Below, in pieces: positions 1 to 64,000 of a stretch of DNA of 64,000 bases. The first letter of the stretch is position 1; each line of letters starts with the position of its first letter. Source of the stretch: an uncultured Pelagibacteraceae bacterium (lineage in GTDB: Bacteria > Pseudomonadota > Alphaproteobacteria > Pelagibacterales > Pelagibacteraceae). Location of the stretch: contig CACOKI010000001.1 of the NCBI GenBank assembly GCA_902627735.1, positions 101,482-165,481 of the forward strand, written 5' to 3'. Both the position numbers and the translations under genes were made by a program. Below the pieces are notes generated by a model, which had not been told where the DNA came from, did no database searches, and saw only the letters and a program-made list of their open reading frames with translations.

Positions 1-56
1 ATATCTTTGTAAACTGAAAGGGACTCTAGCCATGAAGTTTTTTGAACTGATGACAT
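1..56 (-). CDS. AmpG-like MFS permease, N-terminal fragment
   Basis: This ORF is cut by the window edge and is too short for the ORF track. Reading the minus strand from the ATG at 56 gives MSSVQKTSWLESLSVYKD, which runs off the window. The 'SWLESLxVY' stretch resembles the start of AmpG-family muropeptide permeases, inner-membrane MFS proteins that import anhydro-muropeptides. It starts two bases after the trkH stop, so it is probably co-transcribed with trkH. Only 18 residues are visible, so the family call is tentative; another MFS protein is possible. Confidence 0.5.
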   Translation of the reverse strand, partial: MSSVQKTSWLESLSVYKD

Positions 57-58
57 AA

Positions 59-1498
59 TTAATTTCTCCAAAATGATGGTAAAAATAATACTAGTATAGC
101 GAATAATTCAAGTCTACCCAAAATCATACCAAGAGTGAGTATCCATTTCGAAATATCTGGTAAGGAAGAAAAATTTCCATTAGGACCTATAATTGATCCT
201 AAACCAGGTCCAACATTAGATATTGATGTTGCAGCACCAGATATTGAAGTAATAAAATCAAGACCAGTTAATGAAAGTAAAGCAGTAATTATAAAAAAAA
301 TGATTAAATACATATAAATAAATGAAATTATTGAAGAAATAAATTTATTATCAACCGGGCTTTGATTATATTTTAAAACAAAAATACCCTTCGGATAAAT
401 TATTTTTTTAAGTTGATTGGAAATAAAATAATAAAGAATTTGTATTCTAAAAATTTTTATACCACAAGTAGTGGAACCTGCACATCCACCAATAAACATT
501 AATAATAAAAATATAATTATGGCAAAAGCTCCCCAATTATCAAATTGTGCATTGACATATCCAGTTCCAGTTAAAATTGAAATAACATTAAAAATTATAG
601 ATCTTAAATTTATTTGTGTAGAATTATTAATTGTTAAATATATTGATAATATAATAATGCTAATTACTATTATTTTTATAAAAGTTTGAATTTGTATGTC
701 TGAGAAAAATATTTTTTTATCACCACTTAAAAATTTAATGTAGGCAATAAAAGGTAAACTTCCTAAAATGATAAAAATTATTGCTGATATTTCAATATAG
801 GGATTATCAAAAAAACCAATTGACTCATTGTAATTTGAAAAACCACCAGTGGCTATTGTTGTCATTGAATGAGTTAAACTATCGAAAATATTCATTCCTA
901 AAATCTTATAAGAAAATGCACAAAGAAATGTTAAACTAGAGTAAATATAGATTAATCTAAGAGCAATTTCCTTAGATTTAGGAAGAATTTTTTCTGATGA
1001 GTCGTTATTTGAAATTTTAAATAATTGCATTCCACCAACATTCATTATTGGCATAAGTGTTATTGCCATTACAATAATACCTATTCCGCCAAGCCATTGT
1101 AATAATGCTCGCCATAACAATATACCTTTTGGAGTATTTTCTAAATTTGGAATAATTGTTGATCCAGTGGTAGTAATCCCTGACATACTTTCAAAAAATG
1201 CGTTTGTGATTGAAAAATCAGCATCTGAAAATATAAAAGGTAAAGAACCAAAAACTGCAATACTTAACCAAGATAACGCAGTTAGAAGAAATGCCTGTTG
1301 TAAGTTCAATTTTTTATCGTGATCCAAATTGGATAAAAAAAATAAAATACCAAATATAATAGTAACTATAGAGGCACCCAAAAAAGATGAATCTACCTCA
1401 TTATAAATAAACTGAATAATTATTGGAATCATCATAAAAATTCCAAGAATTATTTGTAAAATTCCCAGAGTAAAAAAAACTGTTTTATAATTAGACAT
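59..1498 (-). CDS. trkH: TrkH-type potassium uptake channel subunit
   Basis: Integral inner-membrane K+ uptake protein of the TrkH/KtrB superfamily, expected to work with a TrkA NAD-binding subunit that is not in this window. The 479-residue protein is hydrophobic throughout and carries four filter-like P-loops: 'TTTGSTI' near residue 110, 'ATGGFSNY' near 217, 'GTGYVNA' near 313 and 'NVGPGLGS' near 430. Its length matches the family. It diverges from lysK across an 87-base gap and is followed two bases later by the AmpG-like start, so both lie in one minus-strand unit. The family is clear; whether transport is K+ only or K+/Na+ cannot be read from the sequence. Confidence 0.93.
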   Translation of the reverse strand: MSNYKTVFFTLGILQIILGIFMMIPIIIQFIYNEVDSSFLGASIVTIIFGILFFLSNLDHDKKLNLQQAFLLTALSWLSIAVFGSLPFIFSDADFSITNAFFESMSGITTTGSTIIPNLENTPKGILLWRALLQWLGGIGIIVMAITLMPIMNVGGMQLFKISNNDSSEKILPKSKEIALRLIYIYSSLTFLCAFSYKILGMNIFDSLTHSMTTIATGGFSNYNESIGFFDNPYIEISAIIFIILGSLPFIAYIKFLSGDKKIFFSDIQIQTFIKIIVISIIILSIYLTINNSTQINLRSIIFNVISILTGTGYVNAQFDNWGAFAIIIFLLLMFIGGCAGSTTCGIKIFRIQILYYFISNQLKKIIYPKGIFVLKYNQSPVDNKFISSIISFIYMYLIIFFIITALLSLTGLDFITSISGAATSISNVGPGLGSIIGPNGNFSSLPDISKWILTLGMILGRLELFAILVLFLPSFWRN

Positions 1499-1585
1499 TT
1501 TGAAAGAACATTATTTTATGGTAAATAAATTTCAACTCTATATGAATTAGCTTAATCATTATTTGAGATTTTAAAAGAAATATTC

Positions 1586-3148
1586 ATGATTAAAAAAGAA
1601 AATTTAGATAAAACTAGTGCTTGGCCATTTGTGGAGGCAAAAAAAATGCTTCGCGAAAGAAAAACATTTATAGAAAAAAAAGGAAAAATTATTCTTCAAA
1701 CAGGATATGGTCCAAGCGGTCTTCCTCATATAGGTACCTTTGGTGAAGTTGCGAGAACTTCAATGATAGTAAATGCTTTAAAATATTTAACAGATCTTCC
1801 AACAGAAATTATAACTTTTTCTGATGATATGGATGGTCTTAGAAAAGTTCCTGATAATGTACCTAATAAAGAATTATTAGAAAAAAATTTACATAAACCT
1901 CTGACAAATGTTCCAGATCCTTTTGGAAAATTTAAAAGTTTTGGTGAACATAATAATCAAATGCTCAAAAATTTTTTAGATAATTTTAATTTTAATTATA
2001 AATTTAAAAGTTCCTCAGAGCTTTATAAATCAGGTTTTTTTAATACATCTCTTCAAGTTATTTTTGAAAACTATGATGATATAATGAATATAATATTACC
2101 TACGTTAGGAAAAGAACGTCAAAAAACATACAGCCCCTTTTTGCCTATATGTCCAGATACAGGTCATGTTTTGGAAATTCCTGTTAAAGAAATTAATAAA
2201 GAAAAATTCAAAATTATATTTGATAACAATGGGAAAGATTTAGAGAAAAGTATATTTGATGGAAACTGTAAACTTCAATGGAAAGTTGATTGGGCAATGA
2301 GATGGTATGCTCTTGACGTAGATTTTGAAATGTATGGAAAAGATTTGATCGAAAGCGCAATTTTATCAACAAAAATAATTAAATTAATTGGAAAGATAAA
2401 TCCTTCTGGTTTTGCTTATGAGTTATTTTTAGATGAAAAAGGTGAAAAAATTTCTAAATCAAAAGGAAACGGTATTACAATAGACCAGTGGCTTGAATAT
2501 GCTTCCCCTGAAAGTTTATCTTTGTATATGTATCAAAATCCAAAAAGAGCAAAAAAATTATATAAGGAAATTGTTTCAAAAACAGTTGATGAATATTTAG
2601 AATTTTTAGAAAAGGCAAAAAATCAAGATGAATTACAAATCTTAATGAACCCTGTGTGGCATGTTCATAATAGCAATATACCTAGGGAAGAAATGATAAT
2701 GTCTTTTTCTATGCTCCTTAATCTTGTTGAGACAAGTAATGCTGACAATAAAGATCTTCTTTGGAAATTTGTAAAGAAACATAAGAAAGATATCTCAGTA
2801 AAAGATTTTCCAATCTTTGATAAACTTGTTGGATATGCAATTAAATATTTTGATGATGTGATAAAGATAAAAAAGAAATATAAAAAACCAAACGATAATG
2901 AAAAATTAGCTCTAGAAGCTTTAATTAATACACTTGATAAATGTAACGATGAAATGTCACCAGAAGATATTCAAACCTTAATTTATACAACTGGAAAAGA
3001 AAATGGATATTCAAAAAATTTAAGAGATTGGTTTAAATTAATTTATGAGGTTGTATTTGGCGATGAAAATGGACCAAGAATGGGATTTTTTATAAGTTTT
3101 TTTGGTGTTAAAGAAACAAAAGATCTTATAAAAAATAAAATTAAATAA
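1586..3148 (+). CDS. lysK: Class I lysyl-tRNA synthetase
   Basis: Charges tRNA-Lys with lysine in the cytoplasm. This is the class I enzyme (LysK), common in archaea and many alphaproteobacteria, not the class II LysS. The class I signatures are visible: a HIGH-like 'PHIG' at residues 47-50 and a KMSKS-like 'KISKS' at 288-292 followed by KGNG. At 520 residues the length is normal. The C-terminal helical part carries no obvious extra domain. The stop codon overlaps the pyrD start by one base (TAATG), which suggests translational coupling. No class II LysRS is seen here, as expected if LysK is the only enzyme. Confidence 0.96.
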   Translation: MIKKENLDKTSAWPFVEAKKMLRERKTFIEKKGKIILQTGYGPSGLPHIGTFGEVARTSMIVNALKYLTDLPTEIITFSDDMDGLRKVPDNVPNKELLEKNLHKPLTNVPDPFGKFKSFGEHNNQMLKNFLDNFNFNYKFKSSSELYKSGFFNTSLQVIFENYDDIMNIILPTLGKERQKTYSPFLPICPDTGHVLEIPVKEINKEKFKIIFDNNGKDLEKSIFDGNCKLQWKVDWAMRWYALDVDFEMYGKDLIESAILSTKIIKLIGKINPSGFAYELFLDEKGEKISKSKGNGITIDQWLEYASPESLSLYMYQNPKRAKKLYKEIVSKTVDEYLEFLEKAKNQDELQILMNPVWHVHNSNIPREEMIMSFSMLLNLVETSNADNKDLLWKFVKKHKKDISVKDFPIFDKLVGYAIKYFDDVIKIKKKYKKPNDNEKLALEALINTLDKCNDEMSPEDIQTLIYTTGKENGYSKNLRDWFKLIYEVVFGDENGPRMGFFISFFGVKETKDLIKNKIK

Positions 3149-4200
3149 TGTTTTCAAATATAAGATCATTAATATTTAAGTTAGATCCCGAGACTGCCCA
3201 TAATTTAGCAATTAAATCTTTAAAATTTAATTTTGTACCAAATATTTCAAATGAAAATAAAAGTGACTCTTTATTTAAAACCAAGTTATTTGGAAAGGAT
3301 ATTGATAATCCAATTGGTTTAGCAGCAGGATTTGATAAAAATGCAGAGGTATATAACTCATTATTTAAACTTGGTTTTGGATTTGTTGAGGTAGGGACAA
3401 TTACACCTCTAAAACAATATGGCAATCCAAAGCCTAGAGTGTTTAGATTAGTTGATGATGAAGCATTAATAAATAGACTTGGTTTTAATAATCTTGGTGC
3501 AGAGAACATTATCAAAAAGATTAGATCAAATAGACCTTCAGGAATGCTTGGAATTAACATTGGACCTAATAAAGATGCTGAGGATAGAACATCAGATTAT
3601 TTGAAATGCTTTAAAATTTTTAATGATGTAGCAGATTATATTACAATAAATATTTCATCACCAAATACAGAAAATTTAAGAAAGTTACATGATCAAGTAA
3701 AATTAGATAAATTATTAAAAAGTATTGAAAAAGAAAAAGAAAATTTAAATATAAGCACCCCTATCGTTGTGAAAGTTTCGCCAGATATTAGTGATAAAGA
3801 AATTGATGAAATATCACAAGTCCTTTTAATTAATAAAGTTGAGGGGGTGATTATTTCAAATACCTCAGATTCAACAAGAGAGAATTTGATTAATATCCAA
3901 AAACATCAAAAAGGGGGGCTGTCAGGCAAACCAATTCAAACAAAATCAACTCTTTTAATAAAAAAATTTTATAAATTACTTAAAGGTAAAATTAAGATTA
4001 TAGGTGTTGGTGGAGTGGATTCTGGTACAAGTGCTTATGAAAAATTTCTTGCGGGTGCAAGTTACGTTCAGCTTTACACTGGTATGGTTTATAGGGGCCC
4101 TAATATTGTAAGTATGATAAAAAAAGAGCTAAGAGAAATATTATTAAAAGATGGTGTTAAAAATTTTAGTGAAATTGTAGGAAAAAAAACAAATACCTAA
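3148..4200 (+). CDS. pyrD: Dihydroorotate dehydrogenase (quinone), class 2
   Basis: Oxidises dihydroorotate to orotate in pyrimidine synthesis, passing electrons from FMN to the quinone pool at the inner membrane. The 350-residue length and N-terminal extension ('SLIFKLDPETAHNLAIKSL') fit the membrane-associated class 2 type. Visible motifs are 'GLAAGFDKNAEV', the catalytic serine region 'ISSPNTENLR', and the phosphate-binding 'GVGGVDSG' near the end. The start overlaps the lysK stop by one base. A minus-strand ORF inside it (3141-3560) is a shadow. Confidence 0.96.
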   Translation: MFSNIRSLIFKLDPETAHNLAIKSLKFNFVPNISNENKSDSLFKTKLFGKDIDNPIGLAAGFDKNAEVYNSLFKLGFGFVEVGTITPLKQYGNPKPRVFRLVDDEALINRLGFNNLGAENIIKKIRSNRPSGMLGINIGPNKDAEDRTSDYLKCFKIFNDVADYITINISSPNTENLRKLHDQVKLDKLLKSIEKEKENLNISTPIVVKVSPDISDKEIDEISQVLLINKVEGVIISNTSDSTRENLINIQKHQKGGLSGKPIQTKSTLLIKKFYKLLKGKIKIIGVGGVDSGTSAYEKFLAGASYVQLYTGMVYRGPNIVSMIKKELREILLKDGVKNFSEIVGKKTNT

Positions 4201-4211
4201 TTGTATTAAAC

Positions 4212-4240
4212 TTGACGTTATCAATATCACACTTTATATA
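4212..4240 (+). promoter_or_regulatory. Sigma-70-type promoter for rpmB
   Basis: TTGACG (4212-4217) and TATATA (4235-4240) are separated by exactly 17 bases, close to the housekeeping consensus. The predicted transcription start is near 4247, only about five bases before the rpmB ATG at 4252. No Shine-Dalgarno sequence lies between them, so the message would be leaderless or nearly so. Confidence 0.6.
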
Positions 4241-4251
4241 GACATGTCGTT

Positions 4252-4566
4252 ATGTCAAAAAAATGTGAGTTAACTGGAAAAATACCTATGAAAGGTCATA
4301 ATGTTAGTCATGCTAATAATAAGACGAAGAGAAGATTCTTACCTAATTTAAAGAAAATTAAATTTACAAGTGAATTATTAAAAAGAAGCCTAAAATTAAC
4401 AGTAAGTAATGCAGGTGTGAGATCGGTTGATAAGAAAGGTAGTTTTGATGAATTTTTAAAAACAGTTAAAAATAAAAATTTATCTCCACGTTTAAAAAAA
4501 TTGAAAAAAAACTTACTAATTAAGTCCCCATATCAGAAAAAAACTGTTCAATCTAAAACTGCTTAA
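4252..4566 (+). CDS. rpmB: 50S ribosomal protein L28
   Basis: Structural protein of the large ribosomal subunit. The N-terminus '[32 protein letters not shown]' is typical of L28, and the 104-residue length fits the longer alphaproteobacterial form. It is rich in Lys/Arg, as expected for an rRNA binder. The stop overlaps the next ATG (TAATG at 4564-4568), so the downstream transporter is probably translated by coupling. The ATG is preceded by a strong promoter with almost no room for a leader. Confidence 0.97.
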
Positions 4567-5114
4567 TGAATAAATCCTTTATTCTTCTATCTTTTTTGAT
4601 GGGAGTAGTTGTTTTATCCTCAAATTATCTTGTTCAATTTCCAATAAATTATTATGGATTAAATGAGATATTAACTTACGGTGCATTTAGCTATCCCATA
4701 GCTTTTTTAATTACCGATTTAGCTAATAGATCTTTTGGAAAATTAGTTGCTAGAAAATTAGTTTATTTTGGCTTTCTACTTGGTATTGGGTTTACAATTT
4801 TATTTTCTACAAATTTTTCAGATTTAATATCAATTAGGATTGCAATAGGATCTGGTGTTGCTTTTTTAACTGCTCAACTTCTAGATGTTCAAATATTTGA
4901 TAATTTAAGAAAAAAAAAATGGTTTGTTGCTCCACTGACTTCTTCATTGATTGGATCGACAGTTGATACTTTCATATTTTTTTTTATTTCTTTTTATGGA
5001 ACGAACATACCATGGTTTACTCTAGCTTTAGGTGATTTGAGTGTTAAATTATTTGTTGCGATGATAATGTTAATTCCATTTAGATTATTATTAAAAACAT
5101 TTAAACCTATTTAG
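4566..5114 (+). CDS. VUT-family (YhhQ-type) transporter, probable queuosine precursor uptake
   Basis: Small inner-membrane protein of 182 residues with about five or six hydrophobic segments. The 'LTYGAFSYPIAFLITDLANRSFG' region and 'FLTAQLLDVQIFDNLRKKKWFVAPLTSS' closely follow the YhhQ/VUT family, whose characterised E. coli member imports the queuosine precursors preQ0/preQ1. It is somewhat shorter than E. coli YhhQ. The ATG overlaps the rpmB stop. It runs convergently into speB with a two-base gap. Substrate is inferred from family knowledge; other VUT proteins may differ. Confidence 0.8.
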   Translation: MNKSFILLSFLMGVVVLSSNYLVQFPINYYGLNEILTYGAFSYPIAFLITDLANRSFGKLVARKLVYFGFLLGIGFTILFSTNFSDLISIRIAIGSGVAFLTAQLLDVQIFDNLRKKKWFVAPLTSSLIGSTVDTFIFFFISFYGTNIPWFTLALGDLSVKLFVAMIMLIPFRLLLKTFKPI

Positions 5115-5116
5115 AT

Positions 5117-5992
5117 TTAATACAAATACTTATAAGCTAAAATTTTGTAAGCTAATTTTGCAACTAAAAAATTATATGAATTGAAACCTTTTATTGGAGC
5201 AAGTTCATTAATGTCTGCTCCAACAATATTAGAATTTTTTGCTGCAACTCTTATTATATCCAGAGTTTCATCCCAAAAAAGTCCTCCAGGCTCTGGAGTT
5301 CCTGTTGCTGGCATGATTGCTGAGTCAAGCCCATCTACATCAAAAGTTAAGTAAACAGTTTTATTTTTAATTAATTTTTTGAATTTATTCATATTCCATT
5401 TATGTTTATCCTTTGCCCAAAAAATATTTATTCTTGATTTATTTTTATTTAAAAAATGAATTTCACTTTTAGAAATATTTCTTATACCAAAGGAAATAAT
5501 AGATACATTCTTATAATCTAAACATCTTCTGATAGCTGAGGCATGTGAAAATTTTTCCCCGTTGTAACTATTCCTTAAATCTGCATGAGCATCAAAATGT
5601 AATAGACAAATATTCTTAAATTTTTTCACAAAAGGCGTGATACAGCCAGGAGTAATTGAGTGTTCACCTCCTAATGTCATAGGGAAAAGTTTTTTATCTA
5701 AAATTTCTTGATTAACATTTGATATTTTTTGTAGAGCTCTATTTATATCCTTATCAATTTTAAAAGGTTTCAATGTTTTTATACCAATTTCTTTGTACGG
5801 TTCACAATTTAATTCCTCATCATAAAGTTCTACTTGATGAGAAGCTTTAATTATTTCTTTTGGGCCATTTTTTGTACCACCTCCATAACTTACAGTTTTT
5901 TCCAAACCAAACGGAACAATGACAACCTTTTCCTTAAAATTAAATTTATTATCAATTCCAAGAAAACCATTTTTATTTGAAAGATATTTCAA
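5117..5992 (-). CDS. speB: Agmatinase / SpeB-family ureohydrolase
   Basis: Mn-dependent ureohydrolase of the arginase/agmatinase family; the classic reaction is agmatine to putrescine plus urea. Metal-binding motifs are all present: 'GGEHSI' near residue 108, 'HFDAHADLR' near 132 and 'FDVDGLDSA' near 217. At 291 residues it has normal length. It is the last gene of a minus-strand set with a deoxyhypusine-synthase homologue (five bases upstream) and an ornithine/lysine decarboxylase. No arginine decarboxylase is visible here, so the real substrate may be another guanidino-polyamine. The family is certain; the substrate is inferred. Confidence 0.88.
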   Translation of the reverse strand: MKYLSNKNGFLGIDNKFNFKEKVVIVPFGLEKTVSYGGGTKNGPKEIIKASHQVELYDEELNCEPYKEIGIKTLKPFKIDKDINRALQKISNVNQEILDKKLFPMTLGGEHSITPGCITPFVKKFKNICLLHFDAHADLRNSYNGEKFSHASAIRRCLDYKNVSIISFGIRNISKSEIHFLNKNKSRINIFWAKDKHKWNMNKFKKLIKNKTVYLTFDVDGLDSAIMPATGTPEPGGLFWDETLDIIRVAAKNSNIVGADINELAPIKGFNSYNFLVAKLAYKILAYKYLY

Positions 5993-5997
5993 TTTGT

Positions 5998-7038
5998 TTA
6001 CCCAAATATTTGAGAGAAATTTTTTTTATTTCTATTTTTCCATTCGCCTCTATGATAAGCATCGCTGGCAATCAAAGGTAAAACGCTAGTAGCTTCTGCA
6101 AATACCATTTGTTCTTTTGTAATATCTACTTTTCCCCATGAGCTTGCTTCTTTTAATGTAGAGCTGCTACACGCACCATCTCTTGAGTCTGCAACAGTGA
6201 TTTGAACAGCATATTTATGCATATCAACTTCCTTTCCCAATAGTTCAGCACATATCACTGTATCTTGAATAAAATTTTTTGGAACTCCACCCCCAATCAT
6301 AAAAAGACCTGATCCTTTAGATTGTATTTTTATTTCTGTTAATTCACGAAATTCTCTTATGGAGTCAATAGTTATGTGTCCTTTTGGATTTTTTTCTTGA
6401 TGAATAACTAGTCCGAACCCAGCACTTGAGTCTGTAAAAGCTGGACAAAATATTGGGACATTATTATCATAAGCAGTTTCAATTAAAGAATCTTTTTTTA
6501 CTGAATTTTTTTTCAAATACTTTCCCATTTCATAAATAAACTCTCTAGAAGTATAACTTTTAGGTTTTAAATTATCAGCGATTTCACAAATTTTTTTATC
6601 ACATATTTGAAGTTCGTCTTCATCGATATAAGTATCATAAATTCTATCAATGTAGTTTTTTCTTAATTCAGTATCATCTTGAAATTGTGAACCCTGATAA
6701 TGTTTGAATCCAAGGGCTTCAAAAAAATCCATATCAATTATTGCAGCTCCAGTTGCTACAATTGCATCAACCATATTATATTTAACTAAATCTTTATAAA
6801 TATTCATGCATCCAGCGGCAGAAGTTGAACCAGCTAATGTAAGAAATATTGTACAATCTTTATCCTTAAGCATTTCGTTAAAAATATTAGCAGCATTTGC
6901 CGTTTCTCTGGAAACAAAAGACATTTTTTCCATTGATGAGATTATCTTACGAGCGTCAAATGAAGTAATATCTATATGTTCTACAGGATTTTTAAGTAAA
7001 TCTTTTTTAATATTGTGACCTACTTTTTTTTTAGACAT
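5998..7038 (-). CDS. Deoxyhypusine synthase homologue, probable polyamine synthase
   Basis: NAD-dependent deoxyhypusine synthase (DHS) fold protein, 346 residues. The lysine that carries the enzyme-imine intermediate in eukaryotic DHS sits in a 'SWGK' motif; here 'EASSWGKV' keeps it at about residue 303. 'TLAGSTSAAG', 'VATGAAIIDMDFFEALG' and 'GGGVPKNFIQ' also follow the family. Bacteria lack hypusinated eIF5A, so bacterial homologues are thought to act on free polyamines, for instance to make homospermidine-like products. The gene touches the decarboxylase upstream (one shared base) and lies five bases before speB, supporting a polyamine role. Confidence 0.85.
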   Translation of the reverse strand: MSKKKVGHNIKKDLLKNPVEHIDITSFDARKIISSMEKMSFVSRETANAANIFNEMLKDKDCTIFLTLAGSTSAAGCMNIYKDLVKYNMVDAIVATGAAIIDMDFFEALGFKHYQGSQFQDDTELRKNYIDRIYDTYIDEDELQICDKKICEIADNLKPKSYTSREFIYEMGKYLKKNSVKKDSLIETAYDNNVPIFCPAFTDSSAGFGLVIHQEKNPKGHITIDSIREFRELTEIKIQSKGSGLFMIGGGVPKNFIQDTVICAELLGKEVDMHKYAVQITVADSRDGACSSSTLKEASSWGKVDITKEQMVFAEATSVLPLIASDAYHRGEWKNRNKKNFSQIFG

Positions 7039-8222
7039 TAAGCAACCAAAGTAGCCTTATTGACGTCTTTCTCATAAAGGCTCATTATTGGATTGTCTTC
7101 TACCTCATATATTTCATTTGAAAAGAAACCATTAAATTGAGTTCTAAACGTTAAACCGTATGCCCCCAGTTGACCTAGTTCAATATAATCATTTTCTTTT
7201 ATGTTGTTTGGCAAAAGAAATGGTCCTTTCATGTAATCCATACTATCGCAGGTTGGACCATAAAAATCAAAAGCAGTGAGTTTTTTTGATATAATTTTGT
7301 GAGTACTATCTTTTATCATTTTAGAAGGATAAACAATGTTTGGGGTACCAGCATCAAAAAGTGTACCATAAGTTCCATCGTTAATATAAAGTTTTTGTCT
7401 TTTTCTTAAATTAACTCTTACGATTGTCGAACCACTTTCAGCAACAAGGGCTCTTCCTGGCTCACAAATAATTTCTGGTAAATCATTTAGTTTTAAATTT
7501 TTTAAACTTTTTGTGATTTCAAGAAAATAATTATCTAAAGATTGCGGAATTAAATCTGGATATATAGTTGGAAATCCTCCACCAACATTTATATAATCAG
7601 GAACAATTTTTGTTTTTTTTATAATATTGCCTATCTCACTTATCCCTTTTGCATAAGAAATAGGATGCATACATTGTGAACCAACATGAAAGCTAAGACC
7701 AATTTTATTTGCACACTGTTTGACAAGTCTTAATAATCCTGCTGCTTCTGCATTCAACGCACCAAATTTTTTAGACAAATCAATTTCTGCGTGTTCATTT
7801 GAAACTGCTACTCTTACGAAAAGTTCTAAATCTTTAGCACCACTTGTACTTTCGATTATTTTAATTAGTTCATCTTTAGTATCTAATGCAAATGTTTTTA
7901 CTCCATATTTAAAATAAGCATCTTTAATACTTTCGTGACTTTTTACTGTATGCATGAAAGAACATTTTGCTGTTTGACTAAATTTTTTTATGGCTTTAAT
8001 TTCTTCGATAGAGGCTATATCAAACTGGTTAATTCCACTTTTAATAAGCGTTTTAATTACTTCAGGATGAGGATTTGTTTTTACAGCATATAAAATTTTT
8101 CCAGGGAATTTTTTTTGAAAAAATTTTGAGGTAGAAAGAATAGATTTCTTTCTAATACAATATACCGGTTTATCAGGTCTCAGTTGATTAATTAACTCTT
8201 CAACTGATTTAAATTTTTGCAT
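7038..8222 (-). CDS. Ornithine/lysine decarboxylase (fold type III PLP enzyme)
   Basis: PLP-dependent decarboxylase making putrescine (or cadaverine) from ornithine (or lysine), related to eukaryotic ornithine decarboxylase. The PLP lysine is K48 in 'YAVKTNP'. Other markers are 'FHVGSQC', the glycine-rich 'NVGGGFP', 'CEPGRALV', and the substrate cysteine motif 'GPTCDSMD', which matches eukaryotic ODC. The 394-residue length is usual for the ornithine/lysine group and distinct from the larger SpeA or CadA types. It is first in the minus-strand polyamine unit. Substrate preference between ornithine and lysine cannot be decided from sequence. Confidence 0.88.
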   Translation of the reverse strand: MQKFKSVEELINQLRPDKPVYCIRKKSILSTSKFFQKKFPGKILYAVKTNPHPEVIKTLIKSGINQFDIASIEEIKAIKKFSQTAKCSFMHTVKSHESIKDAYFKYGVKTFALDTKDELIKIIESTSGAKDLELFVRVAVSNEHAEIDLSKKFGALNAEAAGLLRLVKQCANKIGLSFHVGSQCMHPISYAKGISEIGNIIKKTKIVPDYINVGGGFPTIYPDLIPQSLDNYFLEITKSLKNLKLNDLPEIICEPGRALVAESGSTIVRVNLRKRQKLYINDGTYGTLFDAGTPNIVYPSKMIKDSTHKIISKKLTAFDFYGPTCDSMDYMKGPFLLPNNIKENDYIELGQLGAYGLTFRTQFNGFFSNEIYEVEDNPIMSLYEKDVNKATLVA

Positions 8223-8343
8223 CTATTGTGCCCCCCAAAAAAAATTTAATAAAAAAAAAGCTTTTTATTTAAAAAAACTTTAATATTTCGAGCAATTAAT
8301 TCAATAGTTATTCAATGTAAAGTAAATAATGAGGTCTTGAACT
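8223..8343. other. Divergent intergenic region with G6 tract before the decarboxylase
   Basis: This gap carries the start regions of the decarboxylase (minus) and the RegA-type regulator (plus). On the minus strand the decarboxylase ATG is preceded by a T8-G6 run, 'TTTTTTTTGGGGGGCAC', striking in such an AT-rich genome; the G tract may serve as a ribosome-binding site. Further upstream is an AAAAAGCTTTTT palindrome. I could not fold this into a known riboswitch. Confidence 0.4.
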
Positions 8344-8934
8344 GTGGAAAAAAATAACCATATGATTCCTATGAAAAATGAGCAAACACTACAAAATTTG
8401 AGTAATTTTGAGAACAAATCATTGTTAATTGTTGACGATGATAACCCTTTTAGAGAAAGATTAGCTAGAGCGATGGAAAAGAAGGGTTTTGAGGTTTTTC
8501 AAGCTGAAAGTGTACAAAAAGGTGTCGAATCAGTAAAAAATAAAAAACCTGGTTTTGCTGTTATTGATCTAAGATTAAACGACGGAAATGGTTTAGAGGT
8601 TGTTAAAGAAATTCAGTCATCAAATTCATCAAGTAGAATAATTATGTTAACCGGATATGGAAATATTCCAACAGCTGTTGCAGCAATAAAAGAGGGAGCA
8701 ATAGATTATCTGGCTAAACCTGCAGATGCAGATGATGTAGAAAAAGCGTTATTGGCCGACCCATCAAAAAAAGCAGCCCCACCAGAAAATCCTATGTCTG
8801 CTGATAGGGTAAAATGGGAACATATTCATAGAGTATTTGAATTATGCAATAGAAATGTTTCAGAGACAGCTAGAAGACTTAAAATGCATAGAAGAACTTT
8901 ACAAAGAATTTTATCTAAACGATCGCCTAAATAA
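8344..8934 (+). CDS. regA: RegA/ActR/PrrA-type response regulator
   Basis: DNA-binding response regulator of the redox-responsive RegBA/ActSR/PrrBA family. The receiver domain spans about residues 25-140 with the acidic pocket 'VDDDN' and phospho-acceptor D75 in 'VIDLR'. The C-terminus carries the characteristic Fis-type helix-turn-helix 'VSETARRLKMHRRTLQRIL'. Length (196) is typical. The track uses a GTG start at 8344; an ATG at 8362 would remove six residues before the receiver. The cognate RegB/ActS kinase is not adjacent. The 3' end overlaps bioY by eight bases tail to tail. Confidence 0.9.
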   Translation: MEKNNHMIPMKNEQTLQNLSNFENKSLLIVDDDNPFRERLARAMEKKGFEVFQAESVQKGVESVKNKKPGFAVIDLRLNDGNGLEVVKEIQSSNSSSRIIMLTGYGNIPTAVAAIKEGAIDYLAKPADADDVEKALLADPSKKAAPPENPMSADRVKWEHIHRVFELCNRNVSETARRLKMHRRTLQRILSKRSPK

Positions 8935-9478
8935 ATTTTCTTAACTTAAAAAGTTTTTTTGTTAATAAAAACAACAGTGAAATTTTAAAAACTTCAGCCA
9001 GTAGAAATGGCATAACTCCTAGTTCCAAAATTGGTTTATCCCATCCTATGAGAGTTCCAAGCCACAAAACCCCAAAAAAATAAATTGTTGAGACAGATAT
9101 TAATAGTTTTGTAATAATTATTAATTTATTATCATCTTCTCTTATCAGAGAAGCAAGATAACTTGCTGAAAGAAATCCTATTAGATAACCCATTGTTGGT
9201 CCCATAAAATAAGTCAAACCTATTCCTCTTTCTGGTGAATTAGAAAAAACTGGTAGACCCAGTATTCCTTCTAATAAATACAAACTTATTGTTGCAATAG
9301 CTATCTTACCTCCAAAACTTATTCCAAGTAGCATAACCACAAATGTTTGCATTGTCATTGGCACTGGATAGAAAGGTATTTTTATTTTTGCAGATATTGC
9401 AAGAAGTATCGATCCAAAAAAAATAACAATTAATGACTTAATTATCTTTGTTTGAGAATTTTGCTTTATTAGTTCCAT
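8927..9478 (-). CDS. bioY: BioY biotin transporter, ECF S-component
   Basis: Inner-membrane biotin-binding S-component of an ECF-type transporter. The 183-residue protein has about six hydrophobic segments and family motifs 'FYPVPMTMQTFVVMLLG' and 'YLLEGILGLPVFS', followed by 'GPTMGYLIGFLSASYL'. BioM and BioN (energy-coupling parts) are not nearby; BioY can work alone at low capacity or share a module. Biotin uptake fits the vitamin dependence of streamlined marine bacteria. It diverges from polA and overlaps regA at the 3' end. Confidence 0.92.
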   Translation of the reverse strand: MELIKQNSQTKIIKSLIVIFFGSILLAISAKIKIPFYPVPMTMQTFVVMLLGISFGGKIAIATISLYLLEGILGLPVFSNSPERGIGLTYFMGPTMGYLIGFLSASYLASLIREDDNKLIIITKLLISVSTIYFFGVLWLGTLIGWDKPILELGVMPFLLAEVFKISLLFLLTKKLFKLRKFI

Positions 9479-9524
9479 AAAAAATAATACTCTTATTTTA
9501 ACTGATAATCTATATTAATTTATA

Positions 9525-12299
9525 ATGAGCAAAATTCAAAAAACTGATCATTTTTATTTAATTGATGGATCTGGATATATTTTTAGGGCTTACTATGCTT
9601 TACCTCCTTTAACTAGAAAAAGTGATGGATTACCAACGGGAGCTGTAAGTGGTTTTTGTAGCATGTTATTTAAACTTCTAGAGGATTCAAAGTCAGATAA
9701 AAATTTGCAAAAACCATCCCATTTCGCAGTCATTTTTGACTCAGCTAGAAAAACATTCAGAAATGAAATTTATAGCGATTACAAAGCTAATCGAGCTGAG
9801 GCGCCTGATGATTTAGCACCACAATTTGAATATATCAGAAAATCTGTTTTGGCATTTAATTTACCATCAGTAGAATTAGTGAATTATGAAGCTGACGATT
9901 TAATAGCTACCTATGTAGATAAAATTTTAAGAGCAGGAGGAAAGGCAACTATCGTATCTTCAGATAAAGATCTTATGCAATTATATAAAAAAGATGTTCG
10001 AATTTATGATCCTATGAAAAATAAGTTTATAAATGATGAAGATGTTCAGAAAAAATTTGGTGTAGGTGCAGACAAGGTAATTGATGTTCAAGCTTTAGCT
10101 GGTGATAGTAGTGATAATGTTCCAGGAGTACCAGGAATTGGCGTCAAGACAGCCGCAGAATTAATAAACAAATATGGAACACTCGAAAAGCTTCTAGAAT
10201 GTGCAAATGAAATAAAACAAAACAAAAGAAGAGAAACTTTAATTGAAAATCAGGATAAAGCAATAATTAGTAAAAAATTGGTGACTTTGAAAAATGATGC
10301 CCCAATAGAAAGAGATTTAAATGAATTTAAACTTAAGGAGATTGATAAGGATAAACTTTATAAATTTTTAAGAGAAATGGAGTTTAATAGGCTATTAAGT
10401 TCTGCTATTTCTGTTTACGGCGAACCTAGCTTTTCTAGCAGTAAAGAAGAGGTTAAAACTGAAGAAAAACAAAACCCAATAAATAAAAATAAATATCATT
10501 TAATAACAAAACCCGAAGAGATTGATAATTGGATAAAGGAAGCAGAGGAGGTTGGCGAGGTTGCAGTTGATACAGAGACAAGCTCACTCGATCCTCATCA
10601 AGCTGATTTAATTGGAATCTCATTGAGCTCAAAGATTGGTAAAGCTTGTTATATTCCTCTAGGCCATAAATCAGACAAATGTATTGATAAAAATTTAGTT
10701 TTAGGAAAATTGAAACCTTTATTAGAAGACTCAAGTGTAAAAAAGATAGGACAGAATATTAAATTTGATTTTATTGTTTTATTTAATCAAGGAATAGAGC
10801 TTAACTCAATGGAGGATACAATGCTTATGTCTTATGCCTTAGACGCGGGCAAAAATAGACATAATATGGATACTTTATCTGAAATACACTTGGATCATAA
10901 ACCAATAGCTTTTAAAGATTTAGTTGGTTCAGGAAAAAAAGAAATTAATTTTAGTGATGTTGATATTGATAAAGCAAAGGATTATGCTGCTGAGGACGCA
11001 GACATCACTTTTAGATTATATAAAAAATTTAAAAAAAATCTGAAAACAGAAAAAATGACTAATATTTATGAGGTTTTTGAAAAACCAATGATTAAAATTT
11101 TAGCGTTTATGGAAATTGAGGGGATTAAAATTGATAGTAAATTTCTTAAAGTTTTATCATTAAAATTTCAAAAAAAGATACAGAAAATTCAAAGTGATGT
11201 TTTCAAAATTTCAAAAAAAGAATTTAATATAGCATCACCCAAACAATTAGGAGAAATTATCTATAATGATCTGAAGATAGCTAATTTAAAAAAAACAAAA
11301 AAAGGAAGTTTTGCTACAAGTGCATCTGTTCTAGAAGATTTAGCTTTTAAAGGTCATAAATTTCCGCAATTAGTCTTAGATTGGAGACAGTTATCTAAAT
11401 TAAAAAATACTTACTCTGAAACTTTACCAGAACATATTAATCCTAAAACTAAGAGAGTTCATACATCTTTTTTACTTGCTGCAACTTCTACAGGCAGACT
11501 GGCTTCAAGTGATCCAAATTTACAAAATATCCCAATTAAATCCGAAGATGGAAAAGATATTAGAAAAGCTTTTATTGCTGAAAAAGATTATTCGTTAATT
11601 TCTGCAGATTATAATCAGATAGAAATGAGAATTTTAGCTGATTTAGCAGATGTAAAAGAACTTAAAAAAGCTTTTAAAAATAATGAAGACATACATTCAT
11701 TAACAGCTAGTCAGATATTTAACGTTGATATTAAAAAAGTAAATCAAGATCAAAGAAGAAAAGCAAAAGCAATTAATTTTGGAATTATTTATGGAATTTC
11801 TCAATATGGTTTGGCAAAACAAATTAATGTAAGTAATTTTGAAGCAGAGGAATTTTTAAATTCATATTTTGCTAAATTTCCAGAAATTAAAGACTACATG
11901 GATAAAACAATAAAATTTTGTAGAAAAAGTGGTTATGTAAATAATATCTTTGGAAGAAGGTCTCATTTTATCAGTATTAATGATAAAAATTACAATATTC
12001 GAAATTTCCAAGAACGTGCTGCGATTAATGCACCTATCCAAGGATCTGCCTCAGAAATAATGCGATTAGCCATGATAAGATTATCAAAGAGATTATCTGA
12101 AAAAAAGTTTCAAAAAACTAAAATGTTATTACAAATTCACGATGAATTAATATTTGAAACACCTAAAGATGATGCAAAAAGAATCAGTAAAATTATTATC
12201 GAGGAAATGACAGGGGTAGCTAATAGTGATCAACATTCGTTTTCGATACCTTTAACAGTTGATATGAATATAGGTGATAATTGGGGCGCTCTACATTAA
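9525..12299 (+). CDS. polA: DNA polymerase I
   Basis: Repair and Okazaki-fragment-processing polymerase, 924 residues with all three parts. The 5'-3' exonuclease/flap domain covers about 1-290 ('YRAYYALPPL', 'GDSSDNVPGVPGIG'). The DEDD 3'-5' proofreading domain covers about 320-510 and keeps the acidic 'AVDTETSSLD' and 'DTMLMSYAL', so it looks active, unlike in several bacteria. The polymerase part has motif A 'SADYNQIEMR', motif B 'RRKAKAINFGIIYG' and motif C 'IHDELIFE'. It is monocistronic, between bioY and chvI. Confidence 0.98.
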   Translation: MSKIQKTDHFYLIDGSGYIFRAYYALPPLTRKSDGLPTGAVSGFCSMLFKLLEDSKSDKNLQKPSHFAVIFDSARKTFRNEIYSDYKANRAEAPDDLAPQFEYIRKSVLAFNLPSVELVNYEADDLIATYVDKILRAGGKATIVSSDKDLMQLYKKDVRIYDPMKNKFINDEDVQKKFGVGADKVIDVQALAGDSSDNVPGVPGIGVKTAAELINKYGTLEKLLECANEIKQNKRRETLIENQDKAIISKKLVTLKNDAPIERDLNEFKLKEIDKDKLYKFLREMEFNRLLSSAISVYGEPSFSSSKEEVKTEEKQNPINKNKYHLITKPEEIDNWIKEAEEVGEVAVDTETSSLDPHQADLIGISLSSKIGKACYIPLGHKSDKCIDKNLVLGKLKPLLEDSSVKKIGQNIKFDFIVLFNQGIELNSMEDTMLMSYALDAGKNRHNMDTLSEIHLDHKPIAFKDLVGSGKKEINFSDVDIDKAKDYAAEDADITFRLYKKFKKNLKTEKMTNIYEVFEKPMIKILAFMEIEGIKIDSKFLKVLSLKFQKKIQKIQSDVFKISKKEFNIASPKQLGEIIYNDLKIANLKKTKKGSFATSASVLEDLAFKGHKFPQLVLDWRQLSKLKNTYSETLPEHINPKTKRVHTSFLLAATSTGRLASSDPNLQNIPIKSEDGKDIRKAFIAEKDYSLISADYNQIEMRILADLADVKELKKAFKNNEDIHSLTASQIFNVDIKKVNQDQRRKAKAINFGIIYGISQYGLAKQINVSNFEAEEFLNSYFAKFPEIKDYMDKTIKFCRKSGYVNNIFGRRSHFISINDKNYNIRNFQERAAINAPIQGSASEIMRLAMIRLSKRLSEKKFQKTKMLLQIHDELIFETPKDDAKRISKIIIEEMTGVANSDQHSFSIPLTVDMNIGDNWGALH

Positions 12300-12310
12300 T
12301 TTAAATTTCA

Positions 12311-12339
12311 TTGCCCAAATTAGAACAATTTAGTATTTT
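12311..12339 (+). promoter_or_regulatory. Weak candidate promoter for chvI-chvG
   Basis: TTGCCC (12311-12316) and TATTTT (12334-12339) are 17 bases apart in the short gap between polA and chvI. Match to consensus is moderate and the AT-rich background makes chance hits likely. Confidence 0.3.
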
Positions 12340-12350
12340 TATATTCACGT

Positions 12351-13058
12351 ATGCATAAACAAACAATAGCTTTAATTGATGATGATAGAAATATTTTAAC
12401 TAGTTTGAGTATAGCGCTAGAAAAAGAAGGTTTTAAAGTTCAAACTTATATAGACGGAGAAAGTGCTTTAATTGGTTTAACCAGAACACCACCAGATTTA
12501 GCTATTGTTGATATTAAAATGCCAAAAATGGATGGAGAAGAATTATTAAAGAAGTTAAGAAAAAAAACTTCATTACCAGTCATTTTTTTAACTTCAAAAG
12601 ATGATGAAATTGATGAATTACTAGGTTTAAAATTGGGTGCAGACGATTTTGTTAAAAAATCTGGAGGTTTTTCAATTAAAGTTTTAATTGAAAGAATAAG
12701 AGTTCAGTTAAGAAAGAAAGATTCAAAGGATATAATTGAGGAAAATAAAACTATAATTTCACATGGAAAATTAAAGTTAGATCCTTCCCAATTAGAATGC
12801 GAGTGGGATGGAAAACAATTGCCTGATAAATTAACAACTACTGAATTTCTTTTGGTAAAAGAATTAGCTAAAAGACCAGGTATTATTAAAGAAAGGGCAC
12901 AACTTATGGACATAGCATATAGAGAAGATACTGATATTGAAGATCGTACTATTGATAGTCACGTAAAGAGAATTAGAAAAAAATTTAAAAGGGTTGATCC
13001 AAATTTTTCAGCTATTGAAACTAGATATGGAAGTGGTTATAGATGGAATGTTAGCTAA
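12351..13058 (+). CDS. chvI: ChvI-type response regulator (OmpR family)
   Basis: Two-component transcription regulator. The receiver domain (about 1-120) has the acidic pair 'IDDDRN', phospho-acceptor D54 in 'AIVDIKMPKMDG' and switch lysine in 'DFVKKSGG'. The C-terminal winged helix (about 135-235) contains 'LTTTEFLLVKELAKRPG' and ends with 'YGSGYRWN'. In alphaproteobacteria ChvG/ChvI senses envelope or acid stress. It shares one base with the chvG start, so the pair is co-translated. Confidence 0.92.
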   Translation: MHKQTIALIDDDRNILTSLSIALEKEGFKVQTYIDGESALIGLTRTPPDLAIVDIKMPKMDGEELLKKLRKKTSLPVIFLTSKDDEIDELLGLKLGADDFVKKSGGFSIKVLIERIRVQLRKKDSKDIIEENKTIISHGKLKLDPSQLECEWDGKQLPDKLTTTEFLLVKELAKRPGIIKERAQLMDIAYREDTDIEDRTIDSHVKRIRKKFKRVDPNFSAIETRYGSGYRWNVS

Positions 13059-14599
13059 TGTTTGGCGTTCTCCTTAAAAATTTATCTATTTTAAAAAAAT
13101 TTTTATTAATAAATTTAATTTTTTTTACAATCATTGGGTCATTTACATTTTTATATTTGAAAAATGTACAACCAAATTTAATAAAAAAAAAATCCTCTAA
13201 CCATATAGAAATAATCAATAACACTATTGATAATTTAAATAGATTAGATGTTAAATTTATTGAAGAAGATATTAGAAAATTTTTATTTTCAACAAGATTT
13301 CTTTTTCAGAACTTAGATAGAGTGATTTTTTTTGACAATGAACTTAATTTAATTGGTGATACTGATACACTTGATCTTGATCCTAGATCGTTTTCAAAAA
13401 GATTAGATTTAGTCGAATTAGAAGTATTAAGTGAGGAAAAAACAAAAGAAATAATTGAAACAAAAAATATAGATATCGGAAATGATAACACTGTTTCTTT
13501 GAAAGATATTTTATTTAATTATGCTGGATCTAAGAATTATGGAATACCTTTTACTTTCACTCAAGATGAATTTAAAAAATTTAAATTAACGACAATAAAA
13601 AATGTAATGAAAGATGATAATAATGTAGGATATATAGCAATAAGTGAAAATGCTAATGATGTAAAAGCAGCAATAAATGAAAGAAAAACTTTTATAATTA
13701 GAACAGCTATAGCAGTAGGAATAGTAATAATAATTTTTTCATTTGTTTTAAATAGATACTTTTTAAAACCTATTAAAAATTTAGTCAGTTATACAAGAAC
13801 AATTAAAGATAAAAATTCAAAAGGTGCAAATATTGATAGTCTTAAATTACGAAATGATGAATTAGGATTATTATCAAATTCTTTAGATGATATGACTTTA
13901 GAATTACAAAAAAGAATTTCACATGCTGAAAATTTTTCTACAGATCTTGTTCATGAAATAAGAAATCCTTTAGCTTCTCTTAAAAGTGCATCTGAAATCT
14001 TACACGATACAAATGATATTAATCAAAGGATAAAATTAATTAATATTTTAAGTCATGATGTTCAAAGAATTGAAAGATTAATTACAGATTATTCTCAAAT
14101 GTTAAAAGATGAAGTTGCATTAAGTAAGGAGAAAACCAAAAAACTTGATATAGAACCAATTATTAAATCAGTTGTTGATGACTTTAATAATATTTATAAA
14201 GTAAAAAGAGGAATTAATATTTCTTATAAAAATGACGGTAAAAATAATTATTTTATTAATGGTATTGAAAACAGAATTGAACAAATAATTGCGAATTTAT
14301 TGGATAATGCAATATCTTTTAGTGAGGACAATAAAGATATAGTTGTTAAAGTTTCAAAAAAAAATAATAAAGAGATTAATATCGATGTTTTAGATGAAGG
14401 ACAAGGATTCAAAGAGAAAGATACTAATAAAATTTTTAAAAGATTTTATAGTAATAGACCAGATAAATTTGGTCAACATTCAGGCTTAGGATTGAATATA
14501 GTTAAAAATTTAGTTGATTTACATAATGGCTCAATAAAAGCAACAAATAGAATAGATAAGAAAGGTGCAAGAATGGAAGTCATACTTCCAACTGTATAA
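13058..14599 (+). CDS. chvG: ChvG-type sensor histidine kinase
   Basis: Membrane sensor kinase partner of ChvI. A first transmembrane helix lies at about residues 13-33, a periplasmic sensor at about 35-211 and a second helix at about 212-231, followed by HAMP. The phospho-acceptor is H299 in 'LVHEIRNPLASLKSASE', and the ATPase domain has the N box 'ANLLDNAISFS' and 'GLGLNIVKNLVDLH'. The 513-residue length is shorter than in rhizobia. The hprK and PTS genes that commonly follow chvG in larger alphaproteobacteria are missing; ahcY comes next. Confidence 0.92.
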   Translation: MFGVLLKNLSILKKFLLINLIFFTIIGSFTFLYLKNVQPNLIKKKSSNHIEIINNTIDNLNRLDVKFIEEDIRKFLFSTRFLFQNLDRVIFFDNELNLIGDTDTLDLDPRSFSKRLDLVELEVLSEEKTKEIIETKNIDIGNDNTVSLKDILFNYAGSKNYGIPFTFTQDEFKKFKLTTIKNVMKDDNNVGYIAISENANDVKAAINERKTFIIRTAIAVGIVIIIFSFVLNRYFLKPIKNLVSYTRTIKDKNSKGANIDSLKLRNDELGLLSNSLDDMTLELQKRISHAENFSTDLVHEIRNPLASLKSASEILHDTNDINQRIKLINILSHDVQRIERLITDYSQMLKDEVALSKEKTKKLDIEPIIKSVVDDFNNIYKVKRGINISYKNDGKNNYFINGIENRIEQIIANLLDNAISFSEDNKDIVVKVSKKNNKEINIDVLDEGQGFKEKDTNKIFKRFYSNRPDKFGQHSGLGLNIVKNLVDLHNGSIKATNRIDKKGARMEVILPTV

Positions 14600-14644
14600 A
14601 GTCCTATTGATTAATTAATTCATTGTTGTTAGAAGATCTCCAAC

Positions 14645-15931
14645 ATGGAAGATTTTAAAGTAAAAGATATAAACCAAGCAGAATTTGGTCGGAAAGAAAT
14701 TTCAATAGCAGAAAGTGAAATGCCAGGGCTAATGGCATTGAGAGAAGAATATAAGGGGAAGTTACCTCTCAAAGGTGCAAAAATTATTGGATGTTTGCAC
14801 ATGACTATTCAAACAGCTGTTTTAATAGAAACATTAGTTAATTTAGGAGCAGATGTTAGATGGTCATCCTGTAACATATTTTCGACACAAGACCACGCCG
14901 CTGCAGCTATTGCTAAGTCAGGTATACCTGTGTATGCATGGAAGGGAGAAACTGAGGAAGAATATGTTTGGTGTATTAAACAAACTATAGAGGCGAAGAA
15001 AGATTGGAAACCAAATATGCTTTTAGATGATGGTGGAGATTTAACTGCTATAATGCATAAAGAATATAAAGATTTATTAAGAGATGTAAAAGGCGTTTCA
15101 GAGGAAACAACAACAGGTATTAAGGCTCTTAATAAAATGGAAAAAAACAATTCACTTATGATACCAGCAATAAATGTGAATGACTCAGTTACAAAATCTA
15201 AATTTGATAATCTTTATGGTTGTAGAGAAAGCTTAGTTGATGGAATTAGAAGAGCTACAGATGTAATGATGTCTGGAAAAGTAGCAATAGTTGCAGGTTT
15301 TGGTGATGTCGGTAAAGGCAGTGCTGCATCTTTAAGACAAAGTGGTGCTAGAGTTTTAATTACCGAAGCAGACCCAATTTGTGCGTTACAAGCTGCAATG
15401 GAAGGATATGAAGTTGTTTTAATGGAAGAGGCTATAAGCAAAGCAGATGTAGTAGTAACTGCGACTGGAAATAAAGATATTGTGACTGCTGATCACATGA
15501 GAGAAATGAAAGATAGAGCGATTCTTTGTAATATTGGTCATTTTGATAATGAGATTCAAGTCGATGCTTTAAAAAATTATAAATGGACCGAGGTAAAACC
15601 ACAAGTTCATGAAATTGAACTTCCAAACGGTAAAAGGATAATTCTTTTGGCAGAAGGAAGATTAGTTAATCTGGGATGTGCAACAGGTCACCCAAGTTTT
15701 GTGATGAGTGCTTCATTCACGAATCAAGTAATTGCACAAATAGAGCTTTGGAATAATTATAAAAAATACGAAAATAAGGTTTATGTATTGCCAAAACATC
15801 TTGATGAAAAAGTTGCAACTTTACATCTTAAAAAAGTTGGAGCAAAGTTAACCAGATTAACTAAAGAACAAGCGGATTATATTAGTGTTGGCGTAGAGGG
15901 TCCATTTAAACCTGATGCATATCGATACTAA
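14645..15931 (+). CDS. ahcY: Adenosylhomocysteinase
   Basis: Cytosolic NAD-dependent enzyme that splits S-adenosylhomocysteine into adenosine and homocysteine, relieving product inhibition of methyltransferases. Markers are '[17 protein letters not shown]', '[18 protein letters not shown]', the Rossmann glycine motif '[17 protein letters not shown]' and the C-terminal 'PFKPDAYRY'. At 428 residues it has the short bacterial form. The leader from chvG is only 46 bases, and I see no SAM/SAH riboswitch in it. The end overlaps tsaE by 17 bases. Confidence 0.97.
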
Positions 15932-16370
15932 TAATGAAAAGATAGATATTTCCTCAGAAAAATTGTTGGAAGAACTAGCAGCAAAAGTTTTTAAGAATAT
16001 AAAATTAGGGGATATAATTTTTTTAATTGGAGAGATGGGAGTTGGGAAGACTACCTTTGTAAAATATCTAGTAAATGAGTTTCAAAAACAAAATAAACTT
16101 AAATTAACAGAGGTCACAAGCCCTACTTTTAATTTACTCAATGAGTATGATATAAATAATGTAAGAATTAATCATTATGATTTGTATAGAATTAAGTCCT
16201 CAAAAGAGATTGATAATTTGGGTATTTTTGAAAATATTTATGACTCAATTACTTTAATCGAATGGCCACAGATGATTGAAAAAAAACCTAAAGAGATTAT
16301 AGAATTTAAATTTAATTACGAGAAGGATTACCAGAAAAGGTCAATTTGCATCAAGGGCCTTAGTATTTAA
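15915..16370 (+). CDS. tsaE: tRNA t6A-modification ATPase TsaE
   Basis: ATPase of the TsaB-TsaD-TsaE complex that makes the N6-threonylcarbamoyl adenosine at position 37 of ANN-reading tRNAs. The P-loop is '[10 protein letters not shown]' at about residue 42. '[13 protein letters not shown]' and 'INHYDLYRI' near 78-100 and the Walker-B-like 'ITLIEWP' near 117 are family motifs. Length (151) is normal. It begins inside the ahcY 3' end and is eight bases before the amgK ORF, in the conserved alphaproteobacterial order tsaE-amgK-murU. Confidence 0.92.
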
Positions 16371-16378
16371 ACATTTAA

Positions 16379-17330
16379 ATGAAAAATAATTTAGTTTTAA
16401 AGAAAATTAAAGGTGATGCATCATTTAGAAATTTTTATAGAAAAAGGAATAAAGACAAAACATCCATTATAGTATTTGCAAAAAAAGAAAAGCAAAAAAA
16501 TTTAATTATCTATGATGCAATTAACAAAATTTTAAATAAAAATCAAATTTTAGCACCAAAATTATATTCATATAAATACAATAAAAATTTTATTGAGATT
16601 CAAGATTTTGGTAATGAAACAATTTTTGCACTAGTAAAAAAAGAGAGTAAAAAAAGTTTTTTTTACTTTAAAAAAAATAATTAAAGAATTGAATAAAATA
16701 CAAGCTATAAAAGATAAAAAAATTAAAACATTTCAAAATAAGACATATACCATTCCAAAATATGAAAAAAAAATTTTAGTAAAAGAAGCCAATTTATTTT
16801 GTGATTGGTACGCTAAAAAAGTTCTTTCTAAAGAAAAAAAAACAAAATTTAATCTTAAGTTTAAGAAAATTGTTAAAAAGCTTTCACAGAAAATTAAATT
16901 GAAAAATCATATTTTTGTCCATAGAGATTTTCATATTTCTAATTTGATGTATCAAAACAATAAAATTGCCATTATAGATAGTCAGGATGCATTAATAGGA
17001 AATAAAGCTTATGATTTAGCATCATTAATCGATGATGTTAGATATAAAACATCAAAATCATTTAAACAAAATGTTTATAAATTTTATATCAAGACACAAA
17101 AAAGTCTTGATAAAAAAAAGTTTAAAAATGATTTTGAAATAATATCTGTCTTACGAAATTTAAAGGTTATAGGTGTTTTTACAAGGTTAGCGATTAGAGA
17201 TAATAAAAAAAAATATTTAAAACTTATACCTTATACTTGGAGTTTAATTAAAATGAGAATAAAAGAAAATAAAAATTTTAAAGAGCTTAATGATTTATTA
17301 AAACAATCTTTCAAAGATAAAATGACATGA
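16379..17330 (+). pseudogene. amgK: AmgK-type N-acetylmuramate kinase split by a frame break
   Basis: Two consecutive ORFs (16379-16684 and 16689-17330) together make one aminoglycoside-phosphotransferase-fold kinase of about 316 residues, the usual AmgK size. The first half has the nucleotide-binding N-lobe; the second has the catalytic 'VHRDFHISNLMY' and metal-binding 'IIDSQDALIGNKAYDLAS'. AmgK phosphorylates the anomeric carbon of MurNAc/GlcNAc for MurU in peptidoglycan recycling. Frames join if one base is lost within about 16638-16681, a zone with A7, T8 and A8 runs; taking one A from 16670-16677 gives 'FKKIIKEL'. It may be a true frameshift, assembly error or slippage-expressed gene. 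The murU ATG overlaps its stop, implying recent function. Confidence 0.8.
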
Positions 17331-18013
17331 AAGTAAATACAGCTTTAATTCTTTGTGCCGGTTATGGAAAAAGACTTTTACCTTTGACATCAAAAAAACC
17401 AAAACCTCTTTTAGAGTTAAAACATAAGACACTTTTAGAAAAATGTATAAATTTAATTGCTAAATTAAATGTAAAAAAAATTATTATCAATACATTCTAT
17501 ATGGAAGAGCAAATTTTCGAATTTGTAAAAAAAAAAAATTTTTCAATAGATATCGAAATTATTAGAGATGGAAAAAAAATATTAAATACAGGTGGTGGAA
17601 TTTTGAACATGATCCAAAAGTCGTCTGATAATGATTTTTTAGTTTTTAATCCAGATACAGTATGGAGTGAAAATTATTTGGATGAAATTTTGAAAATGGA
17701 GAATTTTTATTTTTCTAATAAATTAAATAATATCCTTTTGCTAGTAAAAAAAGATTTAAGTTTTGATAAAAATTTGAAAGGTGATTTTGATTTAAAGATT
17801 AATCAAATAAATAGAGATAATAAAGAATTTACTTTTATTGGATGTCAAATCCTAAATAAAAAGTTATTTAAAAATTATAAAGTTAATGATTTTCCAATAT
17901 CAGAGATTTGGAATAAATTATTATCAAGCAATCAATTAAATGGTTTTGAAAGTTTAAATAAATTTTACCACTTAACAAATTTTGAAGTTTTTAATAAACT
18001 AAAAGATCTTTAG
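17327..18013 (+). CDS. murU: MurU-type N-acetylmuramate 1-phosphate uridylyltransferase
   Basis: Sugar-1-phosphate nucleotidyltransferase. In peptidoglycan recycling MurU turns MurNAc-1-phosphate into UDP-MurNAc, bypassing early fosfomycin-sensitive steps. The N-terminus 'ALILCAGYGKRLLPLTSKKPKPLLEL' is the nucleotide-binding signature, and 'NTGGGILNM' and 'NPDTVW' (metal-binding Asp) follow near 84 and 104. At 228 residues it is of family length. Its start overlaps amgK by four bases. The tail overlaps gpmA by 23 bases on opposite strands. Assignment rests on the motif plus the amgK neighbour. Confidence 0.85.
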   Translation: MKVNTALILCAGYGKRLLPLTSKKPKPLLELKHKTLLEKCINLIAKLNVKKIIINTFYMEEQIFEFVKKKNFSIDIEIIRDGKKILNTGGGILNMIQKSSDNDFLVFNPDTVWSENYLDEILKMENFYFSNKLNNILLLVKKDLSFDKNLKGDFDLKINQINRDNKEFTFIGCQILNKKLFKNYKVNDFPISEIWNKLLSSNQLNGFESLNKFYHLTNFEVFNKLKDL

Positions 18014-18704
18014 ATCTATCTTTATCTAAGTATTCACAATCTATAATATCTAGCTCATCATTGAATTTTATTACTAAAGGATTTCCAGTAGGAATTTCTA
18101 AATTTAGAATTTGATAGTTATCTAATTTAAATAAGTATTTACACAAAGCTCTTATCGAATTTCCATGAGCTGAAATTAAAACATTTTTTTTAAACAGTTT
18201 ATTTTCAATTTCTTTTTTATAAAATTTGATAACTCTTTCATATGTATCTTTTAAGGACTCAGTATCAGGAATAATAATTCCAGGTATATTTTTGTAAGTT
18301 TCAATATTATTTGGATGATATAAACTTTTTCTATCTAAAGGTTCTGGTTTAATATCCCAAGATCTTCTTAACTTATGGACTTTTTCTTCACCTAGTTTTT
18401 TAGCCATTTCAATTTTATTCAGTCCAGTAAGGGCACCATAATGTCTTTCATTTAGCTCCCAAGCTCTAACAAAATTATTTTGATCGTTTAAGATTTTTTG
18501 AATAATCTTTAATGTATCGTTTGCTCTTAGTTGTAGAGATGAATAGTAAAGGTTAATTGTAATATTTTTTTCTTTTATTAGATCTCCTGCTTTTTTTGCT
18601 TCTGATATTCCTTTCTCTGTTAAGTGAACATCCACCCATCCAGTAAATCTTTTTTCAAGATTCCAAGTACTTTGGCCATGTCGAATTAATATTAAATAAT
18701 TCAT
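17991..18704 (-). CDS. gpmA: 2,3-bisphosphoglycerate-dependent phosphoglycerate mutase
   Basis: Interconverts 3- and 2-phosphoglycerate in glycolysis and gluconeogenesis. The phospho-histidine motif 'LIRHGQSTWN' places the catalytic His at residue 9, and the second is in 'ISAHGNSIRAL' near 180. 'NERHYGALTGLNK' is typical of the dPGM form. At 237 residues the length is normal. Other alphaproteobacteria have addB-addA after murU; those are absent and gpmA occupies the place. It is divergent from the VanZ-like gene. Confidence 0.95.
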   Translation of the reverse strand: MNYLILIRHGQSTWNLEKRFTGWVDVHLTEKGISEAKKAGDLIKEKNITINLYYSSLQLRANDTLKIIQKILNDQNNFVRAWELNERHYGALTGLNKIEMAKKLGEEKVHKLRRSWDIKPEPLDRKSLYHPNNIETYKNIPGIIIPDTESLKDTYERVIKFYKKEIENKLFKKNVLISAHGNSIRALCKYLFKLDNYQILNLEIPTGNPLVIKFNDELDIIDCEYLDKDRSKDLLVY

Positions 18705-18745
18705 TAGATTGATTATTATTTTAATATAAATAAAAACTACAATAT

Positions 18746-19147
18746 ATGTTTAATAAATTTTTTTCATTTTTAAAAACAATTTTTTATATTGCAAATTTTG
18801 TATTAATTTTCCTTTATATCTTTCCTGGAAGCATACTTGGATGGTTGTTTTATGGAAATGCTGGTTTACAGCCACAAATTACATCTGATTTCTTGGTATC
18901 CTCTAATCATGTTTATGCATTTATTTTACTATCAATTTTAGGATACTTTTCATATGAAAAAACAAAATTAAGTTTTTTGTTCATTTATTTATTTTGTCTC
19001 GCGATTTGTTTAGAGATATTACATTTAATAATTCCAAATAGAGGTTTTGAGTTTTCAGATTTATTTGGAAATTTATTAGGAGTTATATTAATTTATTTTT
19101 ATTTCTTAATAAAAAAATATTTATTCAAACGTATTGATGAAAAATAA
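18746..19147 (+). CDS. VanZ-like family membrane protein
   Basis: Small inner-membrane protein of 133 residues with four predicted hydrophobic segments. The 'CLEILHLIIPNRGFEFSDLFGNLLGV' stretch carries the conserved E..H..IPxR....D...N..G pattern of VanZ-like proteins. VanZ in enterococci gives modest teicoplanin resistance, but the role of most homologues is unknown. It overlaps the start of the following lipoprotein gene and may be co-transcribed. Only family membership is supported. Confidence 0.75.
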   Translation: MFNKFFSFLKTIFYIANFVLIFLYIFPGSILGWLFYGNAGLQPQITSDFLVSSNHVYAFILLSILGYFSYEKTKLSFLFIYLFCLAICLEILHLIIPNRGFEFSDLFGNLLGVILIYFYFLIKKYLFKRIDEK

Positions 19148-19739
19148 ATTTTATAACTATACTCTTATTTTTATATTAATTTCTCTTCTATCTTGTTCTT
19201 CTATACCTAAGAATACATCTGATAGTTGTTCAATTTTTGATGAAAAATACTTTTGGTATAAGCATACTAAAAAGGTAGAAAAAAAATGGGGTACTCCAAT
19301 ATATATTCAATTAGCTATAATTAAAATGGAGTCAGACTTTGATTGGTTAGCTAAACCTGGTAGAACTAAAATTTTTAAGGTAATACCCTACAAGCGACTT
19401 TCAAGTTCATTTGGTTATTCACAAGCAATCAAAGGAACTTGGGAACAATATAAAAAAGAAACCGGAAATAAATTAGCGTCAAGAGTAAGATTTAAAGATA
19501 GTGTTGACTTTATTGGTTGGTATACAAATAAAACTGAGACAATTCTAAAAATTTCAAAAAAAGATGCCTTTAGACAATATCTTGCTTATCATGAAGGTTG
19601 GGGGAATTATAAATATTATAAAAAGAATAAAAAAGTAATAAAACTAGCTAAAAAAGTAGAGAAGCAATCAAATATTTATAAAAACCAACTAAATAAATGC
19701 AAAAATATTTTAAGTAGAAAAAAGTTTATTATTTTCTAA
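19137..19739 (+). CDS. Lipoprotein with lytic-transglycosylase-like domain
   Basis: Predicted lipoprotein with an N-terminal signal ending in a lipobox 'LLSCSS' (Cys 20 when counted from the ATG at 19137). I chose that ATG over the TTG at 19134 used in the track. The region 'AIIKMESDFDWLAKPG' resembles the SLT catalytic glutamate segment, followed by 'SSFGYSQAIKGTWEQYKKETGN' and 'YHEGWGNY', as in transglycosylase SLT-domain proteins that cleave peptidoglycan glycan chains. The expected place is the periplasmic face of the envelope. It overlaps the RND pump gene by 11 bases tail to tail. Confidence 0.78.
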   Translation: MKNKFYNYTLIFILISLLSCSSIPKNTSDSCSIFDEKYFWYKHTKKVEKKWGTPIYIQLAIIKMESDFDWLAKPGRTKIFKVIPYKRLSSSFGYSQAIKGTWEQYKKETGNKLASRVRFKDSVDFIGWYTNKTETILKISKKDAFRQYLAYHEGWGNYKYYKKNKKVIKLAKKVEKQSNIYKNQLNKCKNILSRKKFIIF

Positions 19740-22700
19740 TTAGTTCTTTCTTCAATTCCAAATCAACCGAGTCAATTCTTTTGGTATTTTTTGCAAGGGC
19801 TAAGTACATAGCTGGTGTTATGTATAATGTAAAAAAAGTAGAGATAATCATACCACCCAAAATAGTTGCACCAACTGCTAACCTCGATCCTTCACCGGCA
19901 CCTGGGCCAAAATTTCCAATTACTAAAGGCAACATTGCTATCATGGTACTGAGAGATGTCATAATTATCGGTCTAAATCTTACACTGCAAGCTTCTTTAA
20001 CTGATGACTCGATGTTTTTTCCTGTTGTTCTAATTTGATTAGCAAAATCAACAATAAGAATACTATTTTTAGTGGATATGCCTATTAGAATAATTAATGC
20101 AATTTGAGAAAAAATATTAATCGAAGTATTTAAAAATAAAATAAAAACTAATCCTCCAAAAATAGCAAGAGGTACTGTTAAAATTATTATGAATGGATGT
20201 ATAAAAGAATTGAATGTTGCTGCCATTACTAAATAAGCTGTCAGTAAAGCTAAGGCAAAAATGATTAACATTTCATTACTTGTTTCTTTAATTTCCTCTG
20301 ATTTCCCTTTCCAAGTAATTTGATTTTTTGGAGCGAGAATTGCCATCTCTTTTTCAAAAAATTTTATTGCTTCAGTTAATGTATAGTTTTCACTTATATT
20401 TGCAGAAATCGTTATTGCTCTTTGTCTATTATATCTAGCCAACTCCTTAGCTGAACCTTCTTCTTTAAAACTTATCAAATTAGCTAATGAAATGAGTTTA
20501 CCATTAGTTTCTGATCGTACAAAAATTTTTGAAATTCCTTCTTTATTTCTTCTATCTGACAGATATTGTTGAACAACTATTGGATATTCTTTACCCAACC
20601 TATTGAAGGTCGTAATTTTCTTACCACCATAGAGAGTTTCGATAGTTTCACCTATAGATTTAGTAGATATTCCAAGATCTTTAGCCTTATTTTTATTTAT
20701 TATTAATTTAACCTCAGGTTTGTTTCGATTGTAATCTGATTCTACTCTCGAAAGATTTTTGTTTGATCTGATTCTTTGAATTACTTTTTTTTGAATTTCT
20801 TCAAGTTCCTCATATGTATTTCCATAAATCACCATTTGAACTGGTTTATTGTAATTTGATACTCTTATTGATTGAGGAGATATTGGAAACGCTAAGGCTT
20901 GAGGCAAAGTAACAATTTTACCTATAGCCTCTCTTAAAACAACTTGTTGCCCTTTACTTCTATTTTTCCAGTCATCTAAAAGGGCAATTATTATAAAACT
21001 ATTGTAGGAATTAGCAGAACTTCCAAAGCCAGGTACTCTCATTATAAATCTCGAATAAGGACTATCCTCTGCTTGTAAAAGAGGTATCAACCTTGCTTCA
21101 ACTTTTTGAGCTTGTTCTTGCGTATATTCAAAAGAACTTCCTTCATCTGTCGCTCCAATAATTAAATATGCACCACGATCTTCTAAAGGTAATAATTCTT
21201 TTTTCGAAAAACTAAATAAAAATATAGATATGGCAATAATAAAAAAGATAAAAAAAATTACTGCCCTAGTTTTATGTATTACTATGGTTAACGTCTCTTT
21301 ATAAAAATTAGCAAAAATTAAAAAAATTTTTTCGAATTTTTCTATTAAGCTTTTCTTAGATGATGTTTTGTTCAAAAATTTACTTGCTAGCATTGGCGAC
21401 AGGGTAAGGGCAACAAATGAAGATACTACTATAGAAAATGATAATGCAATTGCTGTTTCTCTGAATAAAGTTCCTGAAATTCCTTCAATAAAAATTAATG
21501 GTAGAAAAACTGCAATCAAAATTAAGGTAGTTGCAATAATTGCAAATGAAATTTGTTTTGATCCCTTGTATGCAGCAACAAGAGGTTTTTCACCATTTTC
21601 TATCCTTCTGTATATTGCATCGGTCATTATTACTGAGTCGTCTGTAATTATTCCAATAGCTAAAATAAAACTTAAAAGAACAAAAATATTTATTGATAGT
21701 CCAAATATATAAAGACCTAAAAATGATGCTATTAAACTTACAGGAAGAGCTATTGCTGGTACAATAACTGCTTTAAGATTCCCTAAAAATAAATAAATTA
21801 TCAAAACAACCAATATAAAAGCAATTATTAAAGTTTTATAGACTTCTTCTATTGCAGCTTCAACATAGTTTGCCCTATTGAAAGAGACTCTTAAATCTAA
21901 TTCTTCAGGTAAAGTTTTTTTGACTTCAATTAATCTTTTCTTGATATCATTTGAAAGCTCGACAGTTGAGGCGCCACTTTTTGCATAAATTCCAATTCCA
22001 ACAGTTCTTAAATTTATTTGATCTTTTGTTTGTGCTTTAAAAAGAGTTTTTTCAGAGACTGGACCGAATTCAACATTTGCAACATCGGATAGTAATATAA
22101 CTTTATTTTTAGTTTTTTTAATTGGTAGCTGTTTAATTGTTTCTATATCATTATACGATTTATCTAGATTAAGCGTTAGATCGATATTATCTGCTTCTAG
22201 TGTCCCTGCTGGAAGACTTATATTTTCTCCAAGCATGGCAAGTTCTACTTCTTTGATAGTTAAATCATTAGCGGCAAGTTTAATTGGATCAATCCAAACT
22301 CTTATACTTAATTCTCTTAGTCCTCCAACTAATATACGACCAACATTTTTAATACTTGAAAATTGATCAATTAAATATCTTTCAGCATAATCACCTAACT
22401 CAAGGTCACTCCAAGTGGAAGAAGATAGAGATAACCACATAGTAGTTGTAAAACCAGCTGCTCTTTTTAATATTTGAGGAGGATCAGACTCAGATGGCAA
22501 ATTATCTACTATCCTGGCGACTCTTTCTCTTATGTCGTTGGCAGCATTATCTAAGTCAATACTAGTATCAAATTCAACATTAATTGTGCTTCTTCCATTT
22601 TCAGATTTGGAGTCGATATTTTTTATGCCTTCAGCACCCCCAATAACATCTTCAACAACTTGAGTCACCTCTTGGTCTACTATTGATGCTGCAGCAGATT

Positions 22701-22857
22701 TATAGTTTACTTGAACCTGAACAACAGGTGGCTGTATTCCATCTGGTAGTTCTCTAACAGGTAATTTCCAAAACACAAATAAACCAAAAATTATTAAAAT
22801 TAGAGACATTACCCAAGAGACTGTTGGTCTTTTGATGCTTAATTCAGTAATAAACAT
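19729..22857 (-). CDS. RND (AcrB-type) efflux pump
   Basis: Proton-driven inner-membrane exporter of the resistance-nodulation-division superfamily, 1042 residues, with the usual twelve transmembrane helices and two large periplasmic loops. The start 'ITELSIKRPTVSWVMSLILIIFG' is typical of HAE1-type pumps. TM4 has the proton-relay pair in 'GIITDDSVIMTDAI', and 'GISTKNSILIVDFANQIR' is in TM10. It sits directly after its adaptor gene with no spacer. No TolC-type outer-membrane partner is in the window. Substrates could be lipids, drugs or metabolites and are not inferable. Confidence 0.95.
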   Translation of the reverse strand: MFITELSIKRPTVSWVMSLILIIFGLFVFWKLPVRELPDGIQPPVVQVQVNYKSAAASIVDQEVTQVVEDVIGGAEGIKNIDSKSENGRSTINVEFDTSIDLDNAANDIRERVARIVDNLPSESDPPQILKRAAGFTTTMWLSLSSSTWSDLELGDYAERYLIDQFSSIKNVGRILVGGLRELSIRVWIDPIKLAANDLTIKEVELAMLGENISLPAGTLEADNIDLTLNLDKSYNDIETIKQLPIKKTKNKVILLSDVANVEFGPVSEKTLFKAQTKDQINLRTVGIGIYAKSGASTVELSNDIKKRLIEVKKTLPEELDLRVSFNRANYVEAAIEEVYKTLIIAFILVVLIIYLFLGNLKAVIVPAIALPVSLIASFLGLYIFGLSINIFVLLSFILAIGIITDDSVIMTDAIYRRIENGEKPLVAAYKGSKQISFAIIATTLILIAVFLPLIFIEGISGTLFRETAIALSFSIVVSSFVALTLSPMLASKFLNKTSSKKSLIEKFEKIFLIFANFYKETLTIVIHKTRAVIFFIFFIIAISIFLFSFSKKELLPLEDRGAYLIIGATDEGSSFEYTQEQAQKVEARLIPLLQAEDSPYSRFIMRVPGFGSSANSYNSFIIIALLDDWKNRSKGQQVVLREAIGKIVTLPQALAFPISPQSIRVSNYNKPVQMVIYGNTYEELEEIQKKVIQRIRSNKNLSRVESDYNRNKPEVKLIINKNKAKDLGISTKSIGETIETLYGGKKITTFNRLGKEYPIVVQQYLSDRRNKEGISKIFVRSETNGKLISLANLISFKEEGSAKELARYNRQRAITISANISENYTLTEAIKFFEKEMAILAPKNQITWKGKSEEIKETSNEMLIIFALALLTAYLVMAATFNSFIHPFIIILTVPLAIFGGLVFILFLNTSINIFSQIALIILIGISTKNSILIVDFANQIRTTGKNIESSVKEACSVRFRPIIMTSLSTMIAMLPLVIGNFGPGAGEGSRLAVGATILGGMIISTFFTLYITPAMYLALAKNTKRIDSVDLELKKELIRK

Positions 22858-23727
22858 TTATTTTTTAATTGGTTTTATTTTGCCATTAGGTCTCACTTTT
22901 TTTAAACCTTCAGCAACAACAATATCTTGTAGGTTTAATCCAGAGATTATTTCAATATTTTTATCATCTCTAAGACCAGTTTTAACCTCAGTTTTTAAGG
23001 CAAGATTTTCATCATTTATTTTATACACAAAGGATTTTTCACCTTCTATCATTACGCTTGTGTCAGGAACACTTAAAGAGTTTCTTAAATTGAATTTAAC
23101 GCTTACCTCTAATAAAGACCCTGAAATCATATCTTGTTGTTTATTTTCTACTTTTATTCTAGATAATAAACTTCTAGTATCAGCATTAATTCTACTTGAA
23201 ACAAAATCCACCTCACCTTGAAAAAATTTATTTTTGTGGCTTGATACTTTAATTTCAACTGGGAGCCCTTTTTTTATAAACGCAGAGTAATTTTCAGGTA
23301 TTTTTATGTCAGAATAAATAACAGAGTTGTCGTCGAGTGTAATAATGAAAATATTATCAGATACTAAAATATCTTCTGTTATGCCTGTATAACCTAGAAC
23401 ACCTGAGAATGGGGCAATTATATCTCCACTTTTTAACTTAATTAGAACTTCACCTTTTTTAATATTGTTTTTAAGTTTTAAATCCTCCAGAAGATCACTT
23501 TTTTTTATTTTAAAACTTTTAGATTTATTTGAAATGGCGGTACCAAAAGTTTCAATTTTATTTGAAAATTCTTTATTAACTACTTTGGTTACTATTATTC
23601 CTGGAGGCGGCTGTTTACTAAATTTTTTTTTGAAATGATTTCCAATCATTGTTCGACCAATAATCACTATTGCAATTATTAAAAAAAAGGTGGTAATTAT
23701 GTAAATTGTTTTTGTTGATCTTTTCAT
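22858..23727 (-). CDS. RND periplasmic adaptor (membrane fusion protein), short form
   Basis: Links the RND pump to an outer-membrane channel. An N-terminal membrane helix lies at about residues 7-26, then a lipoyl/beta-barrel core recognisable from 'GIIVTKVVNKEFSNKIETFGTA' and 'SGDIIAPFSGVLGYTGI'. The C-terminal 'VKTGLRDDKNIEIISGLNLQDIVVAEGL' is the membrane-proximal part. At 289 residues it is shorter than the usual 360-400, and the space between the lipoyl halves leaves almost no coiled-coil hairpin. Its stop directly abuts the pump's ATG. Confidence 0.88.
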   Translation of the reverse strand: MKRSTKTIYIITTFFLIIAIVIIGRTMIGNHFKKKFSKQPPPGIIVTKVVNKEFSNKIETFGTAISNKSKSFKIKKSDLLEDLKLKNNIKKGEVLIKLKSGDIIAPFSGVLGYTGITEDILVSDNIFIITLDDNSVIYSDIKIPENYSAFIKKGLPVEIKVSSHKNKFFQGEVDFVSSRINADTRSLLSRIKVENKQQDMISGSLLEVSVKFNLRNSLSVPDTSVMIEGEKSFVYKINDENLALKTEVKTGLRDDKNIEIISGLNLQDIVVAEGLKKVRPNGKIKPIKK

Positions 23728-23734
23728 TTTAAAT

Positions 23735-24550
23735 TCAAATTATGCCGTATTCAGCCCAGGAGCCATCATAAATACAGGGTTGATATTTATCATTTATTAA
23801 AGAATAAGCTAGTGCCAAAACACACGCAGTAACTCCAGATCCACATGAAAAAACAATATCTTTTTCATTTAAATCTTTTATGAATGGTTTAAATACATTT
23901 TTAAGTTCATCTTTATTTTTAAAAGTTTTATCTTTGTTAAGACAATGATTAAAAGGAATACAAAAAGAATTTTTTATAGATCCACTTCTCAAACCTTTTC
24001 TGGGCTCAGGTACTTTCCCTTCAAATCTTTCTTTACTCCTACCATCAATAACTTTGAATTTTTGAGATTTAATATTTTCTTCAATTGAAATTTTGTTTTT
24101 AACTAGTTCTTTTTTTTCATTACTTTTGTAATCTGAAATTTTAACTTTGGGAATATCATTAGTAACATTTCTATTTTCATTGATCCACTTCTTCAAACCT
24201 CCATTTAGTATATGAACTAAATTAGGATTATGTCCAAAATAAATAAAATTAAACCAACAACGACAGGAACTCACTACATCCGAGTTATCATAAATTATGA
24301 TTTTATCTGATTGGTTAATTCCCATTTGTGAAACTATTTTTTCCCAATTATTCTTATCTGTAAGCATATGAGGAAGGGCTGTATTTTTTTGGGAATTTTT
24401 ATCTAGATCAAAAAATAAAGAACCAGAAATATGTTCCTTAATATATTCTTCATATCCATTTCTTTTCGTTTGAGGCATATGCCAGGAACAATCAATTATT
24501 TTTACATCATTGAAATTTTTTTCTAACCATTCTGTTTCAACTAATGACAT
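23735..24550 (-). CDS. sseA: SseA-type sulfurtransferase (double rhodanese)
   Basis: Two-domain rhodanese, 271 residues, probably 3-mercaptopyruvate sulfurtransferase. The N-terminal inactive domain has 'VKIIDCSWHMP' and the C-terminal domain has 'VIDGRSKERFEGKVPEPRKGLRSGSI'. The catalytic Cys is at 236 in 'SCGSGVTA', the mercaptopyruvate-preferring loop pattern. It follows msrA with stop and start codons touching (TAAATG) and precedes the adaptor by seven bases. Whether the sulfur chemistry has anything to do with the pump is unknown. Confidence 0.9.
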   Translation of the reverse strand: MSLVETEWLEKNFNDVKIIDCSWHMPQTKRNGYEEYIKEHISGSLFFDLDKNSQKNTALPHMLTDKNNWEKIVSQMGINQSDKIIIYDNSDVVSSCRCWFNFIYFGHNPNLVHILNGGLKKWINENRNVTNDIPKVKISDYKSNEKKELVKNKISIEENIKSQKFKVIDGRSKERFEGKVPEPRKGLRSGSIKNSFCIPFNHCLNKDKTFKNKDELKNVFKPFIKDLNEKDIVFSCGSGVTACVLALAYSLINDKYQPCIYDGSWAEYGII

Positions 24551-24994
24551 TTATCTTTTTTCTAAATATTTTTGATGATATTCCTCAGCTGGACAATAAT
24601 TTTTAATTAATGAAATTTTAGTGACAACTTTTCCAGATAGTCTCTCATTAGTATCCTTCAAAATTTTTTCAGCTGTTTTTTTTTGATTATCATTTAAATA
24701 AAATATTTCACTTCTATATTGAGTTCCAAAATCTGGCCCTTGAGAATTTAAAGTAGTAGGATCATGAATTTGAAAAAAAATTTTTAAAATTTTTTCATAA
24801 GTTATAATTTTTTCATCAAAATCAAGTTTTACTACTTCAGCATGATTAGTATTACCAGTGCAAACCTCTTTATATGTTACTTTTGGATTTTCACCTCCAC
24901 AGTATCCAACTTCTGTTTTTATGATCCCTTCAATTTTGCTAAATTTTATTTCAGGTCCCCAAAAACATCCAAGAGCTAAAACTGCTATTTCCAT
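24551..24994 (-). CDS. msrA: Peptide methionine sulfoxide reductase MsrA
   Basis: Repairs oxidised methionine (S-epimer of the sulfoxide). The catalytic cysteine is C10 in the 'GCFWGPE' motif; 'YCGGENPKVTYKEVCTGNTNHAEVV' and 'FFQIHDPTTLNSQGPDFGTQYRS' are the family signatures. At 147 residues it is a minimal version, having lost N- and C-terminal extensions with the usual resolving cysteines; a Cys remains in 'KNYCPAEEYHQKYL'. It heads a minus-strand run msrA-sseA-adaptor-RND pump. Confidence 0.95.
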   Translation of the reverse strand: MEIAVLALGCFWGPEIKFSKIEGIIKTEVGYCGGENPKVTYKEVCTGNTNHAEVVKLDFDEKIITYEKILKIFFQIHDPTTLNSQGPDFGTQYRSEIFYLNDNQKKTAEKILKDTNERLSGKVVTKISLIKNYCPAEEYHQKYLEKR

Positions 24995-25029
24995 TGATTA
25001 TAACTTAAATTAATTTACAAATTATTCAT

Positions 25030-25914
25030 ATGCTAAGTAAAAATCAATTAGGATTTTTGTACATGTTTTTGTCTATTTGTGCATTTTCAATAATGGATGT
25101 AATTGTAAAATGGTCTGTAGATTATCCAATTGGACAAGTGCTTTTTTTTAGGGGCTTTTTTGGAATTGTGTTTTATTTTTTTATTATACCAAAAAACAGA
25201 ATACATGATTTTTATATTACGAAAAGAGCAGGCTTGCATTTTCTAAGATGTTTTTCAGGTTTAATAGCCTTAGTTGCTATATTTATTGCTTTAAGAAGTT
25301 TACCACTGGCAACAGTGGTAAGTATTTCTTTTGCAGCACCAATTTTCACTACGATTTTTTCAATTTTTTTATTGAGTGAGAAAGTTGGAATATATAGATG
25401 GTTAGCAGTGATTATAGGATTTATTGGTATTTTGATAATTACAGAGCCAGGTATTACCAATCTCAATATTTATTATATTTTTCCAATTATTTTTTGTTTA
25501 GGTCTTTCTTATGTTGCTATAACAATAAGACAATTGTCCACATCCGAACCAGTTTGGTTAATTTCATTTTATTTTTCCTTGTCAATAACTCTTCTGAGTT
25601 TTTTTACTATTCCACAGGGATGGATAATGCCAGATTTAAAAGACTTTCTAATTTTATCAATGATAGGAATTTTTGGTGGTGTTGCTAATTTATGGTTATC
25701 TCAATCATATAAATATTCAGAGGTTTCTTTAGTTACTCCTTTAAAATATTTAGCTTTAGTATTTGCGATTATATTTGGGTATTTTATTTGGAACGAAATC
25801 CCAACAATCAAAACATTAATAGGGGCATTATTAGTAATTGTTTCTACAATGATTATCTTTAGAAGAGAGATTTATAACAAGAATATTATTACTTCAAAAA
25901 CCGTCAATGACTAA
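25030..25914 (+). CDS. EamA/DMT-family metabolite transporter
   Basis: Inner-membrane protein of 294 residues with ten predicted helices in two EamA repeats (about 5-140 and 150-285). 'MDVIVKWSVDYPIGQVLFFRG' and 'LRSLPLATVVSISFAAPIF' resemble the RhaT/S-adenosylmethionine-like DMT group found in many alphaproteobacteria. Substrate cannot be inferred. The stop overlaps the following glycosylase start by eight bases. Confidence 0.88.
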   Translation: MLSKNQLGFLYMFLSICAFSIMDVIVKWSVDYPIGQVLFFRGFFGIVFYFFIIPKNRIHDFYITKRAGLHFLRCFSGLIALVAIFIALRSLPLATVVSISFAAPIFTTIFSIFLLSEKVGIYRWLAVIIGFIGILIITEPGITNLNIYYIFPIIFCLGLSYVAITIRQLSTSEPVWLISFYFSLSITLLSFFTIPQGWIMPDLKDFLILSMIGIFGGVANLWLSQSYKYSEVSLVTPLKYLALVFAIIFGYFIWNEIPTIKTLIGALLVIVSTMIIFRREIYNKNIITSKTVND

Positions 25915-26542
25915 AGTTCCCAAATATTGGAATAAAGCTAAATTGCATCTTTCAAAAAAAGATAAAATAATGAAGAATTTGATTTTAAAATATAAATCTC
26001 CATCTGAAAAAATTTTAACAACTCGAAAAGATATTTTTTATTCATTGTGTAAAAGTATTATTGGCCAACAAATCAGTGTAGCAGCTGCGGATTCAGTTTT
26101 TAAAAGGTTTAGATTATTATGCAAAAATAAGATTAATTCAAAAGTAGTTATAAAAATTAAGAATTATAATTTAAAAAAGTGTGGCTTAAGTAAACAAAAA
26201 GTAAACGGAATAAAGAATTTAGCACTACAAATTTCAAAAAATACTTTCAATCCTAAATTGATTAGTAAAATGAATGATGAAGAGGCTATTTTATATCTAT
26301 CGAATTTAAAACAAATAGGCAGATGGTCAGCTGAAATGATTTTACTTTTTACTTACAATAGACCAAATATTTGGCCTATCCAGGATATAGGTCTTTTAAG
26401 GGCAATATCTAAAAATTATAAAAAAAAGTATTTACCCCCTGAAAAATTTGTTGAAATATTAAAAAAAAGGTTTTCACCTTATTGCTCAGTAGCTACATGG
26501 TATTTGTGGAGAAGTATAGATCCAGAGCCTATTCAGTACTAA
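25907..26542 (+). CDS. DNA-3-methyladenine glycosylase, AlkA/HhH-GPD type
   Basis: Base-excision repair glycosylase removing alkylated bases. The 211-residue protein is the HhH-GPD core only, without the N-terminal AlkA subdomain. 'SIIGQQISVAAADSVF' near 50, the hairpin region 'LKQIGRWSAEMIL' near 134-146, and the catalytic aspartate D160 in 'WPIQDIGL' are visible. No Cys cluster for a 4Fe-4S centre is seen, against MutY/Nth. It overlaps the DUF1330-like gene by 14 bases tail to tail. Confidence 0.88.
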   Translation: MTKVPKYWNKAKLHLSKKDKIMKNLILKYKSPSEKILTTRKDIFYSLCKSIIGQQISVAAADSVFKRFRLLCKNKINSKVVIKIKNYNLKKCGLSKQKVNGIKNLALQISKNTFNPKLISKMNDEEAILYLSNLKQIGRWSAEMILLFTYNRPNIWPIQDIGLLRAISKNYKKKYLPPEKFVEILKKRFSPYCSVATWYLWRSIDPEPIQY

Positions 26543-26828
26543 ATCCTTCAACTACCTGCATATGTCTCTTCGTTGAGTCTTTGGCCAGATCCCAACCTGC
26601 CTGATATGCCTCTGATTTTTGACATTCAATAGCTTTTTCATAACTTGGAAATTCCCATACAACAGTTCTAATAAAATTATCTCCCTCAAAGTTTTGATAA
26701 TTGCCACCTCTTATTAAGGGTTTTCCACCAAAACTTTTAATTATTGGCGTGACAGTTTCTGCATATCTTTTTAGATTTTCTTGATTATCTATTTTAAAAT
26801 ATAAACTGATCCAATATCCTTTTTTCAT
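26529..26828 (-). CDS. DUF1330 family protein
   Basis: Small ferredoxin-like-fold protein, 99 residues. 'GYWISLYFKIDNQENLKRYAETVTPIIKSFGGKPLIRGG' and 'RTVVWEFPSYEKAIECQKSEAYQ' match the DUF1330 pattern. No biochemical role is established for most members. It lies four bases after uraD, so it belongs to the purine-degradation unit by position; a role there is possible but not shown. Confidence 0.82.
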   Translation of the reverse strand: MKKGYWISLYFKIDNQENLKRYAETVTPIIKSFGGKPLIRGGNYQNFEGDNFIRTVVWEFPSYEKAIECQKSEAYQAGWDLAKDSTKRHMQVVEGFSTE

Positions 26829-26832
26829 AATT

Positions 26833-27327
26833 CTATTTTAATATTTCCTCTAATCTAATTGAAGCAATTTTTTTTACTTGAAGTTTTGCTTCTTCAAATT
26901 CAATAATATAATTATTTTTAATTCGTTTTTTAAAATTTTTAAGAACTTCACTTTTTGTTTTACCCTTTACAGCAATAATAAAAGGAAATCCAAATTTTTC
27001 TTGATAATCTAAATTAAGCTTCTCAAATTCCATTAATTCCTCTTTTGTGCATGAATTTAATTTTGCATCAGATTGTTCTTTGGATGAAAAGGATGTTAGT
27101 TTTTTTTCAATAGCTAATTTAGGATGTAAATTAAAGATATTGATTATTTTTTTATCGGGGCTTTTGTCATATATATTCATCATTTTTACAATTAAATCAT
27201 TTGAGTCTTTAAAAGGTTTTAGGTTAAAAGCTTTATCTGCGATCCATTCTGACTTTTCAAATATATTTCCAAAAATTGATAAGAATTCTTTTTTTGGCAA
27301 TAGATTTATATCTTCAGCTAATTTCAT
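26833..27327 (-). CDS. uraD: OHCU decarboxylase (UraD)
   Basis: Decarboxylates 2-oxo-4-hydroxy-4-carboxy-5-ureidoimidazoline (OHCU) to S-allantoin, the last step of urate breakdown. The catalytic histidine segment is present as 'NLHPKLA' near residue 74, and 'KFGFPFIIAVKGKTKSEVLKNFKKRI' is the C-terminal signature. Length (164) is normal for a stand-alone enzyme. It diverges from uraH across a 65-base shared promoter region, so both steps are likely controlled together. Confidence 0.93.
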   Translation of the reverse strand: MKLAEDINLLPKKEFLSIFGNIFEKSEWIADKAFNLKPFKDSNDLIVKMMNIYDKSPDKKIINIFNLHPKLAIEKKLTSFSSKEQSDAKLNSCTKEELMEFEKLNLDYQEKFGFPFIIAVKGKTKSEVLKNFKKRIKNNYIIEFEEAKLQVKKIASIRLEEILK

Positions 27328-27392
27328 TAGTGTTCAATTATAAGATTTAATATATTTATTATGAAATTTTTGTATAGTATATAACTAATTGT

Positions 27393-27743
27393 ATGACTAA
27401 ACTTACAACACACGTTCTCGATATTTATTCTGGAAAACCAGGAAAAGGGATAAAGGTAGATTTGTATTCTATCTCTGGAGAAAATAAAAAGAAGCTTAAA
27501 AGTGTTATTTTAAATAATGATGGTCGCTCAGACGAACCTTTAGCAGAAAAAGATGAATTTAAAGTAGGTAAATACGAACTTATATTTTTTGTTGGGGAAT
27601 ATTTTAAAAATATAACAAATAGAAATGATTTAAAATTTCTAGATGATGTAGTTATAAGATTTGGAATTTCAGATAATAAAGAGCATTACCATGTTCCATT
27701 ATTAGTTTCCCCTTGGAGTTATTCAACGTATAGAGGAAGCTGA
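27393..27743 (+). CDS. uraH: 5-hydroxyisourate hydrolase (UraH)
   Basis: Transthyretin-like protein that hydrolyses 5-hydroxyisourate to OHCU. The N-terminal 'LTTHVLDIYSGKPGKGI' and the C-terminal tetrapeptide-containing 'SPWSYSTYRGS' are the diagnostic signatures that separate it from true transthyretin. At 116 residues it lacks a signal peptide, so it is cytosolic. Its stop overlaps the start of xdhA by one base. First gene of a plus-strand purine operon. Confidence 0.96.
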   Translation: MTKLTTHVLDIYSGKPGKGIKVDLYSISGENKKKLKSVILNNDGRSDEPLAEKDEFKVGKYELIFFVGEYFKNITNRNDLKFLDDVVIRFGISDNKEHYHVPLLVSPWSYSTYRGS

Positions 27744-29179
27744 TGGTTTCCGATACAATCCAATTTTTATTAAATGATAAAATTTATAAAATAAGAAATC
27801 CTGATCCTAATAAAACAATTTTAAATTATGTTCGTAATGATCTAAAAAAAACTGGTACAAAGGAAGGCTGTGCTGAGGGTGGCTGTGGAGCTTGTACAGT
27901 TGTGCTCGGTGAATTAAATGATGATAAATTAATTTATAAATCTATTAATGCTTGCATAAGTTTTTTACCAATTTTAAATGGCAAACAATTAATTTTAATA
28001 GAAGATTTAGTTTATAAAAATAAGCCTCATATAGTTCAGGAAGCTTTAATTAAATTTCATGGATCACAATGTGGATTTTGTACCCCAGGTTTTACGATGT
28101 CGTTATTTTCAATGCGAAAAAATTATAAATCAATAAATAATGAAATTATTGAAGAAGCTTTATCTGGAAATTTGTGTAGATGCACAGGTTATAGACCAAT
28201 AATTGATGCTGCAAAAAGTTTAAAGAATAAAAAAGATCAAGATCACTTTAAAAAAAATCAAAATAAAACTATTCAATTATTAAAAAAAATTAAAAATATT
28301 GATATTGAAATCAATCATCAAGGTAAAAAATACTTTGCTCCAAAAACGATTTTAAATTTAAGGAAAATATTAAAAAAATATCCTAATTCAAAAATCTTAT
28401 GTGGAGGAACTGATCTTTCTCTTGAAGTAACTAAATTTAGAAAAGATATTAAAACAATTATTTCATTAAATTCTGTAAATAAACTTAATTTTATAAAGAA
28501 AAACAAAAACTTAGTGGAAATTGGAGCCACGACATCTCTTTTTGAATTTCAAAATCTTATCAAAAAATATTTTCTAGATTTTTATAATGTTCTTAAAAGA
28601 TATGGGTCAGTCCAAATCAGAAATGTAGGAACAATAGCAGGAAATATAGCCACTGCTTCTCCCATTGGAGATACGCTTCCTCTATTATTATCATTAGACG
28701 CAAAAATTGTTATTCAAGGAATAAACAAAAAAAAAACCTTACCCTTAAACCAATTTTTTACATCTTACAGAAAAACAAAATTAAAAAAAGGTGAATTCAT
28801 CTATTCAATAAAAATACCTTTAAATAAAAAGAATATATTTAAAGCTTATAAAATTTCTAAAAGATTTGATGACGATATTTCATCTGTGTGTGGGTCATTC
28901 AGTTTTTTTATAAAAAAAAATATAATTACAAAAGCTTCAATAGCATATGGCGGTATGTCTGAAATACCAAAAAGAGCATTAACAATAGAGAAAGATTTAA
29001 TAAATTCTGAATTTTCTGAAAATACATTTAGTAGAGCGGCTAATCTTATTGATAAAGATTTTTCTCCATTAAACGACATGCGAGCTAGTAGAAATTACAG
29101 ATTAACAGTTGCAAAAAATTTATTATTAAAAGCTTTTTACGAAATTAAAGATAAAAAAAATATTAGGATATACTCATGA
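27743..29179 (+). CDS. xdhA: Xanthine dehydrogenase small subunit (2Fe-2S and FAD)
   Basis: Electron-transfer subunit of the molybdenum enzyme oxidising hypoxanthine and xanthine to urate. Domain order: plant-type 2Fe-2S ferredoxin (about 1-80, 'GCAEGGCGACTV'), second 2Fe-2S helical domain (about 85-160, 'GSQCGFCTPGF' and 'GNLCRCTGYRPI'), then FAD domain (about 190-370, 'LCGGTDLSLEV', 'RNVGTIAGNIATASPIGD') and CO-dehydrogenase-type flavoprotein C-terminus. At 478 residues it is full length. It overlaps xdhB by four bases (ATGA). Confidence 0.96.
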   Translation: MVSDTIQFLLNDKIYKIRNPDPNKTILNYVRNDLKKTGTKEGCAEGGCGACTVVLGELNDDKLIYKSINACISFLPILNGKQLILIEDLVYKNKPHIVQEALIKFHGSQCGFCTPGFTMSLFSMRKNYKSINNEIIEEALSGNLCRCTGYRPIIDAAKSLKNKKDQDHFKKNQNKTIQLLKKIKNIDIEINHQGKKYFAPKTILNLRKILKKYPNSKILCGGTDLSLEVTKFRKDIKTIISLNSVNKLNFIKKNKNLVEIGATTSLFEFQNLIKKYFLDFYNVLKRYGSVQIRNVGTIAGNIATASPIGDTLPLLLSLDAKIVIQGINKKKTLPLNQFFTSYRKTKLKKGEFIYSIKIPLNKKNIFKAYKISKRFDDDISSVCGSFSFFIKKNIITKASIAYGGMSEIPKRALTIEKDLINSEFSENTFSRAANLIDKDFSPLNDMRASRNYRLTVAKNLLLKAFYEIKDKKNIRIYS

Positions 29180-31479
29180 AAAATGAGCAGCTATTAAAAG
29201 GGCAAAGTATACCACATGATAGTGCTAATAAGCATGTGACTGGTTTAGCTCAATATACAGATGATGTTAGTGAGCCATTAAATACTCTTTATGGAGCTAT
29301 TGGATGGAGCAAAAAAGCTCATGCAAAAATAAAAAAGATTGATTTAAAAGATGTTAAAGAAAGTGAAGGAGTGATATCCATTGTCACTTATAAAGATATT
29401 CCAGGAAGAAATGATGTTGGTCCAGTCTTTGATGGAGATCCAATATTTCCAAAAACAAAAATTGAATACTTTGGTCAACCTTTATTTGCTGTTGCAGCAA
29501 TTTCGACTGAATTAGCAAGAAAAGCTGTTTTAAAAGCTAAAGTCACCTATGAGGAATTAAAACCAATTGTTACTATAGAGGATGCATTGAAAAAAAATAA
29601 TCTTCTATTTGAACCTAGAATTATTAAAAAGGGTGATCCTCAAAACAAAATAATTAAATCAAAAAATAAATTAAAAGGTAAATTTAATACCGGTAGCCAA
29701 GAACATTTTTATTTGGAAGGACAAGTTTGCCTAGTCATTCCCCAAGAAGATAATAATTTAACAATTTACAGCTCAACACAACATCCATCTGAAACGCAAC
29801 AGATTGTTGCTAAGATGTTAAAACAAAAAAGTAATTCTATTACAGTAATGGTAAGAAGAATTGGTGGTGGATTTGGTGGTAAAGAAACAAACTTTATGAC
29901 AGCTGCAATTTGTGCATTATTATCACATAAAACTGGTAAACCAATTAAATTAAGATTGGATAGGGATGATGATATTATAATTACTGGTAAGAGACACGAC
30001 TTTTATTCTGAATACGAAGTTGGATTTAATGACAATGGTAAAATAGAAGGGTTGAAGGTGAAACTTGCATCTAGATGCGGAATGTCACCAGACTTATCTT
30101 ATGCTATTAATGAGAGAGCTTTGTTACATTTAGATAATGCTTATTATTTATCAGATTTAGAAGTTAAAAATTATCTTTGTAAAACTAATACTTCATCTTC
30201 AACAGCATTCAGAGGATTTGGTGGCAATCAAGGTATGATGGCTATAGAAAATATAATCGATAACATAGCCAGATTTTTAAAAAAGGATCCTAGTGAAGTA
30301 AGAAAAAATAATTTTTATGGTTTAAAAGAGAGAAACACTACTCATTATGGGATGAAAATTAATGACAATGTAATTCATGATATTTTTAAAAATTTATTAG
30401 ATAAATCAAATTATAAAAAAAGATATGAGGATATTAAAAATTTTAATTTAAAAAATAATTATAAAAAAAAAGGTATAGCTTTAACACCTGTAAAATTTGG
30501 TATTTCTTTTACAACCATCCACTTAAATCAAGCTGGGGCGCTAGTACATATTTATACAGATGGTAGTGTTTACTTGAATCATGGAGGTATAGAAATGGGT
30601 CAAGGAACTCATACTAAAATTGCACAGCTTGTGGCTAATACGTTTGGTTTACCTTTTGAAAAAGTGAAAATTTCATCAACAAATACCTCTAAAGTTCCAA
30701 ATACATCTGCTAGCGCTGCATCTTCCACAACAGATTTAAATGGTGCCGCCACTTTAAACGCAGCTGGAAAAATTAAAAAAAATATAAATAATTTTATAAG
30801 AGATAAGTACAAGATTTATTCAAAAATTGAACCTATTTATAAAAATCAAAATATTTATTTTGGAAATAGAATATTTAATTTTAAAAAGATAATAGAAGAA
30901 GCTTACTTAAATAGAATATCTCTTTCTTCATCGGGATTTTATTCAACACCAAAAATTAATTTTGACAAAAAAAAATTTCATGGAAGACCATTTTATTATT
31001 TTTGTTACGGTGCTGCAGTATCGGAAGTTACAATTGATACACTTACAGGAGAGAATAAAGTTGATAGGGTAGATATAGTTCATGATGCGGGAAATGCAAT
31101 TAATCCAGCATTAGAACTTGGTCAAATTGAAGGTGGTTTTGTTCAAGGCCAAGGCTGGTTAACAATGGAAGAAGTAGTTTGGGATAAATCTGGTAAATTA
31201 AAAACCTTTTCACCATCCACATATAAAATACCCGCAGTCACTGATACACCTGAAAAGTTTAATGTAGAGATTTTTGAGAAAGGATCTAATGTTGAAAATG
31301 TTGTAAATAAACAAAAAACTACTGGAGAACCTCCTTTAATGCTTGCGATGAGTGTTTTTTTTGCAATTAAAGATGCAATAGCATCTGTGGTAGACTACAA
31401 AAAAACACCAAAGTTAGATGCGCCAGCAACTCCCGAAAAAATATTAATGAGTATAAGTGAACTGAAAAGCAAAATTTAG
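29176..31479 (+). CDS. xdhB: Xanthine dehydrogenase molybdopterin-binding subunit
   Basis: Catalytic molybdenum subunit, 767 residues, matching the usual 760-790 for bacterial XdhB. It opens with 'GQSIPHDSANKHVTGLAQYTDD', and has 'RRIGGGFGGKE' and 'RGFGGNQGM' in the Moco pocket and 'TTGEPPLMLAMSVFFAIKDAI' near the end with the catalytic Glu region ('GEPP'). XdhC, the usual Moco sulfuration/insertion factor, is not in the window. Four bases overlap with xdhA ensure coupled translation; guanine deaminase follows after four bases. Confidence 0.97.
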   Translation: MKNEQLLKGQSIPHDSANKHVTGLAQYTDDVSEPLNTLYGAIGWSKKAHAKIKKIDLKDVKESEGVISIVTYKDIPGRNDVGPVFDGDPIFPKTKIEYFGQPLFAVAAISTELARKAVLKAKVTYEELKPIVTIEDALKKNNLLFEPRIIKKGDPQNKIIKSKNKLKGKFNTGSQEHFYLEGQVCLVIPQEDNNLTIYSSTQHPSETQQIVAKMLKQKSNSITVMVRRIGGGFGGKETNFMTAAICALLSHKTGKPIKLRLDRDDDIIITGKRHDFYSEYEVGFNDNGKIEGLKVKLASRCGMSPDLSYAINERALLHLDNAYYLSDLEVKNYLCKTNTSSSTAFRGFGGNQGMMAIENIIDNIARFLKKDPSEVRKNNFYGLKERNTTHYGMKINDNVIHDIFKNLLDKSNYKKRYEDIKNFNLKNNYKKKGIALTPVKFGISFTTIHLNQAGALVHIYTDGSVYLNHGGIEMGQGTHTKIAQLVANTFGLPFEKVKISSTNTSKVPNTSASAASSTTDLNGAATLNAAGKIKKNINNFIRDKYKIYSKIEPIYKNQNIYFGNRIFNFKKIIEEAYLNRISLSSSGFYSTPKINFDKKKFHGRPFYYFCYGAAVSEVTIDTLTGENKVDRVDIVHDAGNAINPALELGQIEGGFVQGQGWLTMEEVVWDKSGKLKTFSPSTYKIPAVTDTPEKFNVEIFEKGSNVENVVNKQKTTGEPPLMLAMSVFFAIKDAIASVVDYKKTPKLDAPATPEKILMSISELKSKI

Positions 31480-31483
31480 TTAT

Positions 31484-31954
31484 ATGGAAGATAAATCAAA
31501 ATTTATGTTACGAGCAATTGATTTATCAATTCAAAGTGCAAAAACTAAAGGTGGGCCATTTGGCTGTGTAATAGTCAAAGAAAACAAAATTATAGCGGAA
31601 GGTTTTAATCAAGTTACCTCAAATAATGACCCAACTGCTCATGCAGAAATTGTAGCAATTAGAAATGCATGTAAAAATTTAAATGATTTTTTTTTAAAAG
31701 GATGTGATCTATATTCAACTTGTGAGCCGTGTCCTATGTGTTTGTCAGCGATATATTGGGCTCGTATTGATAACATCTTTTATGCTAACACTAGAATGGA
31801 TGCTAAGAATATAGACTTTGATGATTCATTTATTTACTCTGAAATAAATAAAGAGATTAATGACAGAAAAATTAAAATGACACAAATGCATAGAGATGAA
31901 GCTTTAGAGGCATTTGAGATTTGGAAAAATAAAGAAGACAAAATAAAATACTAA
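31484..31954 (+). CDS. guaD: Guanine deaminase (cytidine-deaminase fold)
   Basis: Zinc hydrolase converting guanine to xanthine, feeding the xanthine dehydrogenase beside it. The zinc motifs are 'TAHAEIVAI' (H and E) and 'CEPCPMCLSAIYWARI' (two Cys). The C-terminal region 'NTRMDAKNIDFDDSFIYSEI' resembles the GuaD group, not the tRNA-adenosine deaminase TadA, which lacks that tail. At 156 residues it has GuaD length. Assignment combines sequence with context; a TadA-like role is less likely. Confidence 0.88.
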   Translation: MEDKSKFMLRAIDLSIQSAKTKGGPFGCVIVKENKIIAEGFNQVTSNNDPTAHAEIVAIRNACKNLNDFFLKGCDLYSTCEPCPMCLSAIYWARIDNIFYANTRMDAKNIDFDDSFIYSEINKEINDRKIKMTQMHRDEALEAFEIWKNKEDKIKY

Positions 31955-32859
31955 TGGAAATACTTAGCTATACACTTAAATGGTCTGAGGCAATTTTAAG
32001 ATGGGGGCATGTACTATTTGCAATTCTATGGGTAGGGAATAGTTTTTTATTCAATTATCTAGATAACAAACTTAACAAAGATCTTAAATCCAAAGAAATA
32101 GACGGTGAAGGTTATTTAATGCATTCAGGTTTTTATTATAAATTACAAAGACTTAAAACTTCACCTAATAAAATTTTTCTGAATCAATTAGTAATATTTA
32201 AATGGCAAAGCTACCTAACATTTATAACTGGAATACTGTTACTTGCAGTAATTTATTATTACAATGCTGGTATTTTGATGGTTGATAAAAGAGTAATGAC
32301 TTTAACTCCATCTATAGCAATTATATATTCAGTTTTATCTATATTTATTTCTTGGTTAATTTATGATTTTTTATGCAAATCACGTCTGATTAGAAATAAT
32401 TTTTTATTCTTATTAACAATGTTTATTCTATTATGTGTTTTATCTTTTGTTTTAACAAAAATTTTTGGACCAAAATTTGCTTTCTTAAGTGTTGGTTTGA
32501 TAATAGGAACAAATATGTTTGCAAACGTTTTAACAGTTATTATTCCAAACCAAATGAATATTATTAACAGCAGTAAAGAAAATAAAGAAGTTGATATAAG
32601 CCTATCCTTAGCAGCTAAACAAAGATCAATTCACAATAATTATTCAACATTTCTAGTTTTATTCATAATGTTATCAGGACATTATAGTTTTTTAGTATAT
32701 CATAAATATAATTGGTTAATTTTATGTTTAATTGGAATTATTTCTGTAATGGCAAGACACTATTTTAATCTAAGGGGAAGAAATATTAATAAACCAAGTA
32801 TTTTGTTTGGATCAATCATTGCTTTAATATTACTTGCTGGTATTATTTTTTATATTTAA
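31954..32859 (+). CDS. puuD: Urate hydroxylase PuuD, membrane domain only
   Basis: Membrane-bound urate oxidase of the PuuD type, turning urate into 5-hydroxyisourate. Several hydrophobic segments follow an N-terminal 'EAILRWGHVLFAILWVGNSF' with conserved His, and later 'GLIIGTNMFANVLTVIIPNQ' and 'RSIHNNYSTFLVLFIMLSGHY'. At 301 residues it holds just the membrane domain; described PuuD proteins carry a C-terminal cytochrome c domain with CXXCH, absent here and not found as a separate ORF in the window. Position between guaD and the phosphoribosyltransferase supports the call. Confidence 0.85.
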   Translation: MEILSYTLKWSEAILRWGHVLFAILWVGNSFLFNYLDNKLNKDLKSKEIDGEGYLMHSGFYYKLQRLKTSPNKIFLNQLVIFKWQSYLTFITGILLLAVIYYYNAGILMVDKRVMTLTPSIAIIYSVLSIFISWLIYDFLCKSRLIRNNFLFLLTMFILLCVLSFVLTKIFGPKFAFLSVGLIIGTNMFANVLTVIIPNQMNIINSSKENKEVDISLSLAAKQRSIHNNYSTFLVLFIMLSGHYSFLVYHKYNWLILCLIGIISVMARHYFNLRGRNINKPSILFGSIIALILLAGIIFYI

Positions 32860-32873
32860 AACATAATCTAGAA

Positions 32874-33398
32874 ATGTCAGAAAAATTAATTGTTAGCTGG
32901 GATGACTATAATAAGACGGTAGAAAAATTAGCTATCATGATTGATGAAAGTGGTTACAAGCCTGACATATTGATTGGTATTATGAGAGGCGCTGCTCCTA
33001 TGATCGATGTATTAAGCAGAATATTTAAATTGAAATGTGCGTATTTAGCAGTTGAGTCATATAGTGGAAAAGGTGTTGAGGACGAACAGGGTGATATAGT
33101 TTTTTCAAGAGAAATGAGTTCAATTGCTCCAAACATGGGTGGCAGAATACTTCTTTGTGATGATTTGTCGGATACAGGGATAACATTTAACAAAAGTATT
33201 GATTGGTTAAAACAATATGAGCCGATTAAAGGTAAAATAGATGATATCAAGACAGCAACTCTTTGGAAAAAACAAAAATCTACATTTGAACCTGATTTTT
33301 GCGCAACGAGATTAAAAGACAATCCTTGGATAGTTCAACCTTTTGAAATTTATGAGGAAATAAGGATTGAAGAAATTAAAAAAAAACACCAAAAATAA
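32874..33398 (+). CDS. Purine phosphoribosyltransferase (xanthine/guanine type)
   Basis: Cytosolic enzyme attaching PRPP to a purine base. The PRPP-binding loop is 'RILLCDDLSDTGITFNKSI' at about 95-113, and the N-terminal pyrophosphate-side loop 'IGIMRGAAPMIDVLSRIF' near 34. At 174 residues it belongs to the short Gpt-like group. It lies 14 bases after puuD at the end of the purine operon, so it gives imported or released xanthine/guanine a salvage fate instead of oxidation. Substrate choice is inferred from context. Confidence 0.85.
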   Translation: MSEKLIVSWDDYNKTVEKLAIMIDESGYKPDILIGIMRGAAPMIDVLSRIFKLKCAYLAVESYSGKGVEDEQGDIVFSREMSSIAPNMGGRILLCDDLSDTGITFNKSIDWLKQYEPIKGKIDDIKTATLWKKQKSTFEPDFCATRLKDNPWIVQPFEIYEEIRIEEIKKKHQK

Positions 33399-33403
33399 AA
33401 AAA

Positions 33404-33426
33404 GGCGACCTAAAATTTAGACCGCC
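33404..33426. terminator. Bidirectional terminator between phosphoribosyltransferase and NCS2 permease
   Basis: GGCG..CCTAAA pairs with TTTAG..CCGCC, flanked by A-runs on the left and a T4 tract on the right, so a hairpin with U-rich tail forms on either strand. It sits between two convergent genes. Confidence 0.8.
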
Positions 33427-33445
33427 TTTTCTAAAAATTATCTCT

Positions 33446-34732
33446 TTAAGCTACTGCAAAACTTACAACACTAAGTGCAGCAATTACCCAAATAGCTGGG
33501 CTTACATCAAATTTACCAGTAAGAATTTTGATTGCAGCATAAGCTATAAAAGCTAAAGCTATTCCATGAGAAATAGAATAAGTAAATGGCATAGCCAACA
33601 TAGCAAGGACAGCAGGTCCTGACTCAGCAATATCGTCCCATTCAATATCTGTAATATTTCTAACAAATAGTGTAGCAATATAAATCAATGCAGCACCATC
33701 AATCTCTTTAGGTAAACTAGTAGCTAATGGACTGAAAAACAAACATAGCAAGAAAAGCACACCTATTACTAAAGATGTCATTCCAGTTTTACCACCAGCT
33801 TTAACCCCAGCTGCTGACTCAACATATGTTGTTACAGTAGATGTTCCCATCATTGCACCTGCAACTGTTGAAACACTGTCTGAAAGCATAGCTTTGTCAA
33901 TGTCTTGAATTTTACCATCTTTACCAATTTTTCCGGCTACATTAGCAACACTCGTAAGTGTTCCCGCTGTATCAAAAAAGTCTATAAAGAATAAAGTAAA
34001 AACAACGGTAACCATTGATGCAGATAGAGCAGCACCAAGATCAAACTCAAATAAGTAAGTCATTGGTGGTGGTGAAGACACAACACCATTAAATTTACCG
34101 ACTCCAGTTAACCAAGCTATTGCACTAAATACAAGTATACCTATGATTATGTTTCCTTTAATTCCTTTTTTCTCCATAACTATCATAGAGACAAAAGCTC
34201 CAGCACCAAGTAAAAGAAGTGGATTTGATAAATCCCCCAATTGAACTAAAGTTACAGGATTATCCGCTGTTAATCCCATAATTTCAAATCCAATAATTGC
34301 AAGAAACATTCCTATTCCCGCTCCAATACCAAGCTTTAAGCTTTTTGGAATTGAGTTAATTAACCAAGCTCTGATTGGTGTAAGTGAAATTATTAAGAAC
34401 ACCACACCGGCTACTAATACAGCTCCCAAAGCTTCTGCAGGAGTATATTCCATTCCAAGACAAACACCGTATGCAATAAATGCATTTATTCCCATACCAG
34501 GTGCAAGTCCAACAGGCCAGGTCTTCGCATAAAAAGCAGCAATGAAACATGCAAGTGCCGTCGCACATGCAGTAGCAGTAAATACACCACCGAAATCAAA
34601 ACCACCATCAGCTAATATGACTGGATTTAAAAACATTATGTATGCCATTGTTAAGAAAGTAGAAACTCCGGCAACGACTTCTGTTTTAAAATCAGTCTTA
34701 TGTTTTTTATAGTTAAAGTAGTTATCTAACAT
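33446..34732 (-). CDS. NCS2-type purine permease (AzgA-like)
   Basis: Proton-coupled nucleobase transporter of the AzgA-like group, which carries adenine, guanine and hypoxanthine. The 428-residue protein has about 12-14 hydrophobic segments; 'GLAPGMGINAFIAYGVCLG' near 75 and 'GTSTVTTYVESAAGVKAGGKTG' near 300 are the group signatures. 'FFIDFFDTAGTLTSVAN' is also conserved. It is convergent with the purine operon, and the ATG is preceded by a good ribosome-binding site (GGAGG) within a 143-base leader. Confidence 0.94.
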   Translation of the reverse strand: MLDNYFNYKKHKTDFKTEVVAGVSTFLTMAYIMFLNPVILADGGFDFGGVFTATACATALACFIAAFYAKTWPVGLAPGMGINAFIAYGVCLGMEYTPAEALGAVLVAGVVFLIISLTPIRAWLINSIPKSLKLGIGAGIGMFLAIIGFEIMGLTADNPVTLVQLGDLSNPLLLLGAGAFVSMIVMEKKGIKGNIIIGILVFSAIAWLTGVGKFNGVVSSPPPMTYLFEFDLGAALSASMVTVVFTLFFIDFFDTAGTLTSVANVAGKIGKDGKIQDIDKAMLSDSVSTVAGAMMGTSTVTTYVESAAGVKAGGKTGMTSLVIGVLFLLCLFFSPLATSLPKEIDGAALIYIATLFVRNITDIEWDDIAESGPAVLAMLAMPFTYSISHGIALAFIAYAAIKILTGKFDVSPAIWVIAALSVVSFAVA

Positions 34733-34875
34733 TAGACCTCCATTTTTCTGTACAGTATTTGATTCGAATTGAAAAATCCTTTTACAGTTAGTTCAATTTA
34801 GTAAATTTGTTGTTAAGTTAATAATTTTTACAACCTGAGGTTAATTATTATATTTACTTTATATGATATTATAAA
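34733..34875. other. Divergent regulatory region between NCS2 permease and lipoprotein
   Basis: A 143-base gap carries both start regions. On the minus strand the permease has 'AATGGAGGTCTA' before its ATG, a clear Shine-Dalgarno. I checked it for a purine (G-box) riboswitch and saw no conserved core, and no clear operator palindrome. Promoter positions cannot be assigned in this AT-rich stretch. Confidence 0.4.
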
Positions 34876-34878
34876 TTG

Positions 34879-35181
34879 ATGAATTTAAAAAAATTAATAA
34901 TTGTTTTCTTCATTTCTTTTCTATTTGTTGGTTGTCAAACAATAAAAGAAAAATCCGATGCAGTAGCTGAAAAAGAAAATAAAGAGTATGGAAGTTTAGT
35001 TGGTAAAACTCTAAATGAATTAAAAATAGAATTAGGAAATCCAACAGAAGATTTTATGAATGAAGTTGGGAATAAAGTTTTAATTTACAAATCAAAAAAA
35101 TTTGGAATCCCTTGTGATAGAAAATTTGAACTAAATAGCAATAATACCATTATTAGCTTTTCATCAAGTGGGTGTATTTAA
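34879..35181 (+). CDS. Small predicted lipoprotein, function unknown
   Basis: A 100-residue protein with a lipoprotein signal: a hydrophobic stretch then 'FVGCQT', lipidated Cys at 19. The ATG at 34879 is preferred over the TTG at 34876 used in the track. The mature part 'GSLVGKTLNELKIELGNPTEDF' looks like the short repeat seen in SmpA/OmlA-like outer-membrane proteins, but the match is weak. Two cysteines near the C-terminus ('GIPCDRKF' and 'SSGCI') could pair. Function not recognised. Confidence 0.7.
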   Translation: MNLKKLIIVFFISFLFVGCQTIKEKSDAVAEKENKEYGSLVGKTLNELKIELGNPTEDFMNEVGNKVLIYKSKKFGIPCDRKFELNSNNTIISFSSSGCI

Positions 35182-35197
35182 CATGTTATAGATTTTA

Positions 35198-35219
35198 CTT
35201 GTGGGGAAATCCCCACAAG
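35198..35219. terminator. Perfect 9-bp hairpin between lipoprotein and hsp20
   Basis: CTTGTGGGG-AAAT-CCCCACAAG is a perfect inverted repeat, GC-rich for this genome, lying between two convergent genes. The flanks lack a long T-run on both sides, so termination may be partial or factor-aided. It is the best stop signal for both genes. Confidence 0.6.
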
Positions 35220-35231
35220 CAAGGTTTGCAC

Positions 35232-35678
35232 TTATTTAATCTCAATAAGTCTTTTTTTCTTATGATCCGGTAAAATTCTTTCGCAAGCTACTGTTAAAAG
35301 ACCATCTTTTAGCTGTGCACTATTTACTTTTACATCATCTGCAATTGTAAATGACCTAGCAAATTGTCTTTGTGAAATACCTCTATGAATAACTTCACCA
35401 TCTTCGTTTTTGTTTTCAGAATTTTTGACCTGTTTAGTTCTAACGGTCAATAAATTATCCTCAAACTCAACTTCAACATCATCTTTATTAAAACCGGCAA
35501 GAGCAACTTCTATTGCATAATTGTCCTTTCCTGTTTTTCTGATGTTGTATGGTGGATAATTTGACTGCATAGTCAAACCTCCATTGCCCAACATATTTTC
35601 AAATTGATCAAACATATCGTCAAAACCAATTGAAAAGGGTCTTAATGAGTTGAATATAGATAGATCCTTACTTGTCAT
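35232..35678 (-). CDS. Small heat-shock protein, Hsp20/IbpA type
   Basis: Alpha-crystallin-domain chaperone that holds unfolding proteins for refolding by DnaK/GroEL. The 148-residue protein has an N-terminal 'LSIFNSLRPFSIGFDDMFDQFE', the alpha-crystallin core about 38-130 ('YPPYNIRKTGKDNYAIEVALAGF', 'HRGISQRQFARSFTIADDVKV') and a basic tail. IbpA-like proteins of alphaproteobacteria match this arrangement. Its 5' leader has an RpoH-like promoter and a hairpin covering the Shine-Dalgarno site, so control by heat at two levels is likely. Confidence 0.95.
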   Translation of the reverse strand: MTSKDLSIFNSLRPFSIGFDDMFDQFENMLGNGGLTMQSNYPPYNIRKTGKDNYAIEVALAGFNKDDVEVEFEDNLLTVRTKQVKNSENKNEDGEVIHRGISQRQFARSFTIADDVKVNSAQLKDGLLTVACERILPDHKKKRLIEIK

Positions 35679-35684
35679 ATATAT

Positions 35685-35702
35685 CCTCCTTTTTTAAGCA
35701 AG
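35685..35702 (-). promoter_or_regulatory. Candidate ROSE-like RNA thermometer hairpin at hsp20
   Basis: On the minus strand the leader reads CUUGCUU-AAAA-AAGGAGG just before the AUG. The two arms pair as C-G, U-G, U-A, G opposite G, C-G, U-A, U-A, burying the whole GGAGG Shine-Dalgarno. A UUGCU motif facing the Shine-Dalgarno with a G opposite G is the hallmark of ROSE elements, known in leaders of small heat-shock genes of proteobacteria. An additional upstream hairpin (GCCU-AUUG-GGGC, 35716-35727) lies in the same leader. Confidence 0.65.
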
Positions 35703-35741
35703 TTTATTTATATAAGCCCCAATAGGCGACTTACTGATTTT

Positions 35742-35769
35742 AGATAAGAATTAATTAAATTTTTTCAAG
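35742..35769 (-). promoter_or_regulatory. RpoH-like (sigma-32) promoter of hsp20
   Basis: On the minus strand CTTGAAA (35769-35763) is followed after 14 bases by CTTATCT (35748-35742). This resembles the alphaproteobacterial RpoH pattern CTTGAA...CYTATNT. It lies immediately after the oligopeptidase stop and leaves a leader of roughly 55-60 bases. Confidence 0.55.
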
Positions 35770-35778
35770 ATGGAAAAA

Positions 35779-37854
35779 TTAAATTTTTTCAGAAATTTTT
35801 AGAGCAAATGCATAATCAAAAGCTATTTCTTCGATAGCACCATCACGACCTGATTTACCACCATGACCTGCGTTCAATTCTGTCTTAAGAAGAAGTAAAT
35901 TATTATCTGTTTTAAAATCTCTAAGCTTAGCAGTGAATTTTGTTGGTTCATCAAATAATACTCTATTATCACTTAGACTTGTAGTAATTAGCATGTGTGG
36001 GTAATCCATTTTTTTAATATTGTTATATGGAGCGTAAGAAAAAATATATTTAAAATGTTCCTCATTATCTTTTGCATTACCAAACTCATCGAATTCACCA
36101 ACTGTCAATGGTAAAGAATGATCGAGATTTGTTGTTAAAGAGTCAACAAATGGTACAGCCATGATTACTCCCAAAAAAAATTCAGGTGATTGATTAACAA
36201 CTGCCCCCATTAATAAACCTCCAGCTGATCCACCCATACCAATTATTTTTCCTTTAGATGAATATTTTTTTTCAATTAAATATTTTGCAACAAATATATA
36301 GTCTTCAAAAGTATTTTTTTTATTTAAAAGTTTTCCTTCTTTCCACCATTTCATTCCTTTTTCCATTCCGCCTCTTATATGAGCAGTCGCCCAAATAATA
36401 TCTCTATCAATTAAACTAAACTTAGTTGAGGAAAAATCTGGAGTCATAGAGCTTCCATAAGATCCATAACCGTATAAAAGTAAATTAGCCGATCCATCAA
36501 TTTTTGTTTTTTTATGCCTTGTTATTGTAATTGGAACGAGTCTTCCATCATGAGATGGACATTCTAATCTTTCCACAATGTAATCATCTGGACTATGACC
36601 TGATGGAATTTCTTGTTCTTTAATTAATTTTTTATCTTTCGTTTTTAAATTGTACAAATAAGTTTTATTAGGCGTTTTTGGAGAAGAGTAAGAAAGATAA
36701 ACTAAATCAGTATTTCTATCTCTTTGTATTAATGAAACACTTGGCACAATCACTTTTTCATCTGTAAAATTTAATTCTTCCTCAATTTCTGTTTGATTAT
36801 TTTTTACAAATAATTTTCCAAGAGCATTTGATTTTTCACCTCTAATGATCCAATTATTTAAGAAAATTAGACCACCAATAAGGGTTTCATTTTTAGGGGC
36901 AATGTATATTTCCCAATTTTGTTTTGATAAATCACTGCATTTTTCAATTTTAAAATCTTCCGCATTTTCATTAGTATGACAATAAAATAGACCATTCCAA
37001 GAATTTACAGAATAAATTATGCCCCTTTTTCTTTTTTTAATTAATTTTGGTTTTGGTTTACTTTCATTAACATCAAAATAGTACTGCTCAGATGTATTAT
37101 GATCGGAAGTGGTAATAAAAAAAAATTTTTCGTCTGAACTTAAGCTTATTCCGACAGTAAAGGCATCACTTTTTTCCTCAAAAATTAGTTCATCATTTTT
37201 AGGAGACGATCCTATTTTGTGTCTAAAAATCTTTCTAGGTCTATGAAATTCGTCTAGTTTTGAGTAAAAAAAATATTTATCATCTAAACTAAAGGTAATA
37301 CTTCCACTTGTGTCGTCTATTTTTTCAGTAATTAATTTTTCAGAGGAAATATCTCTTAAATATATTGTATAATACTCCGAACCTTTTAAATCTAAAGAAT
37401 AACCTAAATATTTATCATTGTAGCTAACCTCCAAATCTCCTACACCAAAATATTCAGTTTTTAATTTTTCTTTTTCTTTATCTCCATTCCAAATTTCTTC
37501 AACATTGTCAGAATTGAATTTTTTTCTAAGTTTTATGGAATAATTTCCTTCAGCAGTTGTTCTCGTCCAATATTCATACTGAGTGTCTTTGAATCTTAAA
37601 GATTCATCATTTAATTTTATTCTACCTTTTATTTCTTCAAATAATTTTTTTTGATACTCTCTAGTATCTTTTAAACTATATTCTGTATAACAATTTTCCT
37701 CTTCTAGATATTTTTTAACTTCTGGAAGTAGTTTTGAACTATCTTTTAAAACTTCCAGAATATTTTTTTGATGTACCCAACTATAATCATCCTCCCATGT
37801 GATATTGTGACAAGATTTTAACTCTGGTATTTTTTTAAGTTGTGGTATTTTCAT
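35779..37854 (-). CDS. ptrB: Oligopeptidase B (prolyl oligopeptidase family S9)
   Basis: Serine peptidase cleaving short peptides after basic residues, usually cytosolic. The 691-residue length and the two-part structure fit: N-terminal seven-bladed propeller (about 60-400) and C-terminal alpha/beta-hydrolase (about 410-691). The nucleophile serine is in 'GMGGSAGGLLMGA', the acidic residue near 'SLSDNRVLFDEP' and the His in 'NAGHGGKSGRDG'. 'LLYGYGSYGSSM' is another family marker. No signal peptide is seen. It diverges from the J-domain gene. Confidence 0.93.
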   Translation of the reverse strand: MKIPQLKKIPELKSCHNITWEDDYSWVHQKNILEVLKDSSKLLPEVKKYLEEENCYTEYSLKDTREYQKKLFEEIKGRIKLNDESLRFKDTQYEYWTRTTAEGNYSIKLRKKFNSDNVEEIWNGDKEKEKLKTEYFGVGDLEVSYNDKYLGYSLDLKGSEYYTIYLRDISSEKLITEKIDDTSGSITFSLDDKYFFYSKLDEFHRPRKIFRHKIGSSPKNDELIFEEKSDAFTVGISLSSDEKFFFITTSDHNTSEQYYFDVNESKPKPKLIKKRKRGIIYSVNSWNGLFYCHTNENAEDFKIEKCSDLSKQNWEIYIAPKNETLIGGLIFLNNWIIRGEKSNALGKLFVKNNQTEIEEELNFTDEKVIVPSVSLIQRDRNTDLVYLSYSSPKTPNKTYLYNLKTKDKKLIKEQEIPSGHSPDDYIVERLECPSHDGRLVPITITRHKKTKIDGSANLLLYGYGSYGSSMTPDFSSTKFSLIDRDIIWATAHIRGGMEKGMKWWKEGKLLNKKNTFEDYIFVAKYLIEKKYSSKGKIIGMGGSAGGLLMGAVVNQSPEFFLGVIMAVPFVDSLTTNLDHSLPLTVGEFDEFGNAKDNEEHFKYIFSYAPYNNIKKMDYPHMLITTSLSDNRVLFDEPTKFTAKLRDFKTDNNLLLLKTELNAGHGGKSGRDGAIEEIAFDYAFALKISEKI

Positions 37855-37867
37855 AACTTACAAATAT

Positions 37868-38371
37868 ATGAATATAATAATTTATACAGTATTAATATTG
37901 ACTATTTTTTATTTCTTGTTGAAGTTTGTAAGCAATATTTCATCAAAAAAAATATCTAAAACTTTAAGAATTTTGATAATAATTGGTTTAATATTTTTAG
38001 CAATTTTATTTGCTATTGGTGGCAGATTCTTATTAACTTTACCTCTTACTTTAGCAAGCCTTGCTTTATTAAAGTTAAAAGGCTTGTCAATTTTTCAATT
38101 GATATCACTTTTTAGATTAATCCAAACTTTAAGAAGGTCAGGAAGATTTTCTTTTAACCAAACAAATACAAATAATCAATCATCTATTTCTGTTTCAGAA
38201 GCATATAAAATTTTAAATTTAGATATGAATAAAAAAGTAACTAAAGATGATGTAAATAAAGCCTATGTAAAGATACAAAAAAAAATTCATCCTGATATTT
38301 CTCCTGAAACATCTAGACTCTCTTCAATAGTTAATGAGGCCAAAGATATAGTTTTAAATGATATTTCTTAA
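37868..38371 (+). CDS. Membrane-anchored J-domain protein
   Basis: Membrane-tethered DnaJ-like co-chaperone candidate of 167 residues. Two hydrophobic helices (about 2-18 and 32-66) precede a C-terminal partial J-domain (about 106-165), 'SVSEAYKILNLDMNKKVTKDDVNKAYVKIQKKIHPD', with the HPD tripeptide needed to stimulate DnaK. This resembles Tim14/Pam18-like arrangements widespread in alphaproteobacteria. Its position next to hsp20 and an oligopeptidase is suggestive of proteostasis, but the spacing gives no operon evidence. It overlaps the glycosyltransferase by four bases tail to tail. Confidence 0.82.
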   Translation: MNIIIYTVLILTIFYFLLKFVSNISSKKISKTLRILIIIGLIFLAILFAIGGRFLLTLPLTLASLALLKLKGLSIFQLISLFRLIQTLRRSGRFSFNQTNTNNQSSISVSEAYKILNLDMNKKVTKDDVNKAYVKIQKKIHPDISPETSRLSSIVNEAKDIVLNDIS

Positions 38372-39330
38372 TTTATTATTTCAATTATTTTGTCAAAAAT
38401 TTTTTGTGCATTAATTTTTTCTTTACCTAAAGTATTATGACTAACTGTTTTTTCTCCATCAGGTATTATAGGAAACATTTTTGAGTTATAACTTCCATAA
38501 ATCAAAGGAGTATCTGCCATTAAAGTAATAGTTTTAACACCTAAAGCAGCAGACAGATGACTAAAGCTTGAGTCATTGCAAATTGATAAATCACAACTTT
38601 TAATGATTGGCAAAGTTTCTTTAATTGAAAATTCATCTAAAGGAACACAAAAATCCTTAAATTTTGAATTAAGTATTTCATTTAACAGAATCTTTTCTTC
38701 ATTTGCTTTACCTGTGGCAAGGAAAAATTTACATTTTTTAATTTTAGAAATTTTTTCAATAACATCTAAAAACACTCTTGAGGGAATTCTTTTTGTGGGT
38801 CCAGATCCACCTATACCTAAAAGTATATTTAATTCATTATTCTCCATTTGAAATTGTTCCTTTGTTTTGTTAATAGACAAATTACTGATTTGTATATTAG
38901 GATCTTCATTTACCTCTAAATTTAATTTATCTTTTAAGAATTTTTTTGGAGTATTTGTAATGTGCTGCTTGTGTTTGCTAAATAATGGGTATTGGTAAAT
39001 TTCAGGAATATTTGAAAATCGTGCAATTAGATTAAATCTAAGAGAAGAATTAAAGATAAAAACTTTTTCAAAATTATATCTTTTTAAATCTTTAATTAAA
39101 TTTAAACTTCCAAAAAAACCATCATGCGTGTTGTCATTTTTACTATCTCTTTTTAAAATAAGAATTTCATCTATATATTCAGTTTCAAATAAATATTGGT
39201 TTGCTTTTGAGCTATCTTTTACAAGTAAACTAATAGGTGAATTATATTTTTTGTACAGAGCCTTGATAAAAGGTAAAAAAATAACAGTATCTCCAATACC
39301 CATTCTATTCTGAATCGCTAATATTTTCAT
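38368..39330 (-). CDS. Glycosyltransferase family 9 protein (heptosyltransferase-like)
   Basis: Probable LPS-core or surface-glycan glycosyltransferase, 320 residues. The start 'KILAIQNRMGIGDTVIFLPFIKAL' and the C-terminal sugar-nucleotide site 'CDLSICNDSSFSHLSAALGVKTI' match GT9/RfaF-type enzymes; 'GGSGPTKRIPSRVF' is also typical. The acceptor and sugar cannot be read from the sequence. It diverges from the DapA-family gene. Confidence 0.86.
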   Translation of the reverse strand: MKILAIQNRMGIGDTVIFLPFIKALYKKYNSPISLLVKDSSKANQYLFETEYIDEILILKRDSKNDNTHDGFFGSLNLIKDLKRYNFEKVFIFNSSLRFNLIARFSNIPEIYQYPLFSKHKQHITNTPKKFLKDKLNLEVNEDPNIQISNLSINKTKEQFQMENNELNILLGIGGSGPTKRIPSRVFLDVIEKISKIKKCKFFLATGKANEEKILLNEILNSKFKDFCVPLDEFSIKETLPIIKSCDLSICNDSSFSHLSAALGVKTITLMADTPLIYGSYNSKMFPIIPDGEKTVSHNTLGKEKINAQKIFDKIIEIIN

Positions 39331-39379
39331 ATGGTATTTATAAACTTTACTAAGTATATTTTTTATATAAATTTTTATT

Positions 39380-40264
39380 ATGACAAAAATAAGTGGAATT
39401 TATGCAGCTACAATGTCAGTTTTAAATCCTGATTTGAGTTTAAATGTAAAAAAAACAATAGAACATGCTGAAAAGTTAATAGATGAGGGTTGTCATGGAA
39501 CGGCAATTTTCGGCAGTACAGGCCAGTCTCAATTAATATCAGTCTCAGAAAAAATTAAATTATTGAATGAATTGTCAAAAAGTAAATATAAAAGTAAACA
39601 TCTAATAGGCACTGGTTTAAATTCATTAGGTGAAACAATTAATTTTATGAAAATAGCCTCTTCATTAAGTTTTGATAAATTTCTCATCATGCCCCCAGCG
39701 TATTATAAATATGAAGATGCTGAAGTAATAGAATTTTATACAAAAATATTAGAATCAGTTCCAGATTGTAAAATAATTCTTTATAATTTTGAAAAATTAA
39801 GTGGATATAAGTTTAGTATAGAATGTATCAATGATCTTGTAAAAAAATTTCCTGACCAAATTGTAGGTGTAAAAGATAGTACTTATAATTTATATGAAAA
39901 ATTAAATTTAGAAAATTTTTCAGTATTCCCGGGATCAGAATTAAAATTATTAAAAGGTTTAAAATTAGGATGTTCTGGTATAATTACTGCGACTTGTAAC
40001 GTGACAGCTCAAATGTCTAGAAAAGTGTATGATGATTTTTTTTCAGGTACAGATCAATCTTTGAATCAAAAATTATGTGATGTTAGAAAAGTTTTTGATA
40101 AATATAATTTGATTTCTGGATTACATACTTTTTGTGCTCATGAAAATGAAATTTATAAAAATATTTTACCTCCATTAAGACTTTTAAACAAATCAGAGGA
40201 AACAAATTTAATGGAAGATTTAAAAAATTTAAATTTTACAACTAAATCTTCAAAGGCAGCTTAA
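39380..40264 (+). CDS. DapA/NAL-superfamily aldolase or dehydratase
   Basis: TIM-barrel Schiff-base lyase of the dihydrodipicolinate synthase superfamily, 294 residues. The imine-forming lysine is in 'QIVGVKDSTY' near residue 164 and the assisting tyrosine in 'ILYNFEK' near 135. The substrate loop is 'FGSTGQSQLIS' instead of the 'GTTGE' of true DapA, so the substrate may be another 2-keto acid (sugar-acid aldolases are alternatives). It is followed by cfa after one base, so the two are co-transcribed; a metabolic link is not obvious. Confidence 0.85.
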   Translation: MTKISGIYAATMSVLNPDLSLNVKKTIEHAEKLIDEGCHGTAIFGSTGQSQLISVSEKIKLLNELSKSKYKSKHLIGTGLNSLGETINFMKIASSLSFDKFLIMPPAYYKYEDAEVIEFYTKILESVPDCKIILYNFEKLSGYKFSIECINDLVKKFPDQIVGVKDSTYNLYEKLNLENFSVFPGSELKLLKGLKLGCSGIITATCNVTAQMSRKVYDDFFSGTDQSLNQKLCDVRKVFDKYNLISGLHTFCAHENEIYKNILPPLRLLNKSEETNLMEDLKNLNFTTKSSKAA

Positions 40265-40265
40265 T

Positions 40266-41453
40266 ATGCAATTAGCAAGATTTCTTAACAATGTTTTTAA
40301 ACAAGGTGGTTTTATTTTGATTGATGCTAATTTAAAAGAGTACATAATCGGTAAACCTGCAACCAATCCAATTAAATTAAGAATACTTAACAAAAGCCTT
40401 CATTACAAATTATTACTTCATCCTGATTTATATTTTGGTGAGGCATATACTAATAGAGAAATAATAATTGAAAACGGTACTTTATCAGATTTTTTAGATT
40501 TAGCTTTAATGAATTTTGGTAGAGGTGAGTTAAATTTCTTTAGTTATTTAATCAATAGACTAAGAGGCTCTTACAGATATCTAACAAACTTTAATTTTAT
40601 AAAAAAATCTAAAATGAACGTATCACATCATTATGATATTAAAGATGACTTATATGATTTATTTTTAGATCCAAAGCGACAGTATTCATGTGCTTATTTT
40701 AAAAATGAAACTGATAGTCTTGAAACTGCTCAAAACAATAAAATTCAGCACATAATTAAAAAATTAAATATAAAACCAAATCAAAAAGTTTTAGATATTG
40801 GATGTGGTTGGGGCTCATTAGCAATTGATATCGCTAAAAGTGCTGAATGTGAGGTTACAGGTATTACGTTATCTAAAAATCAATTTAATTATTGTAATCA
40901 AAAAGCAAAAGAAATGAATTTGGAAAATCAGGTAAAATTTAAATTAATGGATTATAGAGAGTTAAAGGAAAAATTTGATAGAATAGTAAGTGTTGGTATG
41001 TTTGAACATGTTGGTAGAAAATTTTATAAAAAATTTTTCAATCAGATAGAAAATTTATTAAATAATGATGGTATTTCTCTAATTCATACAATCGGATCTG
41101 TTAATCCACCAAGAGACCCACATCCATGGATAACAAAATATATTTTTCCTGGTGGATACACTCCAAGCCTAAGTGAAGTAACAACGCCAATAGAAAAGGC
41201 AGGTTTAATTGTTACTGATATTGAAGTATTAAGACTTCACTATTCACATACATTAAGACATTGGAAAGAAAATTGTATTAAAAATAAAGAAAAAATTGTG
41301 AAAATGTTTGATGATAAGTTTTTTAGAATGTGGGAATTTTATCTTGCTGGTTGTGAAATGGCATTTAAGTGGGGTGATCAAGTTGTTTATCAATTTCAAC
41401 TTACAAAAAATTATAAATCAACACCTGTCACTAGGGACTATATTTATCAATAA
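40266..41453 (+). CDS. cfa: Cyclopropane-fatty-acyl-phospholipid synthase family methyltransferase
   Basis: SAM-dependent methylation of unsaturated phospholipid acyl chains at the membrane. The SAM-binding motif is 'KVLDIGCGWGSLAIDIAKS' near residue 175; 'NVSHHYDIKDDLYDLFLD', 'YSCAYF', 'SVGMFEHVGRKFY' and 'FPGGYTPSL' are CFA-family signatures. At 395 residues length is usual. Related enzymes modify other lipids, so cyclopropanation is the default guess. It sits between the DapA-like gene and the lysine-rich protein. Confidence 0.9.
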   Translation: MQLARFLNNVFKQGGFILIDANLKEYIIGKPATNPIKLRILNKSLHYKLLLHPDLYFGEAYTNREIIIENGTLSDFLDLALMNFGRGELNFFSYLINRLRGSYRYLTNFNFIKKSKMNVSHHYDIKDDLYDLFLDPKRQYSCAYFKNETDSLETAQNNKIQHIIKKLNIKPNQKVLDIGCGWGSLAIDIAKSAECEVTGITLSKNQFNYCNQKAKEMNLENQVKFKLMDYRELKEKFDRIVSVGMFEHVGRKFYKKFFNQIENLLNNDGISLIHTIGSVNPPRDPHPWITKYIFPGGYTPSLSEVTTPIEKAGLIVTDIEVLRLHYSHTLRHWKENCIKNKEKIVKMFDDKFFRMWEFYLAGCEMAFKWGDQVVYQFQLTKNYKSTPVTRDYIYQ

Positions 41454-41482
41454 TTTATTGATAGAATTAAACTTTCTCAATA

Positions 41483-42670
41483 ATGAAAAAAAAACAAAAA
41501 AAATCTAAAAAGATTAGAAAGATTAGGAAAAAAACCTCAAAAATTAAAAAGATCAAGAGATTAAAAAAAACAAGAAAAAAACATTTAAAACCATCGAAGA
41601 AAAAATTTAAAAAGAATAAGTTAAAAAAAATAAAGAGAAATAAATACGATCAACGTGCAACAAATGCAAAAAAAGATAGTTTAGCTTTAAAATTAGTAAA
41701 ATTACAGATAGCTCTCAAGCCAGAATTAAATTTTAAAATTAACTTTAATCTAGAAAAATATATCCAAAGTTTTTTCGATAAAATTTCTGAGACGATTTCT
41801 AATTATAAAATTTTAAAAAAAGATGAAAAAAGAAGATTAAAATTAGAAAAAATTGAAAATGAGAGAAAAATGAAATTAGAATTAGAGAGAAAAAAACAAG
41901 AAGAAAATGCTTTAAGAGTTAAACTTAAAGAACAAGAACTAAAAGAAGAAGCTAGAATAGAAAAACAAAGAACAAAAGACATAAAACTTTTTTTACGAAA
42001 AGAACAAGCTCTTTTAAGAATAGAGCAAGCTGAAAAACAAAAGCAATTTTTAAAACAATTAAAATTAGATAAGCAGATAGAAAAATTTAGAATAAGAGAG
42101 GTTAAAGAATTAGAGAAGTTAGAAAAAATTTCACTTAAAGAAAAAAGAGAAGATTATGCTGGATTACAAGATAGAATCGATAAGCTTAAAGAAAAATATA
42201 GAATTATAAGAGATCAAAAAATTAAAGAAAGGGTTGAAGCTCTTGGAATTAAGCTTCAAGGAGATGAAGATAGGGAAACCTTATTAACAAAAGAGAAAGA
42301 ATATACTATTGCAAGACAGAAAATAGAATTTGCATTAGAAAGTTTTTATAGGAGTGCAAGTAGTTTGGTATTTCAACTCAATAAAAGACACATTACAAGA
42401 AATATGTCTATCTTTAGGTGCATTGATAGAAGATTTGAAACAGGTGAAGTATTTATTAAATGGGACGAATCTGAGGATGAGGAATGGTTATTACTTATTT
42501 ATATAAAAGATAACTCACCAGATAAAGGTATAATAATTGAGGATAAAACAAATCCAGAAAAAAATATTTCTCATGAATTTAGAAGTGTTGATATATTTAA
42601 AGCTTCAGACACAATGGTTGACTCTTTAACTCAATTAGTTGCAAGAAAAAGAGAAAAAAATATTAATTAA
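41483..42670 (+). CDS. Lysine-rich coiled-coil protein, function unknown
   Basis: A 395-residue protein I do not recognise. Residues 1-55 are mostly Lys/Arg, like a histone H1 tail. About 95-240 is charged, helical coiled-coil ('KDEKRRLKLEKIENERKMKLELERKKQEE'). About 260-395 looks like a folded domain ('RQKIEFALESFYRSASSLVFQLNKRHITRNMS', 'WDESEDEEWLLLIYIKD'). No signal peptide or membrane segment is obvious. Such composition would fit a nucleic-acid or ribosome-associated protein, but low-complexity bias in AT-rich genomes inflates lysine. It lies 29 bases after cfa. Confidence 0.7.
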   Translation: MKKKQKKSKKIRKIRKKTSKIKKIKRLKKTRKKHLKPSKKKFKKNKLKKIKRNKYDQRATNAKKDSLALKLVKLQIALKPELNFKINFNLEKYIQSFFDKISETISNYKILKKDEKRRLKLEKIENERKMKLELERKKQEENALRVKLKEQELKEEARIEKQRTKDIKLFLRKEQALLRIEQAEKQKQFLKQLKLDKQIEKFRIREVKELEKLEKISLKEKREDYAGLQDRIDKLKEKYRIIRDQKIKERVEALGIKLQGDEDRETLLTKEKEYTIARQKIEFALESFYRSASSLVFQLNKRHITRNMSIFRCIDRRFETGEVFIKWDESEDEEWLLLIYIKDNSPDKGIIIEDKTNPEKNISHEFRSVDIFKASDTMVDSLTQLVARKREKNIN

Positions 42671-42699
42671 TTTTTTTTTTTAATTATGTATTATCTTGA

Positions 42700-42993
42700 A
42701 TGATTTTAGGCACAATTTTTTTAATAATTCTTTATTTGATATTAAAATATACATTAGCTTGGATTTCATATTATAATAATTTAGACCCTAGACTTGGAGA
42801 TAGCACTTGGAGATTTACTTACGATTATCCTGTGGTAGGGGAGAGAGACATCTCCGATTTAGATGATAAAGATTTTGTAAGACTTAGAAGAAAAAAAAAT
42901 AAGATTGTTTTGATAATGTATTCAATAGTTTTAATTATGTTTATAGCTTCTATGTCAGTCTTAAGTAAATTTTTATTATTTTTTTTTGATTAA
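42700..42993 (+). CDS. Small two-helix membrane protein, function unknown
   Basis: A 97-residue protein with N-terminal (about 3-22) and C-terminal (about 70-95) hydrophobic helices and a central polar part 'NNLDPRLGDSTWRFTYDYPVVGERDISDLDDKDF'. The family is not recognised. It follows the lysine-rich protein by 29 bases and overlaps the DCC-family gene by four bases tail to tail. Confidence 0.65.
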   Translation: MILGTIFLIILYLILKYTLAWISYYNNLDPRLGDSTWRFTYDYPVVGERDISDLDDKDFVRLRRKKNKIVLIMYSIVLIMFIASMSVLSKFLLFFFD

Positions 42994-43337
42994 TTTTTTA
43001 ATTGTTTCTTATTTTTCATGTAAAGAAAGAAAGCAACTACTTCATAAATTATTGAAAATATATTAAAAATAATTGGCAATTTAAAAAAATTATAAAGAAA
43101 TTTATATTTTGGCATTTTTTTCCATAATAATAAAAACGCTTCTGCACCACCCAAAACTTTTTCACCATCTTTGACATGAAGTCTTCTTAAAAGTTCTTTA
43201 CTGTTTTTAGAGGTTTCCTTTTCAGCTAACTCATTATCTGTAATATCAACCCAATCAATTTCATCTATTTTTTCTTTTTTATAAAGATCAATTTCGGCCT
43301 TACAAATTTTACAAGAATTATTAAAATAAACTTTCAT
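42990..43337 (-). CDS. DUF393 / thiol-disulfide oxidoreductase DCC family protein
   Basis: Small thioredoxin-like protein of 115 residues. 'VYFNNSCKICKAEIDLY' places the CxxC pair at C9 and C12, the DCC-family start, and 'LLRRLHVKDGEKVLGGAEAFLLLWKKMP' follows the family. Role uncertain; redox activity is inferred from the motif. It ends in a hydrophobic helix (about 80-105), which may anchor it. It diverges from tldD across a 94-base gap. Confidence 0.82.
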   Translation of the reverse strand: MKVYFNNSCKICKAEIDLYKKEKIDEIDWVDITDNELAEKETSKNSKELLRRLHVKDGEKVLGGAEAFLLLWKKMPKYKFLYNFFKLPIIFNIFSIIYEVVAFFLYMKNKKQLKN

Positions 43338-43431
43338 AATAAGAGAATTTATTACTAATTTGTGTCATATATGTACATGCGTAAAATACTCTAGTTGAAA
43401 ATTATATGAAACAAACTATTTATTATCTCTT

Positions 43432-44844
43432 ATGAGTAATTTCTTCGAAAAATCTGATTTGTCTAGAAGCGAGGCTGAAAACATTATTTCTGAAACCTTG
43501 CAAAAATGTGATGATGGTGAATTATATTTAGAAAATTCGAAATCTGAGTCAATTTTATTAGATGATAATAAAATTAAAAACTCAAGCTATAATTCTGATT
43601 TAGGATTTGGATTTAGAGCTATTTCTGATGAGGTGGTTGCTTATTCTCATTCTAATGAAATTTCAAAGAATTCCTTGAAACAATCTTCAGAAAATTTAAA
43701 GTCAACACTAAAATCAGTCAAAGGTACTTATAATTACGAAATTGCTAAATCTAATAAAAAATACTACGAAAATATAAACCCTATTGAACAAAAGTCTCTG
43801 AATGAAAAAATTAAAATACTTAATGATGTAAACAACTATTTAAGATCTAAAAGTGATAAGGTTAAACAAGTTACTGCTAATTTTTTGGGAGAACAAAAGT
43901 CTGTAGAAATAATTAGATCTGGTGGAGAGACTTTATCAGATGTTCGCCCATTGATAAGATTTAATGTATCAGTTATGCTTGAAAAAAAAGGTAGAAAGGA
44001 AACAGGTGTATATGGTGTTGGTGGTAGACAATCTTACGACACGTATTTAAAAGATGATAATTGGAAAAGTGTTTGTGATGAGGCTTTAAGGATAGCATCA
44101 GTAAATTTAGAGAGCAAACCAGCACCAGCTGGTGAAATGAAGGTTGTATTAGGGCCTGGTTGGCCAGCAATATTAATTCATGAAGCTGTTGGCCATGGTT
44201 TAGAAGGAGATTTCAATAGAAAGAAAACTTCAGCCTTTCATAATTTGATGGGCCAAAAAGTTGCAAGTGAGGGAGTCACAATTATTGACGATGGTACTAT
44301 TGATAATAGAAGAGGCAGTCTTACAATTGATGATGAGGGAACACCAACAGAAAAAACTGTTTTAATTGAAAATGGAATTTTAAAAAATTTTATGCAAGAC
44401 AGATTAAATGCACGTTTAATGAAAACAAGGTCTACCGGTAGTGGAAGAAGAGAAAACTACAGACATATAGTACTACCAAGAATGAGAAATACGATGATGC
44501 TTAGCGGTAATCATACTCAAGAAGAAATGATTAAATCTGTCGATAAAGGTATTTTTGCAGTAAGTTTTGGTGGTGGACAAGTTGATATAACATCTGGAAA
44601 ATTTGTATTCAATTGCACTGAAGCTTATGAAATTGTTAACGGCAAAATTGGATCACCGATTAAAGGTGCAACGCTAATTGGAGATGGTCCTTCAATTTTA
44701 AAAGAAGTTTCTATGGTTGGGAATGATATGATGATGGATCCTGGTATTGGAACATGTGGCAAAGCCGGACAAGGTGTTCCGGTAGGTGTTGCGCAACCAT
44801 CTATATTAATCAACAAGATGACTGTGGGTGGCACTAAACTTTAA
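43432..44844 (+). CDS. tldD: TldD metalloprotease subunit
   Basis: Catalytic subunit of the TldD/TldE heterodimer, which degrades or trims peptides (CcdA antitoxin and microcin B17 precursor in E. coli). The zinc site 'HEAVGHGLEGD' is near residue 250, and 'DEGTPTEKTVLIENG' and 'GTCGKAGQGVPVGVAQP' are family markers. At 470 residues it has usual length. It abuts tldE with no spacer. The single gap upstream carries candidate promoter elements (TTGTGT with TAAAAT 16 bases further) at low confidence. Confidence 0.94.
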   Translation: MSNFFEKSDLSRSEAENIISETLQKCDDGELYLENSKSESILLDDNKIKNSSYNSDLGFGFRAISDEVVAYSHSNEISKNSLKQSSENLKSTLKSVKGTYNYEIAKSNKKYYENINPIEQKSLNEKIKILNDVNNYLRSKSDKVKQVTANFLGEQKSVEIIRSGGETLSDVRPLIRFNVSVMLEKKGRKETGVYGVGGRQSYDTYLKDDNWKSVCDEALRIASVNLESKPAPAGEMKVVLGPGWPAILIHEAVGHGLEGDFNRKKTSAFHNLMGQKVASEGVTIIDDGTIDNRRGSLTIDDEGTPTEKTVLIENGILKNFMQDRLNARLMKTRSTGSGRRENYRHIVLPRMRNTMMLSGNHTQEEMIKSVDKGIFAVSFGGGQVDITSGKFVFNCTEAYEIVNGKIGSPIKGATLIGDGPSILKEVSMVGNDMMMDPGIGTCGKAGQGVPVGVAQPSILINKMTVGGTKL

Positions 44845-46161
44845 ATGGTTAAAGATCAAGAATTTTTAAAGAAAAAATCGGCATATTGTTTAGATTTAGC
44901 TAAAAAATTAGGTGCAACTGATTCAAGTGTCGTTGTAAAGAACTCTGTTTCTGAAACTGTTAATTTTAGAAATAAAAAATTAGATGAATCTAATAGGTCA
45001 GATGATCTAGGTATAAGTATTACGACATACATTGGTAAAAAAAAATCATCAATATCTTCCTCTAATTTGCTTAATGAAAATCTAAATGTTTTAATCGAGA
45101 AATGTATTGAGACTACAAAAAATACTCCTGAGGATGAATTCAATTCTTTACCAGACAGAGATTTATTAGCACAAGAAGTGAAAGATTTAGATTTATATGA
45201 TGACACTCAAATAGAGAATGATCAAAAAATAAATTACTTAAAAAAATTAGAAGATGCTGCTTCCAATGATAAAAAAATTGTCAATACCGAGTCTAGTTTC
45301 ACTCAAAATAAGTCTAATTTTATTTTAGCTAACACTGATGGTTTTTGTAATGGTTACAAAACATCTTCATTCACAGCTTCAAGTGTAACTGTCGCAAAAG
45401 ATGAAAAAAGTATGGAAAGAGATTATGAATACTCTAGTAAATGTTTTCTTAAAGACCTGGATGATGCAAATGAATTAGGTAAACTAGCTGCAAATCAAAC
45501 TATTAGAAAATTAAGTCCAAAAAAAATCGGAAGTGAAAAAATTGCCATAATTTTTGATAAAAGAATTGCCAAGGGAATTTTAAGTACTTTTGCAAGCGCT
45601 ATTTCTTCATCAGCGATATCAAGAGGAACTTCTTTTTTAAAGGATAAAGTTAATCAAAAAGTATTTTCAGATAAAATTAATATATTTGACAAACCCGATA
45701 TGCTTAAAGGTTTAGGCTCAAGAAATTTTGATAGTGAAGGAGTAAAGACTGATACACTTAAACTAGTGGATCAAGGAATTTTGAAACATTATCTGATTGA
45801 TACTTATAATGGAAAAAAATTAAACCTTAAATCTAATGGAAGATGTGGTGGAACAAGTAATCTTTATTTTGAAAATGGAAATATTAGTTTTAAAGATTTA
45901 TTGAATTCGAATTCAAAAAGTCTCTATATTACAGAAACCATAGGTCATGGAAGTAATATTGTAACTGGAGATTATTCAGTAGGAGCAACTGGTTTTTTAG
46001 TAGAAAACGGAGAGTTTAAGTTTCCAATAAATGAAATTACCATAGCTGGTAATTTTAAAGATATGTTTCAAAATATTATTTTAGCAAATGATCTGGAATT
46101 CAAATATGCAACTAACTCACCAACCATGCTTATAGAGGGAATGGTTGTTGCTGGTAAATGA
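44845..46161 (+). CDS. pmbA: TldE/PmbA metalloprotease partner
   Basis: Non-catalytic partner of TldD, 438 residues, with the same fold but no HExxxH. 'KCIETTKNTPEDEFNSLPD' and 'VTGDYSVGATGFLVENGE' are typical of PmbA. It starts directly after tldD and overlaps the next gene by four bases, so three proteins are translated as one unit. The peptide substrate is unknown; no RiPP-like precursor or cyclodehydratase is in the window. Confidence 0.93.
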   Translation: MVKDQEFLKKKSAYCLDLAKKLGATDSSVVVKNSVSETVNFRNKKLDESNRSDDLGISITTYIGKKKSSISSSNLLNENLNVLIEKCIETTKNTPEDEFNSLPDRDLLAQEVKDLDLYDDTQIENDQKINYLKKLEDAASNDKKIVNTESSFTQNKSNFILANTDGFCNGYKTSSFTASSVTVAKDEKSMERDYEYSSKCFLKDLDDANELGKLAANQTIRKLSPKKIGSEKIAIIFDKRIAKGILSTFASAISSSAISRGTSFLKDKVNQKVFSDKINIFDKPDMLKGLGSRNFDSEGVKTDTLKLVDQGILKHYLIDTYNGKKLNLKSNGRCGGTSNLYFENGNISFKDLLNSNSKSLYITETIGHGSNIVTGDYSVGATGFLVENGEFKFPINEITIAGNFKDMFQNIILANDLEFKYATNSPTMLIEGMVVAGK

Positions 46162-47129
46162 GTGAATTTTGTATAATTGGTTCTGGAATTTCTGGAGCCA
46201 CAATTGCAAATCTTCTTAATAAAAAATATTCTGTAATCCTATTCGATAAAGCAAGAGGTCCAGGAGGTCGTGCATCTTTCAAAAGAATAAAAGGTAAAAC
46301 AGGTTTTGATCATGGCACTCAATATATTTCACCAAAAACTGAAGAATTTGAAAAATTTACTAAGGATTTAATTAAAAAAAGAATTTTAAAAGTATGGGGT
46401 GGTAAACACGTTTTTCTTAATACAAAAAAAAAAGAAGATAAAAAACATCTGAAGATAATTGGTAAAAATGGAAACAATGATATTAGCAAATATTTACTAA
46501 AAAAAATTAACTGTAACTATCATAGTGAATTAAAAAAAATTTATCATAAAAATAAACTATGGTATCTCTTATTTGATGGTGGAAAATTAAGATCTTTTAA
46601 AAACCTAATTTTAACTTGCCCATTTCCACAATTAAAAAAACTTTCTAAAAAATTCATAAGTAATCCTTTTTTAAGTAAATCTATAAAGATGGATGCAAAT
46701 ATCACTACTATGATTGCTATAAAAAAAAGTAAGAATTCAAATAGTAGTTATCTTTTTGAAGATCCAATTCTTGGTTGGGCTGGAAACGAAAACTCAAAAA
46801 AAAGATTTAAATCAAAATATGATTTATGGACCCTTCAAAGTACATTTAAGTGGGCAAATAAAAAGATTAATAAAAATAAGAATAATAAAAAAGAGAACTC
46901 AAAAATTATGATTGATAAATTTTTTAAACTCTCAAACATCAAAAAAAAAAAAATTTATTATTCACTTAATCATGGCTGGAAATACTCCTCAAGTTCAAAA
47001 TCATTTAAGATAAAAAGTTATTGGGATCCAAAAAAAAAATTAGGTGTTTGTGCTGATTGGTTTGTAGGACCTAGATTAGAGTCAGGATGGATAAGTGCGC
47101 ATGATTTATACAAAAAAATTTCGAAATAA
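46158..47129 (+). CDS. FAD-dependent oxidoreductase (renalase/amine-oxidase-like)
   Basis: Flavoprotein of 323 residues. The N-terminal Rossmann motif 'CIIGSGISGATIANLLNKKYSVILFDKARGPGGRAS' at about 4-40 binds FAD, and the C-terminal 'LGVCADWFVGPRLESGWISAHDLY' is the second FAD-contact region in the COG3380 group. Substrate not known. It overlaps tldE by four bases, which ties it to that unit, though functional linkage is unclear. Confidence 0.85.
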   Translation: MSEFCIIGSGISGATIANLLNKKYSVILFDKARGPGGRASFKRIKGKTGFDHGTQYISPKTEEFEKFTKDLIKKRILKVWGGKHVFLNTKKKEDKKHLKIIGKNGNNDISKYLLKKINCNYHSELKKIYHKNKLWYLLFDGGKLRSFKNLILTCPFPQLKKLSKKFISNPFLSKSIKMDANITTMIAIKKSKNSNSSYLFEDPILGWAGNENSKKRFKSKYDLWTLQSTFKWANKKINKNKNNKKENSKIMIDKFFKLSNIKKKKIYYSLNHGWKYSSSSKSFKIKSYWDPKKKLGVCADWFVGPRLESGWISAHDLYKKISK

Positions 47130-47130
47130 A

Positions 47131-47811
47131 TTATTCAAAATTTTTCAATTTATATTCCCAATTACCCATTCTTGAATAGGATATTTTTAATATCATTAAA
47201 TTTTTACGATCATACCAAATATTAAAATCTAATCTTTTATCTTTAGATATACTCATGTCTTTAGATTTCAGTGTAAAATGATCAACATCATAAATTTTTC
47301 CATAAAGATCTATTTTTTCTTTACCTAAAAAAGTTACTACTTGATCCTTAATGCTCCCGGAGATAGGACTTATTTGGGAACTTGCTTGTAAAATTTTGTG
47401 ATTCCACCAATTTCCAATCACTTTATCAGCAGAGGCTTCTCCATTATATGAAGAGCCTGTAATATCAAATTTTTTATTTTTTTGATTAAATGTTAAATTT
47501 ACAAATTTTTTTTTATCATTTTGGAGAGTTTTAGAATTATACGAAACTAATTGATCTTTGTGATATTTTTCCTCGCTATAACCCTCAACTTTGAAAACTG
47601 TTGCTCCCAAAAGTTTTACTACAAACTTTATTTGATTAGTAACAATAGTTTCTGCTCCATTTTTATTAAAAAAATAATGATTATAGCCAATAAGCTCCCC
47701 ATTTCGAAAAATCTCCATCTCAATTTTCTTGTATTTAATGTAATGTCCAATGTGAGCGATTGAATTTGTTGGATAAATTAAAAGAAATAAAATGACTATA
47801 ATTTTTTTCAT
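47131..47811 (-). CDS. Secreted DUF6134-like protein
   Basis: A 226-residue protein with an N-terminal signal peptide (cleavage probably after 'NSIAH'). The beta-rich sequence 'IEMEIFRNGELIGYNHYFFNK' and 'DVDHFTLKSKDMSISKDKRLDFNIWYDRKNLMILKISYSRMGNWEYKL' resembles DUF6134 periplasmic proteins found in alphaproteobacteria. Function unknown. It meets the FAD oxidoreductase tail to tail with one base between. Confidence 0.65.
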   Translation of the reverse strand: MKKIIVILFLLIYPTNSIAHIGHYIKYKKIEMEIFRNGELIGYNHYFFNKNGAETIVTNQIKFVVKLLGATVFKVEGYSEEKYHKDQLVSYNSKTLQNDKKKFVNLTFNQKNKKFDITGSSYNGEASADKVIGNWWNHKILQASSQISPISGSIKDQVVTFLGKEKIDLYGKIYDVDHFTLKSKDMSISKDKRLDFNIWYDRKNLMILKISYSRMGNWEYKLKNFE

Positions 47812-47861
47812 TTAACAATTAGTTTAATAGACTTTATTAACAATAGAAATAACTTATTAAG

Positions 47862-48509
47862 ATGTTTTTAAAAATTAAGAAAATACCTAAAGTCAATTGG
47901 AGCTCTCATAAGCCTTATAATTTTAGACCAAAATTCTCTACTTTCTTTTTTTTATGTTTTGGTCTGATGTTATTTGGACTTGGAGAAGGTTTATTAATTG
48001 TATCTTTTACTGGTGCTTCTCCATGGAGTGTTTTAGCTCAAGGTATTTCTCTTAAAGTTAATTTATCAATAGGTACAATTACTTTGTTAATCAGTATTGC
48101 AGTTTTAATCTTGTGGATACCTTTGGGTCAAAAGCCTGGAATGGGAACAATCTTTAATGCATTGATAATTGCATTAATGATTGATCTTTGTATTAAATTT
48201 GTTCCAACCCCATCTAATTATATAAATCAATTAATTTTAGCAGTCATATCAGTAATTACAGTTGGTATTGGTGGAGGCATATATTTAGTTTCTAACTTAG
48301 GAGCAGGTCCAAGAGATGGATTGATGATTGGTTTACAAAAAGTCACAAATTTACCTATAGCAGCTGTTAGAGCAACTTTAGAAATTTCAGTTGTAAGTAT
48401 TGGGTGGTATTTAGGTGGAACTGTTGGAGTTGGTACTTTATTATTTGCTTTTGGTATAGGACCTTGTGTTGCCTTAGGACTTTACCTAGTTGATAAAATT
48501 TTTAATTAA
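47862..48509 (+). CDS. YczE/YyaS-type membrane protein
   Basis: Integral membrane protein of 215 residues with five predicted helices. 'FTGASPWSVLAQGISLKVNLSIGTITL' and 'VSNLGAGPRDGLMIGLQKVTNLPIAAVRATLEISVVSIGW' match the YczE/YitT-like family, whose biochemical function is not established. It overlaps typA by four bases tail to tail. Confidence 0.82.
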   Translation: MFLKIKKIPKVNWSSHKPYNFRPKFSTFFFLCFGLMLFGLGEGLLIVSFTGASPWSVLAQGISLKVNLSIGTITLLISIAVLILWIPLGQKPGMGTIFNALIIALMIDLCIKFVPTPSNYINQLILAVISVITVGIGGGIYLVSNLGAGPRDGLMIGLQKVTNLPIAAVRATLEISVVSIGWYLGGTVGVGTLLFAFGIGPCVALGLYLVDKIFN

Positions 48510-50332
48510 GCTGCTGCTCCAGCTTTTTCACTTTTTTTTCTTTCATGAGGATCTAGAATAGCTTTTCTCAATCTACAAGACTCTGGCGTAATTTCTAAAG
48601 CTTCATCAGTATTTAACATACTTAATTGTTCAGCAATCGACATTTTTCTTACTGGAGTAAGAACAACATTTTCATCTGTTCCTTGTGTTCTCATATTCGT
48701 TAATTTTTTACCTTTCATAACATTGATAATCATGTCTCCTGGTTTAGGGGCTAACCCGACAATCATACCAGGATAAACAGGATCATTGTGAGTCACAAAC
48801 ATTTCACCTCTTGCCTGCAAATTGAATATTGCGAAAGCAACAGCTTTGCCTTGTTCCATTGAAATTAAAGCGCCGTTTCTTCTTCCTTCCATATCTCCTT
48901 CAAACGGACCATACGTATGAAAAATTCTGTTAATTACCCCGTTACCTTTTGTTAATGTTAGAAATCTACTTGTATATCCCATTAAACCTCTTGTTGGAGC
49001 ATGGAATATAAGCCTTTTTTTATTTTTTCCAGTGTCTTTTAATTCAATTAACTTACCTTTTCTTCTATTCATAGAGTCAATTATTTTTGAAGAGTGTTCT
49101 TCGTCAAGATCCATAGTTATTTCCTCTATAGGCTCAAGCTTGTTTCTATTTTCATCTTTCTTATACAAAACTTTTGGGGGGCTTACTGTCATTTCAAATC
49201 CTTCTCTTCTCATTTGAGTGAGTAAGATTTCTAACATTAGCTCTCCTCGACCGCTTACTACAAAAGAGTCATTGCCACTATTTTCAGAAAATGTAATCCC
49301 AACATTATTTTGAGCCTCTTGTATTAATCTATCTCTTATTTGTGTACTTGTAAGTTTTTTACCTTCAGTTCCAGCTAATGGAGAAGTATTTACAGTAATT
49401 GTAATAGACATAGTGGGAGGGTCAATTGGAGTAGCTTCAATTGGCTCATTAACTTCAAGATCGCATATAGTGTCTGCAACGTTAGCTTTTTCTAATCCAG
49501 CAACAACAACAATATCTCCTGCTTCACCAACTTCAATTGGAACTTTTTTTGTTCCTTCATATCTGAAAATCTTAGTCAACCTACCTTCATCAACTTTTTC
49601 ACCTTTTAAATTAATTGCTTTAATCGTTTGATTGGCTTTAGCTGTTCCTTGAGAAATTTTTCCTACTAAACTTCTTCCTAAAAAACTATCTGCATAGAGA
49701 AGAGTAGAAAGCATAGCAAATGGTTTAGACTTATCTAACTTTTCAGGTTTTACATGATCAATAATTTTATCTAAAAGGGGATTCAAATTTTCTCTAGGGC
49801 CATCAACTTCTTCATCAGCCCATCCGGATCTACCACTTGCGTATAATACAGGAAAATCTAATTGTTCTTCATTTGCATCTAAACTCACGAACAAATCAAA
49901 AGTTTCATCTAAAACTTCATTGGCTCTTTGATCTGATTTATCAAGTTTATTAATTACTACAATTGGTTTTAATCCTTGTTTTAGTGCCTTTGCTAAAACA
50001 AACTTTGTTTGAGGCATTACACCTTCTGCAGAATCGATTAATAATAATGCGCCATCAGCCATACTAAGCACCCTCTCTACCTCAGCAGCAAAATCCCTGT
50101 GTCCTGGTGTATCAATTATATTAATTCTAGAATTTTTCCAATTAATCGAAGCTGGTTTTGCTAAAATTGTTATACCTCTTTCTTTCTCTAATTCTCCAGA
50201 GTCCATTAATCTTTCATCAACAATCTCATTTTCTCGAAATGAACCACTTTGTTTCATTAAATTATCTATCAAAGTAGTTTTACCATGGTCAACATGAGCA
50301 ATAATTGTAATGTTTAAAATATTCTTTGTCAT
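48506..50332 (-). CDS. typA: Translational GTPase TypA (BipA)
   Basis: Ribosome-binding GTPase acting in ribosome assembly at low temperature and in stress. The 608-residue protein has the G1 motif 'AHVDHGKTTLIDNLM' at about 11-25, 'IIDTPGHRDF' (G3) and 'VINKLDKSD' (G4). 'SRFLTLTKGNGVINRIFHTYGPFEG' is the TypA-specific C-terminal region. Length is typical. The 38-residue ORF upstream on the same strand could share its transcript. Confidence 0.96.
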   Translation of the reverse strand: MTKNILNITIIAHVDHGKTTLIDNLMKQSGSFRENEIVDERLMDSGELEKERGITILAKPASINWKNSRINIIDTPGHRDFAAEVERVLSMADGALLLIDSAEGVMPQTKFVLAKALKQGLKPIVVINKLDKSDQRANEVLDETFDLFVSLDANEEQLDFPVLYASGRSGWADEEVDGPRENLNPLLDKIIDHVKPEKLDKSKPFAMLSTLLYADSFLGRSLVGKISQGTAKANQTIKAINLKGEKVDEGRLTKIFRYEGTKKVPIEVGEAGDIVVVAGLEKANVADTICDLEVNEPIEATPIDPPTMSITITVNTSPLAGTEGKKLTSTQIRDRLIQEAQNNVGITFSENSGNDSFVVSGRGELMLEILLTQMRREGFEMTVSPPKVLYKKDENRNKLEPIEEITMDLDEEHSSKIIDSMNRRKGKLIELKDTGKNKKRLIFHAPTRGLMGYTSRFLTLTKGNGVINRIFHTYGPFEGDMEGRRNGALISMEQGKAVAFAIFNLQARGEMFVTHNDPVYPGMIVGLAPKPGDMIINVMKGKKLTNMRTQGTDENVVLTPVRKMSIAEQLSMLNTDEALEITPESCRLRKAILDPHERKKSEKAGAAA

Positions 50333-50592
50333 TTTGCTGGCTCTTATACATAAATAAATTGTTTTGAAAACTTAAAAAAATCACGTCTAATATGTATAAT
50401 TTGAGTATATCTATACTAATGGAGCTTTTTTTGCTTTTCTTTCTTTATTTTTCTCTTTTCTTTGAGAGTGAATTTTGGTTTTTTTTTCACACTTGAGTCT
50501 TTAAAGGATTTTCCACTATATCTTTTTGACATGATTTTTTTTCAATTTGTCTTTATTAATTATACATTTTAAAAATATCAAACTTATAAATT
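50333..50592. other. Largest gene-poor stretch of the window
   Basis: About 260 bases between typA and the acyltransferase. The minus strand contains the 38-residue ORF at 50416-50532. The rest is AT-rich with no tRNA, riboswitch core or palindrome that I can see; it presumably holds the promoters for both flanking genes. Confidence 0.5.
50416..50532 (-). CDS. Small lysine-rich ORF upstream of typA, absent from ORF track
   Basis: Minus-strand ATG at 50532, stop TAG at 50416-50418, 38 residues: starts MSKRYSGKSFKDSSVKKKP and ends KEKQKKLH, with a net charge near +15 and no hydrophobic part. Its frame is open in an otherwise 260-base gap, its start has a plausible AAAAAAAAT-rich leader, and typA follows after 83 bases. 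I do not recognise it; small basic ribosome- or nucleic-acid-binding proteins look like this. It could also be chance in A-rich sequence. Confidence 0.45.
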   Translation of the reverse strand: MSKRYSGKSFKDSSVKKKPKFTLKEKRKIKKEKQKKLH

Positions 50593-52614
50593 ATGAAAAT
50601 TAGATATAGACCAGAAATAGATGGTTTGAGAGCAATTGCAGTTATCTCTGTAATTTTATATCACGCTCAAATTACTATTTTTGATTTTGAAACGTTTAAA
50701 GGTGGATTTATAGGTGTTGACATTTTTTTTGTAATATCTGGATATCTAATTACATCAATTATTTTAAAAGAGCTAATTGCAACAGGCTCTTTTTCATTCA
50801 AACACTTTTATGAGAGAAGAATAAGAAGAATAATACCAGTATTATTATTTGTAATGTTGGCATCTCTTCCATTCGGTTGGATGTTATTATTGACAGATAA
50901 TTTTATAGATTTTTCGAAATCTATACTTTACTCAATTGGATTTAGTTCAAACCTATATTTTTGGTATACTGGTCAAGAATATGCTGCTGAAAGTGGACTT
51001 TTAAAACCATTTCTTCACACATGGTCTTTGTCAGTTGAAGAACAATATTACATTTTATTTCCAATTTTTTTATTAATTATATTTAGATATTTTAGAAAAT
51101 ATCTAATTCATTTTCTAATTTTTGGATTTATTTTAAGTTTATTATTAGCTGATTATGGAAGCAAAAATCATCCATCAATTAATTTCTATTCTTTACCAAC
51201 TAGAGGATGGGAATTATTAGTAGGTTCAATTTTAGCTTATTTTGAAACAATGAGAAATCAAAGCAGTGATAATAAAAAAATGATTATGATTATGCCAGGC
51301 CTAGGCATGATATTAATTTTACATTCAATAATTTTTTTTCATGATCAAATGTTTCATCCATCATTTTATACACTATCTCCAATTCTTGGAGTAAGCTTTA
51401 TTATCTGGTTTGCAAGAAAAGAAGAATTAATTACAAAAATTCTTTCAACAAAATTTTTTGTAAAGATTGGGCTCATTTCTTATTCTTTATATATATGGCA
51501 CTATCCAGTTTTTGCTTTTGATAGAATATCTGAATTTAGCAAAGATAATATCTTTAGAGAACTATCACTTGGAATGATTATTTTTATCTTATCATTTTTT
51601 ACTTATTATTTTATTGAACAACCATTTAGAAATAAGATAAATAGATTTAAATCTATACTAAAAATTCTTGGATCTTCTATTTTTTTATTAATCATTTTAA
51701 ATTTTTTAATAATTACTAATAATGGGTATAAAGAGAGACTACCACAAATTTTACAAAATAATACTAACGAGAAACTTTTTAGATTATTAAAAAAAAATAA
51801 GTCGGGAATTTGTCAGCCAAATACTAGCGACTGTAAATTTAACACATCATCCAAAAATAAAGTTTATATAATTGGAGACAGCCACATGGAAGTATTAGCT
51901 TTTGATTTAAATGGTAGGTTGGTGAAAAGAGGTTATCAGTTTATTAATCCTAAATATTACTGTGTTTATTTGCCGGGATTTAATAGACTCCATTTTAAAA
52001 CAAAAAAGAAAGTTGAAGATTGTGATAGTCAATATCATGAAAAGTTAAAACAGAATTTGTTACAAGATACTAGTTCAATAATTATTATTGGTGGAAGATT
52101 TCCGCATTATTTGACAGGCTCTTATTTTGATAATCAAGAGGGTGGTATAGAAACTGGACAAGATAATCCATATGTTTCAGACTCAAAATATAAAAGCATC
52201 AAAGATTCTATAAGAAATGAGGTATCAGAATTATCAAAACTTCATAAAATAATTTTAATTTATCCTGTTCCAGAAGTTGGCTGGCATGTAAATAAAAAAA
52301 TTATATCACAATGGGTTAAAAATAAATTTTCAAAAAACTTTGATTTAGAATATATTACAACTTCATACAAAGTTTATAAGGAAAGAACTAAATCTTCATT
52401 TGAACTATTAGACTCTATACAGGGTGATAATGTGTATAGAGTGTATCCACACAAATTATTCTGCGATAATCTAATTAAAACTAGATGTATGACTCATAAT
52501 GACGAAATGATTTATTATAGAGATGATGATCATTTATCTTTAGAAGGTGCCAAAATGGTTAATAATTTAATAATAAAAGAAATTATAAAAATTGAAAAAA
52601 AAATAGGTAAATAA
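50593..52614 (+). CDS. OafA-type membrane O-acyltransferase with SGNH domain
   Basis: Two-part protein of 673 residues. The N-terminal acyltransferase-3 domain (about 1-370, about ten membrane helices) opens with 'YRPEIDGLRAIAVISVILYHA' and 'GFIGVDIFFVISGYLIT'. The C-terminal extracytoplasmic SGNH domain (about 400-673) has 'IGDSHMEVLAF' and the Asp-His pair 'DDDHLSLEGA'. Such proteins add acetyl or other acyl groups to lipopolysaccharide, capsule or peptidoglycan. The specific acceptor is unknown. It faces groEL across a shared terminator. Confidence 0.92.
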   Translation: MKIRYRPEIDGLRAIAVISVILYHAQITIFDFETFKGGFIGVDIFFVISGYLITSIILKELIATGSFSFKHFYERRIRRIIPVLLFVMLASLPFGWMLLLTDNFIDFSKSILYSIGFSSNLYFWYTGQEYAAESGLLKPFLHTWSLSVEEQYYILFPIFLLIIFRYFRKYLIHFLIFGFILSLLLADYGSKNHPSINFYSLPTRGWELLVGSILAYFETMRNQSSDNKKMIMIMPGLGMILILHSIIFFHDQMFHPSFYTLSPILGVSFIIWFARKEELITKILSTKFFVKIGLISYSLYIWHYPVFAFDRISEFSKDNIFRELSLGMIIFILSFFTYYFIEQPFRNKINRFKSILKILGSSIFLLIILNFLIITNNGYKERLPQILQNNTNEKLFRLLKKNKSGICQPNTSDCKFNTSSKNKVYIIGDSHMEVLAFDLNGRLVKRGYQFINPKYYCVYLPGFNRLHFKTKKKVEDCDSQYHEKLKQNLLQDTSSIIIIGGRFPHYLTGSYFDNQEGGIETGQDNPYVSDSKYKSIKDSIRNEVSELSKLHKIILIYPVPEVGWHVNKKIISQWVKNKFSKNFDLEYITTSYKVYKERTKSSFELLDSIQGDNVYRVYPHKLFCDNLIKTRCMTHNDEMIYYRDDDHLSLEGAKMVNNLIIKEIIKIEKKIGK

Positions 52615-52615
52615 A

Positions 52616-52643
52616 AACCCTCGAAACTTTCGTTCCGAGGGTT
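52616..52643. terminator. Intrinsic terminator between acyltransferase and groEL
   Basis: AACCCTCG pairs perfectly with CGAGGGTT around a short loop. On the minus strand (groEL) the stem is followed by TTTTTATTT, a good U-tract; on the plus strand the tail is weaker. It ends the groESL transcript and probably the acyltransferase one. Confidence 0.85.
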
Positions 52644-52693
52644 CTAATTTTGTTTAGTGTATGTATTTAGAGCCTTCTCTAAATGGAAACGTA

Positions 52694-54669
<1,976 letters not shown>

Positions 54670-54696
54670 AAATTCTCCTTTATAAATATGAACTTC

Positions 54697-54724
54697 ATAT
54701 AGAGATTGGTCTAACTATTTCAAG
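54697..54724 (-). promoter_or_regulatory. RpoH-like (sigma-32) promoter of groES-groEL
   Basis: On the minus strand CTTGAAA (54724-54718) is followed after 15 bases by CTATAT (54702-54697), close to the heat-shock pattern of alphaproteobacteria. I looked for a CIRCE inverted repeat (HrcA operator) in the same leader and saw none, so sigma-32-type control seems to stand alone. Confidence 0.55.
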
Positions 54725-54791
54725 ATAAAGATTAAAATAAGTTAAACAAAAAACTAAAGGAATTTAGGGGTTTTTTGGTTTATAGATTGTT

Positions 54792-55613
54792 TTGATGACA
54801 AAAAATTTAGATAAAGATGGATTAAGTTCGATCGCAAACAATTATCAGTTATTTTATATTGACTTATGGGGGGTTGTTCATAACGGCATTAAATTACATA
54901 ATGAGGCTATTAACGCTTTAAAACAAATTTCTAATATCAATAAAGATTATGTTCTTTTAACAAATGCACCTAGACCTAATGAGGCTGTTAAAAATTTTTT
55001 AGAAAAAATGGGCATGGAAAAAGAGATTAGAGATCATGTTTTTACATCTGGTGAAGCAGCATTAAACTATTTGAAAAAAAACTTTTTAAATCAAAAATTT
55101 TTTCATGTTGGACCAGAAAGAGATTTTGATTTATTAAAAGATTTTGAAAAAAATAAATCATCAGATATTGATAAAAGTGAGTATATTTTATGTACAGGGT
55201 TATTTGATAATCATGATGATGACTTAATATTTTATAAAAATTTATTTGAAAAAAATTTAAATAAAAAAATGATTTGTACTAATCCTGATTTAATTGTTGA
55301 TAGAGGAACAATAAGAGAATTATGTGCAGGATCAGTTGCAATGGTTTTTGAGAAGATGGGTGGAAAAGTAATATATTTTGGAAAACCTTACCCTGAGGTA
55401 TATAACCAATCGATAAATAATAAGAATAAAAAAATACTTTCGATAGGTGATAACTTTAATACCGATATTAAAGGTGCTAATTTATTAAATTATGACTCTT
55501 TAATAATTTCAAATGGTATTCATAAAAACGAAATAAACAAAAACGGAATTGAAAAAACCGCAAAGTCATATGAAACTATTTGTAACTTTATTCAATCAGA
55601 GCTAAAATGGTAA
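54792..55613 (+). CDS. HAD-superfamily class IIA hydrolase
   Basis: Phosphatase-like protein of 273 residues in the NagD/TIGR01459-type group common in alphaproteobacteria. The nucleophile motif is 'YIDLWGVVHNG' near residue 22, and 'LTNAPRP' (motif II) and 'KPYPEVYNQ', 'SIGDNFNTDIKGA' (motifs III/IV) follow. Substrate not known. The ATG is at 54795 in the same frame and the annotated first codon ATG at 54792; either fits. It overlaps ribF by seven bases and starts the ribF-ileS-lspA run. Confidence 0.88.
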   Translation: MMTKNLDKDGLSSIANNYQLFYIDLWGVVHNGIKLHNEAINALKQISNINKDYVLLTNAPRPNEAVKNFLEKMGMEKEIRDHVFTSGEAALNYLKKNFLNQKFFHVGPERDFDLLKDFEKNKSSDIDKSEYILCTGLFDNHDDDLIFYKNLFEKNLNKKMICTNPDLIVDRGTIRELCAGSVAMVFEKMGGKVIYFGKPYPEVYNQSINNKNKKILSIGDNFNTDIKGANLLNYDSLIISNGIHKNEINKNGIEKTAKSYETICNFIQSELKW

Positions 55614-56533
55614 AATCAATAAAAATATATAAAAATTTTAATATTATAAAACAACATAAAAGATCAATAATATTAATTGGTAATTTTGACGGTCTACATT
55701 TAGGTCATCAAAAATTATTTAAATTAGCAAAAAATTTTAAAAAAAAATACTCTTTAAACATTGGTGTATTAACATTTGAGCCAATGCCAAAAATGTTTTT
55801 CAACAATGACCTAAGTAATTTTAGAATTTCAAATCAAAGACAAAAAAAAAATTTATTAAAAAAACATGATGTAGATTTTGTTATAATAAAAAAATTTAAT
55901 AAAAAATTTTCAAAAATTAAATCTACAAACTTTATTAAGAATATTCTTGTTTCAAAATTACAAGCAAAATTTATCTTTGTGAGTAATAATTTCAGATTTG
56001 GGAATAGAAGAGAGGGAGATGTAAAACAATTAATTAAGTATGAAAAAATATTTAATTATAAAATAGTTAAACCCAAACCGTTATCTAAAAATAAAAAAAT
56101 TATATCATCCTCATTAATTCGGAACTTATTAATGAAAGGTAAAATTAAGAAAGCCAATGGATTTTTAAACAGGGAGTGGTCGATAGAAGGAATGGTAAAA
56201 AAAGGAAGACAACTTGGAAAAAAAATTGGATTTCCAACTGCTAATATTGATATCAAAGATTATATTATAGCAAAAACTGGAGTTTATGCAGTTAAAGTAA
56301 AAAAATATGGTACTAATAAATTTATTAGAGGAATAGCAAATTTAGGATATCGGCCAACTTTTAATCAAAAAAAAATATTATTAGAAGTTCATCTGTTTAA
56401 TTTTTCAAAAAATTTATATAATAAGTATTTGACGGTTAATTTTTTAAAATTTATTAGAAAAGAAAAAAAATTCAAAAATGTAAGTGAATTAAAAAAACAA
56501 ATTAAAATAGATATATCTAAAGCTAAAAAATAA
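55607..56533 (+). CDS. ribF: Bifunctional riboflavin kinase / FAD synthetase
   Basis: Makes FMN and then FAD from riboflavin. The N-terminal nucleotidyltransferase (about 15-170) has 'GNFDGLHLGHQKL', and the C-terminal kinase (about 185-305) has 'GRQLGKKIGFPTANI'. At 308 residues it is the usual length. Flavin supply suits the many flavoenzymes nearby, such as PyrD and Xdh, but this is only general. It overlaps the HAD gene and is three bases from ileS. Confidence 0.95.
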   Translation: MVKSIKIYKNFNIIKQHKRSIILIGNFDGLHLGHQKLFKLAKNFKKKYSLNIGVLTFEPMPKMFFNNDLSNFRISNQRQKKNLLKKHDVDFVIIKKFNKKFSKIKSTNFIKNILVSKLQAKFIFVSNNFRFGNRREGDVKQLIKYEKIFNYKIVKPKPLSKNKKIISSSLIRNLLMKGKIKKANGFLNREWSIEGMVKKGRQLGKKIGFPTANIDIKDYIIAKTGVYAVKVKKYGTNKFIRGIANLGYRPTFNQKKILLEVHLFNFSKNLYNKYLTVNFLKFIRKEKKFKNVSELKKQIKIDISKAKK

Positions 56534-56535
56534 TA

Positions 56536-59253
56536 ATGAGCAAATTTCAAATTAATTTACCCAAAACATCTTTTTCAATGAGGGCAAACTTGCCTTCAAA
56601 AGAGCCGGAGTTTTTAAAATTCTGGGAAAAAATAAATTTATATAAAGAGTTAAGAAACTCTAGAAAAGGTAAAGAAAAATTTGTTTTACATGATGGCCCT
56701 CCTTACGCGAATGGAAATATACATATGGGAACAGCGCTTAATAAAATCTTAAAAGATATAATTGTGAAATTTCATCAAATGGATGGTAAAGACTCAGTAT
56801 ACGTCCCAGGTTGGGATTGTCATGGTTTACCAATAGAGTGGAAAATTGAAGAACAATATAAAAAAAATAAAAAAAATAAAAATGAAGTCCCTGTGATTGA
56901 ATTCAGAAAAGAGTGTAGAGTTTTTGCTGAAAAATGGATCGAGATCCATAAAGATCAATTTAAAAGATTAGGTGTAGTAGGAGATTGGGAAAATTACTAT
57001 TCAACAATGAGTTATGATGCTGAAGCTCAAATTGTAAGAGAGCTAGGAAAGTTTTTAAAAGAAGGAAGTTTGTATAGAGGTTTTAAACCAGTACTATGGT
57101 CAACTGTAGAAAAAACAGCGCTGGCAGATGCTGAAGTAGAATATCAGGATCACAAATCAGATACTATTTATGCATCATTTCCAGTAAAAAAATCTAAAGT
57201 AAGTGAAATCAATGATAGTGAAATAGTTATTTGGACAACTACGCCATGGACAATACCTGCTAACAAAGCTTTAGCTTATAATGAAAGCTTAAGTTACTTA
57301 TTAGTAAAAATATTTGATGAAGGAGATTATAAAAATAAAAAAATTGTTATAGCAGAGGCATTATTGGAGTCAGTAATTAAAGAGTGCCATGTTGAAAAGT
57401 ATGAAGTTTTAAAAAATTTCAAAGGAAAAGAACTGAAAGATACAATTTGTAGACATCCTTTTTTTGATTTAGGTTTCGATTATGATATCCCTCTTTTAGA
57501 GGCACGTTTTGTTACTACTGAACAAGGAACTGGTATAGTTCATTGTGCCCCAAGTCACGGACCTGATGATTTCAACCTTTGCTTAAATAACGGAATCAAG
57601 GCAATAGAAACAGTTGATGGAGATGGAAAGTATACTAATAACGTGATGTTGTTTGAGGGAATTCATATTTTTAAAGCCAATCCTATAGTGATTGAAAAAT
57701 TAAAAGAGCAAAAAAAATTATTATCTAGTGGTGAGCTTGTCCATTCTTATCCTCATTCTTGGAGATCAAAAGCTCCATTAGTTCATAGAGCTACACCGCA
57801 GTGGTTTATTTCAATGGAAAGTCACAAACTAAGAGAGAAAGCTCTAAAAGCTATAGATGAGACAACTTTCTATCCTAATAAAGGCAAAGAAAGATTAAAG
57901 TCAATGATTGAAACAAGACCAGATTGGTGTGTATCTAGACAAAGAGTTTGGGGCGTTCCTTTACCAATTTTTGTAAATAAAAAAAATAATGAAATTTTAG
58001 TAGATGACGAAGTGTTTGAAAATATTGCTAAAATTTATGAGAAAGAAGGTTCAGATTGTTGGTTTTCTGATAATCCTCAGAAGTTTCTTGGAAGCAAATA
58101 TAAAGCAGATGACTTTGAAAAACTACAAGATATTGTTGAAGTTTGGTTTGATAGTGGTTCGACTCATTCGTTTGTACTAGAAAAAAGAGAAGATTTGAAA
58201 TGGCCAGCATCAATGTATCTTGAAGGATCTGATCAACATAGAGGTTGGTTTCATTCATCTTTATTAGAGTCATGTGGAACCAGGGGGAAAGCTCCATTTG
58301 AGTCAATTCTGTCCCATGGATTTGTTGTTGATGGTAAAGGGCTAAAAATGTCAAAATCTTTAGGTAACGTGATTGCCCCAGAGGATATTTTAAAAAAATA
58401 TGGAGCTGATATTCTAAGAATATGGGTTGCGTCTTCAAATTATGCAGAGGATTTAAGAATAGACTACTCAATTTTGGACCAACATTCTGAATCTTATAGA
58501 AAAATAAGAAATACTTTTAGATATTTACTTGGAAATTTGAATGATAACTTTGATGAAATTGATTTAAAAAGTATTGATGTAAAAAATTTACCTGAATTAG
58601 AACAATTTATGCTTCATAAGATTTATTCTTTAAATCTTAATTTTCATAAATATTTTAAAAATTACGATTTTCATAATTTGTATAAGGAATTATTAAATTT
58701 TTGTACAGTTGATTTATCATCTTTTTATTTTGATATAAGAAAAGACACTTTGTATTGTGACGAGGTTAGTTCAGAAAAAAGAAAAGCCTGTATTATCATA
58801 TTAAATATTATTCTTAATTTACTGATAAGATGGTTTGCTCCTATCTTATCATTTACCACTGAAGAAATTTATCAACTAATTTTTAAAGATAATAAAAGCG
58901 TTCATTTAAAAAATTTTTTGATAATTCCAGAAAATTTTAAAAATGAAGACCTAAACACAAAATGGATTGAATTAATAAGTATAAGGAATATCTGTAATAT
59001 TAGTATCGAAGAAAAAAGAGCTAGCAAAGAAATTGGTTCAAGTCTTGAAGCAGATCTTGATATTAAACTTGATAGTAAACTAAAAAATATAACTGAAAAC
59101 ATAGATTTTTCAGAATTATGTATAACTTCAAAGGCAATAGTTTCTTACAATAATAAGACCAGTACAACAGTAATAACTAAAAAGGCAAAGGGAAAAAAAT
59201 GTCCCGTATGTTGGAAAATAAACTTAGAACCATGTTCTAGGCACAGTAAATGA
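56536..59253 (+). CDS. ileS: Isoleucyl-tRNA synthetase
   Basis: Class I synthetase charging tRNA-Ile, with editing of valine. 905 residues with HIGH-type 'GPPYANGNIHMG' near residue 55, editing-domain 'WTTTPWTIPANKALAY', KMSKS loop 'KMSKSLGNV' near 606, and C-terminal 'KCPVCWKINLEPCSRH' that can bind zinc. Its length is close to alphaproteobacterial IleS. It overlaps lspA by four bases. Confidence 0.97.
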   Translation: MSKFQINLPKTSFSMRANLPSKEPEFLKFWEKINLYKELRNSRKGKEKFVLHDGPPYANGNIHMGTALNKILKDIIVKFHQMDGKDSVYVPGWDCHGLPIEWKIEEQYKKNKKNKNEVPVIEFRKECRVFAEKWIEIHKDQFKRLGVVGDWENYYSTMSYDAEAQIVRELGKFLKEGSLYRGFKPVLWSTVEKTALADAEVEYQDHKSDTIYASFPVKKSKVSEINDSEIVIWTTTPWTIPANKALAYNESLSYLLVKIFDEGDYKNKKIVIAEALLESVIKECHVEKYEVLKNFKGKELKDTICRHPFFDLGFDYDIPLLEARFVTTEQGTGIVHCAPSHGPDDFNLCLNNGIKAIETVDGDGKYTNNVMLFEGIHIFKANPIVIEKLKEQKKLLSSGELVHSYPHSWRSKAPLVHRATPQWFISMESHKLREKALKAIDETTFYPNKGKERLKSMIETRPDWCVSRQRVWGVPLPIFVNKKNNEILVDDEVFENIAKIYEKEGSDCWFSDNPQKFLGSKYKADDFEKLQDIVEVWFDSGSTHSFVLEKREDLKWPASMYLEGSDQHRGWFHSSLLESCGTRGKAPFESILSHGFVVDGKGLKMSKSLGNVIAPEDILKKYGADILRIWVASSNYAEDLRIDYSILDQHSESYRKIRNTFRYLLGNLNDNFDEIDLKSIDVKNLPELEQFMLHKIYSLNLNFHKYFKNYDFHNLYKELLNFCTVDLSSFYFDIRKDTLYCDEVSSEKRKACIIILNIILNLLIRWFAPILSFTTEEIYQLIFKDNKSVHLKNFLIIPENFKNEDLNTKWIELISIRNICNISIEEKRASKEIGSSLEADLDIKLDSKLKNITENIDFSELCITSKAIVSYNNKTSTTVITKKAKGKKCPVCWKINLEPCSRHSK

Positions 59254-59741
59254 TCACAAAGTATTTATCAAAAAATTTTTATATAAGTTTATTTGTAGTA
59301 ATTTTTATATTCATTTTAGATAGAATTTCAAAAATTTATGTTATCAATTTGGATGAAAAATTAATTGAATCTGATTTATTTAATTCAACTTTTTTGAATA
59401 TAACTTTGATATGGAATAGTGGAATTGCATTCGGACTTTTTTCACTAAATGAAAGTTTTTATTATGATTTAATAACTTTATTAATTATTATAATAATATT
59501 GATTTTATTAATCATGGTATCAAAGGCAGAAAAATTTCAAAAATATTCTTATCTAATAATAGTCGGAGGTGGTTTGGGAAATTTATTTGATAGGATATTT
59601 TACAAAGCCGTTCCTGACTTCATAGATATACATTACAATGGATTTCATTGGTTTATTTTCAATATTGCAGATATATTTATAACAATCGGCATTATTTGCC
59701 TTATTTATGATGAAGTTTTTTTACAAAAAAGAAATATATGA
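59250..59741 (+). CDS. lspA: Lipoprotein signal peptidase (LspA)
   Basis: Inner-membrane aspartic protease removing prolipoprotein signal peptides. 163 residues with four helices; conserved 'WNSGIAFGLF' near 51, catalytic Asp in 'GGGLGNLFDRIFY' near 119 and 'FNIADIFITIG' near 141. It would process the window's lipoproteins, including the DUF3035 lipoprotein directly after it. The start overlaps ileS and the end overlaps that gene by four bases. Confidence 0.95.
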   Translation: MITKYLSKNFYISLFVVIFIFILDRISKIYVINLDEKLIESDLFNSTFLNITLIWNSGIAFGLFSLNESFYYDLITLLIIIIILILLIMVSKAEKFQKYSYLIIVGGGLGNLFDRIFYKAVPDFIDIHYNGFHWFIFNIADIFITIGIICLIYDEVFLQKRNI

Positions 59742-60067
59742 AAAATATATATAAACTTATTTTTGTAATCATATTCGCATTTAATTTTCTTAATGGTTGC
59801 CAGACTTTAAAAGACGGCCTTGAGGGAAATAAAAAATCTAAAAATGCTGAAGAATTTTTGATAGATAAAAAAAATGCTTTAACTTTACCACCAGATTTTT
59901 CTAAACTTCCCACACCTGAGGCAGAAAAAAAAACTGAAATAAATGAAAGTGATTTTGATATTGAAAATATTTTACAAGTAAATTCAGAAAATCAAAATTA
60001 TGAGGGAAATTCCAAATCAAATAATTCGTTGGAGGAATCAATCTTAGAAAAAATAAAACAAGATTAA
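59738..60067 (+). CDS. DUF3035 lipoprotein
   Basis: A 109-residue lipoprotein. The signal region ends in 'FLNGCQT' with the lipidated Cys at 21. 'NKKSKNAEEFLIDKKNALTLPPDFSKLPTPE' is the DUF3035 signature. The position after lspA is typical of alphaproteobacteria. Function is unknown. The stop overlaps pgi by one base. Confidence 0.9.
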   Translation: MKNIYKLIFVIIFAFNFLNGCQTLKDGLEGNKKSKNAEEFLIDKKNALTLPPDFSKLPTPEAEKKTEINESDFDIENILQVNSENQNYEGNSKSNNSLEESILEKIKQD

Positions 60068-61224
60068 TGCTAACAAAATCAATAGAACTAAAAAATTTTA
60101 ATTATAAAAAAAATAATAAAAATATCTTTAATAAATTAAAACTTATTTTAAATAATAAAAGTGAAACTATAAGATCTTTATCAAAAGATTATAAAGATAA
60201 TTACAATAATAAAAAATTAAGCCAAATAACAAGAAATAAAGATATAAGATTAATTGGAATGGGCGGATCTATTTTAGGTTCAAAAGCAATATTTAATTTT
60301 TTAAAAGAAAAAAGCAAAAAGAATTTTGTATTTGTAGATAATTTAATTTCAAAAAAAAAAAAATATAAAAATAATCAAATAAATTTAATCATATCTAAGT
60401 CAGGAAATACTCTTGAAACAATTACAAATGTGAATTTATTAATAAAAAAAAATGATAAAAATATCTTCATAACAGAAAAAAAACCTAGTTATTTATATAA
60501 TCTTGCAAAAAAATTAAAGTCAGAGGTGATAGAGCATAATAATTTTATTGGCGGAAGGTTTTCAGTTTTATCTGAAGTAGGCATGCTGCCTGCAGAATTG
60601 ATGGGTTTAAGTCCAAAAAAATTTAGACAATTTGATAATTTAGTAAAAAGTAAAAAATTTATAAATCAATTGGTGTGTGGTACAGGGGCAATATTACATT
60701 TACATAATAAAAAAAAATTTAATTCAATTATTTTGAATTACGACGAAAAATCTCATTATCTTTTCGAGTGGTATCAGCAATTAATTGCTGAAAGTTTGGG
60801 TAAGAAAGGCAAGGGTATGCTCCCAATTATATCTGAAATGCCCAAAGACAATCATAGCATGATGCAGTTATATCTAGATGGGTTTAAAAATAATTTTTTT
60901 ACTTTTTTTAGTTGTAATGAAAAAAACTCTGATAAATTAAATAGTAAAATACTTTTACCAAGTCATAAACATCTAAAATTTTACTCATCTAACAAAATAA
61001 TATTGAAACAAAAAAAAGCCACAGAAATAGTCTTTTTTAAAAAAAATATTCCGTTTAGAAGTTTTGAAATTAACAGAAGAGATGAAAAGACTTTGGGAGA
61101 ATTATTCTGCTACTTTATATTAGAAACGATCCTTTTAGGAAGAGCAATGAACGTAAATCCGTTTGATCAACCATCTGTAGAATTGATAAAACAAGAGACT
61201 AAAAAACAGTTTAGTTCAAGATAG
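60067..61224 (+). CDS. pgi: Glucose-6-phosphate isomerase, short form
   Basis: Interconverts glucose-6-phosphate and fructose-6-phosphate. At 385 residues it is much shorter than the usual 450-550, yet the site motifs are complete: 'GMGGSILGSKA', 'ISKSGNTLETI', 'GGRFSVLSE', catalytic Glu in 'QQLIAESLGKKGKG', His in 'DNHSMMQLYLDG', and the C-terminal Lys in 'VELIKQETKK'. Lysine is heavily over-represented. It overlaps DUF3035 at its start and rsmD by 14 bases tail to tail. Confidence 0.93.
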   Translation: MLTKSIELKNFNYKKNNKNIFNKLKLILNNKSETIRSLSKDYKDNYNNKKLSQITRNKDIRLIGMGGSILGSKAIFNFLKEKSKKNFVFVDNLISKKKKYKNNQINLIISKSGNTLETITNVNLLIKKNDKNIFITEKKPSYLYNLAKKLKSEVIEHNNFIGGRFSVLSEVGMLPAELMGLSPKKFRQFDNLVKSKKFINQLVCGTGAILHLHNKKKFNSIILNYDEKSHYLFEWYQQLIAESLGKKGKGMLPIISEMPKDNHSMMQLYLDGFKNNFFTFFSCNEKNSDKLNSKILLPSHKHLKFYSSNKIILKQKKATEIVFFKKNIPFRSFEINRRDEKTLGELFCYFILETILLGRAMNVNPFDQPSVELIKQETKKQFSSR

Positions 61225-61777
61225 TACCGAAAATTATTTTAGAAATTCCATATTTTTTTTCTTCCAAAATTTTAAATTCTTTAAAATAAACTTCTTTTTG
61301 TTCACTATTTCTATGAATTATTATAAGTCCTTCTTTTTTTAAGATATTTGAATTTTTAATTTCTGATAAAATTAATGATATTTTTTTTTCTTTAAAGGGA
61401 GGATCAATAAAGATCAAATCAAAATTATTACTTAATTCTTTAAAAAAATTACTTTGAAAAATATCTTTTTCAATAATTTTACTTTTTTCATTTAGATTGA
61501 AATTTTGAATATTTTTTTTTAAAATATTTAAAACACCTTGATAGTTTTCAACAAATGTAACAAATTTTGCTCCTCTTGATATTGCTTCAAGACCAAAAGA
61601 TCCCACACCAGAAAATAAATCTAATATATTTGCATTTTCTAAATTAGAATTAAATTTATTTGAATGTTTAACAACATTAAAAATAGATTCTTTAGCGAGA
61701 TCTTTTAAAGGTCTTGTATTTTGATCCTGTGGTTCAAAAATTTTTTTTCCTTTAAATTTACCTGCAATAATTCTCAT
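61211..61777 (-). CDS. rsmD: 16S rRNA (guanine-966-N2) methyltransferase
   Basis: SAM-dependent methylase of the small ribosomal subunit. 188 residues with 'RIIAGKFKGKKI', 'TRPLKDLAKESIFNVV', SAM motif 'ILDLFSGVGSFGLEAISRGA' and catalytic 'LIFIDPPF'. It overlaps purD by four bases (ATGA) on the same strand, so they are translated together. Confidence 0.95.
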   Translation of the reverse strand: MRIIAGKFKGKKIFEPQDQNTRPLKDLAKESIFNVVKHSNKFNSNLENANILDLFSGVGSFGLEAISRGAKFVTFVENYQGVLNILKKNIQNFNLNEKSKIIEKDIFQSNFFKELSNNFDLIFIDPPFKEKKISLILSEIKNSNILKKEGLIIIHRNSEQKEVYFKEFKILEEKKYGISKIIFGTILN

Positions 61778-63039
61778 TTATCAATGACTTTGTATCCAAT
61801 ATCTTTACGATAAAAACCTTCATTCCAGTTTAAATTATTTAAGTTATCAAATATTTTTTTTCTAGCTTCAGAAAAATTTGATGATAATGATACAAAATTT
61901 AAAACTCTTCCACCAACAGCGTATGTTTTCTTTTCTATAATATTAGTGCCTGCATGGAAACAATAATTTTTATCATCTGTATTAATCTTTTCTAAATTTT
62001 TGATTAATACATTTTTTTTATATTTTTCTGGATAACCATCAGAGCACAAAACAATACAAATGGAATTATCTTTCTTCCATTTTATTTCGATTTCATTTAA
62101 TTTTTTTTTACAACACGCTAAAATAATATTTGTTAAGTCTGACTCTAACCTAGGTAAAATTGTTTGGCATTCTGGATCTCCCATTCTAACATTATATTCG
62201 ATCAAATAGGGGTTATCATTTTTAATCATAAGACCAGCATAAAGAAAACCCGAATATTCAATTTTCATTTCCTTAAGGCCTTCAAGAGTTGGATGAATTA
62301 TTTGATTAATTATTTTGTTTTCGAGATCTATGTTAATCAATCTTGATGGTGAATAAGCACCCATACCTCCAGTATTTTTACCCTTATCACCTTCAAGAAC
62401 CCTTTTATGGTCCTGAGCAGTGTTAAATAATTTAATATCATTACCATCAGTAACAATAAAAAAACTCATTTCTTCACCAGTCAAAAATTCCTCTATCAGC
62501 ACATTTTTTGCTTCCCCAAATTTTCCTGCAAAAATTTCATCTATGGCTATTAAGGCATCTTTTTTGTTTTCACATATGTAAACACCTTTTCCCGAGGCAA
62601 GTCCATCGGCTTTTATAACTATAGGATAATTTGTTTTTTCTAAAAAAATTTTTGACTCATTAGGGTTTTGAAATATGCCAAAGTTTGCAGTTGGTATATT
62701 ATATTTTTCACAAAGTTTTTTTGTAAAAATTTTTGAACCTTCGAGTTGAGAAGCTGCTTGATTAGGACCAAATATTTTAACTTTTGTATCTAAAAAAAAA
62801 TCAACTATGCCGTCCACTAATGGTTTTTCAGGACCAACAATTAAAAGATCAATTTTTTTTTCCTCAGTAAATTTTTTAATTGCATGGAAATCACTCATAT
62901 TTATTTGTATGTTTTCAGCTATAGTTGAAGTTCCAGCATTTCCAGGGAGGCAATATATATTTTTTACGTTTTTCGATTTTTTGATGCAAAAACAAATTGC
63001 ATGTTCTCTACCGCCACTTCCTAAAATCCCAACATTCAT
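61774..63039 (-). CDS. purD: Phosphoribosylamine-glycine ligase
   Basis: ATP-grasp enzyme of de novo purine synthesis making GAR. 421 residues, with 'ILGSGGREHAI' at the start, ATP-grasp 'PIVIKADGLASGKGVYI', 'EEFLTGEEMSFFIVTDG' and 'EYNVRMGDPECQTILPRL'. Length typical. De novo synthesis therefore exists besides the salvage enzyme at 32.9 kb. It diverges from the DUF2093 gene. Confidence 0.97.
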   Translation of the reverse strand: MNVGILGSGGREHAICFCIKKSKNVKNIYCLPGNAGTSTIAENIQINMSDFHAIKKFTEEKKIDLLIVGPEKPLVDGIVDFFLDTKVKIFGPNQAASQLEGSKIFTKKLCEKYNIPTANFGIFQNPNESKIFLEKTNYPIVIKADGLASGKGVYICENKKDALIAIDEIFAGKFGEAKNVLIEEFLTGEEMSFFIVTDGNDIKLFNTAQDHKRVLEGDKGKNTGGMGAYSPSRLINIDLENKIINQIIHPTLEGLKEMKIEYSGFLYAGLMIKNDNPYLIEYNVRMGDPECQTILPRLESDLTNIILACCKKKLNEIEIKWKKDNSICIVLCSDGYPEKYKKNVLIKNLEKINTDDKNYCFHAGTNIIEKKTYAVGGRVLNFVSLSSNFSEARKKIFDNLNNLNWNEGFYRKDIGYKVIDK

Positions 63040-63060
63040 GTATAAATATATAAACTAAAA

Positions 63061-63249
63061 ATGTATAAAAAATTAGCAAAAATAAAATATTTACCAAATA
63101 ATTTTGAAATTATTGAAAATGGAGATCATGTAATTTGTGCCATATCAGGTAAACCAATTGAATTAGAAAAATTACAATATTGGAATGTCGAACTTCAGGA
63201 ACCATATTACTCCTACATAGAAGCTGCAAAGAAAAGAGAAGAAAAATAA
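63061..63249 (+). CDS. DUF2093 family protein
   Basis: A 62-residue protein with 'KIKYLPNNFEIIENGDHVICAISGKPIELEKLQYWNVELQEPY', a close fit to DUF2093, a small family conserved across alphaproteobacteria and without an assigned role. One base separates its stop from the LpxL-type gene (tail to tail). Confidence 0.88.
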   Translation: MYKKLAKIKYLPNNFEIIENGDHVICAISGKPIELEKLQYWNVELQEPYYSYIEAAKKREEK

Positions 63250-63250
63250 T

Positions 63251-64000
63251 TTATTTCCACCTATTATGAGACCAAATCCATTTTGACGGATTAAGTAATA
63301 TCATTTGCTCAAGATTTTTATTTAGTTTTTGAGTTATCTCATTGATGGTTTCTTTTTCCTCAAAATTTAAAGGTTTATAAACTGTGACCTCAAAATTCAC
63401 ATTATTTTTTCTCTCAATGTAAATCGGCACAACTTTACATTTAAATTTTTTTACAAATTGTGCTGGAATAGTAGTCGTATATGCATCTTTTCCAAAAAAA
63501 GGAGATTGAATTGACTCACTTACTCTTTGATCAATCATTAAAGCTATAGAGTATCCGTCATTAAATAATTTTAATAAATTTCGAATATTTGATCTACCTT
63601 TTTTAATTTGATTTTTGCAAATATATTTTTTTCTTAAAATTTCTATTATTTTATTCATAAAAAGATTGTTCAATGGACGATAAATTGCAGCAAGTTTGAT
63701 GCCTGATTTCTCTAAAGTCATTGCCATCAATTCAAAATTGTCAAAATGACCAGAAACAAAAATTACGTTTTCATTATTCTTTATAATATGATCAAGAATT
63801 TCTTTTCCCTTAATTTTAATCATTTCAGTCTTAGAATTATTTCGAAAATTATTCAAGAATGAATATTCAGCTAAAATTCTTCCATAATAATTCCACATTT
63901 CACTAATATGATTTTTGATTTCATTTGCACTAGCATGTGGCAAAGCAATTTTAAAATTGTTTAAGATAGTTCTTTTTGGTCTTAAAAGCGGTCCAATTAA
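63251..64000 (-). CDS. Lipid A late acyltransferase (LpxL/HtrB type), C-terminal part
   Basis: Membrane acyltransferase of lipid A assembly, cut by the window edge. The ORF track starts it at a TTG (63943), but the frame stays open to 64000, adding 'LIGPLLRPKRTILNNFKIA', the usual run-in of the family, so the true start lies outside. The catalytic HX4E site is 'SGHFDNFELMA', and 'DQRVSESIQSPFFGKDAYTTTIPA' is the second family motif. LpxL versus LpxM-like cannot be decided. Confidence 0.88.
   Translation of the reverse strand, partial: LIGPLLRPKRTILNNFKIALPHASANEIKNHISEMWNYYGRILAEYSFLNNFRNNSKTEMIKIKGKEILDHIIKNNENVIFVSGHFDNFELMAMTLEKSGIKLAAIYRPLNNLFMNKIIEILRKKYICKNQIKKGRSNIRNLLKLFNDGYSIALMIDQRVSESIQSPFFGKDAYTTTIPAQFVKKFKCKVVPIYIERKNNVNFEVTVYKPLNFEEKETINEITQKLNKNLEQMILLNPSKWIWSHNRWK

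Follow-up and report, generated by a model that had tools for sequence, protein, structure and literature searches.

The leader of hsp20 in the window, the whole 64,000-nt stretch of Pelagibacteraceae DNA that was analysed, is very probably an RNA thermometer of the ROSE type, short and with only two hairpins, behind a sigma-32-type promoter, and we infer that it opens on warming. The earlier note, made from the letters of the window, had proposed a ROSE-like element in front of hsp20, and the proposal is supported by the ranking of Rfam families, by the ROSE motif U(U/C)GCU in 137 of 138 leaders, by the covariation of the first hairpin and by a sigma-32-type promoter. SAR11 bacteria rank among the ocean's most abundant cells and possess very few regulators. 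A heat switch that is conserved and encoded in RNA, combined with a sigma-32-type promoter, would, if true, provide them with a cheap and direct temperature sensor, and a thermometer in this leader would offer a defined molecular readout for studies of ocean warming.

The hsp20 locus and its leader

The upstream neighbour of hsp20 is a prolyl oligopeptidase gene (35779-37854), and the intergenic gap between the two genes is 100 bases. The hsp20 leader is 57 nt long (minus strand, 35734-35678) and contains both hairpins, with six bases between the Shine-Dalgarno (SD) arm and the hsp20 AUG, which starts at 35678. The parts of the locus, in the direction of transcription, are as follows.

35763-35769, minus strand: -35 element CTTGAAA of a sigma-32 (RpoH)-type promoter, seen in relatives at fixed spacing
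35742-35749, minus strand: -10 element TCTTATCT, in the position seen in relatives, with 7 nt between it and hairpin 1
35712-35734, minus strand: hairpin 1, GUAAGUC(G)CC-UAUU-GGGGCUUAU, with nine pairs and a bulged G at 35727, from pair counts and compensatory changes
35703-35711, minus strand: linker between the hairpins, A/U-rich and unpaired, varying in length and sequence among relatives
35696-35702, minus strand: anti-SD arm CUUGCUU with the ROSE motif U(U/C)GCU, from motif conservation
35692-35695, minus strand: AAAA loop of the SD hairpin, from the sequence
35685-35691, minus strand: SD arm AAGGAGG, predicted to be sequestered by the anti-SD arm, from sequence, folding and pair counts
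35232-35678, minus strand: hsp20, encoding a small heat-shock protein of 148 aa (PF00011 HSP20, 65.9 bits)

The letters CUUGCUU-AAAA-AAGGAGG, which the earlier note had read ahead of the hsp20 AUG, are present as claimed on the minus strand at 35702-35685. It had also placed a second hairpin, GCCU-AUUG-GGGC, just upstream; a hairpin does stand there, but the proposed pairing is merely the top of a longer 9-bp stem in another register. The size of about 45 bases given for the element was too small, as the element comprises about 57 nt with the 9-bp hairpin 1.

A covariance model built from 35 SAR11 hsp20 leaders (R1) gave one strong match in the genome to which the window belongs, on hsp20, where it scored 77.4 bits; no other site in this genome of 1.03 Mb scored above 18.3 bits. 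Among the 64 long ORFs in the window, U(U/C)GCU precedes a Shine-Dalgarno sequence in only one, which is hsp20. With the single-copy model match, the motif unique within the window and compensatory changes across the family, the hsp20 leader element is more than a product of chance.

An SD-like motif lies within 20 bases of the first ATG in five of the 64 long ORFs, a rough count that takes the start codons as called, and the strong SD of hsp20 is unusual for this window. Weak secondary matches in SAR11, including atpE leaders, a terminator that precedes a rhodopsin gene and others, were rejected, being without the U(U/C)GCU partner. The SAR11 atpE leaders (L288, L289, L292, L293, L294, L295, L296) have a strong SD, match R1 weakly without the motif, and contain a conserved hairpin of their own, AUGCAU..AUGCAU, that seems to lie where the upstream gene ends.

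Conservation and covariation of hairpin 1

In the family survey, 247 genomes of about 0.6-1.6 Mb each were searched with the Hsp20 protein, and hsp20 was present in 176 of them. Leaders were taken from 138 hsp20 loci, which represent about 12 of the family's genera. All nine pairs of hairpin 1 are formed in 124 of these leaders and eight pairs in 12 more, and U(U/C)GCU is absent from a single leader. In a covariation alignment of 100 leaders, fitted to the model, 98.9% of the hairpin 1 cells are paired, two-sided changes occur at seven of the nine pairs, and the structure as a whole has a covariation score of 0.310, compared with 0.169 when shuffled and at most 0.105 with the partners slid. 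When 68 disjoint nearest-neighbour pairs of leaders were used to limit shared ancestry, 112 of the 124 changed pairs in hairpin 1 were still paired. The two-sided compensatory changes in the same pairs numbered 35, whereas 500 permutations gave 3.8 on average and never more than 11; the count is slightly biased, since the register of hairpin 1 was set from the pairing on either side of a fixed GC[C/U] anchor. The comparison of SAR11 hsp20 leaders that the earlier note had suggested has thus revealed strong covariation of hairpin 1 together with near-universal conservation of the ROSE motif.

AT-rich leaders readily form weak hairpins, and a chance hairpin, or a signal acting at the DNA level, might be considered on this ground. 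Against it stand the covariation, the conservation and the single-copy specificity, which leave it a negligible probability, and for the family as a whole it is refuted by the comparative data.

Pairing of the Shine-Dalgarno hairpin

The SD hairpin is nearly invariant within the family, and on the sequences compared its within-family support is conservation, not covariation. GGAGG is found in all 53 leaders with CCUUGCU, while 25 of the 84 other leaders have GGAGA or GGAGU (Fisher p = 1e-6, uncorrected for relatedness), and all leaders with CUCGCUU have GGAGA. This association and this pattern together indicate that one G is bulged. In other families, compensation is seen in the SD hairpin, with the closing pair changing from C-G to A-U and further changes from U-G to C-G and from U-A to C-G. 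Across relatives, 98.0% of the cells are paired in the bulged-G register versus 76.7% with G opposite G, in a cross-family alignment that was fitted to the bulged-G model and leans towards it. The E. coli ibpA leader also folds in the bulged-G register.

The G opposite G described in the earlier note is indeed the minimum-energy register of the isolated window hairpin, but the relatives favour the bulged G, and G opposite G was rejected as the general structure by these pairing percentages. Both registers may be sampled in the window hairpin, for which the energy model is not decisive.

In some SAR11 leaders, GGAGU or GGAGA replaces GGAGG (L005, L006, L028, L050, L131, L133), and the GGAGU form has a lower computed hairpin stability. 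Such variants possibly tune the opening temperature among ecotypes.

Promoter and transcription start

CTTGAAA, a 13-base spacer and nCCCATAT were found in 120 of 137 leaders, and in 99 of these 120 exactly 7 bases lie between the -10 element and hairpin 1. Shuffled sequences gave lower promoter scores and no preferred spacing. The -10 element of the window is degenerate, nCCCATAT being the form in most relatives. CTTGAAA and nCCCATAT at 13-base spacing match the known sigma-32 consensus. The genome of the window encodes RpoH, which shares 71-73% identity with several named Pelagibacteraceae records, compared with 59-65% with other Alphaproteobacteria. The assignment to SAR11 (Pelagibacterales), which the earlier note had assumed, is well supported, and the genome is small. 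From the sequence, the likely transcription start is predicted to be 35734, where hairpin 1 begins, or a neighbouring base, and with a start at 35734 the whole leader would be the element.

Relationship to known ROSE elements

The Rfam search proposed in the earlier note returned ROSE (20.0 bits) and ROSE_3 (19.3 bits) as the best full-length matches of the leader among 4227 families, with both hairpins in register, though below the curated cut-offs. The gathering cut-off is 45 for ROSE (RF00435) and 43 for ROSE_3 (RF02523), on which relatives score 22.3-27.6 bits (27.6 in L110), and the window scans reported no match to ROSE_2 (RF01832, gathering cut-off 65). Since a search of the whole genome of the window with RF00435 was also empty, specific models were built. 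In a control, the E. coli ibpA leader scored 100.4 bits on its own model, ROSE_2, and merely 20.8 on ROSE_3, indicating that about 20 bits is what a ROSE of another subfamily scores.

The sequence and structural features of the ROSE class are found in the family leaders. Each is a 5' UTR right before a small heat-shock gene, as hsp20 follows all of them; U(U/C)GCU pairs with the SD in the 3'-most hairpin in all but one; this pairing is imperfect, in the bulged-G register and with compensation across other families; and a further 5' hairpin, hairpin 1, is present with nine covarying pairs. RF00435, the rhizobial hspA type, shares hairpin 1 with the bulged G, its GCC..GG top and the UUGCU/GGAGG hairpin, all aligned in register, whereas its middle region of 32 model positions is absent from the SAR11 leader. 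ROSE_2, as in E. coli ibpA, has the SD hairpin in the same register when folded, but contains an extra middle hairpin and has a stronger computed SD stem than the SAR11 leader; ROSE_3 aligns with the SAR11 leader over its full length.

The short ROSE of Pseudomonas ibpA consists of two hairpins in a 5' UTR of 61-62 nt, represses at 25 °C and opens at 42 °C (PMC3669281). Like the SAR11 leader, it has a stable hairpin first, a second hairpin in which U(U/C)GCU faces the SD, and a small heat-shock gene downstream (PMC3669281). By these shared features it is the closest known case, a likeness of anatomy and not a base-by-base comparison, the lineage and the sequence being different. The short size is accordingly not new, such elements being already known from Pseudomonas ibpA (PMC3669281). 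Judged by sequence and predicted structure, the SAR11 hsp20 leader belongs to the ROSE type, as a short form with two hairpins that falls outside the three families curated in Rfam. No prior report of the SAR11 element was found in the literature searched. A SAR11 RNA screen of 2009 covered only intergenic regions longer than 100 bp and above 26% GC, and heat shock is unmentioned in it (PMC2704228); a region of the size of the hsp20 leader could therefore have been missed.

Proposed mechanism and alternatives

Upon heat shock, RpoH would transcribe hsp20 from the sigma-32-type promoter. The transcript would begin at hairpin 1, a stable stem that, as in Pseudomonas, would stay closed and would probably protect or position the RNA. 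In the weak second hairpin, U(U/C)GCU would pair imperfectly with the SD, with one G bulged, and ribosomes would be excluded at normal sea temperatures. Warming would open the SD hairpin and permit hsp20 translation.

For 92% of leaders, folding at 25 °C is predicted to hide the SD core, compared with 26% when the upstream part is shuffled. In folds of the leader from 10 to 40 °C, the predicted SD pairing hardly changes and melting is gradual, and alternative folds compete when the coding sequence is included. Near-constant predicted pairing is what would be expected of a leader that permanently damps translation and stabilises the mRNA, with hairpin 1 shielding the 5' end, the SD hairpin merely lowering translation and temperature playing no role. 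However, the leader of E. coli ibpA, a proven thermometer, is equally unchanging when calculated in this way and still appears closed at temperatures up to 50 °C. Vienna melting was rejected as a test of thermometer function on account of this failed positive control, and the small predicted change with temperature is no argument against the function. The restriction of the element to hsp20 and rpoH and its place behind a sigma-32-type promoter in the family also speak against a permanent damping leader, which appears very unlikely.

The computed energy of the SD hairpin of the window is -4.1 to -3.5 kcal/mol at 20-25 °C, and that of E. coli ibpA is -4.1 to -3.4 kcal/mol at 37-42 °C. Taken from energy rules alone, this match would suit a thermometer in a cold-water organism.

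Another explanation is that the leader is mainly a putative binding site for Hsp20, with free Hsp20 repressing its own translation until aggregates withdraw it. In that case protein aggregation would be what is sensed, whether or not the RNA also melts. It is reported that E. coli IbpA binds and represses ibpA via the 5' UTR and requires Arg93 to do so, and the same paper notes the conservation of Arg93 and Tyr34 among the IbpAs of Alphaproteobacteria (PMC10474464). An alignment with E. coli IbpA places equivalents of both residues in the window Hsp20, and the Arg93 equivalent occurs in essentially all of the 58 full-length relatives checked, the lone flagged exception (L137) reading AKR and having been overlooked by the search pattern. 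Conservation as strong as that of hairpin 1 would also fit a protein site. However, the second hairpin of the Pseudomonas element is able to sense temperature in isolation from hairpin 1 (PMC3669281). A leader serving mainly as an Hsp20 site seems improbable. Autorepression by Hsp20 and melting of the RNA are compatible and may act together.

ROSE-like elements on rpoH

In 385 genomes of the class, R1 gave 14 matches outside the family, of which nine are on hsp20 and three on rpoH start codons, and targeted R1 searches added two more rpoH cases. A broader model (R2), one building row of which (L157:2002-2053) is probably spurious, detected more cases on rpoH, in families f22, f39, f91 and f95 and in three named bins of uncultured Alphaproteobacteria. 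The element lies directly on the rpoH start in L161, L165, L166, L300, L301, L302, L303, L304 and L307 and in the named bins (L202, L203, L204). Ten of these RpoH proteins were checked, and all ten pass the NCBIfam sigma-32 subfamily model. Hairpin 1 of the rpoH leaders keeps the bulged G, and its stem covaries in 12 rpoH leaders.

Some class-wide matches were judged false, namely a terminator-like hairpin before an ABC-F gene (L163), a match before a CstA-like gene (L164) and L308/L311, where there is no gene.

The distribution of the element appears to be exclusive, as no such element was found in the SAR11 rpoH leaders checked, and none of the 14 hsp20 loci (L312-L325) in nine genomes with the rpoH element carries it. 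ROSE elements are described in a review as always associated with small heat-shock genes (PMC4166951), and in the literature searched rpoH is undescribed as a ROSE-like target in this class. The present cases, for rpoH from few sequences, make it likely that ROSE-type thermometers are not confined to small heat-shock genes; in the lineages examined they stand on hsp20 or on rpoH, one without the other, as if moved between the effector and the master regulator. The leader covariance model fills a gap in Rfam for this lineage and also leads to these elements on rpoH.

In two of the hsp20 loci from genomes with the rpoH element (L314 and L315), UAGCUU..AAGGAG precedes the start and might be a reduced version of the element.
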